Below are positions 1 to 56,776 of a stretch of DNA of 56,776 nucleotides, piece by piece. The notes under the pieces are model-generated. The model did not search any database, was not told the DNA's origin, and saw only the letters and a list, made by a program, of their open reading frames with translations. The translations under genes were made by a program, and so were the position numbers. Location: contig CALGRI010000243.1 of assembly GCA_937880875.1 (NCBI GenBank), positions 1-56,776 on the forward strand. Reading direction: 5' to 3'. The stretch comes from an uncultured Pseudomonadota bacterium (lineage in GTDB: Bacteria > Desulfobacterota > Desulfobacteria > Desulfobacterales > Desulfobacteraceae). Numbering within the stretch: position 1 is the first letter of the stretch; each line of letters starts with the position of its first letter.

Positions 1-59
1 ATTGCACAGACTCCGCAATAAAGCCCGCAAGGCGAAATAAAATCTGGATTTATTTTCAT
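1..59 (-). CDS. DUF3795-family protein, N-terminal 19 residues only (runs off window)
   Basis: On the minus strand an ATG at 57-59 is preceded at eight bases by a GGA ribosome-binding site within an A-rich run and opens a frame reading MKINPDFISPCGLYCGVCA up to the window edge. The CGLYCGVC cysteine pattern right at the N-terminus is typical of the small Cys-rich DUF3795 proteins common in anaerobes, whose biochemical role is unknown. It lies downstream of the SHMT-like gene on the same strand, with only about 25 bases between them, so it may be co-transcribed. Only 19 residues are visible, so the family call rests on this short motif. Confidence 0.55.
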   Translation of the reverse strand, partial: MKINPDFISPCGLYCGVCA

Positions 60-84
60 AATTTTAATCCTTTTTATATTTTTA

Positions 85-1359
85 TTAAGAACCCCTCCCG
101 TTGATGGGAAATTTTCTGCACAGCTCTAATACCTGGTCTTTGACCTGATCTATTATCCTCTTTTCTGTGTGGTTCATTAATGTCATATCCATTAATTCGA
201 TAATTTTTTTCACCTGGGGTTTTCCCATTCCCCTGGCTGACACTGCAGAACTTCCCAGCCTGATACCACTGACTTTGCCAGGGGTGTTCTCATCCTGGGG
301 TACGACATTCCGATTCAAAATAATCCCGATGGATTCTAAAACGGATTCCGCCGTCCTGCCTGAAATTCCTTTATTTGTCAAATCGATCAACACCTGGTGA
401 TTATCGGTTCCACCGCTGATAACATGATATCCTTTCTCCATCAATAGCCGGGCCATAACCCTGGCGTTCTCAAGGGTTTTTTTCTGTGCCCGAACAAATT
501 TGTCTTCCATGGCAAGCTTGAAAATCAAGGCTTTTGCAGCCATGAGATTGACGGCACTGGTGCCCTGGCATCCCGGGAATACTGCGCTATCTATTTTTTC
601 CCCAAATCTTTTTTTGCAAAGAATCACACCGCCCCTGCCGCCCATCATGGTTTTATAACAGGTGAATGTGACAAAATCAGAATAAGGCACGGGGCTTGGA
701 ATCAAATTTGCAGCCACAAGGCCTGCCAGATGGGCCATATCAGACAGGAAAAATGCAGAGACCTCCCTGGCGATGATAGATATTTTTTCATAATCAATCA
801 GCCTCGGATATGAGCTGGCACCAGCAACAATCATTTTGGGTTTCAGGCAATGGGCCATTTGCCTGACCTGATCATAATCAATCCGTTCTGTTTCAGGATC
901 GACCTTATAATGGCTGAAATCAAAACATTTACTGGTAATGGAGGCCTTATGTCCATGGGAAAGATGGCCCCCGTGGGGAAGGCTCATGGAAAGAATCCGG
1001 TCTCCTGTTTTCAGAACGCTGAAATAAACCGCCAAGTTGGCGGATGTGCCGCTGTGAGGCTGGACATTGACATGTTCTGCCTTAAAAAGCGACCGGCCTC
1101 GTTCAATGGCCAGATTTTCAACCTTGTCAGCCTGGATGCAGCCTGCGTGAAACCGGTTCCCGGGATACCCTTCAATGGTTTTTGTATTAAATACTGAACC
1201 CATGACCTCCAGGATTGATTGAGGGGAATGGTTTTCAGCCGCAATCAGGTTTAATGTGGTTTCAAGCCTATTTTCTTCGTTTTTAACCAGCTCGGCAAGT
1301 GCGGGGTCGTCTTTGGCTAAATTTAACATGCGTTGAGCATACAATATGTTCCGGCTCAT
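85..1359 (-). CDS. Serine hydroxymethyltransferase-like PLP enzyme with altered active site
   Basis: This 424-residue fold-type I PLP protein aligns along its whole length with GlyA, which interconverts serine and glycine using tetrahydrofolate. The PLP lysine is K236, the PLP-ring aspartate is D207 in SDMAHLAGLV, and the carboxylate-binding arginine in SGIRLGS is kept. Several residues that line the active site in E. coli GlyA differ: Ser35 is Ala41, Tyr55 is Thr61, Tyr64 is Phe70, Tyr65 is His71, and His228, next to the PLP lysine, is Tyr235. Glu57 is kept as E63. Family membership is clear, but classical folate-dependent SHMT activity is doubtful, and an aldolase- or decarboxylase-like relative is possible. 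No strong ribosome-binding site is seen before the ATG. Confidence 0.85.
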   Translation of the reverse strand: MSRNILYAQRMLNLAKDDPALAELVKNEENRLETTLNLIAAENHSPQSILEVMGSVFNTKTIEGYPGNRFHAGCIQADKVENLAIERGRSLFKAEHVNVQPHSGTSANLAVYFSVLKTGDRILSMSLPHGGHLSHGHKASITSKCFDFSHYKVDPETERIDYDQVRQMAHCLKPKMIVAGASSYPRLIDYEKISIIAREVSAFFLSDMAHLAGLVAANLIPSPVPYSDFVTFTCYKTMMGGRGGVILCKKRFGEKIDSAVFPGCQGTSAVNLMAAKALIFKLAMEDKFVRAQKKTLENARVMARLLMEKGYHVISGGTDNHQVLIDLTNKGISGRTAESVLESIGIILNRNVVPQDENTPGKVSGIRLGSSAVSARGMGKPQVKKIIELMDMTLMNHTEKRIIDQVKDQVLELCRKFPINGRGS

Positions 1360-1389
1360 GACAAATCAAATTTAACCGTCCAGCACTGT

Positions 1390-1590
1390 CTAAACAAAGT
1401 CAGTATCTTCACTCTTGTCAATGGGTGTTTTACCTATCGTCAAATACTCAGGCTCTTTGCCCATTTCCACATCAATAAAGGATTCAACGATGAGGACCCC
1501 ACCCGGTTTAAGACCGGCCTGAATCATTGGAAACAGACGTCTGTCCATAAAGCGGATGTTGATAATGACCTGATAGCGATTCCAGGGGAT
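1390..1590 (-). pseudogene. C-terminal fragment of a class I SAM-dependent methyltransferase
   Basis: The minus strand encodes NRYQVIINIRFMDRRLFP, then QAGLKPGGVLIVESF, then a short diverging tail and a TAG stop at 1390-1392. The pattern (D/N)xIxNxRFLDRxLFP...LKPGGxLIxETF is the middle-to-C-terminal part of TehB-like class I methyltransferases. No SAM-binding glycine motif is present upstream, because that space is taken by the yqaE-like gene in another frame. The expected C-terminal continuation is also missing. I read it as a remnant left by a deletion or rearrangement. The upstream boundary is approximate. Confidence 0.55.
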
Positions 1591-1598
1591 TTGCCCGG

Positions 1599-1760
1599 CT
1601 ATTTGTTCTTTGCAATCACCCAGATGGCATGGATAATTCCAGGGATATATCCCAAGAGGGTCAGCAGGATGTTGAGCCAGAAATGTTTGCCAATACCCAC
1701 CTGCATGAAAACACCCAAGGGGGGAAGAATAATTGAGATAATAATTTTAATCAATTCCAT
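1599..1760 (-). CDS. YqaE/Pmp3-family small membrane protein
   Basis: A 53-residue minus-strand ORF starts at an ATG (1758-1760) with GGAG about eleven bases upstream. It contains the family hallmark PPLGVFMQVG followed by a glycine-rich link and the second hydrophobic helix LLTLLGYIPGIIHAIWVI. Pmp3/YqaE proteins are two-helix plasma-membrane proteolipids linked to stress and ion homeostasis, with no defined biochemical activity. Length and topology match the family exactly. The gene is flanked downstream by the methyltransferase fragment, with which its 3' end nearly abuts. Confidence 0.9.
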   Translation of the reverse strand: MELIKIIISIILPPLGVFMQVGIGKHFWLNILLTLLGYIPGIIHAIWVIAKNK

Positions 1761-1976
1761 AGAGATGCTTGCTCCAGATTTGTATTTTTCGTTGATATTT
1801 TAAATGTTACCTGCCATTTATACCTCTTTTCTATATGCCCATCAAGAAAAATCACTATTCTTTCTTGTTTGAATCCGGGTTGTTCGATATAATTCTTTTG
1901 CGCCATTCTTTAAATTTAGCAGAACATCAGCAATATTGTTATTGGCAACCCATTATTTTAAAGAAAAGGAATCAAC

Positions 1977-2981
1977 ATGGAATCATTTAACTGGAACCCG
2001 GGAAGTCTTCTTGAAATGTCAGGATATTACTGGAAAACCTGCACACTTCATACGAGTGTAAAACTTGATATTTTCACTGTTATCGGATCAAAGGCTTTAT
2101 CCTGTGATGAGATCAATAAAACCCTGAAAGTGGACAAACGGGGGCTTTCCATGCTTTTAAACAGCCTGTCTGCATTAGAGCTCCTTGTAAAAGATGACGA
2201 AACATATTCCAATTCTCCCCCGGCCTTAACCTTTCTTTCAAAAGACTCCCCGCAATATCTCGGATTTATGATCATGCATCACCATCACCTGATGGAGTCA
2301 TGGCATAAAATGGACACGGCCATTATTGAAGGAAAGCAAACCAGGCGCAGGTCTTCCTTTTCCGATGAAGAACGGCGGGAAAGCTTTTTAATGGGAATGT
2401 TCAACATGGGTATGGCCACAGCTCCCGGGCTGTCAAAAGAGCTGGATCTGTCAGGCTGTAAACGGCTTCTGGATTTAGGCGGCGGTCCCGGCACATTTGC
2501 CATCCATTTTTGCCTGGCAAATCCTGGATTAAAAGCATCTGTCTATGACCTTGAGACCACCCGGCCCTTTGCTGAAAAAACAATTCAAAAATTTAATGTT
2601 TCAGACCGGATCGATTTTTTACCTGGAAATTATGTTGAGGATAAATTTATTGAAGCTAATTTGTTTGATGCGGCCTGGCTATCCCACATCCTTCACGGTG
2701 AAGGTCCTGAACAGGCTCAAGAGATTATTGGAAAGGCTGTTTTTGCGCTAAAGCCGGGAAGCAAAATTTTTATCCACGAATTTATCTTGAATGACACTAT
2801 GGACGGTCCGTTATTTCCGGCGCTTTTTTCCATAAACATGTATTTAGGAACGCCCGACGGTCAGTCATACAGTGAGACTCAGCTATCTGAAATGCTCAAA
2901 GCACACGGGGTGAAAAACATTAAACGGCTTTCCTTTGCGGGACCAACGCAATCCGGTATTTTAAGCGGCATCACCTCATAA
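1977..2981 (+). CDS. SAM-dependent O-methyltransferase-like protein (COMT/AcnSF type)
   Basis: A 334-residue protein with the two-part layout of the Methyltransf_2 family. The N-terminal winged-helix dimerisation domain (about 15-90) carries LDIFTVIG, and the C-terminal Rossmann domain carries the SAM motif LLDLGGGPGTFAI near residue 165. The usual catalytic-site segment appears as SHILHGEGPE. Relatives methylate hydroxyl or other nucleophilic groups of small molecules, and the substrate here cannot be told. An AAGGA ribosome-binding site stands in front of the ATG. The gene is alone on the plus strand and converges with the gene at 3012-3521. Confidence 0.8.
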   Translation: MESFNWNPGSLLEMSGYYWKTCTLHTSVKLDIFTVIGSKALSCDEINKTLKVDKRGLSMLLNSLSALELLVKDDETYSNSPPALTFLSKDSPQYLGFMIMHHHHLMESWHKMDTAIIEGKQTRRRSSFSDEERRESFLMGMFNMGMATAPGLSKELDLSGCKRLLDLGGGPGTFAIHFCLANPGLKASVYDLETTRPFAEKTIQKFNVSDRIDFLPGNYVEDKFIEANLFDAAWLSHILHGEGPEQAQEIIGKAVFALKPGSKIFIHEFILNDTMDGPLFPALFSINMYLGTPDGQSYSETQLSEMLKAHGVKNIKRLSFAGPTQSGILSGITS

Positions 2982-3011
2982 AAAGGGAATGGAATACTTT
3001 TGGTTAAGAGA

Positions 3012-3521
3012 CTATTTTTCTCTTAATGCTATTGGTTTGGATAAAATTTCAGACCAGACAATGGCATTTTGCAATGGATTGGATTTATAACGGCAGATGC
3101 CTGACAAATTTCTTTTCCGTTCTTTAACGCAAATTTCTTTTTGCCCGGAGGGAATTCTTTTTGCAGGCCATGCAGCTTTTTCAGGGACACTTTTTTTTGG
3201 GGAGACAATCGTTGAAGGTGTACTGAAATCCGCATCTTCTCCTGCGGTTTCATAATCAGAATACGATTCTTCATCTTCAGCAAGTTCTTCCCATCCCGTA
3301 TTCTGTTCCTTGGTTCCTTGTCTTTGTTGCCGGGACTGTTCTTCAAGGTCCTGGACAAACTTTTTAATCTGCTCACCTATCCGATCAAATATGGATGGGT
3401 TTTTTTTAATTACTTTTGGTTTACCTGTCTTTTTCTTTCTGCCCATAATCTGCTTTAAAAGCGAGGGCAATACAAAAAAGGCAATGATAAAAAGCAGTGG
3501 TATGATTGAATCAAAATCCAT
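3012..3521 (-). CDS. Membrane-anchored hydrophilic protein of unknown function
   Basis: A 169-residue protein with one N-terminal transmembrane segment (about residues 6-24, IIPLLFIIAFFVLPSLL), then a basic stretch GRKKKTGKPK, an acidic linker rich in Glu, Asp and Ser, and a basic C-terminal part. No family was recognised. AAGGA lies seven bases before the ATG. It follows the floA terminator and so probably has its own promoter or depends on read-through. The orientation signal (short N-terminus, positive charges just after the helix) suggests the soluble part is cytoplasmic. A role next to the FloA/NfeD membrane-domain system is only suggested by position. Confidence 0.6.
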   Translation of the reverse strand: MDFDSIIPLLFIIAFFVLPSLLKQIMGRKKKTGKPKVIKKNPSIFDRIGEQIKKFVQDLEEQSRQQRQGTKEQNTGWEELAEDEESYSDYETAGEDADFSTPSTIVSPKKSVPEKAAWPAKRIPSGQKEICVKERKRNLSGICRYKSNPLQNAIVWSEILSKPIALREK

Positions 3522-3550
3522 GGGTCAATCCTTGATAAAAGCCGGGATAA

Positions 3551-3592
3551 AAGCGGTTCCTAAAACCTGAAATCCGGTTTCAGGAACCGCTT
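3551..3592 (-). terminator. Intrinsic terminator of the nfeD-floA operon
   Basis: A perfect 11-bp inverted repeat (3551-3561 with 3582-3592) encloses a second 5-bp stem. On the minus strand it is followed by TTTTATC. It lies eight bases past the floA stop codon, in the right orientation to end transcription from floA. Confidence 0.85.
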
Positions 3593-3599
3593 GGTTGAT

Positions 3600-4574
3600 T
3601 TATTTTTCAGGTTCTGGCTCGGGTGTGGCGATCTGGTCTCTCATCCGGGTATCTGCAGAAATATTCTGCATTTTATAATAATCCATAATACCTAAATTAC
3701 CACTTCTGAAAGCCTCTGCCATTGCCAGGGGAACCTGGGCCTCGGCTTCTACCACCTTGGCACGCATTTCCTGGACCCGGGCTCTCATCTCCTGTTCCTG
3801 AGCAAAGGCCATGGCTCGCTTTTCCTCGGCTTTTGCCTGGGCAATCTTCTTGTCTGCCTCTGCCCGGTCAGTTTCAAGTTCAGCCCCGATATTTTTACCC
3901 ACATCCACATCGGCAATATCAATGGATAAGATTTCATAGGCTGTTCCTGCATCCAACCCTTTTTTCAGAACGGTTTTTGATATCATATCCGGGTTTTCAA
4001 GAACTGACTTATGGCTGTTCGCTGATCCGATGGTGGTGACAATCCCTTCTCCCACCCTTGCAAGAATGGTTTCTTCTCCGGCCCCACCTACAAGGCGGTC
4101 GAGATTGGCCCGCACTGTGACCCTTGAGATGGCTCTCAACTGAATGCCGTCCTTTGCCATTGCTGTAATCATGGGGGTCTCAATAACCTTTGGATTGACC
4201 GACATCCTCACCGCCTCAAGCACATCCCGGCCGGCAAGATCTATGGCAACAGCCCGGTTAAACGGCAGTTCAATATTGGCCTTATCTGCTGCAATGAGTG
4301 CCTGTACCACCCGGCCGACATCACCACCGGCAAGAAAGTGGGACTCAAGACTGTCCGTGGGAATTTCAATACCGGCTTTGACTGCCATGATTTTGGATTC
4401 AACAATCAGCTTTGCCGGAACCTTTCTGAGCTTCATAAAAATAATATTGAGCAGCCCGACCTTTGCACCGGACACCAATGCCTGTAACCACAGGCCCAAA
4501 TATGAAAAAATAAAGTAAAACAGCACCAGGCCGATAACACCTGCAATAATTAACAAAATAAACATAATATCCAT
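3600..4574 (-). CDS. floA: Flotillin-like protein FloA (UPF0365, YqfA)
   Basis: This 324-residue protein has an N-terminal membrane hairpin (about 5-30), a PHB/SPFH-like region with the conserved stretch [26 protein letters not shown], and an Ala/Glu-rich coiled coil from about residue 235 ([31 protein letters not shown] in part). Bacterial FloA organises ordered membrane microdomains and usually lies beside an NfeD gene, as here. GGAG sits ten bases before the ATG. It is the last gene of the operon and is followed by a strong terminator. Length is close to the family norm of about 330. Confidence 0.92.
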
Positions 4575-4587
4575 TGAACTTAATCTC

Positions 4588-5067
4588 CTATATTAAAGTT
4601 TTTCCTACTATAATCTGATTCCCTGTAACACCTGTTACAACAATGGGCGTATCTGCATCAATATATTCTCCATCCGTCACCACATCCACTCGTTGTGAGT
4701 TTATCTGTGCCATTCCGGATGGGCGAAGATCTGTGACAGATTTTCCTTTCATATGCAGATAGGTTTCAAGCTCCTGTCTTTGTGAAACCACCCCGTCCTG
4801 CTTTGATAATTCCCGCTTCAGGGACAACGACGACCTGGCCAGCATTTTCATTCCGAAAACAATTAAAAAAGGTGCCATAGCAATATCAAGACCCGTAAAA
4901 ATCATCCCGGCTGTTGTGGATATGGTTGTGAACACAAGGTATAAGGAATAAAAAAACACGCTGAGCGCAATTGCCGCCAACAGCCCAAAGGACGGAATAA
5001 AAATCTCGGCAAAGACAACCAGAATTCCGATCACTTGAAGAAGAATGGGTAAAATATAGGGTTTCAT
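4588..5067 (-). CDS. Short NfeD-like membrane protein (OB-fold domain)
   Basis: A 159-residue protein with three or so N-terminal membrane segments (about 5-75) and a C-terminal NfeD OB-fold domain recognisable by [29 protein letters not shown], where the (L/M)RPxGxxxxxxxRxDVxxxGxxI pattern is diagnostic. It lacks the ClpP-like protease domain of long NfeD. Short NfeD proteins commonly pair with flotillin-type proteins and help to assemble or regulate membrane domains. It lies between long nfeD (9 bases upstream) and floA (13 bases downstream), so the three form one transcription unit. Confidence 0.88.
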
Positions 5068-5076
5068 TCCCGGCCT

Positions 5077-6537
5077 TTATATTTCAGGATAATTTGGTTT
5101 AACAATTACACGATTCTGTTCTATCTTGTCAATCACAACCGGTGTTCCCTGTTCAATGAATTCACCCTGGGTGATGGCATCGATCTTTTTATTGTTTATC
5201 ATTACCTTGCCTGACGGACGAAGAAATGAGTGGGCAATTCCAATATCTCCGGGGGTTACACCTAAAGCCATTGTGGCATCCACATGGGAATTCGATAACG
5301 TTGCCTCAAGATAGGGCCCTTTGACTATTTTTGAAAGCCGCGGCAAAACAAACCGGATCATGAACAAGGAGATCAAAAATGCAAACATAAAAGAACCCAA
5401 TACCTGTGCCAGATTTTTCATCAGCAAAGCGCCTTCCCAGGGAAAGGAAGGATCAGGAACTACAAACCCCTGAAAAGAAAGAACAAGACCTGCAGCAATC
5501 ACGATCAAACCGGTAATACCAGCGACACCAAATCCGGGAAGGACAAACACCTCCACACCCAGCAGCAGAACACCGACGAGCAGGAGTAACAATTCTGTAT
5601 AGTCAGCAAGACCCACCATATATTGTCCGAAAAATACCAGGCCAAGGCATATGATACCGATAATCCCGGGGAGGCCAAATCCAGGAGCCTTTATTTCCGT
5701 ATATATGGCACCGATTCCGATGATCATCAGTATCGGTAAAAACGGCTGCAAAAACCTTACCAGGCTTTCAGACCAAGACTCCTCAATGGTTATGATATCC
5801 AATGATTCATAGCCTAAAATTGAGAGCACTTCATTTATATCTTTAACGCTTTTTTGAGAAAACCCAAGGTCAACGGCTTCAATATCATCCATGGTTAGAA
5901 GCTCTCCCTTGGCAATAATTGTCTTTTTAGATGTAATCGTTTTTTTCTCATCTTCTGTCAGGTCATCATAAGCTTTTTTATCCATAAAGCTTTTTTTGCC
6001 GTCCATCACCACCTGATAGACTTCCATATCAATGGTGACCATGGATTCTGCCAGCACGACGGGATAGTTATTTTTTTTTGCCAGGGCACGAAATTTTGCC
6101 CGAAGAACGGTCTGAACTTTTTCTCCGGCCATTTCCTGGCCTTCCTGGGTCTGGATGATGGGGGCACAATCCCCTATGATGGTATTGTCTTTCATAAACA
6201 ACAAATTTGAAGACAAGGCTATCAGGGCGCCGGCAGAAATGGCTCTTTTTTCCACGAATGCAATGGTTTTTCCTTTGGGAACATTGGAAATTGTATCCAC
6301 AATATCCAGGGCCGCATCCACCCGGCCACCAAATGTGTCCATTTTAAACACAAAAACAGCATCTGTTTCATCTTTGATCTCTTCCAAAGCTCTTTTAACA
6401 TAGGCTGCCATACCCGGCTCCACAGTTCCGGTAACAGGGATGATATAGACTTTTTGCTTTTTTTGAGAAGCAAAAGCCGGGTTTCCCGAAAAAAGCATAA
6501 AAAAAAGGATAAAAATCAAGATATTTGTTTGTTTCAT
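5077..6537 (-). CDS. Long NfeD: membrane-bound ClpP-class serine protease
   Basis: A 486-residue protein. Residues 1-23 form a signal peptide ending AFA. A ClpP/SppA-like protease domain follows, with DTFGGRVDAA and the nucleophile serine in ISAGALIALSS; the general-base lysine is likely in KFRALAKKNNYP. Then comes a block of four to five transmembrane helices (about 255-410), and a C-terminal OB-fold NfeD domain with SFLRPSGKVMINNKKIDA. Archaeal relatives cut hydrophobic stomatin segments, so a membrane-quality role with FloA is likely. First gene of the nfeD-nfeD-floA operon. Confidence 0.9.
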   Translation of the reverse strand: MKQTNILIFILFFMLFSGNPAFASQKKQKVYIIPVTGTVEPGMAAYVKRALEEIKDETDAVFVFKMDTFGGRVDAALDIVDTISNVPKGKTIAFVEKRAISAGALIALSSNLLFMKDNTIIGDCAPIIQTQEGQEMAGEKVQTVLRAKFRALAKKNNYPVVLAESMVTIDMEVYQVVMDGKKSFMDKKAYDDLTEDEKKTITSKKTIIAKGELLTMDDIEAVDLGFSQKSVKDINEVLSILGYESLDIITIEESWSESLVRFLQPFLPILMIIGIGAIYTEIKAPGFGLPGIIGIICLGLVFFGQYMVGLADYTELLLLLVGVLLLGVEVFVLPGFGVAGITGLIVIAAGLVLSFQGFVVPDPSFPWEGALLMKNLAQVLGSFMFAFLISLFMIRFVLPRLSKIVKGPYLEATLSNSHVDATMALGVTPGDIGIAHSFLRPSGKVMINNKKIDAITQGEFIEQGTPVVIDKIEQNRVIVKPNYPEI

Positions 6538-6601
6538 TTAAGCGGTTCTCTTGAATAAAAGGTTGTCTTATTTTACAGGATAAAGATTTTTCCCCTTAAG
6601 G

Positions 6602-9600
6602 TCAAGAGAGCTGTTCTGTATTATTGATGTTACTGGTTTCAAAACCAATAACAAAAACAAGCAGGGAAGGGATCACAAAAAGGGTAAAAACCGTTGACAT
6701 GGCAAGGCCACCAATCAGAATCGAACCCAGTCCGCGATACAGCTCGCTGCCCGATCCCGTTGACAATACCATGGGCAACATGGCCAGAAGGCTGGTTGCG
6801 GCGCTCATAAAAATGGGTCTGATGCGGGTTTTCACAGCATCGGCCACTGCTTCTTTGCCAAAGAGTCCATTATAGCGCACATTATTTAATGATTGATGGA
6901 CAATGAGAATCGCATTGTTTACCACAGTACCGATTAAAATAATAAACCCCAGCATGCTCAGCACATCAAAGCCCTGGGGAGCAATAAAGGTGTTAACCAT
7001 AAAAAGCCCTACAAAACCGCCGGCCGCAGCCAGGGGTACTGTGAAAAGAATGATAAAGGGGTATATAAAATTTTCAAATAGAGCTGCCATCAAAAGATAG
7101 GTAATGATCAAAGCCAGAAGAAGGTTCCACTGAAGGGCCTTCCGGGTCTCCACAAGTTTGTCTGCATTGCCGCCCACACCCACTTTGACATTTTTGAGTT
7201 TTCCTGTCTTTTCCAAAGAGGGGATAATATCATTTTCGATCAGGTCCATGGCGCTCTGCAGAGCAAGTTCAGCAGGCGGGGTAACCTGCAGGGTAATGGT
7301 GCGGTCCCGCTCCAGGTGATTTATCTGGGGCATGCCCTCGCTGTAAGAGATTCCTGCCACATCCCTGACCCGGATCAGATCTCCAAAGCTGTTGACAATG
7401 GTGGAGTTTAAAATATCTTCAGGTGAGCTGGCAAAAGAAGGCTGGCCTTTGAGTACCAGGTCAACCTGTTTGATTCCCTCGGGACGGTATTCCTCAATTT
7501 TACGGCCATCCATAAGGATATCGACATATACACCCAAATCTTCTGCTGTAAGACCATTGGCAGCCAGTTTTTCCTTATTTGGAATGATTTTTACTTCAGG
7601 GTAACTGGCTTCAAGGGATGGCACGGGGCGGACCTGGGTGTTTTCCATTTTTGCGGTTATGACCCCGAAAAGAGCATATGCTGCCTGGATAATATCATCC
7701 ATTTCCTCTCCTGAAATATTGACATCCACTGTTCTGCCTTTTCCAATACCAGACTCGAAAATCCCCGCCTGAATGCTGACGCCAAAGACCCCGGGAATTG
7801 AGCCCATTACCCGGCTAAAAAGGGGAATGAGCTCACTGGCACGGGTTTCATGGGTGCTGATACCTCCAAAAAGCGTGATACGATCCGCGCCCACAAAAAA
7901 CATCTCTTTAATCTGGGGGAAACCATCTTTGCCATCTTCCTTGAAATAGGGTTCGGTTTCTTTATATATATATCTGCCTATGCTTTTTTGTTTGGCGACA
8001 GAATAACCGGGCGGCGGAATGAGAATATTTAGAATAAGGTTTCTGTTGCCCTGGGGCAGATATTCAGCACTTGGCAGAAGATAGAAAGTCAAACCAATGG
8101 AAAGGCTGGTAAACACAATAATGGTTGCCAGCCGGGTAAAAGCATTTTTCATGCACAGGGTGCTAAATTTCAATATACTGCCGGCCAAAAATGGGCCGAT
8201 AACGCTCTTTTGTATTCTGTTGGTCTTGATGTTGTTTTTTTTTCTGTAAAACAGATTAAACAGGGTGGGAATCACGGAAATGGAAACGATGAGGCTTAAA
8301 AAAATAGAAGAAGTAATGGCAATGGCAATGTCCCGGAACAATTGCCCGGCCTCTTCCTGGATAAAGATGACAGGTAAAAAAACCGCCACAGTGGTTGCCG
8401 TGGAAGCAAGAATAGCTCCCCACACCTCTTTTGTTCCTTCATAGGCAGCATCAAAAGCGCTTTTGCCGGTCTTGCGGTGGCGGTCAATATTCTCCAATAC
8501 CACAATGGAATTATCCACCAGCATGCCCACGGCAAATGAAATTCCTGCCATACTCACAACATTCAGGTTCCTTCCCAGCAGCCACAGAAAAACAAAACAG
8601 CCAATTGCTGAAATGGGAATGGCAATGCCCGTGATCAATGTGGCCCGGATACTTCTTAAAAACAATAGAAGAACACAGATTGCCAGAATGCTGCCGATGA
8701 GGATATTGCGTTTAACCAGGTTGGTGGCCGTATTAATGTATGGACGCTGATCATAAACCATTTTCAAGATCAACTTGTTGTCAGCAAGGATGGTTTTATT
8801 CAAATCATGAACCGCTTTTTCCACTGCATCCGTCATGTTCAGAACATTGGCTCCCTTTTCCTTTCTGACTGCGACCACCACCACCTGCTCACCACTATGC
8901 AGTACGGAAGCATCTTCTTTTTTATACCCCTTTTCAACCTGTGCCACATCCCGAAGATAGACCCGGTTTATTCCGTCATCAAAAATAACCACATCAAGGG
9001 CATCCTCTGGCGTTTGAAACTGGCTTATGGTTCGGATGCGATAATTTTTCTTAGCCATGCCCAGAATTCCTGCGGAAATATTCTGATTTGCTCTGCGGAT
9101 GGATGCAATGATCTGGTTGATGGTCACATTATAACGGGCCATTTTCTGGGCATCAATGATAACATCCAGGGTTGTATCCGTGCCGCCAAACACCAGAAGG
9201 GAGCCTACGCCGCTAACCCGTTCCAGATGCTGCCGGACATTATCTTCAAAAAAAGTCTTGAATTGATTGATAGGCTCTGTGTTGCCTGGTGTTGTCTTCA
9301 GCATCATCCAGATGATCGGGGAACTATTAGCCCCGGAAGACTCTATGGTGGGTTTGGTTACATTCTCCGGATAATTGCCCACCTCGGACATTTTATTGGA
9401 CACCCTGAGCAAGGCATCATCAAGGTTGGTTCCGATTTTAAAGGACAGGGTAATGGTCCCCAGACCGTTGTAACTGGAACTCTCCATCTCGGTCAGCCCC
9501 TGCAGGCCTTTTAAAACTTTTTCCTGCTTTTCAATAATTTCCTTTTCAATTTCATAGGGTGTGGCACCATACCAGGCAGTGTTAACCGTAATCAAAGGCG

Positions 9601-9724
9601 TTTCCACATCAGGTGTAAGCTGGACCGGAAGTTTTTGAAACCCAATAAAACCAAACATAACTATGAGGATGACCCCCACTGCCACAGTTACGGGTTTATG
9701 GATAAAAAAACGGATGATATCCAT
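6602..9724 (-). CDS. RND-family multidrug/solvent efflux permease (HAE1 type)
   Basis: This 1040-residue protein has the duplicated RND layout: one N-terminal helix, a large periplasmic loop, six helices, then a repeat of the same. It opens with FFIHKPVTVAVGVILIVMFG, and TM4 carries GMLVDNSIVVLENI, where the second aspartate of AcrB is Asn, as in many HAE1 relatives. Such pumps use proton import to expel hydrophobic compounds from the periplasm or inner membrane. Its adaptor gene ends directly before its start. No outer-membrane factor gene is nearby, so a TolC-like protein must come from elsewhere. A role in tolerance to phenolic substrates is only suggested by proximity. Confidence 0.92.
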   Translation of the reverse strand: MDIIRFFIHKPVTVAVGVILIVMFGFIGFQKLPVQLTPDVETPLITVNTAWYGATPYEIEKEIIEKQEKVLKGLQGLTEMESSSYNGLGTITLSFKIGTNLDDALLRVSNKMSEVGNYPENVTKPTIESSGANSSPIIWMMLKTTPGNTEPINQFKTFFEDNVRQHLERVSGVGSLLVFGGTDTTLDVIIDAQKMARYNVTINQIIASIRRANQNISAGILGMAKKNYRIRTISQFQTPEDALDVVIFDDGINRVYLRDVAQVEKGYKKEDASVLHSGEQVVVVAVRKEKGANVLNMTDAVEKAVHDLNKTILADNKLILKMVYDQRPYINTATNLVKRNILIGSILAICVLLLFLRSIRATLITGIAIPISAIGCFVFLWLLGRNLNVVSMAGISFAVGMLVDNSIVVLENIDRHRKTGKSAFDAAYEGTKEVWGAILASTATTVAVFLPVIFIQEEAGQLFRDIAIAITSSIFLSLIVSISVIPTLFNLFYRKKNNIKTNRIQKSVIGPFLAGSILKFSTLCMKNAFTRLATIIVFTSLSIGLTFYLLPSAEYLPQGNRNLILNILIPPPGYSVAKQKSIGRYIYKETEPYFKEDGKDGFPQIKEMFFVGADRITLFGGISTHETRASELIPLFSRVMGSIPGVFGVSIQAGIFESGIGKGRTVDVNISGEEMDDIIQAAYALFGVITAKMENTQVRPVPSLEASYPEVKIIPNKEKLAANGLTAEDLGVYVDILMDGRKIEEYRPEGIKQVDLVLKGQPSFASSPEDILNSTIVNSFGDLIRVRDVAGISYSEGMPQINHLERDRTITLQVTPPAELALQSAMDLIENDIIPSLEKTGKLKNVKVGVGGNADKLVETRKALQWNLLLALIITYLLMAALFENFIYPFIILFTVPLAAAGGFVGLFMVNTFIAPQGFDVLSMLGFIILIGTVVNNAILIVHQSLNNVRYNGLFGKEAVADAVKTRIRPIFMSAATSLLAMLPMVLSTGSGSELYRGLGSILIGGLAMSTVFTLFVIPSLLVFVIGFETSNINNTEQLS

Positions 9725-10825
9725 CTATTTTTCTCCAACAATGACAACGCTCTGATCAGGGCGCAACCGTTCGTTCCCTTCAACTATTACTGGCATTCCC
9801 TCTGTAAAATGAGCGTTATCAGCTCCGATCCTGGTCCCCTGATAGGTCACGATATTGACAGGCAGCTGAACCGCCTTTTCTTCCTTGATCGTATAAACAA
9901 AATCTGTTCCCTGAGACTTGAATAATGCATCCCTTGGTATCATCGCCAGTTTTTGCTCGCTGCCCGTGGAAATAAACACGGTGGCTGACATGTTTTGCGC
10001 CACCTTGGTTAACATGGGAATTCGTATTTTTATGAAAACATTTTTGGTTTTTGCATCGGCTATGGGAGACAGATTTTCTATGGTTCCGGTAAGTTCCATG
10101 TTGTATGCATTGATGATAACCGGCACTTGATCGCCAACAGAAACAAATTGCAGCAAGGTTTCCGCCACAGGGACTTTTATAAAAAGGTCATTGACAGACC
10201 CGATACTGGCCAGCTGTTTTCCCTGCTGGACCCAGTCTCCTGAATCCACATTTTTTTCAAGAATAATGCCATCAAAAGGCGCATTAATCACACTTTTTCG
10301 TTTTTGAATCAACAGTTTTTCCAAGATTGTTTCGGCAGACACTTTTTTTAAAAGGGCATCCTTATAAACAAAGGTGGCATCATCATAATCTCTTTCACTG
10401 ATCCCGCCTTTTTTATACAAAGATTCCATTCGTTGATAATTTATTTTTGAATGTTTTATATGGAGGTCTGCCTGCGAAATAAGATTTTTATGAATTAAAA
10501 TTTCTTTTTCAAGTATTTCAGTATCCAGAGTTACAAGAGATATCCCTTTTTTAACCTGATCTCCGGCCCGGACATCTATTTTTGTTACAAGGCCTGAAAC
10601 TTCTGAGGAAACATGGCTGATCCTTTCATAATAAAGCGTACCGATAAAAGACCGGTTCTGTGCCAGTTTTTGAAAAACAATTTTTGAGATGACCACATTG
10701 GCAGGAGGCTGGTCAGGCTGTTTATCCCAGGCATAACCACTTGCGCCACTGATGATGAACAGAATCAACAAAGCTTGAATAACACGCATATATCCTCTCA
10801 TTAAATTTCTTTGTATCCTTTCCAT
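9725..10825 (-). CDS. RND efflux membrane-fusion (adaptor) protein
   Basis: A 366-residue periplasmic adaptor of the HlyD/AcrA type. It has an N-terminal hydrophobic export signal, a lipoyl half-motif SSEVSGLVTKIDVRAGDQVKKG, an alpha-hairpin (about 105-160), the second lipoyl half INAPFDGIILEKNVDSGDWVQQG, then beta-barrel and membrane-proximal domains. It joins the permease encoded immediately downstream to an outer-membrane channel. The longest frame begins at 10825, but a downstream ATG at 10789 has AGAGGA just before it and gives a compact signal peptide, so the true start may be 10789. The stop is followed at once by the permease start. Confidence 0.9.
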   Translation of the reverse strand: MERIQRNLMRGYMRVIQALLILFIISGASGYAWDKQPDQPPANVVISKIVFQKLAQNRSFIGTLYYERISHVSSEVSGLVTKIDVRAGDQVKKGISLVTLDTEILEKEILIHKNLISQADLHIKHSKINYQRMESLYKKGGISERDYDDATFVYKDALLKKVSAETILEKLLIQKRKSVINAPFDGIILEKNVDSGDWVQQGKQLASIGSVNDLFIKVPVAETLLQFVSVGDQVPVIINAYNMELTGTIENLSPIADAKTKNVFIKIRIPMLTKVAQNMSATVFISTGSEQKLAMIPRDALFKSQGTDFVYTIKEEKAVQLPVNIVTYQGTRIGADNAHFTEGMPVIVEGNERLRPDQSVVIVGEK

Positions 10826-10885
10826 ATTAGATGTGCCGATTTTATCCCTACCGACACCTGCCGCCTTGAAAATAAGATATAAAAT

Positions 10886-10897
10886 TAGTTTAAACTA
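10886..10897. promoter_or_regulatory. Perfect 12-bp palindrome upstream of the efflux operon
   Basis: TAGTTTAAACTA is a perfect palindrome about 60 bases upstream of the adaptor gene, in the AT-rich stretch where its promoter should lie. Repressors of efflux operons often bind such sites, but no regulator gene is adjacent and a short AT-rich palindrome can occur by chance. Confidence 0.25.
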
Positions 10898-10980
10898 GTT
10901 ATTTTTTAACAGGATAAAAGTCAAGGTTAAAAAAACCATCCAGTGATAATAAACCGGGGTTGAAACCATTTTAAAAAGTG

Positions 10981-11466
10981 TCAGGCTATTTTGCTCAAAT
11001 CTATTTTTGCTCTCTTCTCTGTTGTTTTGGAATTGTCTGACAGAAAAATAATATCTGGATAAAAGCAATAGAGATGTGACTTGAATTTTTCTAAAAAAAA
11101 ATCTTTGTTTTCAATTATCTGGGCACCGAATATCTGTTTTAAAAAACTGAACTTGGTCACATATTTTTTAACAATCGTTAGATATAAAGCCATTTTTGAT
11201 ACTTTCTCAAGCTTTCCTGACATCTGGAATCCAAAAATCCTATCCATCTGGTCAGAGTCCTGAAAAATAGAAGCAGAAATAATTTTCCCATTTTCTGCGT
11301 ATTGTATATGCCTTGAACTTTCATTGGAAAAAAAATAAAAATTATTGCCATGAAATACAAAATAGACCGGAGATGACCAGGGGATATCATTGTCTGAAAC
11401 TGCAAGAGTCATGACCCTTGTTTCCTTGATAAGACGAATAGATTTATCCTTAACTTTTTTTTCCAT
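10981..11466 (-). CDS. Pyridoxamine-5'-phosphate-oxidase-like flavin-binding protein
   Basis: A 161-residue protein of the split beta-barrel (PNPOx-like / YhbP-like) group. The N-terminal half shows the usual pattern: a helix, TRVMTLAVSDNDIPWSSPVYFVFHGNNFYFFSN, then HIQYAENGKIISASIF. Relatives bind FMN, F420 or haem and many have no known substrate. The C-terminal part (HLYCFYPDIIFLSDNS) fits the YhbP-type extension. It starts three bases after the stop of the upstream metallophosphoesterase gene on the same strand, so the two are probably translated from one message. Confidence 0.75.
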   Translation of the reverse strand: MEKKVKDKSIRLIKETRVMTLAVSDNDIPWSSPVYFVFHGNNFYFFSNESSRHIQYAENGKIISASIFQDSDQMDRIFGFQMSGKLEKVSKMALYLTIVKKYVTKFSFLKQIFGAQIIENKDFFLEKFKSHLYCFYPDIIFLSDNSKTTEKRAKIDLSKIA

Positions 11467-11469
11467 GAA

Positions 11470-12129
11470 TCATCCTCCTACCATCCTTACGATAATATGC
11501 TTTTTTATTGAATCATATATGGCATATTTTGACGCTTCAAAATCATCCCTTGAAAATCCAATGCTCCCTACATTTAAAAGATATTTTTGATTTTCTTCCA
11601 AAGGTATGGTGCAATTTTTTGTAATTCTTTTGCGCAGCACAATTCTGTCTTTGTAGGTGATCAATTTTAATTTGTGGGTATGGCCGGTAAAAAAAATCTG
11701 TTCTTGAGTATTGTTAAACAGGGATTTTAAATAATAATCTGAAACATCATAAATATAAGTGGTTAATTTGTCCGGTGGTGTGCCATGGACAAAATGACAA
11801 TTCTCCAATTTTAAACAGGCCGGGGTATTTTCAAGATAACGAACAGACTTTGTGGAAAGCATTACGATATTATCCAGCAGCGGCTGTTTAATCGCCTTGG
11901 GAAAGCATTCAAGATATTGCCTGTCAAACATGGCCAGTTCATGGTTGCCCCTGACAGAAACCACATTTTTTTCCATTAATAATTTAATGGTCTTTTCAGG
12001 CTGATCACCATATCCGATAATGTCTCCCAGACAGATGAACTGATCAATTTGATATTTTTCCATGTCTTCAAATACAGCCGCCATTTTTGAATAGCAACTG
12101 TGGACATCGGAAAAAACAGCTATTTTCAT
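11470..12129 (-). CDS. Calcineurin-like metallophosphoesterase
   Basis: This 219-residue protein carries all the dimetal phosphoesterase signatures in order: DVHS near residue 8, GDIIGYG near 36, GNHE near 61, a histidine in FVHGTPPD near 113 and GHTH near 148. These bind two metal ions and hydrolyse phosphomonoesters or diesters. Its size and the GDxxGYG form match the YfcE/MJ0936-like group of cytoplasmic phosphodiesterases. The biological substrate is unknown. It forms a pair with the flavin-binding protein gene immediately downstream. Confidence 0.88.
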   Translation of the reverse strand: MKIAVFSDVHSCYSKMAAVFEDMEKYQIDQFICLGDIIGYGDQPEKTIKLLMEKNVVSVRGNHELAMFDRQYLECFPKAIKQPLLDNIVMLSTKSVRYLENTPACLKLENCHFVHGTPPDKLTTYIYDVSDYYLKSLFNNTQEQIFFTGHTHKLKLITYKDRIVLRKRITKNCTIPLEENQKYLLNVGSIGFSRDDFEASKYAIYDSIKKHIIVRMVGG

Positions 12130-12200
12130 ATTTTAGCCTTATTATTAAAAATACATATTAAAAACAATAAGATCTGATAAGGATAAGTAAACCCTGGGGT

Positions 12201-13160
12201 TTATTCATTCTGAGAGTGCCCGGCAAGAATTTTTGCCATAATGGACCCGATACCTCCCCGGGGAGATTCTTCAATAAATGAATTTTTGACGATCTCGTAA
12301 AAAGCCCTGGCAGCCGGTGAAAGGGGTGTGTTTTTTGAATAACCCAAACTGACATCCAGAAATATTTTGATATCTTTTAATTTTCGTGAGGCAAGTTTTT
12401 TCTCTTTGACTTTCTTATCAATAGAGGGTTTTACAAGAAAGGATATCCCATCTCCCCGTTCTACCAGATCGATGATAAACTCGGTATTATTGGATTCCAT
12501 GAAAACATTGGGGACAGCGTTATATTTTTTGTAAAGATCCAGGATCTTTTTCCGGGTGGCAGAGCCTTTTCCCTTCATGATAACCGGTTCCATAACAATG
12601 TCACAAAATTCAAGTTCTTTTTTCCGGGTTAACTGGTGATTCACAGGGAGGACAATGACGATTTCTTCCTGGCTGAAAGGAATAAATTGTATTCTTGAAT
12701 CATTTACTTCCATTTGAGCCACCACCACCACTTCATTTTTAAACTCCCGCAAGCTGTTGATCATAGCCATGGAACTGCCTTCTTCAAGAATAATTTTTAT
12801 GTTTGGATAGGTCCTGTGAAAAACCGAAATAATGGATGGCATAATATGTTTGGCATAGGCTTTTGTACATCCGATTTCCAAAAGTCCCTGATTCAGTTCC
12901 TTCATCTGGGTCAAAATTGTTTCAACCTCATCCTCAATACCAAAGATACGTTCAGATTTTTCAAACAATAATTTCCCCGGGTGGGTGAGGAATAATTTTC
13001 TCCCCTGTTTATTAAACAATTTCATATTATGATAATTTTCAAACAATTTTATCTGGGCAGTCACCGCAGGCTGGGAGATAAAGAGTTTTTCAGCGGCAAT
13101 GGTAAAGCTGCCGTACTTTGCAACATAATAAAATGCCCTCAATTGATTCAAATTGATCAT
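12201..13160 (-). CDS. LysR-type transcriptional regulator, probable regulator of the aromatic cluster
   Basis: A 319-residue LTTR. The winged helix-turn-helix covers residues 1-60 (LNQLRAFYYVAKYGSFTIAA and SQPAVTAQIK), followed by a periplasmic-binding-protein-like effector domain from about residue 90. It is transcribed away from ppsA, and the shared 280-bp intergenic region holds a palindrome fitting the LTTR T-N11-A rule at 13204-13218. This is the typical divergent arrangement in which the regulator senses a pathway compound and activates the adjacent operon. The effector is unknown; a phenol or hydroxybenzoate is an inference. Confidence 0.88.
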   Translation of the reverse strand: MINLNQLRAFYYVAKYGSFTIAAEKLFISQPAVTAQIKLFENYHNMKLFNKQGRKLFLTHPGKLLFEKSERIFGIEDEVETILTQMKELNQGLLEIGCTKAYAKHIMPSIISVFHRTYPNIKIILEEGSSMAMINSLREFKNEVVVVAQMEVNDSRIQFIPFSQEEIVIVLPVNHQLTRKKELEFCDIVMEPVIMKGKGSATRKKILDLYKKYNAVPNVFMESNNTEFIIDLVERGDGISFLVKPSIDKKVKEKKLASRKLKDIKIFLDVSLGYSKNTPLSPAARAFYEIVKNSFIEESPRGGIGSIMAKILAGHSQNE

Positions 13161-13203
13161 TATTCACAATCCTCAATTTAGGTTATTGCGTAAAAAATTT
13201 GTC

Positions 13204-13230
13204 ATAAGAAAAACTTATAAGTCGCATAAG
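13204..13230. promoter_or_regulatory. Candidate LysR operator (ATAAG-N5-CTTAT plus third half-site)
   Basis: ATAAG (13204-13208), five A, CTTAT (13214-13218) is a perfect 15-bp palindrome that satisfies T-N11-A. A third copy of the half-site, ATAAG, follows at 13226-13230. The array ends ten bases before the predicted -35 box of the plus-strand promoter, where LTTR activators usually bind. Confidence 0.6.
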
Positions 13231-13240
13231 TTTATATGAA

Positions 13241-13269
13241 TTGACTCTTTTTTTGTCAACAAATATTAC
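13241..13269 (+). promoter_or_regulatory. Predicted sigma-70 promoter of the pps operon
   Basis: TTGACT at 13241-13246 and TATTAC at 13264-13269 are separated by 17 bases. The LysR-like half-sites lie immediately upstream. Transcription would begin near 13276 and leave an untranslated leader of roughly 165 bases before the ppsA ATG. Confidence 0.5.
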
Positions 13270-13440
13270 TGATTCGACATACTTGCTATCTCAATTAATT
13301 TAACCGGATTTGTTTTTGTACGTTGCCAGCTTCTATCTTAACTTCGCACACTGCTCTTTGTTTTTACAAGTATGGATTAGATTTTCGGGTTTTTAGTTTA
13401 GTCGGTTTTTTAACACTTAATTTTTTAATTGGAGGTAAAA

Positions 13441-15282
13441 ATGGCTGATAAGAGTTTTCCTAATCCCCACGAGGTAGAAACAATCCCCGGCACAGAAGGA
13501 TGGGAGCGAATGTATCCATACCACTATTTCTTTACAACCAAAGATAAAGAAAGGGAAGAATATGAAAACAACATGTTCTGGTTCAACGATGCACTTCACT
13601 ACCCTGAGCCCATGTATCCCTTTGATATTATCTGGGATGAAGCATGGTTCCTTGCGTTATCACAATTCAATACACGGATTTTCATGATTCCACCGGTTTA
13701 TGGGGTTGATCACAGGATCATCAATGGTAATGTCTACATCACTCCTGTTCCCGTAACCGATCCTGAAGAAATTCAGAAAAGGGCTCCTTTATTCATGGAA
13801 AGAGCCGGTTATTATTTTGAAAACTGGGATAAGCTTATAGATCAATGGGAAAAGAAAATGAGAGGGATTATTTCAGACCTTGAAACCCTTGAAATTCCAA
13901 CACTGCCGGCCATGGAAGATATCTCTGTTGTCAAGAACGGGCTTGGAACCTCATCCGGATATGAACTGATCAAAAATTATGACAAGCTGATAGACCTTGG
14001 GATTCGCTGCTGGCAATATCATTTTGAATTTTTAAATCTGGGTTATGCATCCTATGTGATCTTTGTTGACTTTTGTACCAAAGCCTTCCCAGACATTCCC
14101 TTACAGAAAATTACCCAGATGGTTGCAGGGATTGATGTTATCCTTTACCGGCCAGATGAGGAATTGAAAAAACTGGCCAAACTTGCCGTTGAGTTTGACT
14201 TAAGCGCCCAGATTGGAAATGATACCAAAGACATTAAGGATGTCATTGCATCGCTTGAGGGTTCTGAAAACGGAAAAAAATGGATCAGCGCCTGGGATGA
14301 AGCCAAAAATCCATGGTTCAACATTTCAACGGGAACGGGATGGTATCACCAGGATATTTCATGGAACGACAACCTGAACATCCCCATGAGCTCTGTCAGG
14401 ATTTATATTGACAAACTTATGGGCGGCCATTCCATTGACCGACCTGTTGACGCCATCAAAGAAGAACGCAAACGACTTATTGCCGAGTACAGGGGCCTCT
14501 TAAAAACCGATGAGGACATAAAGACCTTTGATCAGCTTCATGGAACAGCTGAACTGGTTTTCCCCTATGTTGAGAACCATATGTTTTACGTAGAGCACTG
14601 GTTTCATTCAGTGTTCTGGAACAAGATGAGAGAAGTTGCCGCCATCATGACCGAGCACAAATTCTTAAAAGGCCAGGAAGATATCTGGTACATGTCCAGA
14701 AGCGAAATCAAGGAAGCCTTATGGGATATTGTGACTGCATGGGCCACTGGAACAAAAGGATATGGCCCCCTGCACTGGCCCGAAGAAGTCGCATGGAGAA
14801 AAGGGGTTTATAAAATATTCAAAGACCACCGCCCCCTTCCCGCCTATGGAACTCCGCCTGAAGTCATTGCCGAACCTTTTACCGTCGTGCTCTGGGGCGT
14901 TACCAATGAAAGCATGGCAGCATGGGCAAAATTAAAGGAAATCGGAGATCCGGACAAGGTCAATGAAATAGAAGGGTTTGCAGGATCGCCGGGTGTTGTT
15001 GAAGGTATTGCCCGGGTATGCCGCTCCGTTGAGGATATCGGTCAGCTCAAGGAGGGAGAAATTCTTGTGGCACCGACCACTTCACCCTCATGGGCACCCG
15101 TATTCCAGAAAATCAAAGGGGTTATCACTGATGTGGGCGGTATCATGAGCCATGCAGCCATTGTCTGTCGCGAATACGGCATGCCGGCTGTTGTCGGAAC
15201 GGGGCAGGCAACTGCCATTATCAAATCCGGCATGAAAATCAAGCTTAATGGCGATACAGGACGAGTTTACATAGAAAGGTAA
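13441..15282 (+). CDS. ppsA: Phenylphosphate synthase subunit A (PEP-synthase-like, phospho-histidine)
   Basis: A 613-residue protein whose C-terminus is the PEP-utilising mobile domain. The signature GGIMSHAAIVCREYGMPAVV puts the phosphoryl-carrying histidine at residue 571, almost the same place as His569 of Thauera aromatica PpsA. The large N-terminal part lacks an ATP-grasp domain and has no other recognised fold. In the known enzyme the histidine takes a phosphoryl group from ATP via subunit B and passes it to phenol. The ATG at 13441 is chosen over an in-frame TTG at 13429 because TTGGAGGT at 13429-13436 is the ribosome-binding site. First gene of the array, directly followed by ppsB. 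Confidence 0.85.
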   Translation: MADKSFPNPHEVETIPGTEGWERMYPYHYFFTTKDKEREEYENNMFWFNDALHYPEPMYPFDIIWDEAWFLALSQFNTRIFMIPPVYGVDHRIINGNVYITPVPVTDPEEIQKRAPLFMERAGYYFENWDKLIDQWEKKMRGIISDLETLEIPTLPAMEDISVVKNGLGTSSGYELIKNYDKLIDLGIRCWQYHFEFLNLGYASYVIFVDFCTKAFPDIPLQKITQMVAGIDVILYRPDEELKKLAKLAVEFDLSAQIGNDTKDIKDVIASLEGSENGKKWISAWDEAKNPWFNISTGTGWYHQDISWNDNLNIPMSSVRIYIDKLMGGHSIDRPVDAIKEERKRLIAEYRGLLKTDEDIKTFDQLHGTAELVFPYVENHMFYVEHWFHSVFWNKMREVAAIMTEHKFLKGQEDIWYMSRSEIKEALWDIVTAWATGTKGYGPLHWPEEVAWRKGVYKIFKDHRPLPAYGTPPEVIAEPFTVVLWGVTNESMAAWAKLKEIGDPDKVNEIEGFAGSPGVVEGIARVCRSVEDIGQLKEGEILVAPTTSPSWAPVFQKIKGVITDVGGIMSHAAIVCREYGMPAVVGTGQATAIIKSGMKIKLNGDTGRVYIER

Positions 15283-15291
15283 GTGATTGTC

Positions 15292-16377
15292 ATGGAAAAA
15301 AGATCTGACTATGTCCTCTGGTTTGAAGAGTGTGATATGCAATCCATTCCCCTTGTGGGCGGCAAAAATGCAAGCCTGGGGGAGCTGTTGAAAGCACAGA
15401 TTCCAGTTCCCCCCGGCTTTGCAATAACCACCAAAGCCTATACCATTTTTCTTGAGCAGGGCAATATCAGAAAGGATATCTTTAAAATCCTGGATGGTAT
15501 CAAGGCCAATGACATGGATTCTGGTGAGGCTGCCAGTAAAACCATCCGGGCACTTATCGAAAGTACCCCCATGAATGATGACCTGCAGGATTATATTGGA
15601 GAATTTTACCGCAGGCTTTCCAAGCGATGCAATGTTCCTGCTGTTCCTTGTGCCATAAGATCCAGTGCAACGGCTGAAGACCTCCCTGGAGCCAGTTTTG
15701 CTGGACAGCAGGACACCTTTCTCTGGATCAGGGGGGTGGATGGTGTTCTAAAATATGTGAAAAAATGCTGGTCAAGTCTTTTTACTGCAAGAGCAATCTA
15801 TTACAGAACAAAAATGGGCTTTCCCCATGAACAGGTGGAAATCTCAGTAGGTGTTCAGAAAATGGCCAATGCGTGGACCGCCGGCGTGATGTTTACATTG
15901 AATCCAGCCACGGGAGATCGGTCCACCATTGCCATTGATGCAAACTGGGGATTCGGCGAGAGTGTCGTGAGCGGGGAATGCACCCCGGATAATTTTATTA
16001 TCAATAAAATCACTGATGAAGTGATTAAAAAAACTGTTTCCTACAAAACTATCCTGTATACCCGTGATCCTGAAAATCATTGCGTTATAAAACAGGAGAT
16101 CCCGGCGGAAAGAGCAGATATTCAATGTGTGATAGATAAAGATGCCATTGAGCTTGCGAAAATCGGAAAGCGTATTGAAAAACATTATGGCAAGCCCATG
16201 GACATCGAATGGGCCATTGATAAGGACACCCCTGGCCAGGCAAAAATCATGATTCTTCAAAGCAGGCCGGAAACGGTCTGGAGCAGTAAAAAAGCAGAAC
16301 CGATCATGAAAGCAAGAGGATCAGCGCTTGAGCATATCTGTGCCGGGCTTATTGCAGGGAAAAAAGTCAATCGTTGA
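15292..16377 (+). CDS. ppsB: Phenylphosphate synthase subunit B (ATP-grasp, PEP-synthase N-terminal-like)
   Basis: This 361-residue protein equals the N-terminal ATP-grasp part of PEP synthase. It has LVGGKNASLGELLKA near the start, IRSSATAEDLPGASFAGQQD near residue 125, MFTLNPATGD, and the closing ILQSRPETVW. In Thauera, PpsB transfers the beta phosphoryl of ATP to the histidine of PpsA, so that classical PEP synthase is split in two proteins. PpsA ends at 15282. A GTG at 15283 is also possible as start, but ATG 15292 gives the family-typical MEKRSDYVLWFEE opening. The downstream gap to the UbiD gene contains a strong hairpin. Confidence 0.85.
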   Translation: MEKRSDYVLWFEECDMQSIPLVGGKNASLGELLKAQIPVPPGFAITTKAYTIFLEQGNIRKDIFKILDGIKANDMDSGEAASKTIRALIESTPMNDDLQDYIGEFYRRLSKRCNVPAVPCAIRSSATAEDLPGASFAGQQDTFLWIRGVDGVLKYVKKCWSSLFTARAIYYRTKMGFPHEQVEISVGVQKMANAWTAGVMFTLNPATGDRSTIAIDANWGFGESVVSGECTPDNFIINKITDEVIKKTVSYKTILYTRDPENHCVIKQEIPAERADIQCVIDKDAIELAKIGKRIEKHYGKPMDIEWAIDKDTPGQAKIMILQSRPETVWSSKKAEPIMKARGSALEHICAGLIAGKKVNR

Positions 16378-16449
16378 CTGCAGCATTGTTTTACCACCAG
16401 TCCGAAAATTCAAGGCCTGGTCAAAAATATAAACCTGTGTACAAAGAAA

Positions 16450-16483
16450 TGCCAACCCTATTTTTGTGTCAAAAGGGTTGGCA
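16450..16483 (+). other. Intercistronic hairpin before the UbiD-like gene
   Basis: A perfect 10-bp inverted repeat, TGCCAACCCT (16450-16459) and AGGGTTGGCA (16474-16483), with a 14-base loop ends eight bases before the AGGAG ribosome-binding site of the next gene. There is no run of T after it, so it is not a standard terminator. An RNA-processing or stability element that sets the ratio of synthase to carboxylase is possible. Confidence 0.6.
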
Positions 16484-16503
16484 ATGACAAAGGAGAAAAA
16501 TTT

Positions 16504-17910
16504 ATGAAAGATATGAGAGATTTTGTGGCTGTCTGTGAGGAAAAAGGGCTGTTAAAACGAATTACAGTTGAAGTTGACTGGAACCTGGAATTATCCCATA
16601 TTGCAAAATTAAATGAGGAAGCCCAGGGCCCGGCACTTTTGTTTGAAAATATAAAGGGGTATAATTCGCCCGTTATAACAAGTGTCTGCACAACGGTACA
16701 GCGACTGGCAATTATTATGGGAATGCCCGAAAATTCAAGTCTTACTGATCTTTATAATGGCTGGGCTCAAAAAGCAAAAAAACCCATACCACCCAGATAT
16801 GTAGAAAAGGCCCAGGCTCCCTGCAAAGAAAATATCATGATGGGTGATGATGTGGATCTATACAAATTCCCAATACCCCACTACTATCCTCTGGATGGGG
16901 GCAGGTATTATGGCACGGCCCATTTCATCATCTCAAAAGATCCTGATTCCGGATGGGTGAACCTTGGGACCTATCGAAGCCAGCTTCTGGGCAAAGACAA
17001 AATCGGTACCCAGTTTATCAAAGGCAAACATGCTGATATCATGCTGAAAAAATACCAGGCCCTGAAACAACCCATGCCCGTGGCGTCGGTTTCCGGATGT
17101 GACCCGATACTGTTTCTCGTGGGAGCTGCCAGGATAGGAGCATTTACAAGTGAATATGATGTTGCCGGAGCCTTTAGAGGTGAAGCGGTAGAAGTTGTAA
17201 AAGGCGAAGTGGTTGACCTGCCCATTCCTGCCCATGCGGAAATGGTTGTTGAAGGGTTTGTGGATGCAGATAAATTCATGGAAGAGGGCCCTTTTGGTGA
17301 ATATACGGGGTATTATTCAGGTGTGGGAACGGATCCCAGAAACTTTATCGATATTAAATGTGTAACTTACAGAAACAATCCCATCCACTGGGGAACCACG
17401 GTTGGTCGTGCTATAACAGATACCCACATGACTATGGCATTGTCCTATGGTGCCACCCTCTGGCAACAGCTCAATGAAATGAATATTCCGGGTTTAAAAG
17501 CGGTTTATTGTCCGCCGGAAGGGGCCGGACGATTTCTTGCCATTATCTCCATGAAACAGATGTACCCAGGGCACGTGGATCAGGTTCTTACTGCATCCAT
17601 TTCAACGGAAATGGGCGCCTATGGCCTTAAGACAGTGATTGTTGTGGATGAAGATATTGATCCATGGGATATCTCGCGGGTGATGTATGCCTTGAGTTTC
17701 AGATTCCAGCCCAACCGTTCCCAGGTCATCAAGAGAGGACGGTCTACCCCACTTGATCCCTCATTGCCAATCAATGCAAGATGGATCACTGGACGACTCC
17801 TTTTAGATGCGACTATCCCCTATGAATGGGAGCACAAACCCATCCCCATCACGCTTGATCCAGACGTTGTTGCAAGGGTTAAGGCAAGATGGTCTGAGCT
17901 TGGATTATAA
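16504..17910 (+). CDS. UbiD-family prenylated-FMN (de)carboxylase, phenylphosphate carboxylase-like
   Basis: A 468-residue UbiD protein with the family segments GGRYYGTAHFIISKD (about 132-146), the Arg-containing GTYRSQLLGKDKIG, HAEMVVEG (244-251) and EGPFGEYTGYYSG (261-273). UbiD enzymes use prenylated FMN made by UbiX, and a ubiX gene lies 4 kb downstream in the same array. Next to ppsAB the likely role is para-carboxylation of an aryl phosphate or phenol to a 4-hydroxybenzoate-type acid. Thauera uses two UbiD-like subunits plus two small ones, whereas only this one UbiD is present here. A direct decarboxylase role cannot be excluded. Confidence 0.85.
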   Translation: MKDMRDFVAVCEEKGLLKRITVEVDWNLELSHIAKLNEEAQGPALLFENIKGYNSPVITSVCTTVQRLAIIMGMPENSSLTDLYNGWAQKAKKPIPPRYVEKAQAPCKENIMMGDDVDLYKFPIPHYYPLDGGRYYGTAHFIISKDPDSGWVNLGTYRSQLLGKDKIGTQFIKGKHADIMLKKYQALKQPMPVASVSGCDPILFLVGAARIGAFTSEYDVAGAFRGEAVEVVKGEVVDLPIPAHAEMVVEGFVDADKFMEEGPFGEYTGYYSGVGTDPRNFIDIKCVTYRNNPIHWGTTVGRAITDTHMTMALSYGATLWQQLNEMNIPGLKAVYCPPEGAGRFLAIISMKQMYPGHVDQVLTASISTEMGAYGLKTVIVVDEDIDPWDISRVMYALSFRFQPNRSQVIKRGRSTPLDPSLPINARWITGRLLLDATIPYEWEHKPIPITLDPDVVARVKARWSELGL

Positions 17911-17924
17911 GGAAAGGATAAATC

Positions 17925-19577
17925 GTGAAACCAATTCGATATACAAAAGAGATGACGGATGAATTCCTGAGAGACGGATACTGGACCCGGGAAACATTTT
18001 ATGATTTCTGGGCAAAAAATGCCAGCCAGATGCCTGACCAGGAAGCTTTGGTAGATTCAAAATACAGATTGACATGGAAAAAGGCGGTGGAACTTGTGGA
18101 TGCCATGGCCATATCCTGGGTTGAAATGGGTATGGAAAAACATTCCAGGGTCATTATTCAATCTCCCAACAGCGTATACGGGTTTCTGGCAAGAATTGCA
18201 TGTGAACGGGCCGGCTTGATTTCTCTGACGGTTTACCCCTATCTGAGAAAAAAAGAACTGACCTATATGGTGGATAGAACCAAGGCATCCGCCGTGATTA
18301 TTCTTCATACCTACAATAATTTTAATTATTTAGAAATGTATGAGGATCTTCAAAAAAAATTTTCTCACCTGAAAAATATTTTCCTGTTTGATGATATCGT
18401 GCCCCCGGATGCGCCCGAAGGAACTTTTTCATTGACCACCATGGCTGCCAAAAGAGTGCAATTGCCCGTGGACAAGTCAGTGCTTGCCAAAAGACGGTTT
18501 GATGCCATTGAAAATATCTCCATTTTAACCACCACCTCGGGAACCACGGGTATTCCAAAGCTTGTTGAATGGCCAACCGCCCCGAGAATCTGCACGTCCA
18601 AAGGTCGTGTGGATATCTGGAACCTGACCAAGGATGATATCACCATGGCCATTGCCCCCCATGCCGGCGGTGCTGCCGGGACGTTGACCTATTTTGCAGC
18701 GCCCATTGCAGGGGCTAAAACCGTTATGCTGGAAGACTTTTCCCCGGATGCGGCCCTGGCGCTCATTGAAAAAGAAAAGGCAACGGCCATTGGTGTGGTG
18801 CCGACCCATCTGATCAGAATGCTTGAAGCGGATGTGTCAAAGTATGACTTAAGTTCTTTGAGATTTATTCGCTCTGCCGGCGGGTATCTGCCTCCTCAGG
18901 TGGCAGAGGAAGCTGAAAATGCTTTTGGCGCTTCCATCACCAGTGATCTGGGCACCCAGGACATGGGATCTGTATCCGGTTGCCGGGTGGAAGATACCAA
19001 GGATCTTCGGCGCAGAACCGTGGGCAGAATGCTGCCCGGCAATAAAGTCCGGCTGGCAGACCAGGAAAACAAGGAAAAAACCGTCCCGGACGGTGAACCC
19101 GGCATTCTCTATTTCAGGGGGCCTCATGCACCGGCAGGATATTATCGGGATGAAGAGCTGACTTCCACTGTTTTTGACAAAGACGGCTGGACCACAACAG
19201 AAGATATTGTCAAATTTGATCAGGGATGTCTCTGGATATTGGGCCGTGCCAAGGACATGATCATCCGGGGGGGACAAAATATTTATCCGGCAGAAGTAGA
19301 AGGCCTTTTAAATGATCATCCGGCTGTGGCAGCCGTTGCCATTGTAGGGTATCCTGACAGGGAAATGGGAGAGCGCTGTGCCGCCTATGTGATCCCTAAA
19401 GCCGGCATGGAGTTTGATTTCACGACCATGGTCAATTATCTGAAAACCAAAGAGATTGCCATGTTCAAACTTCCTGAGCATCTTGAAATTGTAAATGAAT
19501 TTCCAGCTGTTGGAGATTCCGGCAAAATTAATAAGGAAACCTTGAAAAAAGATATCCGGACGAGACTGGGGTTATAA
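17925..19577 (+). CDS. Aryl-carboxylate AMP/CoA ligase (adenylate-forming enzyme)
   Basis: A 550-residue ANL-superfamily enzyme. The P-loop-like motif LTTTSGTTGIPK is at 201-212, DGWTTTEDIVKFD and GRAKDMIIRGGQNIYPAEVE mark the hinge and C-terminal domain, and the catalytic lysine is in SGKINKETLKK near the end. The N-terminal region resembles 2,3-dihydroxybenzoate-AMP ligase (EntE-like) and other aromatic-acid ligases. In this array it most likely activates the carboxylation product, a hydroxybenzoate, to its CoA thioester. It starts at GTG 17925 with a GGAAAGG ribosome-binding site, 15 bases after the UbiD stop. Confidence 0.85.
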   Translation: MKPIRYTKEMTDEFLRDGYWTRETFYDFWAKNASQMPDQEALVDSKYRLTWKKAVELVDAMAISWVEMGMEKHSRVIIQSPNSVYGFLARIACERAGLISLTVYPYLRKKELTYMVDRTKASAVIILHTYNNFNYLEMYEDLQKKFSHLKNIFLFDDIVPPDAPEGTFSLTTMAAKRVQLPVDKSVLAKRRFDAIENISILTTTSGTTGIPKLVEWPTAPRICTSKGRVDIWNLTKDDITMAIAPHAGGAAGTLTYFAAPIAGAKTVMLEDFSPDAALALIEKEKATAIGVVPTHLIRMLEADVSKYDLSSLRFIRSAGGYLPPQVAEEAENAFGASITSDLGTQDMGSVSGCRVEDTKDLRRRTVGRMLPGNKVRLADQENKEKTVPDGEPGILYFRGPHAPAGYYRDEELTSTVFDKDGWTTTEDIVKFDQGCLWILGRAKDMIIRGGQNIYPAEVEGLLNDHPAVAAVAIVGYPDREMGERCAAYVIPKAGMEFDFTTMVNYLKTKEIAMFKLPEHLEIVNEFPAVGDSGKINKETLKKDIRTRLGL

Positions 19578-19582
19578 ACTAA

Positions 19583-20800
19583 ATGACAAATTCCAAAACG
19601 GTTTTAATCATATCTACCCTTGATACGAAAAGAGAAGAAACCCGGTATTTAAAATACAAATTTAAAGAAATTGGTGTTTTACCTCTTTTAATGGATCTTT
19701 CCATGCGGGGAAAGGAAGCATCACATGCAGAACTGACCCCGTCCCATGTCGCATCGGCCGGCGGATCAACCATTGAAGAAATCAATACGTCCAAAGAAAG
19801 GTCCACCATTACCAACATTATTATTGATGGGGCTACAAAAATTGCCAGAGATCTGTATGCTGCGGGGAAAATTGACGGTGTCATGGCCCTTGGCGGATCT
19901 ACAGGCTCTTTGATGGCAACCGATGTCATGCGGGCATTACCCTTTGGCATCCCCAAATTGATGATATCCTCCACAGCAGCACTTCCCGGACTTTCTACAA
20001 AATACATTGGTACGGGTGATATTTTATTGTTTCATTCCGTCATTGAAATATCTGGTGTGACTGATATGCTCGCAAATGTCATGGACAGAGCCTGTTATGC
20101 CATGAAAGGCATGATAGAGTATGTGAGCAACACTCTTGCCACCCAGAACAAAAAAACCATTGCCATGACCATGCTGGGCCCGTGTGAACAATGTGCACGC
20201 TCGGTCAGGGCAGCCCTTGAAAAAGAAGGGTACCAGGTCACAGGGTTTTCTGCAGCCGGTGTTGGCGACCAGGCCATGGAAAAGATGATTGCGGAAGGAT
20301 TTTTTCAGGGCGTTATTGACCTTGCTCCGGGCGGGGTTGGCGAGCATTATTTCGGGTATATGCGGGATGGCGGTCCCAACCGGCTGGAGTCTGCCGGGAA
20401 AAAGGGAATTCCCCAGATTATCTCCACCTGTTCGGTCAATCACATGACTCCGTCCAGATCAAAATATAAAGAAGAATTCCATGAAAGGCGAAAATACGAT
20501 CTTGATAAATTTCGAACCTGGCTTCGCCTTTCACCAGATGAACTTAAAATCATTGCCAATGAATTTGCAAGGAAGCTCAATGGTTCAAAGGCCCCTGTAA
20601 AAGTGATGGTTCCCATGCAGGGATGGTCGTCTGTGGATGCAAAAGGCAACCCAACCTATGATCCGGAAGAGGACCGCATTTTCGTTGAAACATTGAGAGC
20701 TAAGCTTGATCCAAGAATAAAAATTATTGAAATCGATGCAAACATGGAAGATTCTGCCTTTAGCCAACAGGTAATAAAATCAGCATTGGAACTTTTTTAA
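19583..20800 (+). CDS. Tm-1-like ATP-binding domain protein (UPF0261)
   Basis: A 405-residue UPF0261 protein. It opens with VLIISTLDTKREETRYLKYKFKEIG, has the two-domain pattern with GVMALGGSTGSLMATDVMRALPFG near residue 95 and a C-terminal region with DLAPGGVGEHYFGYMRDGG and KVMVPMQGWSSVDAKG. Relatives include the N-terminal domain of the tomato Tm-1 resistance protein, which binds ATP. The bacterial members have no established role. It is set between the ligase (5 bases) and the HD gene (TAATG overlap), so it belongs to the pathway's message. A hydrolase or acyl-transfer role is a guess only. Confidence 0.85.
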   Translation: MTNSKTVLIISTLDTKREETRYLKYKFKEIGVLPLLMDLSMRGKEASHAELTPSHVASAGGSTIEEINTSKERSTITNIIIDGATKIARDLYAAGKIDGVMALGGSTGSLMATDVMRALPFGIPKLMISSTAALPGLSTKYIGTGDILLFHSVIEISGVTDMLANVMDRACYAMKGMIEYVSNTLATQNKKTIAMTMLGPCEQCARSVRAALEKEGYQVTGFSAAGVGDQAMEKMIAEGFFQGVIDLAPGGVGEHYFGYMRDGGPNRLESAGKKGIPQIISTCSVNHMTPSRSKYKEEFHERRKYDLDKFRTWLRLSPDELKIIANEFARKLNGSKAPVKVMVPMQGWSSVDAKGNPTYDPEEDRIFVETLRAKLDPRIKIIEIDANMEDSAFSQQVIKSALELF

Positions 20801-21402
20801 TGGACATATCATTTGAACGACAATTAATTAAAATGATTGAGCCCTTATACAAAAAGGGTCGTGACGGAGACTGGGATCATATCCTGCGCATGGTAAATCT
20901 TTGCAAAACCTTGCTGGAACATGAAAAGGCTGATGAGGATATTGTTCTGCCGGCAGCATACCTCCATGACTTAGGATGGACAGCCATTGACTTTTCTGAC
21001 TTTAACCAGGCAACTCCCAGGGTAAAAGCTGATTCATCCAGTTTTACCCAGCATATGGAACAGGGCGCTGTCATTGCAGGTAAAATTTTATCAGCGTTTG
21101 AATATGATAAAAATAAGATTAAAGAGATCCAGAGCATCATTAAAGTTCATGACCTGCCTGAAATCGTTTTTAAAATGAACAATATTTCAGCAACCCTGGT
21201 GGTGGAAGCAGACCGCCTGGACAGATACGGTAAAACCGGCCTTGAGCGGTTTAAAACCATGTTCGGAGCAGATAAGCTTTCCGGACCATATTGGGAAGAG
21301 GCCAGACAACTCAGGATTGACGGCCTTAAAGACTGGTTCAGAACAAAGACGGCCATCAACCTGTCTAAAAAAAGGGCCGCAGAAATGGGGCTGTTTGATT
21401 AG
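20800..21402 (+). CDS. HD-domain phosphohydrolase
   Basis: A 200-residue protein with the metal-binding HD pattern: His27 in DWDHILR, His56-Asp57 in YLHDLGW and a later histidine in VHDLPEIV, with EADRLDRYG near 130. HD proteins are metal-dependent phosphohydrolases acting on nucleotides or phosphate esters. Its ATG overlaps the stop of the Tm-1-like gene by one base, so translation is coupled. Known phenol clusters carry a HAD-type phosphatase-like subunit, PpcD, which I do not find here. This HD protein might hydrolyse an aryl phosphate instead, but this is an inference from position. Confidence 0.8.
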   Translation: MDISFERQLIKMIEPLYKKGRDGDWDHILRMVNLCKTLLEHEKADEDIVLPAAYLHDLGWTAIDFSDFNQATPRVKADSSSFTQHMEQGAVIAGKILSAFEYDKNKIKEIQSIIKVHDLPEIVFKMNNISATLVVEADRLDRYGKTGLERFKTMFGADKLSGPYWEEARQLRIDGLKDWFRTKTAINLSKKRAAEMGLFD

Positions 21403-21465
21403 CCGGGGGCTTGGCCTGATTACAGAACAGGCATTTTACGAAAACCATTTTATGGAGAGATGAGG

Positions 21466-22116
21466 ATGATTGTTAAAAACTGGATGCGTAAAAATCCTGA
21501 TACAATATCAAGCGATCTTTCAGCAAAAGAAGCCATGATTTTATTTGAAAAAAACAGAGTCCCTTTTATGGCCGTTGTGGATAACGGGAAATTCAGAGGG
21601 CTTATTGCAAGACGGGATCTGAGAGAGGCTGCTTCCTGGGCCATTGCGACCCAGGATATTTATGAAGTTCAATATTTTAACGAACGGCTGAAAGTAAAAG
21701 ATATTATGGTTAGAAAACCCGTTACCCTGTCTGTGGATGATACTGTTGAAACCGCTCTTGAAAAGGGCAAACAATTCGGCAGAAGCTTTTTACCGGTTAT
21801 GGATGGTGAAATCTTTGTGGGAAGCCTTTCAAACAGGGATTTCTCCCACGCGCTAAGCCAGCTTCTCGGAAGTGCGGAAGGGCTGCATGGGGTTTCCATC
21901 GAAATAAACGGCGATTCCAAGGTTACCATAAAGAAAATTCTGGAAGATATCTTTATACTGGGTCTTGAAATCAAGGGGCTGTTTACATTAAAAAATCCTG
22001 ATTCCGTTGCTAAAAGGCTTATCATACGGTTTGAAGCAAAATGCCTGAAAAGAATTGTCTCTTTAATTGAAAAAAAAGGTTATAATTTAGTAGAAGTGAC
22101 CAAACACGAAAAATAG
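21466..22116 (+). CDS. ppsC: CBS-domain protein, phenylphosphate synthase subunit C
   Basis: A 216-residue protein with two CBS repeats, one beginning MIVKNWMRKNPDTISSDLSA and the other KDIMVRKPVTLSVDDTVETA, followed by an ACT-like C-terminal region of about 75 residues. Thauera PpsC is a 24-kDa CBS protein that stimulates PpsAB, and size, domains and neighbours agree. ATG 21466 is chosen because GGAGA lies seven bases before it and the protein then opens with the family-typical M-x-V-K-x-W-M; the ATG at 21460 is only one base from that site. Adenine nucleotides probably bind the CBS pair and tune synthase activity. Confidence 0.8.
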   Translation: MIVKNWMRKNPDTISSDLSAKEAMILFEKNRVPFMAVVDNGKFRGLIARRDLREAASWAIATQDIYEVQYFNERLKVKDIMVRKPVTLSVDDTVETALEKGKQFGRSFLPVMDGEIFVGSLSNRDFSHALSQLLGSAEGLHGVSIEINGDSKVTIKKILEDIFILGLEIKGLFTLKNPDSVAKRLIIRFEAKCLKRIVSLIEKKGYNLVEVTKHEK

Positions 22117-22148
22117 AATTATAAATTGCAAACCGCAGGGAGTATAAT

Positions 22149-22772
22149 ATGACAAAACGATTAATCGTGGGGATAGCCGGGGCAAGTGGTGTGATTTATG
22201 GCATCAGGATGCTTGAAGTCCTTAAAACCCGTGGCATTGAAACCCATCTGATTATTTCGGAAGCCGGAAAACTCAATATCAGGATTGAAACCGATTATGA
22301 TGTGGATGAAGTTCTTGCCATGGCGGATTTTACCTATACCAACAATGATATTGCTGCATCTGTTGCCAGTGGTTCCTTTCTGACCATGGGCATGGTGGTG
22401 GCACCCTGTACAGTAAAAACCCTGTCTGGAATTGCAAACTCCTATAATGAGAATCTGTTGATCCGGGCAGCAGATGTCCAGCTCAAAGAAAAAAGGAAGC
22501 TGGCACTGATGTTCAGGGAAACCCCTTTGCATATAGGGCATTTAAGGCTTTTAACCCAGGCCGCTGAAATGGGGGCCCATATTATCCCGCCCGTACCGGC
22601 TTTTTATCATCACCCCAAAACCATTGATGACATTATTAATCAATCTGTCGGCAAGGTGTTGGATTGCATGGGGATCGAGCATGACCTGTTTAAACGATGG
22701 GATAACTCTGAGTTGGATAAGCTTTTGAACAAATCCAAAACGCCTGAAGAAAAACTGATCGCCATAAAATAA
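22149..22772 (+). CDS. ubiX: UbiX flavin prenyltransferase
   Basis: This 207-residue flavoprotein has the opening LIVGIAGASGVIYGIRMLEVL, MVVAPCTVKTLSGIANSYNENLLIRAADV in the middle, and the C-terminal REPLH-type segment seen as FRETPLHIGHLRLL, followed by PPVPAFYHHPKTIDDII. UbiX adds a dimethylallyl group to FMN to make the prenylated cofactor of UbiD enzymes. Placing it in the same array as the UbiD gene at 16504 supplies that cofactor in step with the apoenzyme. Length and motifs are normal for the family. Confidence 0.92.
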   Translation: MTKRLIVGIAGASGVIYGIRMLEVLKTRGIETHLIISEAGKLNIRIETDYDVDEVLAMADFTYTNNDIAASVASGSFLTMGMVVAPCTVKTLSGIANSYNENLLIRAADVQLKEKRKLALMFRETPLHIGHLRLLTQAAEMGAHIIPPVPAFYHHPKTIDDIINQSVGKVLDCMGIEHDLFKRWDNSELDKLLNKSKTPEEKLIAIK

Positions 22773-22800
22773 AAACGATCTTTGAATAAGGAGAATCACA

Positions 22801-23064
22801 ATGGCCTTTGATGACAAACAATTGTCAGGAGCGGAAAGTCTGCGCAAAACCAGAACCTATGGAAAATTTAGATGCCATAACCCGACCTGTATGGGCAGGT
22901 TGGAACCTAAGCCGGGAGATAAGCATGTGAAGTGCCCGGTGTGTACCTGTGAATTCCGCGTCGCCTGGATTCGTCCTGATTTTCCAAGAATCCGCGGGCC
23001 GGTCTGGGAAGTAAACAAAAAGATAGCCGAGGCAGCATTCAAGAAAAAGATGGGGGGCAAATAA
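22801..23064 (+). CDS. Small zinc-ribbon-like protein next to aldehyde oxidoreductase
   Basis: An 87-residue protein with a CHNPTC ... CPVCTC cysteine arrangement (about residues 22-47) that fits a zinc ribbon or a rubredoxin-like metal site, and a basic C-terminal helix. The start ATG has AAGGAG upstream. Only one base separates its stop from the start of the tungsten oxidoreductase gene, so a role as subunit or assembly partner of that enzyme is likely. It is not MoaD-like, since it lacks a C-terminal Gly-Gly tail: it ends GGK. I do not recognise a named family. Confidence 0.65.
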   Translation: MAFDDKQLSGAESLRKTRTYGKFRCHNPTCMGRLEPKPGDKHVKCPVCTCEFRVAWIRPDFPRIRGPVWEVNKKIAEAAFKKKMGGK

Positions 23065-23065
23065 C

Positions 23066-25006
23066 ATGGCTTTGAACAGAAAAATTGCTTATATCAACCT
23101 AACCACGGGAGAGATAGAGGTCAAACCGATTCCTCTTGATGTCAGAAGAAAATTTCTCGGTGGTCGAGGTCTTGATGCCTACTTGTTACTGAATCACTCT
23201 AAAAAAGGCTGTGATCCTTTAGGACCGGATAATCCTTTGATTGTCAGCGGCGGTATACTTACTGCAACCTGTGCATCAGCAACGGCCAGAACCCATATCA
23301 TGGCAAAATCCCCTCTTACCGGACTTTTGGGCTCTGCTAACATGGGAGGTTTTTTTGCCCCGGAAATGGCATGGGCAGGCTTTCATCACCTTGTCATAAA
23401 AGGGAAGGCCAAAAAACCGTCTTACCTTTTTATTAAAAACGGCACCATTGAAATTTGTGATGCAGAAAATATCTGGGGAAAAACCACCACAGATACCCAG
23501 TGGGCCATCCAGGAGGAACTCAATGACAGGGAAATAAAATCCCTTGTCATAGGACCTGCCGGTGAAAATCTGGTAACATTTGCCAATGTCATGACCGGGA
23601 TTAAAAATGCTGGAGGAAGAACGGGAATGGGTGCTGTCATGGGCTCCAAGAATCTCAAGGCAATTGCCTGCAGAGGAACCATGGACATCAAAATTACTCA
23701 TCCTGTTGAAGCCCTGGAATATAACAAGCGATTTATTGATCAGATCACCTCGGCAAAGGTGAATAAAACCCAGGGAACCCTTGGAACCCCCATGATCTGG
23801 GGTGCAACCAATTCCTGGGGCGGGGTTCGTACTAGAAATTTCCAGTATAACCAGTGCGAGTATGCCGATGATATCGAGCCTGAGGCAATAGATGAAATCT
23901 GTGAAGATACAATGGGACCCTATCATATGGCAGGCTGTTTTGGCTGCCAGGTCCATTGCCGTGCCCAGTACAGAATCCCTTCAGGGCCCCTTAAAGGCAA
24001 ATACGATGAGGGGCCTGAATACACGTCCCAGGGGGCATTCGGAGGAGAGCCGGATACACCGAGAGCCGAGACCGTGCTCGTAGGAAACCACCTGGTTGAC
24101 CAGTACGGCATGGATAATCTTGAGGTGGGCAGTTTGATTTCCTGGGCAATGGAACTCTATGAAAAAGGCATTATTACCAGCAAGGATACAGACGGCCTGG
24201 ACTTAAGATTCGGCAATGACGAAGCGCTTCTCGAGATGGTGGAACGCATCTGCTACAGGAAAGGCAAAGTGGCCGATGCCCTTGCCCAGGGTGGTATTCC
24301 AGCCTCTAAAATATTTGGCAAAGATTCATTTGAATATCTCATCCAGGTAAAGGGAATGAGCAACCTTCATTCCGATGAAAGAGCCACCCCGGGGCTGGCC
24401 CTGAATATTGCAACCGCATCAAGGGGGTCTGATCATTTAAGAAGTCGTCCTGCCATTGATCTGTATCATCTGCCTGAAAAAGTATTGCATAAAATCTATG
24501 GCAGTCCCGTACCCTACAAAGGAAAGCTCAGCTCAGAGCATACAGAGTATGTGGGAAAAGCCTGGCAGGTTTTCTGGCAGGAAAACTGCTACATGGGTGT
24601 GGACTGTCTGGGCATCTGCAAGTACCATACAACCTTTCTGGGCGCAACCCTGCCCAACTTCGAGGACTGGCCAAAGGTTCTTTTTTACAACACAGGCCTT
24701 GAATATACGCCGGAAGAACTCTGGGATATTTCAGAGCGTTGCAACATGATAGAAAGACTCTTTAATTTAAGGGAAGGTTTGACAAGAAATGATCTTGAAA
24801 AAGGCGACATGCTCAACCATCGTTATTTTGATGAGCCCTGCAGAAGAGGGGCCCCTGACGTTGTCGGAATGATGATTGACAAGAAAAAATTTGTTAAAAT
24901 GATTGATGAATTTTACGAGCACAAAGGGCTTGATAAAAATGGCAATCCAAAACCTGAAACCCTGAAACGGCTTGGGATTGAAAACGAGCCCTCTCATATG
25001 CTGTAG
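23066..25006 (+). CDS. Tungsten-dependent aldehyde ferredoxin oxidoreductase-family enzyme
   Basis: A 646-residue AOR-family protein. It starts RKIAYINLTTGEIEVKPIP, has the pterin-binding GGRGLDAYLL and GRTGMGAVMGSKNLKAIA, the cluster-binding cysteines in AGCFGCQVHCR (about 291-301) and the distal cysteine in GVDCLGICKYH near 515. Such enzymes hold a tungsto-bispterin and one [4Fe-4S] cluster and interconvert aldehydes and acids; a subgroup (BamB) reduces benzoyl-CoA rings. The neighbour at 25026 supplies the electron-transfer subunit. Oxidation of an aromatic aldehyde, reduction of an acid, or a BamB-like reaction are all open. Length fits both groups. Confidence 0.88.
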   Translation: MALNRKIAYINLTTGEIEVKPIPLDVRRKFLGGRGLDAYLLLNHSKKGCDPLGPDNPLIVSGGILTATCASATARTHIMAKSPLTGLLGSANMGGFFAPEMAWAGFHHLVIKGKAKKPSYLFIKNGTIEICDAENIWGKTTTDTQWAIQEELNDREIKSLVIGPAGENLVTFANVMTGIKNAGGRTGMGAVMGSKNLKAIACRGTMDIKITHPVEALEYNKRFIDQITSAKVNKTQGTLGTPMIWGATNSWGGVRTRNFQYNQCEYADDIEPEAIDEICEDTMGPYHMAGCFGCQVHCRAQYRIPSGPLKGKYDEGPEYTSQGAFGGEPDTPRAETVLVGNHLVDQYGMDNLEVGSLISWAMELYEKGIITSKDTDGLDLRFGNDEALLEMVERICYRKGKVADALAQGGIPASKIFGKDSFEYLIQVKGMSNLHSDERATPGLALNIATASRGSDHLRSRPAIDLYHLPEKVLHKIYGSPVPYKGKLSSEHTEYVGKAWQVFWQENCYMGVDCLGICKYHTTFLGATLPNFEDWPKVLFYNTGLEYTPEELWDISERCNMIERLFNLREGLTRNDLEKGDMLNHRYFDEPCRRGAPDVVGMMIDKKKFVKMIDEFYEHKGLDKNGNPKPETLKRLGIENEPSHML

Positions 25007-25025
25007 AAAGGAGTCAACTCAACTC

Positions 25026-25520
25026 ATGGAAAATAAAGTTTTAATGATAAATTATGAAAAATGTACAGGGTGCAGATTGTGCGAACTGGTATGTGCGGTA
25101 AAACATGACGGTGTATCAAATCCTGCCAGAAGCCGCATCAGGGTTATGAAATGGGAAATGGACGGGGTCTACATCCCCATGGCCTGTCAGCAGTGCCAGG
25201 ATGCGCCCTGCATGGGTGTCTGCCCGGCAAATGCGATTTCCCGCAATGATACGCTCAATAAAATTGAAGTGGATTACGACAAATGTATCGGCTGCAGGTC
25301 TTGTGTGGCAGTTTGCCCGTTTGGCGCCATGGGGTTTAATTCCATTGCCAGGGAAGTCTTCAAATGCGACCTGTGTGATGGAGATCCCCAGTGCGTAAGA
25401 TTCTGTGAGGTTCGGGCCATTGAATATGTGGATGCAGATGACGTGGCCATCTTCAAAAAACAGGATGCCGCTTCCAAACTGCACGCAACAAGCCATAAAA
25501 TTGCCTTGAAGAGTGCTTAA
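25026..25520 (+). CDS. Four-cluster ferredoxin-like electron-transfer subunit
   Basis: A 164-residue iron-sulfur protein with four cysteine groups: CTGCRLCELVC, CQQCQDAPCMGVCP, CIGCRSCVAVCP and CDLCDGDPQCVRFCE, enough for four [4Fe-4S] clusters. This is the AorA / HycB / BamC type of small subunit, which carries electrons to or from a partner oxidoreductase. It follows the tungsten enzyme by 19 bases. The longer frame from 24972 is rejected, since ATG 25026 has AAAGGAG upstream and begins the conserved fold. No FAD subunit (AorC type) follows. Confidence 0.9.
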   Translation: MENKVLMINYEKCTGCRLCELVCAVKHDGVSNPARSRIRVMKWEMDGVYIPMACQQCQDAPCMGVCPANAISRNDTLNKIEVDYDKCIGCRSCVAVCPFGAMGFNSIAREVFKCDLCDGDPQCVRFCEVRAIEYVDADDVAIFKKQDAASKLHATSHKIALKSA

Positions 25521-25531
25521 AGGAGACCTGG

Positions 25532-26884
25532 ATGGAACAAACAAGGATTCTGGTGGTTGATGATGAGTTGGTTATTCGGGAATCACTTACGGGCTGGCTT
25601 CAAAGAGACGGGTATCATGTAGAAAACGTGCCCAGCGGCGAAAAAGCCATTGACCTTCTCAAAACCAAAAGTTTTGACCTTCTTTTGCTGGACATTCAAA
25701 TGGATGGCATCAGTGGAATGGATGTTCTCAAGCATGTAAAAGAGTTTTATCCTGATATTGATGCTATTATGATCACGGCCTACGGCTCCATCCCTTCAGC
25801 AGTCCAGGCCATGAAATACCATGCTTTTGATTATCTTTTAAAACCGTTTGATCCAGAGGAACTGGGGGTGCTCATCCAGAAACTGGTCAATCACAGGGCT
25901 AAAATAAAAGAGAACCTGTTTTTAAAGGAAGATTACGAACAAAGAACCCGGTTTGAAAGTATGATAGGCCAATCCAGGCCAATGCAGGAAATTTTCAATC
26001 TGATAGAAGATATCAAGGATACTGAAACAACTGTTCTGATCACGGGTGAAACCGGAACGGGAAAAGGGCTTGCTGCAAAAGCCATTCACTCCAATTCCAG
26101 GGTTTCCAATGGCCCTTTTGTCAGTGTGAATTGCGGAGCCATTCCAATACATATCATGGAAAGCGAACTTTTCGGCCATCAAAAAGGAGCTTTTACAGAT
26201 GCAAAAGAAACCCGGAAAGGCCGTCTGGAGCTTGCTGGCAGCGGGACATTGTTTCTGGATGAAATCGGTGAAATCAGCATGCGAATGCAGATTGACCTGC
26301 TCCAGATCCTGGAAGATAAAATATTTTACAGGGTTGGGGGTACCCAGCCCATTACAGCCGACTTCAGGGTGATTGCCGCCACCAATGCAAATCTTGAACA
26401 GGCCATTAAAAATCGAACCTTCCGGGAAGACCTGTATTATCGACTGAACGTCATTACATTTACCATGCCGACGTTAAGGGAACGAAAAGAGGATATCCCC
26501 CTGCTGGCAAAACATTTTTTAATGAAAACCACCCAGGAGATCAACAGAGGGGTGGAAAGAATCAGCCGGGATGCCATGGATGAACTCATGCTTTATGAAT
26601 GGCCGGGGAATGTAAGGGAGCTTTCCAATGCCATTGAAAGAGCAGTGGTGGTCTGTAAAACCCGGACCATTACACCCTTTGATCTTCCCATTGTAAAAGG
26701 GCTGGAAAACGAATTGAAAAATAAGTATTTTTCTTTAAATGATGTGGAAAAACATCATATTTCAAAAATCTTAAATGAGAATAGTTGGAATATTTCAAAA
26801 AGTGCTGCCATTCTTGGTATTGACAGATCAACCCTGTACAACAAGATAAAACTATATGACTTAAAAAATGATCGTGACAAATAA
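25532..26884 (+). CDS. Sigma-54-dependent response regulator (NtrC family)
   Basis: A 450-residue regulator with three domains: a receiver (phospho-acceptor Asp54 in LLLDIQMDG, Lys104), an AAA+ sigma-54 activator (Walker A GETGTGKG at 172-179, Walker B TLFLDEIGE) and a C-terminal Fis-type helix-turn-helix (SAAILGIDRSTLYNKIK). The sigma-54 contact loop reads GAFTDA (219-224), not GAFTGA. It is the last gene of the array, 11 bases after the ferredoxin gene. No kinase is adjacent; the PAS kinase at 29688 is the nearest. By eye I found no clear -24/-12 promoter in this window, so its targets are unknown. Confidence 0.9.
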   Translation: MEQTRILVVDDELVIRESLTGWLQRDGYHVENVPSGEKAIDLLKTKSFDLLLLDIQMDGISGMDVLKHVKEFYPDIDAIMITAYGSIPSAVQAMKYHAFDYLLKPFDPEELGVLIQKLVNHRAKIKENLFLKEDYEQRTRFESMIGQSRPMQEIFNLIEDIKDTETTVLITGETGTGKGLAAKAIHSNSRVSNGPFVSVNCGAIPIHIMESELFGHQKGAFTDAKETRKGRLELAGSGTLFLDEIGEISMRMQIDLLQILEDKIFYRVGGTQPITADFRVIAATNANLEQAIKNRTFREDLYYRLNVITFTMPTLRERKEDIPLLAKHFLMKTTQEINRGVERISRDAMDELMLYEWPGNVRELSNAIERAVVVCKTRTITPFDLPIVKGLENELKNKYFSLNDVEKHHISKILNENSWNISKSAAILGIDRSTLYNKIKLYDLKNDRDK

Positions 26885-26911
26885 ATACGCTTACTGTCTC
26901 GCCATTGGCAA

Positions 26912-27460
26912 ATGAATAATATTGATACCATTATTGTTTCCCCGGTTGGAGATATTCCGCAATGGATGAGTCAGGCCATTGCAAGGGAAGCAGGGGAATT
27001 TTTCAGGTTCAGTGCCAGGGTGGAGACGGTTTTATACGATATTTTCTTTGCCTATGATCCGGAGCGTAAACAATATCATTCAACAAAAATCCTTGAGGCG
27101 CTGGAAAAAAAGGCACCAGATGATTGTATCAAGATTATTGCAGTAACAATGGAGGATCTTTTTATTCCTATCCTCACCCATGTTTATGGTGAGGCCCAGC
27201 TTGGGGGGAAAGCCTGCATTATATCTATTGCCAGACTGGTTGCCAGCCTTGAAGTCAAGGGTATTATCAAAGGACGTAAGAGAATCGTAAAAGAAGCCAT
27301 CCATGAACTCGGGCATACCTTTGATCTTCGCCACTGTAAAGATGAAAGATGCATTATGCACTATTGCAGAAGCCTTGATGATGTTGACAGAAAATCAAGT
27401 CAGTTTTGCCGGTATTGCAATATCTTTCTGGCCGACAACATCAGGGATCTTTGTGGATAA
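26912..27460 (+). CDS. Archaemetzincin-like zinc metalloprotease
   Basis: This 182-residue protein carries the archaemetzincin signature: HELGHTFDLRHC (about residues 129-140), then CIMHYC and, 16 residues after the methionine, CRYC. The three histidines bind the catalytic zinc, the glutamate is the general base, and the four cysteines bind a second zinc. The usual glycine between the second and third histidine is Asp here. No signal peptide is present, so it is cytoplasmic; natural substrates of the family are unknown. Its 3' end overlaps the convergent GcvH-like gene by 20 bases. Confidence 0.88.
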   Translation: MNNIDTIIVSPVGDIPQWMSQAIAREAGEFFRFSARVETVLYDIFFAYDPERKQYHSTKILEALEKKAPDDCIKIIAVTMEDLFIPILTHVYGEAQLGGKACIISIARLVASLEVKGIIKGRKRIVKEAIHELGHTFDLRHCKDERCIMHYCRSLDDVDRKSSQFCRYCNIFLADNIRDLCG

Positions 27461-28358
27461 AAAGATTTAACAGCCTGTCCCTGGAAATTTTCGGCAGGTT
27501 TTTAAAAAGATCTCTACCCAGGCTTCCACCATCTGCTGCCGCAAGCTGTGTCTCTTCTTCTAAAAAGGCATATAGTCTGTCCATTTCCATTTCCATGAAC
27601 CTTGTATTTGAATCCATGAACATTAGTTGTTTCAGTTCTTGTTTCAGGTTCGGGCAATAAAGGCTTAATACCCAACCGTCTGTATAGGGATCATGATTGA
27701 TCAGACCGGGGGTTTTATTTACCTTTGAATTGACCTGGGTGATCACGCCGCTGACCGGGGATAAAAATGATGCCTTATGTTTGTTCCTGGATATATGAAT
27801 GGCCTTTTTCCCCTGGAAAACCTGTTTGCCCATCAAAGGAGTTTTTATGGCGGTAATTTTCCCCAAAACCCTTGAAGCAAAATCGTCAATACCAATACGA
27901 ACATTGCTGCGATCCTCTATTTTCACCCATGTATGCCCTGAATGAAGATAATACCCCACAGGCAGGGACACGCCTCTGATATCATTAAACTCCACTGGTT
28001 TTAAGACGGTATAAACCTTGAACTGGTCATGGAAGTAGTGATCAAATTCGCAATCAATGCAATGATAGGTTTTGGGACAGGCTTTAAAGTCAATATAGCC
28101 TTTCATGTGATGGATACACGGTCTTTTTGCCAGGGGTTGTTTTATAAGTTTTTCTTTCCAGAAAACAAGATTGCCCCTTTTTCCCTTTAGGATCATGCCC
28201 TTTTTTTGAAGATCCTCATTTTCATGGCAGGCTTTTCTCAAAGCCCGGTCAAATCTACAGGTCATACAGGAAAAATCACTTATACATATTTTTTTCTTTA
28301 CCACTCCCGCCTGCATCCAGAGACAGGCAGCGGTTTTCTGTTCTATTTTTGTTTCCAT
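27441..28358 (-). CDS. Cys-rich GcvH-like lipoyl-domain protein (lipoyl lysine present)
   Basis: A 305-residue protein with two parts. The N-terminal part has the motif CLWMQAGVVKKKIC...CMTC and a second cysteine group CPKTYHCIDCEFDHYF (near 92-107), fitting iron-sulfur or zinc sites. The C-terminal part is a GcvH-like hammerhead (GHTWVKIEDRSNVRIGIDDFA, LSPVSGVITQVN). Counting back eight residues from the proline of SPVSG gives a lysine in RNKHKASF, the lipoylation position. The ATG at 28358 has AAGGA eight bases upstream and is preferred to 28367. It is a tandem paralogue of the next gene. The role is unknown, and glycine cleavage genes are absent nearby. Confidence 0.8.
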   Translation of the reverse strand: METKIEQKTAACLWMQAGVVKKKICISDFSCMTCRFDRALRKACHENEDLQKKGMILKGKRGNLVFWKEKLIKQPLAKRPCIHHMKGYIDFKACPKTYHCIDCEFDHYFHDQFKVYTVLKPVEFNDIRGVSLPVGYYLHSGHTWVKIEDRSNVRIGIDDFASRVLGKITAIKTPLMGKQVFQGKKAIHISRNKHKASFLSPVSGVITQVNSKVNKTPGLINHDPYTDGWVLSLYCPNLKQELKQLMFMDSNTRFMEMEMDRLYAFLEEETQLAAADGGSLGRDLFKNLPKISRDRLLNLFIHKDP

Positions 28359-28397
28359 TGGCCACATCCTTTTTTAAAAGGTGAATAAAGACAGCTT

Positions 28398-29303
28398 TTA
28401 AGTTCTAAAAAAGGTGCGGGTCAGGTTATGCCAGCCAAGGGTCGGCAGATTTCCAAATACATCTGCCTTTAACAGACCACCATCTGCACTCAAAGGACCT
28501 GTTACCCTTTCAATCATGTTTTCAAGGGTGGTCACTTCCTGTCCCAGCCATTCCACGCTGTCATTGTCCGTTTTAAGATCTTGAACGATTCCCTTTATAT
28601 CAGAATTATGAATGGTAAAAAGCCATCCATCACCATAGGGATCATTCTTTGAAAGATCCGGAGATTTCCTGGTATTGTTATTGACCTCCGTGATGATCCC
28701 ATTCACAGGAGAGAGAATATCGGCCAGATTTTCTTTTCTTTTCAATCCCCACCCCGCCTTATCCTTGTTCAGTTCCTGGCCCGTCAGGGGAAGGTCAAAG
28801 GCATCCGGGCAGCCCAGGACCTTGAATGAAAAATCATCAAGGCCGATACGAATAAGGCCGCCGCTGTCGATACTGGCCCATGTATGACCCTTGTGAAAAT
28901 AATATCCGTCTGCAATATCAAAGCCTTTGACATCTTTCATATACACCATGGAATGACCCGTCTTCGGGGAAAGAATATCTTCAAAATACTGGTCAAAATC
29001 ACACCGCCCGCAATTGTAATTCATGGGGCAGCTTTTGTGTTCAGTCCTGTGGGTCAGCGCATGCCTGCAGGTTCTGTCCTTGCTGTCCCTGTTTCTCAAG
29101 GCTTCCTGCCAGGTGATGTGTTTGCCGGCTTTTGCCGTTTTAGCCATGGAATCATCATATTTGCAATTGGTGCAGTCATAAAAATTGTTGCAGTTTTTCT
29201 TTTTTGCAACGCCTGCCTGCATCCAGATACAGGGATGATCTGTTTTGTCTTTTCTGGCTTTCCAGATGTTTGTAGATTTTTCGGTTCTTATTGATTGTCT
29301 CAT
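28398..29303 (-). CDS. Cys-rich GcvH-like protein lacking the lipoyl lysine
   Basis: This 301-residue paralogue has the same layout as its neighbour: CIWMQAGVAKKKNC...CTNC, a second group CPMNYNCGRCDFDQYF, then a GcvH-like domain (GHTWASIDSGGLIRIGLDDF, LSPVNGIITEVN). At the lipoylation position, eight residues before the proline, there is glutamate (KRKENLADILSP), so this copy probably cannot be lipoylated unless the lysine one place earlier is used. GGAG lies eight bases before the ATG. The two genes are 39 bases apart on the same strand and likely form one operon read from here. Confidence 0.8.
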   Translation of the reverse strand: MRQSIRTEKSTNIWKARKDKTDHPCIWMQAGVAKKKNCNNFYDCTNCKYDDSMAKTAKAGKHITWQEALRNRDSKDRTCRHALTHRTEHKSCPMNYNCGRCDFDQYFEDILSPKTGHSMVYMKDVKGFDIADGYYFHKGHTWASIDSGGLIRIGLDDFSFKVLGCPDAFDLPLTGQELNKDKAGWGLKRKENLADILSPVNGIITEVNNNTRKSPDLSKNDPYGDGWLFTIHNSDIKGIVQDLKTDNDSVEWLGQEVTTLENMIERVTGPLSADGGLLKADVFGNLPTLGWHNLTRTFFRT

Positions 29304-29411
29304 TATCTTTTCTCCTTTTTATGAATTATTATTTTGTTCTTTTTCCTATTTAGTAGAGCAAAAAAAAGGCCAGCCTGGTCAAAAAGACAAATTTAATATT
29401 AAACCCCTTGT

Positions 29412-29543
29412 CTATTGCGGGATTTTAAATATATTGGCATCACAGGTACAGCAGATTACCGGAATCTCAAATTGTAGGGTTTTACTACAGCCTATAAGGC
29501 TCTTTACATATCAAGGCAGTGGAATTCCATCATCACCAGGCAT
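29412..29543 (-). pseudogene. Short conserved-looking ORF interrupted by one in-frame TGA
   Basis: On the minus strand the frame from ATG 29541-29543 reads MPGDDGIPLP, a TGA at 29511-29513, then YVKSLIGCSKTLQFEIPVIC with CTCDANIFKIPQ and a TAG. The part after the TGA has the composition of a real protein, and a 5-bp hairpin follows the TGA by about eight bases. No family is recognised and there is no good ribosome-binding site. A decayed gene is the simplest reading, and a selenocysteine codon is a remote alternative. It lies in the 380-base space between the GcvH-like pair and the kinase; the rest of that space shows nothing else. Confidence 0.3.
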
Positions 29544-29687
29544 CTTCACCGCTGTTGGATTTTTCAACACAGGATTCTAATATTTCAACACTTTGTTTTA
29601 CATAAGAATCTTGCATTCATAATTCATCCTATGTTAGAAATTAATAATATTTCCGATTGCTTATAACTTTTTTGCAAGGATGTGATT

Positions 29688-30875
29688 ATGGACCTGCCTG
29701 AAAAAGAGATACAAACTATTCTCAGTGGTATCAAAGATTTTGTATTAATCATCTCCCCTGAAAAAGAGATCATGGAAACAAACGCGGCTTTCTTAAAACA
29801 ATTGGGATGTTCCAGGGAAGATGTCATCGGCCGCAAATGTTTTGAGGTGCTAAAGGAGGATAAGAGGGAACCCAGCAATTGCCACAATATATGCCCTCTT
29901 GAAGAAGTCATCAAGAACAAAAGACATTGCCAGGTTGAGCTGACACGGCTGGACTATAATGGCAAGCCCCGGCACACGGAGCTGACCGTATTTCCCATCT
30001 GGGAAAAAAATGGAAAGATTTCTAAATTTATTGAAATCAGCCGGGATATTACCCAGCGCAAACTGGACGAAGACGTTCTTGTCAAAAAGGTGGAAGAGAG
30101 AACCCAACAATTGAACGAAAGTCATGAAAGGCTTCTGCACCAGGATAAAATGGCCTCTTTGGGCAAATTATCCTCGTCTATTGTCCATGAAATCAACAAT
30201 CCTGTTGCCGGCATATTAAATCTTGTCCTGCTCAGCAAACGAATATTAAAAGAAGACGTCATTGATCAAAAAACCATTGATCAATTTTTAAAATATCTGG
30301 AACTCATGGAGACGGAAACACGAAGGATCAGCCGCATTGTCACCAACCTTCTTGTGTTTGCACGCCAGTCAAAAATTGAACTGATCAAATTTGATCTCAA
30401 TAATCTCATTGAACAGACGCTGATATTAAATGCCAACCTTTTAAAATTAAACAATATCCATGTCATAGAAGAACTTGAATACAATCTGCCCCTGATCAAA
30501 GGATCAGATGACCAGTTAAAACAGGTGCTCATGAACCTGATTTCCAATGCCGTGGAAAGCATGGCAACTTCCAGGAAAAAGCGACTGACCATTAAAACTT
30601 TCAGCAAAAAAAATCAAGCCGCCATTGGGCTGAAGATTAAAGATACCGGGTCCGGCATTCTTAAAAATATTGTATCAAAAATTTTTGAACCATTTTTTAC
30701 CACAAAGACAAAAGGCAAAGGTGTGGGCCTGGGCCTTTCTGTGGTATATGGAATTATCCAGGACCACGGGGGTAAAATTTATGTGGATTCTTCACCTGAA
30801 AAGGGAACCTGTTTTTCAATAACCCTTTACAGGGAGATGGCACCTGAAAGAACTGAATCAATCAGGGAAGGATAG
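29688..30875 (+). CDS. PAS-domain sensor histidine kinase
   Basis: This 395-residue kinase has a PAS domain (about 8-120) with a Cys-containing segment NCHNICPLEE, a coiled linker VEERTQQLNESHERL, a HisKA dimerisation domain with phospho-accepting His167 in SSIVHEINNP, and an HATPase domain with NLISNAVESM, DTGSGI and GKGVGLGLSVVYGI. No transmembrane segment is present, so it senses a cytoplasmic signal. ATG 29688 is chosen because AAGGA ends seven bases before it, while the GTG at 29682 is too close. It is an orphan and could pair with the response regulator at 25532, which lacks an adjacent kinase. Confidence 0.9.
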   Translation: MDLPEKEIQTILSGIKDFVLIISPEKEIMETNAAFLKQLGCSREDVIGRKCFEVLKEDKREPSNCHNICPLEEVIKNKRHCQVELTRLDYNGKPRHTELTVFPIWEKNGKISKFIEISRDITQRKLDEDVLVKKVEERTQQLNESHERLLHQDKMASLGKLSSSIVHEINNPVAGILNLVLLSKRILKEDVIDQKTIDQFLKYLELMETETRRISRIVTNLLVFARQSKIELIKFDLNNLIEQTLILNANLLKLNNIHVIEELEYNLPLIKGSDDQLKQVLMNLISNAVESMATSRKKRLTIKTFSKKNQAAIGLKIKDTGSGILKNIVSKIFEPFFTTKTKGKGVGLGLSVVYGIIQDHGGKIYVDSSPEKGTCFSITLYREMAPERTESIREG

Positions 30876-30983
30876 CCGTGAATCCCTAGTTGCTTTTTTT
30901 TTCCAAACACGTTAATTTTCAAAAACAAATGATAAATTACTGGCTATCAAACGTCCCAAATAGATAAAGGGTTTGATTTATTG

Positions 30984-31883
30984 ATGATTCTTCACCGGAT
31001 AGCGAACCATAATTTAAGACAATCCCTTTCAGCGATTGCTATCTTTATTTTTTGCATAATAAATCTTTTTTTATCATCAGGCTGTGCGATCATTATGACA
31101 TCTGCCACATCAGACATGATGGAAAATCTTTCCAATACAATTTTAAACAATGACGATTTACCCATGGTAAAAGCAGGAGCCCCGGCATATTTGCTGATGA
31201 TCGACAGTCTGATCAGCAAAGACCCGAAAAATGAAACCCTGCTGTCCACGGCTGCCATGTTGTACACAGCTTATGCCGATCTGTTTGTAAAAGACATGGA
31301 CAGATCAAAAAAAATGGCGCAAAAAGCCTTAAATTATGCTAACCAGGCAATCTGCCTTGAAAAAAAAGATGCATGCAGGCTTAAATCAAAACCATTTGAA
31401 GATTTTGAAAAGATCATTTCAAAGATGCAAAAAGAACATGTTCCCGTTCTTTTTGCCCTGGGCAATGCATGGTCAGCCTGGATCATGGCCAATAAAAATG
31501 ATTTTAATGCCATTGCAGATATGGCACATATTGAGTTGATCATGCAAAAAGTAATTGAACTTGATGAGGCGTATAAAGATGGCGCTGCATATCTCTATCT
31601 GGGAACATTGGCAACCTTGCTGCCGCCTGGTCTTGGCGGCAACCCAGAATTAGGAAAACAATATTTTGATAAGGCTGTCATCTTATCTAAGGGGAAAAAC
31701 CTGATGGCAAAGGTTGTTTTTGCAAAATTATATGCAAGGATGATATTTGACAGAAAACTTCATGACCAATTCCTAAAAGAGGTGATTGCTGCAGATCCCC
31801 ATGTATCAGGATATACCCTTATAAATACCTGGGCCCAAATACAGGCCCAAGAATTGATAAATAGTGCAGATGATTATTTTTAA
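30984..31883 (+). CDS. TatT-family lipoprotein of a TRAP transporter
   Basis: A 299-residue protein with an N-terminal export signal ending LFLSSGC (lipobox-like; serine at -3 is suboptimal) and a helical, TPR-like body: PAYLLMIDSLISKDP, AAMLYTAYADLFVKD, AYLYLGTLATLLPPGLGGNP. The last segment is typical of the TRAP-associated TatT (Tp0956-like) proteins, which form periplasmic trimers with a pore and bind the substrate protein. The gene lies directly before dctP, as in other TatT-TRAP loci. ATG 30984 is used; the TTG before it is less likely. Together with DctPQM it forms a four-gene transporter operon. Confidence 0.82.
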   Translation: MILHRIANHNLRQSLSAIAIFIFCIINLFLSSGCAIIMTSATSDMMENLSNTILNNDDLPMVKAGAPAYLLMIDSLISKDPKNETLLSTAAMLYTAYADLFVKDMDRSKKMAQKALNYANQAICLEKKDACRLKSKPFEDFEKIISKMQKEHVPVLFALGNAWSAWIMANKNDFNAIADMAHIELIMQKVIELDEAYKDGAAYLYLGTLATLLPPGLGGNPELGKQYFDKAVILSKGKNLMAKVVFAKLYARMIFDRKLHDQFLKEVIAADPHVSGYTLINTWAQIQAQELINSADDYF

Positions 31884-31906
31884 AACTTGTTAAGCCGGAG
31901 ATATCC

Positions 31907-32929
31907 ATGATTTTCCAAATCCTTAAACCTTTGATATTGATTTTATTTGTTGTGTTCACAACAGATAATGCCTTTGCCGTCAGACTGAAAATTGCCACCC
32001 TTTCACCAGAAGGCTCCATGTGGATGGAAAAAATGAACAAGGGCGCAGACATGGTGGCCCAAAAAACCGATAACCGTGTGACATTTAAATTCTATCCCGG
32101 CGGTGTCATGGGCAATGATAAAACTGTTTTACAAAAAATCCGAATTGGTCAGTTACAAGGAGGAGCGGTTGTGGCTGGAAGCCTTTCCCAGTTTTTCCCG
32201 GCAAACCAGATCTATGCACAGCCTTTAAAATTTAAAAACCTGGAAGAAGTAGACTATGTCAGAAAATATATAGACCAATCTGTCATTGACGGACTTGATA
32301 ATGCCGGGTTTGTGACTTTTGGGCTCATCGGCGGTGGGTTTGCATACATTATGTCACAAAACCCAATTGAAACGGTACAGGATCTAAGAAATCAGAAAGT
32401 ATGGATTCCAGATAACGATAAAATCAGCCAGGATTCCATTAAGTCCTTTGGCGTCACACCCATTCCTTTATCCATTGCAGATGTGCGAACCGGCCTTCAG
32501 ACCGGTCTGATTAATACAGTGGCGACATCTCCTGTCGGGGCTGTTGTCCTGCAATGGCATACCCAGATTAAATATATAACAGACATACCCCTGATTTATC
32601 TTCATGCCGTGCTTGCCGTTGATAAAGAGGCGTTTTTAAAAATTGCTGAACCGGATCGCAAAATTGTTACCCAGATCATGACCAAAGCATTAAACGAAAT
32701 TGATGTTCAGAACAGGGAAGATGATATCAATGCAATCCAGGCGTTAAAGAACAGGGGGATAACATTTATCACACCTTCCAGGGACGCGCTGGGTGAATGG
32801 CAAGAAATAGCTGGCATTGCATCAGAAAAAATGGTCAAATCCGGTATTCTTCCAAAGGCTATGGTAGATCAACTGGATACGCATCTTGCTGATTTTCATT
32901 CAAACGCACAAATCAAAAATGATCAGTAA
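31907..32929 (+). CDS. dctP: TRAP transporter substrate-binding protein DctP
   Basis: A 340-residue periplasmic protein with a signal peptide (ILILFVVFTTDNAFA) and the DctP pattern: LKIATLSPEGSMWMEKMNKGADMVAQKT at the mature N-terminus (in part), VTFKFYPGGVMGND, RNQKVWIPDN and GLQTGLINTVATSP, where the arginine region usually pairs with a substrate carboxylate. GGAG lies six bases before the ATG. The substrate is probably an organic acid, but its identity cannot be read from the sequence. Association with TatT places it in the TatT-dependent TRAP group. Confidence 0.9.
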   Translation: MIFQILKPLILILFVVFTTDNAFAVRLKIATLSPEGSMWMEKMNKGADMVAQKTDNRVTFKFYPGGVMGNDKTVLQKIRIGQLQGGAVVAGSLSQFFPANQIYAQPLKFKNLEEVDYVRKYIDQSVIDGLDNAGFVTFGLIGGGFAYIMSQNPIETVQDLRNQKVWIPDNDKISQDSIKSFGVTPIPLSIADVRTGLQTGLINTVATSPVGAVVLQWHTQIKYITDIPLIYLHAVLAVDKEAFLKIAEPDRKIVTQIMTKALNEIDVQNREDDINAIQALKNRGITFITPSRDALGEWQEIAGIASEKMVKSGILPKAMVDQLDTHLADFHSNAQIKNDQ

Positions 32930-33428
32930 AAAAGCAGGCTTCCCTCAAAAAATTGTTATGCTTCTTCAAAAAATTGAGGATGGTATTCTCGTCGGGCTTC
33001 TGCTTTTAATGATCTTTATAGCAGTGCTGCAGATTTTTTTAAGAAATCTGTTTGATTCCGGGATTCTCTGGGGTGATCCCCTGGTCAGGATCCTGGTCCT
33101 ATGGATCGGTCTTATCGGTGCTATGGTTGCCAGCAGAAACAACCATCACATCAGTATTGACCTTATATCCCGCTTTCTTCCTGATCATTTAAAAAAACTG
33201 ACAAATCTTATGATATCTATTTTTACATCCCTGGTTTGTGCTGTTATGGCATACTACAGCCTTATGTTTGTTATAATGGAAAAAAATGACGGGGTTATAG
33301 CCTTTGCAAATATCCCGGCCTGGATCTGTGAAAGCATTCTCCCGATATCATTTGTCATTATCAGTTTCAGGTATCTTTTATTTTCCTTCACCTGTCTTTT
33401 CAAATTGTTTAAGCGCATCCCGCAATGA
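32919..33428 (+). CDS. dctQ: TRAP transporter small permease DctQ
   Basis: A 169-residue protein with four predicted transmembrane helices: ILVGLLLLMIFIAVLQIF, WIGLIGAMVAS, a third around ISIFTSLVCAVMAYYS and a fourth at ISFVIISFRYLLF. The conserved stretch ARNNHH-like appears as VASRNNHHISIDL. DctQ joins DctM in the membrane part of the carrier. ATG 32919 overlaps the dctP stop by 11 bases and is preferred to an earlier in-frame ATG at 32886 that lies deep inside dctP. The stop codon overlaps the dctM start as ATGA. Confidence 0.88.
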   Translation: MISKKAGFPQKIVMLLQKIEDGILVGLLLLMIFIAVLQIFLRNLFDSGILWGDPLVRILVLWIGLIGAMVASRNNHHISIDLISRFLPDHLKKLTNLMISIFTSLVCAVMAYYSLMFVIMEKNDGVIAFANIPAWICESILPISFVIISFRYLLFSFTCLFKLFKRIPQ

Positions 33429-34705
33429 TAGCAATACTTATCGCCATATTGATTCTTTTTGCACTTTTAGGCGCACCTCTTTTCAGTATTATTATTGCCG
33501 CGGCCATGGCAGGATTTTATTCTAGCGGTATTGATCTATCCGTCATGGCCATAGAGTTGTATCGCATAGCCGATACACCCATTCTCCTGGCTTTGCCCTT
33601 GTTTACCTTTACCGGATATATTCTATCAGAGAGCAATACTTCAAAACGCCTTGTCAGGCTGACCCAGGCCTTTTTCGGATGGATGCCAGGAGGGCTTGCC
33701 ATAGTTGCATTTATTGTCTGTGCTCTTTTTACAGCTTTTACAGGAGCTTCAGGTGTCACCATAGTCGCCATGGGAGCATTGTTGTATCCAGCACTGAAAC
33801 AAGCGGGATATAAAGATAAATTCAGCCTTGGGCTTGTAACGACTTCCGGGAGCCTGGGACTTTTGCTTCCACCATCCCTTCCCCTGATTCTCTATGGGGT
33901 CATTGCCCAGCAGATGGGTGCAGGAGAAGAAATCTCCATTGAAAAATTATTTATTGCAGGTATTCTGCCGGCCCTTTTAATGATCCTCCTGCTCTCCTTA
34001 TGGAGTATCTGGGCCAATCGAAAAAATTCTATCCCCTTAATAACCTTTTCTTTTAAAAATGCCTTATCTGCTTCCAGGGAGGCTATCTGGGAAATTCCTT
34101 TGCCCATATTTGTGTTTACAGGTATTTACTCAGGAATTTTTGCTGTTTCCGAGGCCGCTGCAGTAACGGCCATGTATGTCTTAATCGTGGAAGTTTTTAT
34201 TTACAAAGAAATCCAGCTTTCCCAACTTGCTGCCATCATCAGGGAGTCAATGGTAATGGTAGGAGGAATTCTTTTAATACTGGGGGTTTCCCTTGGCTTT
34301 ACAAATTTTCTCATTGATGCTGAAGTGCCCATGAAATTGTTTGAGATCTGTCAAACCTTTGTGACCAGCAAGCTTTTCTTTTTAATTCTTTTAAATATTT
34401 TTCTTTTGATTCTCGGGGCCATGCTGGATATTTTTTCAGCCATTATTATCATGGTCCCTCTAATGCTGCCGATTGCATTGAAATATGGCGTTGATCCCGT
34501 TCATCTGGGCATTATTTTCCTTGCCAATATGCAGATCGGATATTTTACCCCACCTGTGGGGATGAATCTGTTTATCGCGGGATACAGGTTTAATAAGCCC
34601 ATTATTGAAATTTATAAGGCCACCATTCCGTTTATGCTGGTATTGCTTCTGGCTGTCCTGATCATCACATACTGGCCCTGGCTCAGCCTTGTATTTATTT
34701 CTTAA
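33425..34705 (+). CDS. dctM: TRAP transporter large permease DctM
   Basis: This 426-residue membrane protein has about twelve hydrophobic segments and the DctM hallmarks ALPLFTFTGYILSESNTSKRLV, FTGASGVTIVAMGALLYPAL and SGSLGLLLPPSLPLILYGV, plus NMQIGYFTPPVGMNLF near the end. DctM is the ion-coupled transport channel that takes substrate from DctP. The start overlaps the dctQ stop by four bases. The stop codon is inside a hairpin that separates it from the convergent glnE. Confidence 0.92.
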   Translation: MIAILIAILILFALLGAPLFSIIIAAAMAGFYSSGIDLSVMAIELYRIADTPILLALPLFTFTGYILSESNTSKRLVRLTQAFFGWMPGGLAIVAFIVCALFTAFTGASGVTIVAMGALLYPALKQAGYKDKFSLGLVTTSGSLGLLLPPSLPLILYGVIAQQMGAGEEISIEKLFIAGILPALLMILLLSLWSIWANRKNSIPLITFSFKNALSASREAIWEIPLPIFVFTGIYSGIFAVSEAAAVTAMYVLIVEVFIYKEIQLSQLAAIIRESMVMVGGILLILGVSLGFTNFLIDAEVPMKLFEICQTFVTSKLFFLILLNIFLLILGAMLDIFSAIIIMVPLMLPIALKYGVDPVHLGIIFLANMQIGYFTPPVGMNLFIAGYRFNKPIIEIYKATIPFMLVLLLAVLIITYWPWLSLVFIS

Positions 34706-34735
34706 CCTGCTTGTGACCTTCAGGTTAAAGGTCAC
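34702..34735. terminator. Overlapping hairpins between convergent dctM and glnE
   Basis: TTAACCTG (34702-34709) pairs with CAGGTTAA (34721-34728), and alternatively GTGACCTT (34713-34720) pairs with AAGGTCAC (34728-34735). These 8-bp stems are mutually exclusive and span both stop codons. There is no clear T-run, so termination in both directions is probable but not certain. Confidence 0.5.
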
Positions 34736-37629
34736 ACGTAATCAGCTAAATATTTATCATATATTTGGATAACATGATTCCTAATTTCTAAAAAATGGGC
34801 CTGGGGAATTTCAAGGCTCTTTTCCTGGAGATTGAGCCTGTGTATGGCTTTTCGCATGACAAGATAGGCATTTTGAAGTCGTTCAGCCTCACATCCTGTT
34901 ATAATCCCTTCTCCATCAAGACTCTCCAGAAGCCTCATATTATCTGTCCAAATTATTAAATCAGGACAGGTATGAGCATTTTTTAAAATTAAATATTGAA
35001 CCAGAAATTCAATATCCACAATACTGCCCCTTGACTGCTTTAAATCAAAAAAATCCTTTTTAGCCTTTAAGCGCTCAACCCGCATCCGTTCCCGCATATC
35101 CCCGACCTCCCTCTTTAAGGTCGCTGCATCCCTTTTCTCAGTCAGAACAGTCTTCCTGATCTCTTCAAACCTTGAACAAAGGACTTTATCTCCGGCAACA
35201 GGTCTGGCCCGAATCAATGCCTGATGCTCCCATGTCCAGGCATCCTTTTTCATATACTCTTCAAAGGCATTAATATGGGAAACAATCATACCAGAATCAC
35301 CACCCGGTCTCAACCTCATATCTGCGCCATACAGTTTGCCTGCAGGCGTATGCATGGTTAAAGCATTGATAATTCGCTGGCCCAGATTTGAATAAAACCG
35401 GTTGATATCAATGCTCTTTTCTTTTCCTTTTGTAACCCCTGAATCTGCCTTATGTAAAAAAACAATATCAATATCTGATTTATACCCCATTTCAAGTCCG
35501 CCTACCTTGCCATATGCGATAATGGCAAACCCGCAATGTTCAAGGGTGTCATCGGATAAACCCTGGGGAACTCCATATTTTTGTGTCACGATATTCCAGG
35601 CGATCTGAAGCACTTGGGAAAGAACGGTCTGGGCAATATAGGTTAGATGGTCACTGACTTTCATCAATGGATAATTTCCACTCACATCTGCAGCAGCAAC
35701 CCGCAAATAATTGATCTGCCTGAAAATACACAATTCTTCCAGCAAAAACTCCAGATCTCCCGGGGGAATAGTCGCCATTCGAATTTCCATCTCTTTTTCC
35801 AGGGCCTGTTTGCCAGGAGGAGAATACAGGGTATCTGGATGCATGAGTTCGTCCAGCAATGCAGGATGGTTTGAAAGGAATGTAATGATCCAGGGACTTT
35901 TCTTTGCAAGGGTGATTAATGTTTCAAGCGCCCTTTCGTTTTCCAGGAGCAAAGACAAATAGCAGGTTCTTCTCTCAATGGTGATGATCAGATCAATTAA
36001 CTTGACAAAGACAGCATCAGGGTCATTTTGCTGGCCGATCTTCTTGACCAGGACCGGAATCAGCCTTGCCAGCTTTTTCCTTCCATTGGGTGTCAGCCTC
36101 TTTGTATTGGGATGTTCTTCAAGAGATCTTAAAATAGCCAATACCCTGTCAGGCTCTTTAAAACCACCGATGGCCACGGCATCTGTGACAAACTGGGGAT
36201 CATTGATGTTGATCCATAGCTCTTTAAGATCCTGAATCTCTTTGTCTGGTTTTTCCTGTTTTTCCGACACCAGCAATTGATTGAAATGATAATGAACCTT
36301 TTGCATGTGATCATTTAAGGTTTTGATAAAATCATCCCATGCCATATATCCCATGGAAAGTGCCAGGATTTTTCTTCTATCTTCCTTTTCAGGAATATCA
36401 TGAGTTTGAAGATCTGCATAGGCCTGAAGCCTGTTTTCAACCATCCGTAAAAACACATAGGAGTCTTTCAGATCTTTTTTAGTTACCTCATTAATGCAAT
36501 TATGAGTTTGTAACAGATCCAGGACCTTTAAAATCTTTGGTTCCTGGAATTTAGGCTCCACACCGCCTCGGATCAGCTGAAACAATTGTCCGAAAAATTC
36601 TATTTCCCTTATGCCGCCGGCGCCTATCTTGATATTATTTTTTAATTTTTTATTTTTTACCTGCAGGGTAATTCTGTGTTTCATATCCCGGAATGAGTCA
36701 AAAGACCCGTAATCAAAATACCGTCGGAAAATAAAAGAATTCAAAACCTTTAAAAGCTTAAGGCCGGCTTCAATGTCACCTGCAACCGGCCTTGCTTTTA
36801 TCATGGCATATCTTTCCCATTCTCTTCCCTGGGCCTGATAATATTCTTCAAAGACAGAACTGCTCATCACCAGGGGGCCGCCATCACCATAGGGCCTTAA
36901 CCGGGTATCGATCCTGTAAAAATTAATTGCCTGGGAGCCTGGTGAAAAAAAACTTAAAACTCTGCGGCAGGCTTTTGTGAAAAACTCTTCATTGGAAATA
37001 ATATTCTCCCCGTTTGTATACCCTGCCGTGGGGTAGACAAAAATAAGATCAATATCCGAAGAAAAATTCAATTCTCCGGCACCTAACTTACCCATGCCCA
37101 GAACTATCATTCCCTGAAAATTTCCTTCATAGTCAACAGGAACCCCATAGGTTTTACAAAGCTCTTCATAGATAACCTTTGTAGCCATATCAACCATGGC
37201 ATCTGCAAGATTGGACAGGTCGCAAAGTGTTTCCTCCAGCAAGGCTTTCCCTGTCAGGTCACGCCATGCAATCCTGATGGTTTCATATACCTTGACCTGT
37301 AAAAGGAGCTCCTTGACCCTTTCCACATCCATATCCTTGACAATTGTTCTTTCAAGATTTGCCTTATATGTATGATTTGAATAAGACTTGAAAAGATCTT
37401 TTGACTCGATAAGTGTTTTGAGGATATCTGGATTTTTAATAAGGATTGATGTAATAAATTCGCTGAAAAGAAAAATTTTTATGAGATCAAATTTTAACTC
37501 CAAGGGCAGGTCAAACTTCAGACCAGATTTTTTCAGGCTTTCCTTAAAGGAATCAGCCCTGGTTGTTATTGTTTTAAAAAGTTTCTTATCAAGATCAGGG
37601 AACACCCTGTCAATTTCGTTATGGTCCAT
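34732..37629 (-). CDS. glnE: Bifunctional glutamine synthetase adenylyltransferase/deadenylase
   Basis: A 965-residue protein with the two tandem nucleotidyltransferase domains of GlnE. The N-terminal deadenylase carries LGMGKLGAGELNFSSDIDLIF near residue 170 and the C-terminal adenylylase carries YGKVGGLEMGYKSDIDIVF near 695. Each has the G(G/S)xxxxxSDxD metal-binding motif, and each is followed by a helical domain (RLRPYGDGGPLV, RLRPGGDSGMIV). GlnE switches glutamine synthetase off and on according to nitrogen status, under PII control. Neither glnA nor glnB is in the window. Length is normal. Confidence 0.95.
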   Translation of the reverse strand: MDHNEIDRVFPDLDKKLFKTITTRADSFKESLKKSGLKFDLPLELKFDLIKIFLFSEFITSILIKNPDILKTLIESKDLFKSYSNHTYKANLERTIVKDMDVERVKELLLQVKVYETIRIAWRDLTGKALLEETLCDLSNLADAMVDMATKVIYEELCKTYGVPVDYEGNFQGMIVLGMGKLGAGELNFSSDIDLIFVYPTAGYTNGENIISNEEFFTKACRRVLSFFSPGSQAINFYRIDTRLRPYGDGGPLVMSSSVFEEYYQAQGREWERYAMIKARPVAGDIEAGLKLLKVLNSFIFRRYFDYGSFDSFRDMKHRITLQVKNKKLKNNIKIGAGGIREIEFFGQLFQLIRGGVEPKFQEPKILKVLDLLQTHNCINEVTKKDLKDSYVFLRMVENRLQAYADLQTHDIPEKEDRRKILALSMGYMAWDDFIKTLNDHMQKVHYHFNQLLVSEKQEKPDKEIQDLKELWININDPQFVTDAVAIGGFKEPDRVLAILRSLEEHPNTKRLTPNGRKKLARLIPVLVKKIGQQNDPDAVFVKLIDLIITIERRTCYLSLLLENERALETLITLAKKSPWIITFLSNHPALLDELMHPDTLYSPPGKQALEKEMEIRMATIPPGDLEFLLEELCIFRQINYLRVAAADVSGNYPLMKVSDHLTYIAQTVLSQVLQIAWNIVTQKYGVPQGLSDDTLEHCGFAIIAYGKVGGLEMGYKSDIDIVFLHKADSGVTKGKEKSIDINRFYSNLGQRIINALTMHTPAGKLYGADMRLRPGGDSGMIVSHINAFEEYMKKDAWTWEHQALIRARPVAGDKVLCSRFEEIRKTVLTEKRDAATLKREVGDMRERMRVERLKAKKDFFDLKQSRGSIVDIEFLVQYLILKNAHTCPDLIIWTDNMRLLESLDGEGIITGCEAERLQNAYLVMRKAIHRLNLQEKSLEIPQAHFLEIRNHVIQIYDKYLADYV

Positions 37630-38045
37630 TTATGCCCTGCCTTTACAGGTTAAATAAATAGTGCCTGAGCAAAAACAAGCAATTTTTCAGTCAAACACTG
37701 ATAGCACCATAGTATTGCCGACAAATTTTATCAAGAACACAAATAGAAATACAGAGTGATAGCAGGTAGAATTAAAAAAATAGTGAACAAACCATTTATA
37801 GGAAATACAAGGATTGGTATTATTGTTGAATTTTCAAAAGCTCAAGGATAGTGCAAGTATAGTTGAGTCTCTCAACATGATATTCGGCTAATCGGTCAAA
37901 TTAATAATGGACATAGGATACATATAACAATTGAAAAGGCCGAAATTCCCATTAAGGCGAATATCCTTTGTGTTTCTAAAACCATTGTGCTACATCGTTA
38001 TTGGCTACTTGGAGTAGTAATGAGAATAACTAAAAGTTATTGACT
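37630..38045. other. 416-base intergenic region between glnE and hsdR
   Basis: This AT-rich stretch separates the divergent glnE and hsdR genes and must hold their promoters. I see no RNA gene, no long repeat and no recognisable coding remnant. Short open frames are present, but none resembles a known protein. It marks the left edge of the restriction-modification island. Confidence 0.5.
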
Positions 38046-40436
38046 ATGACATTAAGCAAAAAAGATCTTTCCGAAAGGGATATCTGTACAAAATATATCA
38101 CTCCGGCTCTGGAAAAAGCTGGGTGGGATATAAATACCCAGATTCGGGAAGAGTATTCGTTGACAAACGGTCGGGTCATTGTCCGAGGACATCTCCATAC
38201 AAGGGCAAAAAGAAAAAGAGCGGATTACGTTCTATTTTATAAACCCAATATTCCCATGGCAATCATCGAGGCCAAAGATAATACCCACTCTATTGGAGAC
38301 GGATTGCAGCAAGGCCAGGGTTATGCAGCACTCCTAAATCTTCCATTTGTGTTCAGTTCCAATGGTGATGGATTCCTTTTCCATAATAGCCTTGAAACCC
38401 ATGGAGACATGGAACGACTACTTGGTCTGAATGAATTTCCCTCCCCGGAAAACTTATGGCGGATGTGGTGCAATCATAAAGGGATAACCCAGGAGCAAGA
38501 ATCAATTATCACCCAGGATTACTATAGTGATGGTGGCGATAAAGTTCCCCGCTATTATCAATTGTTGGCCATAAATAGAACTCTTGAGGCCATTGCAACA
38601 GGGCATAATCGGATCCTTCTTGTGATGGCTACCGGCACTGGCAAAACGTTCACAGCTTTTCAGATTATATGGCGGTTATGGAAATCACGGGTAAAAAAGA
38701 GGATTCTTTTTCTGGCAGACCGGAATGTCCTGATTGATCAAACCATGACAAATGACTTTAAACCCTTTGGCCCGGCCATGACCAAAATTCAAAAACGCCA
38801 GGCAAACAAATCCTATGAAATATATCTTTCTTTGTACCAGGCAGTTACCGGAACAGAAGATGAAAAAAATATTTACAAGCAGTTTTCGCCGGGCTTTTTT
38901 GACCTCGTGATTGTGGATGAATGTCACAGGGGAAGTGCGGCTGAAGATTCCAACTGGAGACAGATCCTGGACTATTTTTCATCTGCGACTCAAATCGGTT
39001 TAACCGCCACACCTAAAGAGACAAAAACCGTTTCCAATACAGATTATTTTGGCGATCCCATTTACACCTATTCATTACGTCAGGGGATTAATGATGGATT
39101 CTTAGCCCCATATAAAGTGATTCGTATTGATATTGACAAGGATTTAACCGGATGGAGACCTGACAAAGGGATGACAGATAAATACGGGAATGAAATCGAG
39201 GACCGTATTTTTAATCAAAGGGATTTTGACAAAACCCTGGTTCTTGAAAAACGCACCCGTTTGGTGGCAAATAAAATTTCCCAATTTTTAAAGGCTACCA
39301 ACCGATTTGATAAGACCATTGTTTTTTGTGACAATATTGACCATGCAGAGCGGATGCGCCAGGCACTTGTCAATGAAAATCCGGATCAGGTTGCCAAAAA
39401 CTCAAAATATGTGATGCGCATCACCGGAGATAATGAAGAAGGGAAGCTGGAACTGGATAATTTTATATTTCCTGAATCCCGGTATCCTGTGATTGCAACG
39501 ACCTCAAAACTTATGAGTACGGGTGTTGATGCCCAGACATGTAAACTGATAGTCCTGGATCAACGGATACAGTCCATGACTGAATTTAAGCAGATCATCG
39601 GTCGTGGCACCCGTATTAATGAAAATTACAATAAATTCTATTTTACCATCATGGATTTCAAAAAGGCCACAGAACTTTTTGCAGATCCTGATTTTGATGG
39701 GGACCCTGTGGTGATATACACCCCCAAATCCGATGAAACCATTGTACCACCAGATGATTCTTTGGCTAATAGGGAGAATCACGATTATAAATTCCCTGAT
39801 ACTGGACCGGGTGATGTGGATTATATTGAAGATGGATGGGAGCCTCCTGATTTTGATTCTGGCAATTCGCCAAAAGTAAAAAAATATTATGTGGCCAATG
39901 TGGAAGTGACCGTCGCAGCAGAAAGGGTTCAGTATTTTGATGCCGATGGAAAACTCATTACAGAATCCCTCAAAGATTATACAAAAAAGGCCATTGCCAA
40001 AGAATTTTCTTCCCTGGATGACTTTTTAAAACAATGGACTGATGCGGAAAAGAAAAAGGCAATTATTGAAGAACTTGCAAATCAAGGTGTTTTTTTCGAA
40101 GCCCTTGCCCATGAGATTGGAAGAGATATTGACCCCTTTGATATGATCTGCCATATTGCCTGGGGCAAACCCCCGTTGACCCGGAAAGAGCGGGCAGAAA
40201 ATGTCAGAAAAAGAGATTATTTTTCCAGGTACCAGGCCCAGGCAAGACAGGTGCTTGATGCCCTGCTTGATAAATATGCCGACCAGGGGGTTGTTCATAT
40301 AGAAGAGGCAAGTATTTTAACAATCAATCCCTTTACGGAGTTTGGAACCCCCATTGAAATTATTAAACGATTCGGTGGGTATAATGATTATGAAAAAGCC
40401 GTGCATGAACTTGAACAAGCAATCTATTTCGCATAA
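38046..40436 (+). CDS. hsdR: Type I restriction enzyme R (motor/nuclease) subunit
   Basis: A 796-residue HsdR. The N-terminal nuclease has [20 protein letters not shown] (about 60-79; the D...E-x-K catalytic pattern). The SF2 motor has [13 protein letters not shown] (Walker A), VDECHRGSA (DEAD-box variant), GLTATP and QIIGRGTRI. The C-terminal EcoEI-type region ends [18 protein letters not shown]. With HsdM and HsdS it moves DNA and cuts unmodified DNA. ATG 38046 is preferred to TTG 38040. First gene of a five-gene plus-strand operon. Confidence 0.93.
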
Positions 40437-40451
40437 ATTCCGGAGTATTCA

Positions 40452-41909
40452 ATGCCCTTAAGTACCCTCGTTAAAACCATACAGGATATTATGCGCAAGG
40501 ATGTGGGTGTTGATGGTGACGCCCAGCGTATCAGCCAGATGGTCTGGTTGTTGTTTTTAAAAATATTTGATGATAGAGAAGAAGAGTGGCAGATACTCAA
40601 CCCAAACTATAAATCACCGCTTCAGACACGTTTCAGATGGTCCAATTGGGCGGCAAATCCCGAGGGGGATACGGGTGAAGATCTCATTGATTTTGTGAAC
40701 AACGATCTTTTCCCCTACCTGAAACGACTTGCCATTACAGTCGGGGTCACCCCCCATGGGAAGGTTGTGGGACGTGTGTTTGAGGATGCCTACAATTATA
40801 TGAAATCCGGGACCCTGCTCCGCCAGGTGATCAATACCATCCAGGAGGATGTGGACTTTAATGCCTCCGAGGACCGCCATCTTTTTAATGATATCTATGA
40901 AAAAATTTTAGGTGATCTTCGATCGGCCGGCAATGCTGGGGAATACTATACCCCCAGGGCAGTCACCCAGTTCATGGTAGATATGATCAACCCCCAATTG
41001 GGTGAAACCATTCTGGATCCAGCCTGCGGGACTGGCGGTTTTCTGGTCAATGCCATTGAGCACATGGAAAAACAGGTCAAGACCACCCAGGATAAAATTG
41101 TTCTTCAAAATAGCATCCAGGGAGTGGAAAAAAAACCGTTGCCCTATATGCTGAGCATTACCAATATGATGCTCCACGGCATTGATGTGCCTGTAAAAAT
41201 CCGTCATGACAATACCCTGAGCCGCCCCTTAAAGGATTATGGTCCCAAAGACCGAGTGGACTGCATCATCACCAACCCGCCCTTTGGGGGAATGGAAGAG
41301 GATGGCATAGAGACAAATTTCTTAAAAAAATACCAGACAAGGGAAACTGCAGACCTTTTCATGGCCCTGATCATGCATTTATTAAAACATGATACGGGCC
41401 GGGCTGCAGTGGTGCTTCCGGATGGGTTTCTCTTTGGAGAAGGGGTTAAAACCACCCTTAAAAAGGAATTGCTCAAGGAGTTTAACCTTCATACCATCGT
41501 TCGCCTGCCCAATGGGGTATTCAATCCTTACACCGGCATTAAAACCAATCTGTTGTTTCTGGAAAAAGGCGGCCCGACTAAGAACGTCTGGTTTGTTGAA
41601 CACCCTTATCCCAAAGAATATAAATCATATTCCAAAGGGAAACCCCTAAGGATAGAAGAATTTGATCTGGAAAAAAAATGGTGGAACAAGCGAAACACCA
41701 CTGAATTCGCCTGGAAGGTTTCTGCAAAAGAGATCCGGAAGAGAAACTATAATCTGGATTGCAAAAACCCCCATGTCACGGTAGTGGATAATGGGGATCC
41801 TGTAAAACTGATGAAAGGATACAAGACCCTGACCGAAAAGATACAATCCACCCGGGACATGCTCAAGCTCGAATTGATGCAGGCCCTGTCAGATAACAAG
41901 AATCGATAG
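40452..41909 (+). CDS. hsdM: Type I DNA methyltransferase (M) subunit
   Basis: A 485-residue N6-adenine methyltransferase. The N-terminal HsdM helical domain (about 5-130) includes QRISQMVWLLFLKIFDDREEEW. The SAM motif is DPACGTGGFLVNAIEHME near residue 195 and the catalytic motif is TNPPFGGMEE near 275. HsdM and HsdS together methylate the recognition site to protect host DNA. It starts 15 bases after hsdR, and the next ORF begins eight bases after its stop. All motifs are intact. Confidence 0.95.
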   Translation: MPLSTLVKTIQDIMRKDVGVDGDAQRISQMVWLLFLKIFDDREEEWQILNPNYKSPLQTRFRWSNWAANPEGDTGEDLIDFVNNDLFPYLKRLAITVGVTPHGKVVGRVFEDAYNYMKSGTLLRQVINTIQEDVDFNASEDRHLFNDIYEKILGDLRSAGNAGEYYTPRAVTQFMVDMINPQLGETILDPACGTGGFLVNAIEHMEKQVKTTQDKIVLQNSIQGVEKKPLPYMLSITNMMLHGIDVPVKIRHDNTLSRPLKDYGPKDRVDCIITNPPFGGMEEDGIETNFLKKYQTRETADLFMALIMHLLKHDTGRAAVVLPDGFLFGEGVKTTLKKELLKEFNLHTIVRLPNGVFNPYTGIKTNLLFLEKGGPTKNVWFVEHPYPKEYKSYSKGKPLRIEEFDLEKKWWNKRNTTEFAWKVSAKEIRKRNYNLDCKNPHVTVVDNGDPVKLMKGYKTLTEKIQSTRDMLKLELMQALSDNKNR

Positions 41910-41917
41910 GGGATGCC

Positions 41918-43306
41918 ATGACACAAAAATCACAGCCGCATCATGCTTTGGAAAACCAGCATGTGGAATGGAAAGAATCATGGCACGATGACTATATTAA
42001 GTGGATTTGCGGCTTTGCCAATGCAAAGGGTGGCGTTCTTGTCATTGGCAAAAATGATGCAGGTAAAATCACTGGCATTCCCAATGCCAAAATACTTTTG
42101 GAACTCATCCCAAACAAGGTTCGCAGCCTGCTGGGTATTATTGTGGATGTAAACCTTTGTTCCAAAGCCGGTAAAGAATATATTGAAATTTTTGTTGCAT
42201 CCTACCCCTACCCAGTGAGCTATAAAGGTCAGTACCACTATAGAACCGGCAGCACAAAACAGGAACTCAAAGGCCCGGCTCTTGATAAATTCCTTTTAAA
42301 AAAGCAGGGAAAACGATGGGATGGTGTGCCTGTTCCCCATATTTGTCTTGATGATTTTACAGGCCAGGCCTTTGATCTTTTCCGGCAAAAATCAAAAAAA
42401 AGCGGCCGCATGAATAACACAATTCTGGACGACACTGACAAGGCTATCCTTGAAAACCTGCATCTTACGGAAACCGCATTTATCAAGCGTGCCGGTATCC
42501 TTTTATTTCACCAGACCCCTGAAAAATATGTAGACGGCGCCTATATTAAAATCGGTTTTTTCAGGACCGATGCAGAACTGCTGTACCAGGATGAAATCCA
42601 CGGCAGCCTGTTCGACCAGGCGGATAAAACCCTTGACCTGCTGTTAACCAAATATCTGAGGGCCTATATCGGATATGAGGGAATCACCCGGGTTGAAACC
42701 TACCCCTTTCCCCAAAATGCCCTGCGTGAAGCCCTGCTCAACGCCATTGTCCATAAAGATTACAGCAGTGGAGTTCCTATTCAGATCAGCGTGTATGAAG
42801 ATAAACTCTATTTTTGGAATGACGGCCAGTTGCCGGAAACCTGGACCATTGAAAATTTATTGAAAAAACATCCGTCCAAACCCTATAATCCCCTGATTGC
42901 CAATGCGTTTTTCAGGGCAGGATTGATTGAATCCTGGGGAAGGGGCATTGAAAAAATCCAGGAAGAATGCAGGGCCGTGAATGCCTTACCCCCTGAGTTT
43001 TCATATGATGCCACAGGGCTCATGATCAAATTCAGGACAAAAAATATGGATCAGGGGGCTAAAACCACAAAAAAAAGTTCACCGAAAAGTTCACCGAAAA
43101 GTTCACCGAAAACCCAAAACCGAATCCTTGATATGATCCTAGAAAATTCCCGGATATCAACTGCTAAAATGGGAGAGATCCTGGGCATTTCCAAACGGGC
43201 CGTTCTAAAGCAGACCAAGGCTCTACAAGAACTTGGAATGCTCAAGCGAATCGGCCCCGCCCGGGGCGGCCACTGGGAAATCACAACCAAAAAAGAAGAT
43301 AAATAA
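41918..43306 (+). CDS. AlbA_2 / HATPase_c_4 putative regulator with C-terminal winged helix
   Basis: A 462-residue protein. The N-terminal AlbA_2 (Schlafen-like) domain has VEWKESWHDDYIKWICGFAN and GGVLVIGKNDAGKITGI. The HATPase_c_4 region has NALREALLNAIVHKDYSSG and RAGLIESWGRGIEKI. After three KSSP repeats encoded by a 12-bp tandem repeat there is a winged helix (ILGISKRAVLKQTKALQELGMLKRIGPARGGHW). Such proteins are frequent beside type I systems, where they are called R-linked ORFs or transcriptional regulators, but their role in defence is not settled. It sits between hsdM and hsdS in the same message. Confidence 0.82.
   Translation: MTQKSQPHHALENQHVEWKESWHDDYIKWICGFANAKGGVLVIGKNDAGKITGIPNAKILLELIPNKVRSLLGIIVDVNLCSKAGKEYIEIFVASYPYPVSYKGQYHYRTGSTKQELKGPALDKFLLKKQGKRWDGVPVPHICLDDFTGQAFDLFRQKSKKSGRMNNTILDDTDKAILENLHLTETAFIKRAGILLFHQTPEKYVDGAYIKIGFFRTDAELLYQDEIHGSLFDQADKTLDLLLTKYLRAYIGYEGITRVETYPFPQNALREALLNAIVHKDYSSGVPIQISVYEDKLYFWNDGQLPETWTIENLLKKHPSKPYNPLIANAFFRAGLIESWGRGIEKIQEECRAVNALPPEFSYDATGLMIKFRTKNMDQGAKTTKKSSPKSSPKSSPKTQNRILDMILENSRISTAKMGEILGISKRAVLKQTKALQELGMLKRIGPARGGHWEITTKKEDK
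43073..43108 (+). repeat. Three in-frame copies of a 12-bp tandem repeat (KSSP linker)
   Basis: AAAAGTTCACCG is present three times, end to end, at 43073-43084, 43085-43096 and 43097-43108, with no mismatches. It encodes the KSSP linker between the ATPase-like domain and the winged helix of the AlbA_2 protein. Because the unit is a multiple of three, copy-number changes would alter only linker length. Confidence 0.95.
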
Positions 43307-43348
43307 ATTGATATCTAATCCCAAACACTTTTCCAAGAGCCTTCCATA

Positions 43349-45052
43349 ATGGCACTTCTGGAACACCATTTTGACATGGCCATTGAAACCCCGGATGGCA
43401 TCAAAAAACTACGGGAATTGATCCTGACCCTGGCCATGCAGGGAAAGTTGGTTCCCCAGGACCCGAATGATACCCCGGCCAGTGAATTATTAAAGGAAAT
43501 TGCTGCTGAAAAAAAGAAGCTGATTAAAGAGGGGAGGATTAAAGCACCAAAACCTTTGCCGCCCATTAAGGCGACTGAAATTCCCTATGAATTGCCTGTT
43601 GGGTGGGAGTGGACGAGATTAGGTGATATTGGAATATCGCAAACTGGCACTACACCCCCCAAAAAAGACCCTAATAACTATGGAAATCATATCCCGTTCA
43701 TCGGGCCTGGTGATATAAAAAATTTTTTTATCGATTACACAAATAATGGTTTATCAGAATCAGGTTTGCTAAAAGGACGATTAATTCCCGAGAATTCAAT
43801 AATGATGGTATGTATTGGTGGATCCATAGGAAAATTATCAATCAATACAATTGAGGTGACCTGTAATCAGCAGATCAATACAATCACGCCATATACGAAA
43901 GTTGATTTGAATTATCTGTTTGCGGTTTTAAGATCACCACTATTCCAAAATAAAATTCAAACTGAGGCGAGTGGCTCTGCTACACCGATTATAAATAAAC
44001 AGAAATGGATTTCTATCATTGTTCCTTTCCCATCAATTAAAATGCAAAGGAAAATTTCCAAAAAAATAAATCAATTAATGGCCCTATGCGACAAGCTGGA
44101 AACAGAACGAGATGAACGAAACCAAAAACGATTAAAACTCCATACCGCCATCATGGACAAACTTTTTTCCGTATCTGATCCAACACAATTCAACCAATCC
44201 TGGAACTTTGTCACCCGGCATTTTGATGATATCTATTCGGTGCCGGAAAATGTGGAAGATCTAAAAAAAGCCATCCTGCAACTGGCAGTCATGGGGAAAT
44301 TGGTGCCCCAGAATTCAGATGACCAACCAGCCAGTGAATTGTTAAAAGAAATAGACATTGAAAAAAAGAGACTGATTAAAGAGGGGAAGATCAAGAAACA
44401 GAAACCTTTGCCGCCCATCAAGGCGAATGAGATACCATATAAACTGCCCGAAGGGTGGATGTGGTGTCGGTTGGGAACCGTTTCAGAGCTCATAACAAAA
44501 GGTTCTTCTCCTAAATGGCAAGGGGTTCAATATACTGATGCAAAGGATGGTATTTTTTTTGTAACAAGTAAAAATGTTGGAACTTATCAGCTAAAACTAA
44601 AGGATAAAAGATACGTTGAAAAAACATTTAATACCCTTAGTCCCAGATCAATATTGAATAAAAATGACATATTAATGAACATTGTTGGTGCCTCAATTGG
44701 GAGGGTAGCGATTTATGATTTAAATGAAATGGCAAATATTAATCAGGCTGTTTGTTTAATACGGTTGTTTAAAACATCGAATTGCTATGATTATGATTTT
44801 CTCTTATATTTTTTGAATAGCCCAACTTGTATAGCATATATGTTTGATAAGCAGGTTGATAATGCACGTGCAAATTTAAGCATGGCTAATATCAATAAGT
44901 TTGTAATACCACTCCCTCCCCTCACGGAACAAAAACGTATCGTCAAAAAAATCGATCAATTAATGGAATTGTGCAATTCACTTGAACTTCAGCTTAAAGA
45001 ATCAACAAACAGACAGACCTCTATCCTCAATGCAGTTTTGATGGAACTATAA
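43349..45052 (+). CDS. hsdS: Type I specificity (S) subunit
   Basis: A 567-residue HsdS with two target-recognition domains. The first runs about 90-225 (GWEWTRLGDIGISQTGTTPP) and the second about 370-520 (GWMWCRLGTVSELITKGSSP). Each is preceded by a similar leader of about 75 residues and followed by a coiled coil (KINQLMALCDKLETERDER; KIDQLMELCNSLELQLKES). The two halves bind the two parts of a split recognition site. The long leaders with LPPIKA(T/N)EIPY are nearly the same and form a DNA-level direct repeat. The start ATG has no strong ribosome-binding site. Confidence 0.92.
   Translation: MALLEHHFDMAIETPDGIKKLRELILTLAMQGKLVPQDPNDTPASELLKEIAAEKKKLIKEGRIKAPKPLPPIKATEIPYELPVGWEWTRLGDIGISQTGTTPPKKDPNNYGNHIPFIGPGDIKNFFIDYTNNGLSESGLLKGRLIPENSIMMVCIGGSIGKLSINTIEVTCNQQINTITPYTKVDLNYLFAVLRSPLFQNKIQTEASGSATPIINKQKWISIIVPFPSIKMQRKISKKINQLMALCDKLETERDERNQKRLKLHTAIMDKLFSVSDPTQFNQSWNFVTRHFDDIYSVPENVEDLKKAILQLAVMGKLVPQNSDDQPASELLKEIDIEKKRLIKEGKIKKQKPLPPIKANEIPYKLPEGWMWCRLGTVSELITKGSSPKWQGVQYTDAKDGIFFVTSKNVGTYQLKLKDKRYVEKTFNTLSPRSILNKNDILMNIVGASIGRVAIYDLNEMANINQAVCLIRLFKTSNCYDYDFLLYFLNSPTCIAYMFDKQVDNARANLSMANINKFVIPLPPLTEQKRIVKKIDQLMELCNSLELQLKESTNRQTSILNAVLMEL
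43394..44485 (+). repeat. Long imperfect direct repeat inside hsdS (units 43394-43630 and about 44245-44485)
   Basis: The two units encode the leaders before each recognition domain. Matching stretches include GKLVPQ, ASELLKEI, LIKEG and KPLPPIKA, and at DNA level CCTTTGCCGCCCAT is identical. The units flank the first recognition domain. Recombination between them, or with other hsdS genes, could exchange recognition domains. Confidence 0.75.
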
Positions 45053-45058
45053 AAACAA

Positions 45059-46924
45059 ATGAGATTAAAACACATCCATATCAAAAAATATAAAAACTTG
45101 AAAAATTTTGATTTGGAGTTTAAGGGTGACAGTTTTATTGATGTGTTTGTGGGGAAAAACGCCACAGGAAAATCTAATTTGTTTGAGGCAATCATTGAAA
45201 TTTTTCATCATCTGTATAAATTCGGGTCCCGGGAAATTGGTTTTGATTATTCCATCATTTATGAAATCGATGGCAACACCATTGAAATATCCTGGATTGA
45301 TGGAGAGTTGTCGATAAATAAAAAAAACCGGAAAAGTGTTGGCCAAACACCACTGCCCGATAATGTCCTGATTTATTATTCCGGCCATAATTCCAAGATT
45401 ACAGATCTTGTACAAGAATATGAAGACGCGTTTAAAAGCAAAATAAAAGAAGCCGATATTCAAGATTCCCGTGAATTCATCGGGGTGGGCAAAGAATATA
45501 AACAACTTCTTTTGGCAGCCCTCCTGCTTCAAAAAGATGGAAACAGGGCAAAACAATATATTTTTGAAAAGCTTGGGTTTGATATCGCTAACCTGGGCAA
45601 TTTTCTAATAAGGTTTGTTTTGAAAAGACCGGATTATGCCATAAACAAGGAAAAATTTGATATCATTTTAAATGATGATTCCGACAGATTCTGGCAGCCC
45701 CAAGGCATAACAAAAAAGTTTTTAACCCGACTTTACAGATGCCTAGCAGATGACTCAGCAGGTCCTGTCCGAAAAGAAGGGTATTTCCAAGAAGAGGATG
45801 AATATATCCTATATGTTGATGTTACTGCCATCCAAAAAGAATTTGAAGATTTCAATTCCCAGGAACTTTTCCAGCAGTTCGATAATCTAAAAATTCTTGG
45901 GATGCTCCATGACATCAGTATGGTAAATTTTGAAAACGGAAGGGAAAAGAGAATTAGTGATTTTAGTGACGGCCAGTTCCAGTCTGTTTACATTTATTCT
46001 ATTATTGAGCTGTTCCAGAATCGCAATTGCATCACGCTCTTGGACGAACCAGACTCTTTTCTGCATCCGGAATGGCAGCACATTTTCCTCGAACAATTAT
46101 TGGAAATTACTAATGAAGCCACTCGCAAAAATCATGTACTGATGACCAGTCACAGCCCCGTCACATTGATCAAACACGTCAACGAAAAAATAAAGTATTT
46201 TGACATTAAAAAGGATTCAGCTAGTTGCTATGATTTGCCAAAGAATATCGTCATTAAAAAATTAAGCACCGACATTATTCGATATTCTGAGCCGGAACAA
46301 CTTTTAAGCATCCTTAATCGAATACAAATAGAAAACAAACCTGTGTTTTTTACAGAAGGCCATACAGACCCTATTATCCTGAAAGAAGCCTGGCAAAGAT
46401 TGTATGATGATGAAATACCGTTTATTCCCTTTTATGCTTTTAGCTGCAGCCAATTATATGGCCTTCTGAAAGACGATAAGATTATTTCCGAGATGAATAG
46501 CAAACCGCTCTTTGGTATGTTTGATTTTGATCAGGCGTATAATCAATGGAAAGGAATTAAGGGCGAGGTTATCGACGCAAATCCCTTCAATGGCCTGATC
46601 CGAAAAAGAGAGGGGAAAGATGTTTATGCCATCATGCTGCCTGTTCCTCAAAATGAAACGATTAAAAATCAAGTAATAAAAACAGGTACTGTGGCAGAAA
46701 CATACTGCCATGAGTCTCTTTGCGAAATAGAACATCTGTTTTATGGTTCAGACAAGACAAAAGATTATTTCAGGGAAGAACATTCTAAAGGAGGTGGCAC
46801 GCTTGTTGTGTTTAAGTCAGATTCGAATAAAACTGCTTTTGCGGAAAATATTGTACCGACAGTTGGAAATGAGTATTTTGAAACATTTCGGCCCTTGTTT
46901 GAATTTGTAAAAAGCAAATGTTGA
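45059..46924 (+). CDS. OLD-like AAA ATPase with TOPRIM-type C-terminus
   Basis: A 621-residue protein with an ABC/SMC-like ATPase: Walker A GKNATGKS (32-39), signature FSDGQFQS near 300, Walker B LLDEPDSFLHPEWQ near 328 and the H-loop LMTSHSP near 361. The C-terminal part has FFTEGHTDPIILKE (metal-binding Glu) and GMFDFDQ (Asp-x-Asp), as in the TOPRIM nucleases of OLD-family defence proteins. It begins seven bases after hsdS and is probably co-transcribed. ATPase-TOPRIM proteins act alone (OLD) or with a helicase (Gabija); no UvrD-like partner is present. Its link to the type I system is by position. Confidence 0.82.
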   Translation: MRLKHIHIKKYKNLKNFDLEFKGDSFIDVFVGKNATGKSNLFEAIIEIFHHLYKFGSREIGFDYSIIYEIDGNTIEISWIDGELSINKKNRKSVGQTPLPDNVLIYYSGHNSKITDLVQEYEDAFKSKIKEADIQDSREFIGVGKEYKQLLLAALLLQKDGNRAKQYIFEKLGFDIANLGNFLIRFVLKRPDYAINKEKFDIILNDDSDRFWQPQGITKKFLTRLYRCLADDSAGPVRKEGYFQEEDEYILYVDVTAIQKEFEDFNSQELFQQFDNLKILGMLHDISMVNFENGREKRISDFSDGQFQSVYIYSIIELFQNRNCITLLDEPDSFLHPEWQHIFLEQLLEITNEATRKNHVLMTSHSPVTLIKHVNEKIKYFDIKKDSASCYDLPKNIVIKKLSTDIIRYSEPEQLLSILNRIQIENKPVFFTEGHTDPIILKEAWQRLYDDEIPFIPFYAFSCSQLYGLLKDDKIISEMNSKPLFGMFDFDQAYNQWKGIKGEVIDANPFNGLIRKREGKDVYAIMLPVPQNETIKNQVIKTGTVAETYCHESLCEIEHLFYGSDKTKDYFREEHSKGGGTLVVFKSDSNKTAFAENIVPTVGNEYFETFRPLFEFVKSKC

Positions 46925-46979
46925 TAATATAGCCGGGAAAATATAAAAAATGAAAGAGTAAAATAACTGCACACACCCT

Positions 46980-47018
46980 ACAACAGAATTCCAGTGATTT
47001 GACTTAAGATTCTGTTGT
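46980..47018 (+). other. Perfect 10-bp inverted repeat after the defence operon
   Basis: ACAACAGAAT (46980-46989) and ATTCTGTTGT (47009-47018) flank a 19-base loop, about 55 bases after the stop of the OLD-like gene. There is no T-run, so it is a weak terminator candidate or the end of a mobile segment. Confidence 0.4.
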
Positions 47019-47143
47019 TAAAATGAAAGCCTTTGTTTTTCATAGATGGGTAATGATCCTTAATTAAAGCAAAACGATGGTAAAGGAAACGCTCACCCCA
47101 GAAACTCGGAAATCATCCATCCTGACACTCAAGAATAATTATC

Positions 47144-47263
47144 CTATTCTTGAGTTCCGGAAAGCGTTTTATTGTCAATAATACCACCATCTAAAAAAAC
47201 TTTACATGATTTGGTCCGATCACAAGATGTTGTGGTTGTGAATCCACACGTTTGATTCAACAT
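47144..47263 (-). pseudogene. Small Cys-containing ORF, probable gene remnant
   Basis: A 39-residue minus-strand frame begins MLNQTCGFTTTTSCDRTKSC and ends KVFLDGGIIDNKTLSGTQE with TAG. Its composition is protein-like, with three cysteines in the first half, but there is no good ribosome-binding site and no family is recognised. An 11-bp inverted repeat (47127-47137 with 47145-47155) spans the stop. I read it as the C-terminal end of a lost gene. Confidence 0.3.
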
Positions 47264-47300
47264 AATTAGAGATTAAAAATCATCCAGCCGAAACTCTTTT

Positions 47301-47417
47301 TTATGGGTCAGACAATGCCATTGATAGTGGTGAAAATGTGTCGATATTGCCAATATTGGCATTTCCGACAATTTCAGATACGCGATTTTGATGCAACCCC
47401 ACCTTTTCTGTAATTTT
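47301..47417 (-). pseudogene. Remnant of a helix-turn-helix DNA-binding protein
   Basis: The minus strand between an in-frame TGA and TAA encodes KITEKVGLHQNRVSEIVGNA followed by NIGNIDTFSPLSMALSDP. The pattern ITEKVGLxQxRVSxIVxNxNxGxID matches the helix-turn-helix of ParB-like and DNA-methylase-associated proteins (IAEKVGVSQxxVSxIV). There is no start codon in the frame other than an internal ATG, and no upstream domain, so it is a degraded fragment. Confidence 0.5.
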
Positions 47418-47525
47418 TCATAGACTTATTGTCGGACGGGTGGATGAAAATTCATAAGACCCTATATCACTACTGCCCCCAGATATTCTCTGGTTTGCGT
47501 CTAAATCAGTTACATAGAAATACAT
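47418..47525 (-). pseudogene. Remnant of a choice-of-anchor-Q-type surface protein C-terminus
   Basis: In the same frame as the helix-turn-helix remnant, but separated by TGA, the minus strand reads TDLDANQRISGGSSDIGSYE (about 47451-47510). The TDLDGNPRI...VDMGAYE pattern is typical of the end of right-handed beta-helix surface proteins. Only this tail remains, so this is a second gene scrap in the same stretch. Confidence 0.45.
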
Positions 47526-47554
47526 TGCACCTGACAGCTGTGGTGTGATACCGA

Positions 47555-47570
47555 TATGCTTATAAGCATA
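47555..47570. promoter_or_regulatory. Perfect 16-bp palindrome upstream of the MFS gene
   Basis: TATGCTTATAAGCATA is a perfect palindrome about 65 bases before the predicted MFS start and is followed by GGTTTTTT. It could be a regulator site or a weak attenuator with a six-base stem and a four-base loop. Confidence 0.4.
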
Positions 47571-47624
47571 GGTTTTTTACAAAACCCTGGAGGCGAGATA
47601 AGGCCATTTTATCTGATATAAAAT

Positions 47625-47630
47625 AAGGAG
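47625..47630 (+). promoter_or_regulatory. Ribosome-binding site pointing to an AUA start
   Basis: AAGGAG lies six bases before ATA 47637-47639 and 45 bases before the first in-frame ATG (47676). An in-frame TAA lies at 47619-47621. The site therefore supports initiation at the ATA codon. Confidence 0.65.
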
Positions 47631-47636
47631 ACACAC

Positions 47637-48878
47637 ATAGAAAAGAAAATACATTATGGATGGATTGTAATTTTCATGGGTCTGGTTACAACTGTTGCTG
47701 CTCATGGTTTTGGACGAATGGCCTATACTATTTTACTGCCGGCCATGAAGGACGGGCTTAATTTTGATTACACTCAGCTGGGACTTTTAGGGACGGCAAA
47801 TTTTATCGGTTATCTATCAATGGCGATCATCGGCGGCTTTCTGGCAGCCCGATTTGGCACAAGAATGATAATTTCCCTGGCTCTGGTTCTCATGGGGATC
47901 ACCATGATACTCACCGGCCTTGCTGAATCATTCGGGTTTGCCTTTGCCATGCGGTTATTGACAGGCCTTGGCAATGGTGCAGCCTATGTGCCTGCCATGG
48001 CTCTTGGTTCGGCATGGTTTGCCGTTAAAAAACGCGGTTTTGCCACGGGAATTGTTTCCGGGGGCATTGGACTGGGGACATTTTTATCAGGGATACTTGT
48101 ACCCTTTCTTCTGACATCATATGGAGCTGATGGCTGGCGTTATTCATGGTATATTCTTGGAACTATTGTTATTGTAATCGCCATAATTGTATTTTTATTT
48201 TTACGGAACCAGCCCGAGGATAAAGGACTGCTTCCCGTGGGACAGGAAGAAAAGGAGGAAATCCAAACTTCTTCATTAAAAAATAAGGTCTCCTCTCTGG
48301 ATTGGAAAAAAGTATACAGGATGAAGGGCATGTGGTACCTGGGAATTGTTTATTTTTTTTATGGTCTGTCCTACATTATCTATATGGTTTTTTTTGCAGC
48401 ATACCTGGTGAAAGAGATGGGCTGCACAGAGGCATGGGCAGGTGGGTTATGGGCCATGGTCGGTGGATTAAGCATTTTTTGCGGTGTGATCTGGGGAAGC
48501 ATATCAGACCGAATCGGCCGTGGTAACGGTGCTGCCCTGGCATATCTTGTCCTTGGCGTTTCATACATCGTCTATGCGTTAGTCAAGTCTGAAGCTGGTT
48601 TTTATTTGTCTGCCATTCTTTTCGGTTTAACGGCATGGAGCATCCCAACCATTATGGCTGCTGCTGCCGGCGATTTTGTCGGTCCAAGACTTGCTCCTGC
48701 AGGACTGGGTTTTATAACGCTTTTCTTTGGAATCGGTCAATCCATAGGCCCGGTCCTGGGAGGATATCTTGCAGATGTGAGCAACTCTTTTACAATTCCA
48801 TTCCTTATTGCCGGAGGAATTTCTTTTGTGGGGATGATTTTTTCATTTTATTTAAAAAAACCCATTGAACATTTATAA
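47637..48878 (+). CDS. MFS transporter (OFA-like monocarboxylate/oxalate group), apparent AUA start
   Basis: A 413-residue transporter with twelve hydrophobic segments. Segment 1 begins EKKIHYGWIVIFMGLVTTVA, where the x-YGW-x opening is usual for OFA-type carriers, and the A-motif GGFLAARFGTRMI appears between helices 2 and 3, with GSISDRIGRGNG at the corresponding loop of the second half. Starting at ATG 47676 would remove KIHYGWIVIF and half of helix 1. No ATG, GTG or TTG exists between the upstream TAA and 47676, but an AAGGAG site is placed for ATA 47637. The likely substrate is a small carboxylate; a thioesterase gene follows by 31 bases. Confidence 0.82.
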   Translation: MEKKIHYGWIVIFMGLVTTVAAHGFGRMAYTILLPAMKDGLNFDYTQLGLLGTANFIGYLSMAIIGGFLAARFGTRMIISLALVLMGITMILTGLAESFGFAFAMRLLTGLGNGAAYVPAMALGSAWFAVKKRGFATGIVSGGIGLGTFLSGILVPFLLTSYGADGWRYSWYILGTIVIVIAIIVFLFLRNQPEDKGLLPVGQEEKEEIQTSSLKNKVSSLDWKKVYRMKGMWYLGIVYFFYGLSYIIYMVFFAAYLVKEMGCTEAWAGGLWAMVGGLSIFCGVIWGSISDRIGRGNGAALAYLVLGVSYIVYALVKSEAGFYLSAILFGLTAWSIPTIMAAAAGDFVGPRLAPAGLGFITLFFGIGQSIGPVLGGYLADVSNSFTIPFLIAGGISFVGMIFSFYLKKPIEHL

Positions 48879-48909
48879 TATGGAGGTGTCCCCTCAAAAG
48901 GAGGATTAG

Positions 48910-49338
48910 ATGGAGGATAAAAACCGTGAACAGGCGATTCTGGATCACATTCAAAAAGATGCCTTTGCCAATTATCTTGGGGCAAAAGTGGAAATCATTA
49001 AGCCGGGTCAAAGCCGTGTATCCCTTGTGGTTAAAGAGCATATGACCAATTTTCATGGTACAACCCATGGCGGTATTATCTTTGCCATCAGTGATATGGC
49101 ATTTGCTGCTGCCTGCAATTCCCATGGAAAAGTTGCCGTTGCCCTGAATGTGAGTATCTGTTTTTTAAAACCATCCTATCCCGGAGATCATCTGGTTGCC
49201 GAGGCAAAAGAAGAACATAACGGCAGGAGAACATCATTGTATACGATTAAAATTTATAATAAGGAAAAAGGCGAGCTTATTGCAAAAAGCCAGGATCAGG
49301 CATATAGAAAAAATGAATGGTTTGTACCCAGAGAATAA
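48910..49338 (+). CDS. PaaI-like hotdog-fold thioesterase
   Basis: A 142-residue hotdog protein with the PaaI motif NFHGTTHGGIIFAISDMAFAAA near residue 45, where His-Gly-Gly and the downstream Asp/Glu position form the active site. Relatives hydrolyse aryl- or acyl-CoA thioesters, such as phenylacetyl-CoA derivatives and 4-hydroxybenzoyl-CoA, to recover CoA from blocked intermediates. GGAGG precedes the ATG by about seven bases. It is 31 bases after the MFS gene, and together they could release and export an excess acid. The link to the phenol cluster 25 kb away is a guess. Confidence 0.85.
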   Translation: MEDKNREQAILDHIQKDAFANYLGAKVEIIKPGQSRVSLVVKEHMTNFHGTTHGGIIFAISDMAFAAACNSHGKVAVALNVSICFLKPSYPGDHLVAEAKEEHNGRRTSLYTIKIYNKEKGELIAKSQDQAYRKNEWFVPRE

Positions 49339-49580
49339 TCAACCCAGTTTTTGGGGCAAGGCAGTTAAGGCTGATATTTGGAACCTTCCGTCCTATACCA
49401 TAGGTATCTAATGATAGATGACTCGGTTAACCCTGTCATCGGGCAAAACTAACTTGCCAAAAATGCATGGTTTGTGTTACTTAAACAAACCTGATTTGCA
49501 AAGAAATGATGCAAGTCCTTAATGATCCGGGTGTGACCCTGATATTAATATAAAATAAATGGTAAACAGGTATAATTTTT

Positions 49581-50723
49581 ATGAAAGCATTATTAGCCCT
49601 TGAAGACGGCAGAATTTTTCCCTGCAGGAGCTTTACAGGACCAGGTGAAGCAACTGGGGAGGTCGTGTTCAATACCAGCATGACTGGATACCAGGAAATC
49701 CTGACCGATCCTTCCTACTATGGTCAGATGGTTACCATGACCTATCCTTTAATCGGGAACTATGGTGTCTGCCCTGAAGACATTGAATCTGATAAAATTC
49801 AGGTGGCAGCATTTATTGTAAAAGAATATCAGGATTTTCCGAGCAATTTTCGATCCAGAGGAACCCTGGCAGATTATCTGATAAAAGGTCACGTTCTGGG
49901 CATAGAAGATCTGGATACAAGGGCACTGACCCGGCATATTCGAAAAGCAGGGGCCATGAGGGCCGTCATATCCACCTCAGATTTCGATCCTGACTCCCTG
50001 GTTCAAAAAGCCAGACAGATTCCTTCCATGCAGGGAAGTGATCTTGTGGGCAAAGTCACCACGAAAAAACCCTATTTCTGGAGATATAACCAGCCGGACT
50101 ATATTGATATCAATAAATTACAAGACCCTTTGATCTGGCGTTCAAAGGGCAAAAAACATTCTGTTGTCGCCCTTGATTTCGGCATTAAATACAATATTAT
50201 CCGATGTCTTGAACGAGCAGGGTGTGAAGTTTTAGTAGTTCCTGCAAAAACAGATGCAATGACCATAAAAAAATTAAAACCGGATGGGATCTTTCTGTCC
50301 AATGGCCCTGGAGACCCTGAACCTGTGACCTATGCTGTTGACACCATAAAAGAACTTTTAGGATTTGTTCCCATATTTGGTATCTGCCTTGGTATGCAGC
50401 TTCTCGGTATTGCCATGGGTGGTAAAACCATGAAAATCAAATTCGGCCACAGAGGCGGTAATCAGCCGGTGAAAAACCTTTCAACCAACAAGGTTGAAAT
50501 CACCTCCCAGAATCATGGTTTTGCAGTGGATTTAAATACCATTGGCAAAGATCATTGTGCCATGACCCATATTAACCTGAATGAAGATTCCCTTGAGGGC
50601 CTTAAAAATGATGCCCAAAAGGTCTTTGCCGTACAATATCATCCCGAAGCTTCCCCAGGACCCCACGACGCAGCCTATCTTTTTAACCAGTTTGCAAAAG
50701 TGATTCAAAATGCCAAAGCGTAA
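49581..50723 (+). CDS. carA: Carbamoyl-phosphate synthase small (glutaminase) subunit
   Basis: A 380-residue CarA. The N-terminal domain has [23 protein letters not shown] (in part) and the C-terminal class I amidotransferase has the nucleophile in [10 protein letters not shown] (about 265-274) and the histidine-glutamate pair in [11 protein letters not shown] near 353. It releases ammonia from glutamine for CarB, supplying carbamoyl phosphate for pyrimidine and arginine synthesis. The 240 bases upstream hold no recognised attenuator. The 3' end overlaps carB by 14 bases. Confidence 0.96.
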
Positions 50724-53700
50724 AGACATTAAAAAAATCCTGATTCTTGGTGCAGGTCCGATTATTATCAGCCAGGCCTGTGAGTTTGACTATTCAGGCA
50801 CCCAGGCCTGTAAAGCCTTGAAAGAGGAAGGCTATGAAGTCATACTGATCAATTCAAACCCTGCCACCATCATGACGGACCCTGAAACTGCCGACAAGGT
50901 GTATATTGAACCGGTAACCGTTGAAACCCTTATCAAGGTCATTGAAAAGGAAAGACCTTGCGCCCTTTTACCCACCCTGGGTGGTCAGACCGCTTTGAAC
51001 ACGGCTATTGAAGCTGCTAAAACAGGTATCCTTGAACGTTATAATGTTGAAATGATCGGGGCATCGGTTGAATCCATTAATAAAGCCGAAGATCGCGAGC
51101 TTTTCAGAAATGCCATGAACAAAATCGGCTTAAAAATACCCAAAAGCGGGTTTGCCACCAATCTGCAGGAAGTTGAAGAAGTTTCAAAACGTATTGGATT
51201 TCCCATCATTGTAAGACCCAGCTTCACCCTTGGCGGAACCGGCGGCGGGGTTGCCTATAATATGGAAGAAGTTGCCCTCCTTGCAAAGGCAGGTCTTGAC
51301 GCAAGCCTGATCACCCAGGTCATGCTGGAAGAATCCGTCCTTGGCTGGAAAGAATATGAGCTGGAGGTTATGCGGGATCATGCAGATAATGTGGTTATCA
51401 TCTGTTCCATTGAAAATGTTGATCCCATGGGTGTTCACACGGGCGATTCCATCACTGTGGCCCCGATCCAGACTCTTTCTGACAAGGAATACCAGAAACT
51501 TCGGGATGCTTCCATTGCCATTATAAGGGAGATCGGTGTGGACACGGGCGGATCAAATGTCCAGTTTGCCGTCAATCCTGAAAACGGGGATATGATTGTG
51601 GTGGAGATGAACCCAAGAGTATCCAGAAGTTCGGCTCTTGCCTCCAAAGCCACGGGATTTCCCATTGCAAAAATCGCAGCCAAGCTGGCTGTGGGTTACA
51701 CCCTGGATGAAATTCCCAATGATATTACAGGAAAAACCCTTGCCTGTTTTGAACCCTCCATTGATTATTGCGTGGTAAAAATCCCCAGATGGACATTTGA
51801 AAAATTTCCCGAAGCCCAAGATATTCTGACCACCTCCATGAAATCCGTGGGGGAAACCATGTCCATCGGCAGAACCTTTAAAGAAGCCTTTCAAAAAGGA
51901 ATCCGGTCCCTTGAAATAGGCAGGGCAGGATTTGGTGGGGATGGAAAAGATCCGCTTCCCGGAAGTGTTGCCGGCAACGAATTAGAGTACAAGCTTTCCA
52001 CACCCAATTCTCAACGGCTGTTCTACATTAAATATGCCATTGAGCACGGTATGCCCATTACCACGATCTATGAAATGACCGGGATTGACCCCTGGTTCCT
52101 CAATCAGATGAAACAGATCGTGGATCTTGAAAAACAGATAACGCTCGCCGGCAAGGATATGCCCCGGGATCTGTTTGAAAAAGCTAAAAAATATGGGTTC
52201 TCTGATAAGCAGCTGGCACACCTTACCCGTCTTACAGAAAAACAAATTGAACAGACTCGAAAAGACCTTGGCATTGTACCGGTTTACAAACTGGTGGATA
52301 CCTGCGCCGCAGAATTTCGGGCTGCCACCCCTTATTACTACTCCACCTATGAAACAGAATGCGAAGCAAGGGTATCGGATAAAAAAAAGGTCATCATCCT
52401 GGGCGGTGGACCCAATCGAATTGGCCAGGGCATTGAATTTGACTATTGCTGTGTTCATGCCGCTTTTGCGCTGAAAGAAGAAGGAGTGGAATCCATCATG
52501 GTCAATTCCAACCCTGAAACCGTTTCTACGGATTATGACACCTCGGACAAGCTTTATTTTGAACCTTTAACCCGGGAAGATGTCCTTCACATTGTGGAAA
52601 AGGAAAAACCCTATGGGGTAATTGTCCAGTTTGGCGGACAGACCCCTTTAAACCTTGCCACGGATCTTCAAAAAGCTGGGGTTCCCATCATAGGCACCAG
52701 TCCGGAAAGCATTGACCGGGCCGAAGACAGGGATCTATTCCAGGCAATGCTCTGCAAACTTGGACTTTTGCAGCCTGAAAACGGCATTGCATATTCTTAT
52801 GAAGAAGCAGGAAAAGTCGCAAGGGATATTGGATATCCTGTCATGGTTCGTCCCTCTTTTGTCCTGGGAGGCCGTGCCATGAAAATTGTATATGATGAAA
52901 ACGACCTTGAAGAATACTTTAATCTGGCGGTCCAGGCATCTCCTGATAAACCCGTACTCATTGACAAATTCCTTGAAGAGGCTTTTGAACTGGATGTGGA
53001 TGCCATTTCCGACGGTGAAAAAACCATTATCGGTGGCATGATGGAACATATTGAAGAAGCCGGTATTCATTCCGGAGACTCGGCCTGCGTACTGCCGCCA
53101 TATTCCATTTCTCAAAAACACATTGATGAAATGACACTTGCCACCAAAGCCATTGCCAAAGAATTGAAGGTTAAGGGACTCATGAACATCCAGTTTGGTA
53201 TCATGAAAGGAAAAGTATATATTATAGAGGTGAATCCAAGGGCTTCAAGGACTATTCCCTTTGTATCCAAAGCCATTGGAATCCCCCTTGCCAAACTTGC
53301 AACAAAGGTCATGCTGGGCAAAACCCTTGATGAACTGGGACTGACAAAAGAAGTGATCCCGCCTTACTATTGCGTCAAAGAAGCGGTCATGCCCTTTGAT
53401 AGGTTTGATAATGTTGATCCGGTTCTAGGCCCTGAAATGAAATCCACGGGTGAAGTAATGGGAATTGATAAAGATCTTGGGGCTGCAGTGGCCAAAGCCC
53501 AGTTTGCAGCCGGACAAAAACTTCCCACCCAAGGCACTGTCTTTATCAGTGTCCAGGACAAGGATAAAATGGCTGCCCTGACCGTTGCCAAAAGCTTTCA
53601 TGAAATGGGATTCACCATAATGGCCACCCGGGGAACCAGCCTTTTCCTTGAAGAGAATGATGTTCCCACAAAACTGGTTAAAAAAGTCTCTGCCGGCCGG

Positions 53701-53940
53701 CCCCATGTAGTGGATGCCGTTACAAACAACGAAATTCAATTGATTTTAAACACTGGCGCATCAAGCCAGACCAAACGGGATGGATATGAAATAAGGCGTG
53801 CTGCTATAAAGTATAAAATTCCTTATGCCACCACAACAGATGGTACAAGGGCTATCTGCAGTGCTATCCAGGCCCTGAAAAAAGAAGGTCTTAGTGTTAA
53901 ATCCATTCAAGAATATCACCGGGAAAATAAGCATGGATAA
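50710..53940 (+). CDS. carB: Carbamoyl-phosphate synthase large subunit
   Basis: A 1076-residue CarB with two duplicated ATP-grasp halves, each beginning with the Rossmann-like [23 protein letters not shown] and [21 protein letters not shown] segments (positions about 8 and 558), ATP-binding [12 protein letters not shown] and [11 protein letters not shown], and [18 protein letters not shown] / [18 protein letters not shown]. The C-terminal MGS-like allosteric domain (about 940-1076) has [11 protein letters not shown]. It joins ammonia, bicarbonate and two ATP. Translation is coupled to carA by overlap and to purF by an 8-base overlap. Confidence 0.97.
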
Positions 53941-55360
53941 TCCCAGAATTGAGAGTGAAAGACCCAGAGATGAATGTGGTGTTTTTGGACTGTATAGACA
54001 TACCGAAGCTGCAAAAATCACCTATTTTGGCCTTTATGCCCTCCAGCACAGGGGCCAGGAAAGTGCCGGCATCTCTGTAAACCGGGGGGAAAATGATAAG
54101 ATTTTCTCTCACAAGGGTATGGGGCTTGTTCCGGAAATCTTTAACATTAAGGATCTTGAAAGAATTGAAGGCGGTTCCGCCATCGGTCATGTCAGGTACT
54201 CCACCACGGGAGATTCTGTTATAACCAATGCCCAGCCCTTTGTTGTCAACCACAGGCACCGCTCCTATGCCGTGGCCCACAACGGAAATCTTGTGAATGC
54301 CCACATCCTTAAAGAAGAGCTAGAAGAAAAGGGCTCCATCTTCCAGACCACTATGGATTCAGAGGTTTTCCTCCATCTGTTTATTAAAAACCTTATTAAA
54401 GGTGATGTTGAGAGTGCTGTTTTAAGGGCTGTTTCAAAAATTGAAGGGGCCTATTCCATGATCCTTTTAACCTGTAAGGGAGAAATCATCGGAATAAAAG
54501 ACCCTAATGGCTTCAGACCTCTGGCTCTTGGAAAACTAAACGGTCATTATGTCCTGGCATCTGAAACATGCGCCTTTGATCTGATCCAGGCCGAATTCAT
54601 CCGGGAACTTGATCCAGGAGAGATCGTCATCATTAATGAAGACGGCATTAAAAGCATTAAACACCCCAAAGCTGCCAAGCATAAATCCTTATGCATATTT
54701 GAATATATTTACTTTGCAAGACCCGACTCCACCATTGACGGAAAAAATGTCTATGAGATGAGAAAAGCTTTTGGCCGACGACTGGCCAAAGAAGCCCCTG
54801 TGGACGCTGACCTTGTCATGCCATTCCCGGATTCAGGCAATTATGCTGCCATCGGCTATGCCAGGGAATCGGGTATCCCCTTTGAAATGGGCATGATAAG
54901 GAACCATTATGTGGGTCGAAGCTTTATCCAGCCCACCCAGTCCATGCGGGAATTTGCCGTCCGGGTGAAACTCAATCCGGTCAGAGAATTGATTAAAGGC
55001 AAAGATATTATTATTATTGAAGATTCCATCATTCGGGGTACCACGGCAAAGACCCGGGTCAAGGCATTGCGGGAACTTGGAGTAAAAAAAATCCATATGC
55101 GGATCTCCTGTCCGCCCCATAGATTCCCCTGCTATTACGGTATTGATTTTTCTTCCAAAGGCGAACTGATTGCTGCCCAGAAATCCGGTGATGATCTCAG
55201 GGATTACCTGGGTCTTGATTCTTTGCATTATCTTTCCATTGAGGGCATGATGGAAGCCACGGGGGTAAAAAACCCGGATCAAAGCTTTTGCAAAGCCTGT
55301 TTTGACGGAGATTATCCTGTTCCTTTTGATCCCAAGTTTACCAAGCAGTGTATGGGATAG
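53933..55360 (+). CDS. purF: Amidophosphoribosyltransferase
   Basis: A 475-residue PurF. The N-terminal nucleophile is Cys15 in DECGVFG after a short propeptide, and RGQESAGI and NAQPFVV follow. The phosphoribosyl-binding motif is [13 protein letters not shown] near 358. Cysteines in [13 protein letters not shown] and [10 protein letters not shown] mark the [4Fe-4S]-containing Bacillus-type enzyme, which is processed and oxygen-sensitive. It makes phosphoribosylamine, the first step of purine synthesis. ATG 53933 overlaps the carB stop by eight bases and is preferred to 53894, which lies inside carB. Confidence 0.95.
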
Positions 55361-55361
55361 C

Positions 55362-56387
55362 ATGACAAACAGGACCGTTGCATTTTCAAAAGATTCCTCC
55401 AATCTGTTTTTTCACATCTTAACAAAGTGCAATCTTTGTTGTACCCATTGCTATATTAATAAAGATCAGCACGGGGATAACACCCTTGATATTGAAACCA
55501 TACGAAACTGGCTCTTTCTTTTTTCAAATAGGCCTGCTTTAAATCATGGCAATTCAAATAAAGCCGGCCAGACCAACATCATTTTTTTAGGGGGTGAGCC
55601 CACCCTTCATCCTGATCTTTACCTGGCTGTCAAAGAAGCGAAACGTCTTGGCTTCAAATCCATCACAATAGATACCAACGGGTATTTATTTCATAACATC
55701 CTGGAAAAAATTTCCTGTGATGAGATTGACTTTTTTTCTTTTTCTCTGGATGGTGCCACAAGACAGACCAATGATGCCATAAGAGGAGAGGGAAGCTATG
55801 ACAAAGTAATGGAAGGCATCCAAAAAGCCAGCACCCAGAACTTTTCCTGTTCAATGATCTATACTGTGTCAGATATTAATATTCATGAGCTTGAGTTGAT
55901 GCCGGATTTGATTAAAACAATGGGTATCAAACGCTTTTTTATCCAGGTAATTGGCATAAGAGGCAAGTCCTCAAAAATAGACGGGAACCTTCAGGTATCA
56001 AAAAAAACCTGGCTTACCACAATTCCAAAAGTTGCAGAAACGATTGCTTCCCATGGCATTATGGTAACCTACCCAAAGGTGTTTCTGAACAACAACGAAT
56101 CTTTCCAATGTGCGGGCAACGTGGCTGAAAATTATTTTGTATTCCCCAATGGCAGGGTATACCAATGCCCTATTTGCGAAGATTTTTCTTTGCATTCCTA
56201 TGAAATAAAAGACAATCTATTAATCACCACCCCTAAAATTAATGAGAAAGACTTGTTCGGCCTTACCATCCCGGAAGGCTGCGTCATGAACAAAATGATT
56301 CAACCTCAGAACCTTTCTTACAATAAAAAAGGTGATCCTGAGCACAAAATTGCCTGCTGCATGCTCAAAGAAGAGATTTCCATTTAA
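55362..56387 (+). CDS. Radical SAM protein with C-terminal Cys-rich region
   Basis: A 341-residue protein with the radical SAM cluster motif CNLCCTHC (C-x3-C-x2-C, about residues 22-29), GGEPTLHPDLYL near 78 and SLDGATRQTNDAIRG near 130. The C-terminal part has further cysteines (FQCAGNVAENYF, VYQCPICED, GCVMNK, ACCMLKEE) that could hold a SPASM-like auxiliary cluster. Such enzymes often modify peptides or make cofactors. ATG 55362 begins one base after the purF stop; the longer frame from 55302 is inside purF. No precursor-peptide gene is recognised next to it, so the substrate is unknown. Confidence 0.85.
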   Translation: MTNRTVAFSKDSSNLFFHILTKCNLCCTHCYINKDQHGDNTLDIETIRNWLFLFSNRPALNHGNSNKAGQTNIIFLGGEPTLHPDLYLAVKEAKRLGFKSITIDTNGYLFHNILEKISCDEIDFFSFSLDGATRQTNDAIRGEGSYDKVMEGIQKASTQNFSCSMIYTVSDINIHELELMPDLIKTMGIKRFFIQVIGIRGKSSKIDGNLQVSKKTWLTTIPKVAETIASHGIMVTYPKVFLNNNESFQCAGNVAENYFVFPNGRVYQCPICEDFSLHSYEIKDNLLITTPKINEKDLFGLTIPEGCVMNKMIQPQNLSYNKKGDPEHKIACCMLKEEISI

Positions 56388-56399
56388 AAGGAACAAACA

Positions 56400-56678
56400 G
56401 TGTCAAAAATCACCATCAGAAAAGCAACCAGTGAAGATGCTGCACTCATTCTATCCTTCGTACATGAACTGGCCAAGGAAGAAAAGGCTGAACATGAAGT
56501 TGAAACCAGCAAGGAACAGCTGGCAAAAACACTATTTGGGAAAAATTCAACATCGCATGTCATCATTTGTGAAGCCGAAGGTGTCCCCATTGGCCATGCG
56601 GTTTACTTTTTTAACTACTCCACATGGCAGGGGAAAAACGGGCTCTACATAGAAGATCTTTATATTCTTGAGTCTAGG
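56400..56678 (+). pseudogene. GNAT acetyltransferase, truncated after about 90 residues
   Basis: From GTG 56400, with AAGGA upstream, the frame encodes a normal GNAT start: ITIRKATSEDAALILSFVHELA, then HVIICEAEGVPIGHAVYFFNYSTW and GLYIEDLYILES. The next step should be the acetyl-CoA loop (R-G-x-G-x-G/A), but the reading changes to RPILLANYFAFFLFFLFFF and stops at 56768. The break is near 56675, and a minus-strand coding end starts 20 bases later. An insertion or rearrangement, or an assembly join, has cut the gene. Activity is very unlikely. Confidence 0.75.
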
Positions 56679-56695
56679 CCGATCCTTTTAGCGAA

Positions 56696-56776
56696 TTACT
56701 TTGCCTTTTTTCTTTTTTTCCTATTCTTTTTTTCCCAGTCTTCCTGCTCTTTGATTAAATCCTGGTAACTTTCTGT
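56696..56776 (-). CDS. C-terminal end of a minus-strand gene, possibly of a mobile element
   Basis: From the window edge the minus strand reads TESYQDLIKEQEDWEKKN, then RKKRKKAK and TAA at 56696-56698. The strongly basic tail looks like a normal protein end, but 26 residues are too few to name a family. Because it appears exactly where the GNAT gene is broken, it may belong to an insertion sequence whose end lies near 56675. A different neighbouring gene joined by deletion is equally possible. Confidence 0.4.
   Translation of the reverse strand, partial: TESYQDLIKEQEDWEKKNRKKRKKAK

Follow-up and report, generated by a model that had tools for sequence, protein, structure and literature searches.

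Introduction

AUA does serve as a start codon, but such starts are rare and weak, and gene callers seldom annotate them. In Staphylococcus aureus, infC, ccpN and, in strains of the NCTC 8325 lineage, citZ are reported to start with AUA (PMC13009471). Reporters of ccpN, citZ and the AUU-started cvfC1 gave about 10% of AUG output in poor medium, and the ccpN reporter reached up to 30% in rich medium (PMC13009471). The same report describes E. coli IF3 as autoregulating its synthesis through the non-AUG start of infC. Single ATG-to-ATA changes have been described in Listeria rsbW, where acid-resistant isolates contained less, though still detectable, product (PMC13068326), and in E. coli rpoS, where RpoS fell up to 5-fold (PMC12864459). 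The latter report also cites Hecht 2017 for an ATA efficiency of up to 1% of ATG. Another near-cognate start, the GTC of Streptomyces sigR, is reported to be repressed by IF3 (PMC5472188). In the list of switches from 61,358 ancestral AUG starts in PMC5622118, AUG-to-AUA is absent, which weighs against the reading favored below. Judged by title, none of the papers found that mention both Desulfobacula and a start codon dealt with this subject.

Here we analyze the start of an MFS transporter gene in a 56,776-nucleotide stretch of DNA (hereafter the window). The window corresponds to contig C243; the draft genome, 3.63 Mb in 528 contigs, is estimated to be 96% complete and 5% contaminated. The closest named records with this gene are a Proteobacteria bacterium MAG (L106, 95% identity), Candidatus Desulfobacula maris (L073, 94%) and Desulfobacula sp. 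MAGs, which suggests that the genome lies close to the sulfate-reducing genus Desulfobacula.

An intact transporter gene with ATA at its start position

The gene occupies positions 47637..48878 of the + strand (413 codons plus TAA). Its product belongs to the MFS superfamily according to Pfam MFS_1 (PF07690; 199.4 bits against a cut-off of 33.4). From ATA at 47637..47639 (+ strand) the reading frame is open as far as TAA at 48876-48878, with no internal stop. Upstream, an in-frame TAA (47619-47621) precedes the Shine-Dalgarno (SD) sequence AAGGAG (47625..47630, + strand), which is separated from ATA by the six-base spacer ACACAC (47631-47636). The in-frame codons from 47622 read AAT AAG GAG ACA CAC ATA GAA AAG AAA ATA CAT TAT GGA TGG ATT GTA ATT TTC ATG, and this codon-by-codon listing holds no ATG, GTG or TTG between TAA 47619 and ATG 47676. 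The preliminary description of this locus, which proposed an AUA start, had placed the TAA, the AAGGAG and the ATA at exactly these positions with six-base spacing, and the codon list bears out its statement that no canonical start codon occurs before ATG 47676.

This ATG (47676..47678, + strand), the first canonical in-frame start codon, encodes residue 14 and is an internal methionine in most aligned relatives. It had been said to lack a ribosome-binding site and to cut helix 1, and both statements agree with our results. No SD precedes it, and in the predicted model (mean pLDDT 85.1; 69 for residues 1-10 and 90 for residues 11-20) helix 1 comprises residues 7-28. Because ATG 47676 lies inside this predicted helix, and the upstream residues H6, Y7 and W9 do not vary among the 28 sequences selected for alignment, we rejected it as the natural start. 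No canonical start fits the conserved N-terminus, and a properly spaced SD stands before AUA. Together with the orthologues described below, this settles the start position of the gene at 47637. Gene callers restricted to ATG, GTG and TTG would begin the protein at residue 14 and lose 7 of the 22 residues of helix 1 (about a third), so genes of this type would be annotated too short.

Among the 31 NCBIfam families matched, all 25 listed scored under their cut-offs. The protein shares the fold of the L-lactate transporter SfMCT (PDB 6g9x), its best sequence match among solved structures (E 2.4e-21), but is not a member of the SfMCT family (NF049980; 126.7 bits against a curated cut-off of 320). 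Structure comparison of the model gave sialin, G6PT and the bacterial transporter 6g9x as top matches; a carboxylate would be our guess for the substrate.

dN/dS was 0.060-0.092 in seven pairs of the window with a relative and 0.068-0.117 in the 21 pairs among those relatives. Unique amino-acid differences in the window and in L002 numbered 9 vs 9 with L004 as outgroup and 8 vs 9 with L008, while the comparison with L003 gave 6 vs 16 and 5 vs 13 (outgroups L004 and L008) and 10 vs 11 (outgroup L002). The window thus had no excess of unique amino-acid changes relative to L003, nor relative to L002 with L004 or L008 as outgroup; with L003 as outgroup it had more unique differences than L002 (10 vs 6 amino acids, 54 vs 28 bases). 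The gene is intact and under purifying selection, and signs of decay are absent. These data argue against an inactivation long ago but would not reveal a very recent one, and the signal of purifying selection may be older than the ATG-to-ATA change.

The start codon in relatives

A protein search of 58 genomes yielded 18 loci besides the window, with 79-95% identity. The codon aligned with ATA is ATG in 16 of the 18 orthologues and TTG in L011; L019 has ATG one codon upstream. The comparison with orthologues that the preliminary description had called for thus finds ATG at exactly the codon of ATA in 16/18. Since 17 of 18 orthologues (16 ATG, 1 TTG) likewise start at the aligned codon with an SD-like stretch before it, the site in the window is more than a chance arrangement. 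L003 has the same letters from AAGGAG through the spacer: both loci carry AAGGAGACACAC, followed by ATG in L003 and by ATA in the window.

A second scan covered a genome collection of 84,980 species and retained 79 loci, partly from the same genomes and partly from more distant ones. As L107 and L108 stop short of the start, 77 were usable, with ATG at the aligned codon in 30, TTG in 2, ATA in none and other codons in 45; most of the listed loci with other codons start at least one codon upstream or differ in the first residues. A search of all 26 genus genomes for the start plus EKK.HYGW matched 17 places in 16 genomes, with A at the place in the window and G at the other 16. The remaining 10 genomes gave no match to this pattern, and one of them (G004) has ATG by orthologue comparison. 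Among the 16 genus genomes with a match, ATA is thus limited to the window's own genome. It does not belong to a regulatory class of AUA starts kept in relatives, as at infC: 17 of the 18 orthologues have ATG or TTG, and one has ATG one codon upstream. We also considered a second, ATG-started copy elsewhere in this draft genome (G000) and rejected it, as the next best match there is 41% identical.

The preliminary description had left a choice of three readings: a rare AUA start giving low output, a recent mutation of ATG to ATA, and an error in base calling. The orthologues with ATG at the same codon back the recent mutation, and a rare AUA start is compatible with it; the two are not rivals, because such a change leaves an AUA start. 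We moderately favor a recent, lineage-specific ATG-to-ATA change, after which a working transporter would be made at a low level by initiation that IF3 disfavors. As the best explanation, we infer that the base is real, that the change ran from ATG to ATA, that AUA is used and that output is low.

The natural start codon at 47637 would have become ATA by a G-to-A change at 47639, while the ribosome-binding site, the spacer and the whole reading frame would have stayed intact. AAGGAG would then direct ribosomes to AUA, with which the initiator fMet-tRNA would pair imperfectly, and the full-length transporter would be produced at a reduced rate. IF3 normally discriminates against codons such as AUA; output is therefore expected to be low and to increase under IF3 limitation.

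The MFS ATA adds to a known kind of start-codon change. Listeria rsbW (PMC13068326) and E. coli rpoS (PMC12864459) are reported with the same single G-to-A at the start codon and with expression that is lower but not zero; these are regulators in isolates with known parents, whereas the MFS gene encodes a transporter in a draft genome. S. aureus citZ (PMC13009471) is likewise a lineage-specific AUA start of an ordinary metabolic gene. Its start is reported from ribosome profiling and reporters, while AUA initiation at the MFS gene is deduced from the genomes compared here. If real, the change would be a natural case in which one base of the start codon tunes expression, in a lineage where infC already has ATA.

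ATA at the start position of infC

A search of 30 genomes located infC in 29, the sole miss being the window's own draft genome. In the relatives' genomes (L110-L137), AGGAGG is followed by ATA at the infC start position in all 17 congeneric loci. The order's other 12 loci comprise ten with ATA, one with ATC (L117) and one that is cut off (L138); L112 and L137 were read from a second listing. In some loci an in-frame ATG, GTG or TTG also lies farther upstream (at -96 in L123, L127 and L128 and at -33 in L131 and L137, among others), and L120 and L135 have GTG 6 bases before ATA. We discounted these codons because the AGGAGG-ATA unit is the conserved part.

AUA initiation therefore appears native to the lineage, judging by the infC loci, and IF3 may autoregulate through infC in the genus by analogy with E. 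coli. Like infC, the MFS gene has ATA after a good SD (AGGAGG at infC, AAGGAG at the MFS gene). The infC ATA is kept across the order and the non-AUG start is reported as autoregulatory in E. coli (PMC13009471), whereas the MFS ATA occurs in one genome only and is not of the conserved class. That AUA was selected and not merely tolerated, so that the transporter, whose substrate might be a carboxylate, came under the IF3-sensitive brake proposed for infC, is improbable. Under such selection, transporter output would track the state of the translation machinery, as the AUA-started ccpN of S. aureus responds to growth medium.

Candidate near-cognate starts elsewhere in the genome

We screened 261 coding-like ORFs in 410,480 bases of the genome, window included, for an SD-like stretch followed by a near-cognate codon that lies 3 or more codons ahead of the first canonical start (an earlier run had covered 239 kb and 148 ORFs). 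Eight rows fitted this description. Among the seven besides the MFS gene, six show an SD before the canonical start, score negatively as coding sequence, or do both, and the seventh (L180), though similar at first sight, has GGGGGGAAGAG before its ATG. By these criteria, applied within this genome for the other seven, the MFS gene is the only one of the eight that needs a near-cognate codon. The count excluded nine open frames that lack a canonical start; all score below the coding cut-off of 0.15 per codon (-0.19 to 0.05). Given the eight-row screen and these nine low-scoring frames, widespread start-codon damage is not apparent, and an excess of near-cognate starts from poor sequence was rejected. 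By a looser measure, 85 of the 261 ORFs have no canonical start behind an SD-like stretch in their first 80 codons; SD absence is common in this genome and alone proves little.

Alternative explanations

The main rival is an error in assembly or base calling, or a consensus that took up a minority allele, in which case the organism would really carry ATG at 47637. We regard this as possible, if distinctly less probable than a real change. In favor of an error, the draft genome consists of 528 contigs and its contamination is estimated at 5%, the change is absent from the other genus genomes among the 16 with a pattern match, and the rest of the site looks like that of a normal ATG gene. A random consensus error is nevertheless unlikely to strike the start codon and leave the gene otherwise clean, with no internal stop, and real ATG-to-ATA changes are documented (PMC13068326, PMC13009471, PMC12864459).

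Next comes a real start loss, in which the ATA allele would give essentially no protein and the gene would be beginning to decay. How much protein such an allele would yield can be gauged from reported efficiencies: the figure of up to 1% of ATG (Hecht 2017, cited in PMC12864459) would fit a null allele, but AUA reporters kept about 10% (PMC13009471) and the rpoS allele still gave a fifth or more of its product (PMC12864459), and relatives use ATA at infC. The SD carries no compensating change, a point for start loss and against the favored reading. Its predicted anti-SD pairing (-8.2 kcal/mol, computed with an assumed anti-SD tail, not one read from the window's genome) is the weakest of 29 rows, the other 28 ranging from -8.3 to -13.7; a compensating stronger SD was rejected on this ground. 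L007, with too little upstream DNA, was left out of this table, and L019 was read one codon late. Relaxed selection is not seen, though a very recent change would escape such data, and overall we consider start loss unlikely.

A 21-codon upstream ORF (47556-47621) precedes the gene in frame and ends 15 bases ahead of ATA. Among four relatives, L031 has a 14-codon ATG ORF with TAA at its SD (the L031 start being placed one codon late in this listing), L106 has none of at least 12 codons, and the ORFs of L035 and L073 either terminate at a greater distance from the gene or run across its start in a different frame; the upstream ORFs of window and relatives do not resemble one another. Coupling from the upstream ORF might help AUA. 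Translation from ATG 47676, or coupling or read-through from this ORF, is very improbable as an explanation in its own right: ATG 47676 is the first canonical start but has no SD and cuts helix 1, and although termination beside an SD can feed re-initiation and L031 makes a short preceding ORF not unique to the window, the ORFs of L031, L035 and L073 are unlike the window's in sequence or place, L106 has none of that length, and re-initiation would still require AUA.

Genomic neighborhood

Directly downstream of the MFS gene lies a PaaI-like hotdog-fold thioesterase (48910..49338, + strand; TIGR00369, 82.9 bits against a cut-off of 36.6), whose TIGR02286 score of 116.7 falls just short of the cut-off of 118.9. 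Among the 16 loci of L002-L019 holding more than 500 bases downstream, a thioesterase follows at 17-46 bases on the same strand in 13 and is absent in L006, L018 and L019. The MFS gene and the thioesterase are thus likely to form part of the same operon.

On the other side, approximately 630 bases (46925-47555) separate the transporter from an AAA-type ATPase-like gene and contain no + strand ORF of 60 codons. A promoter scan performed near chance (4 found vs 3.3 expected). A perfect palindrome, ATGCTTATAAGCAT, lies at 47556-47569, about 70 bases before the start, and represents a possible operator or hairpin. In L106 its place is taken by ATGACT-TAT-AGTCAT, so the two arms may have changed together.
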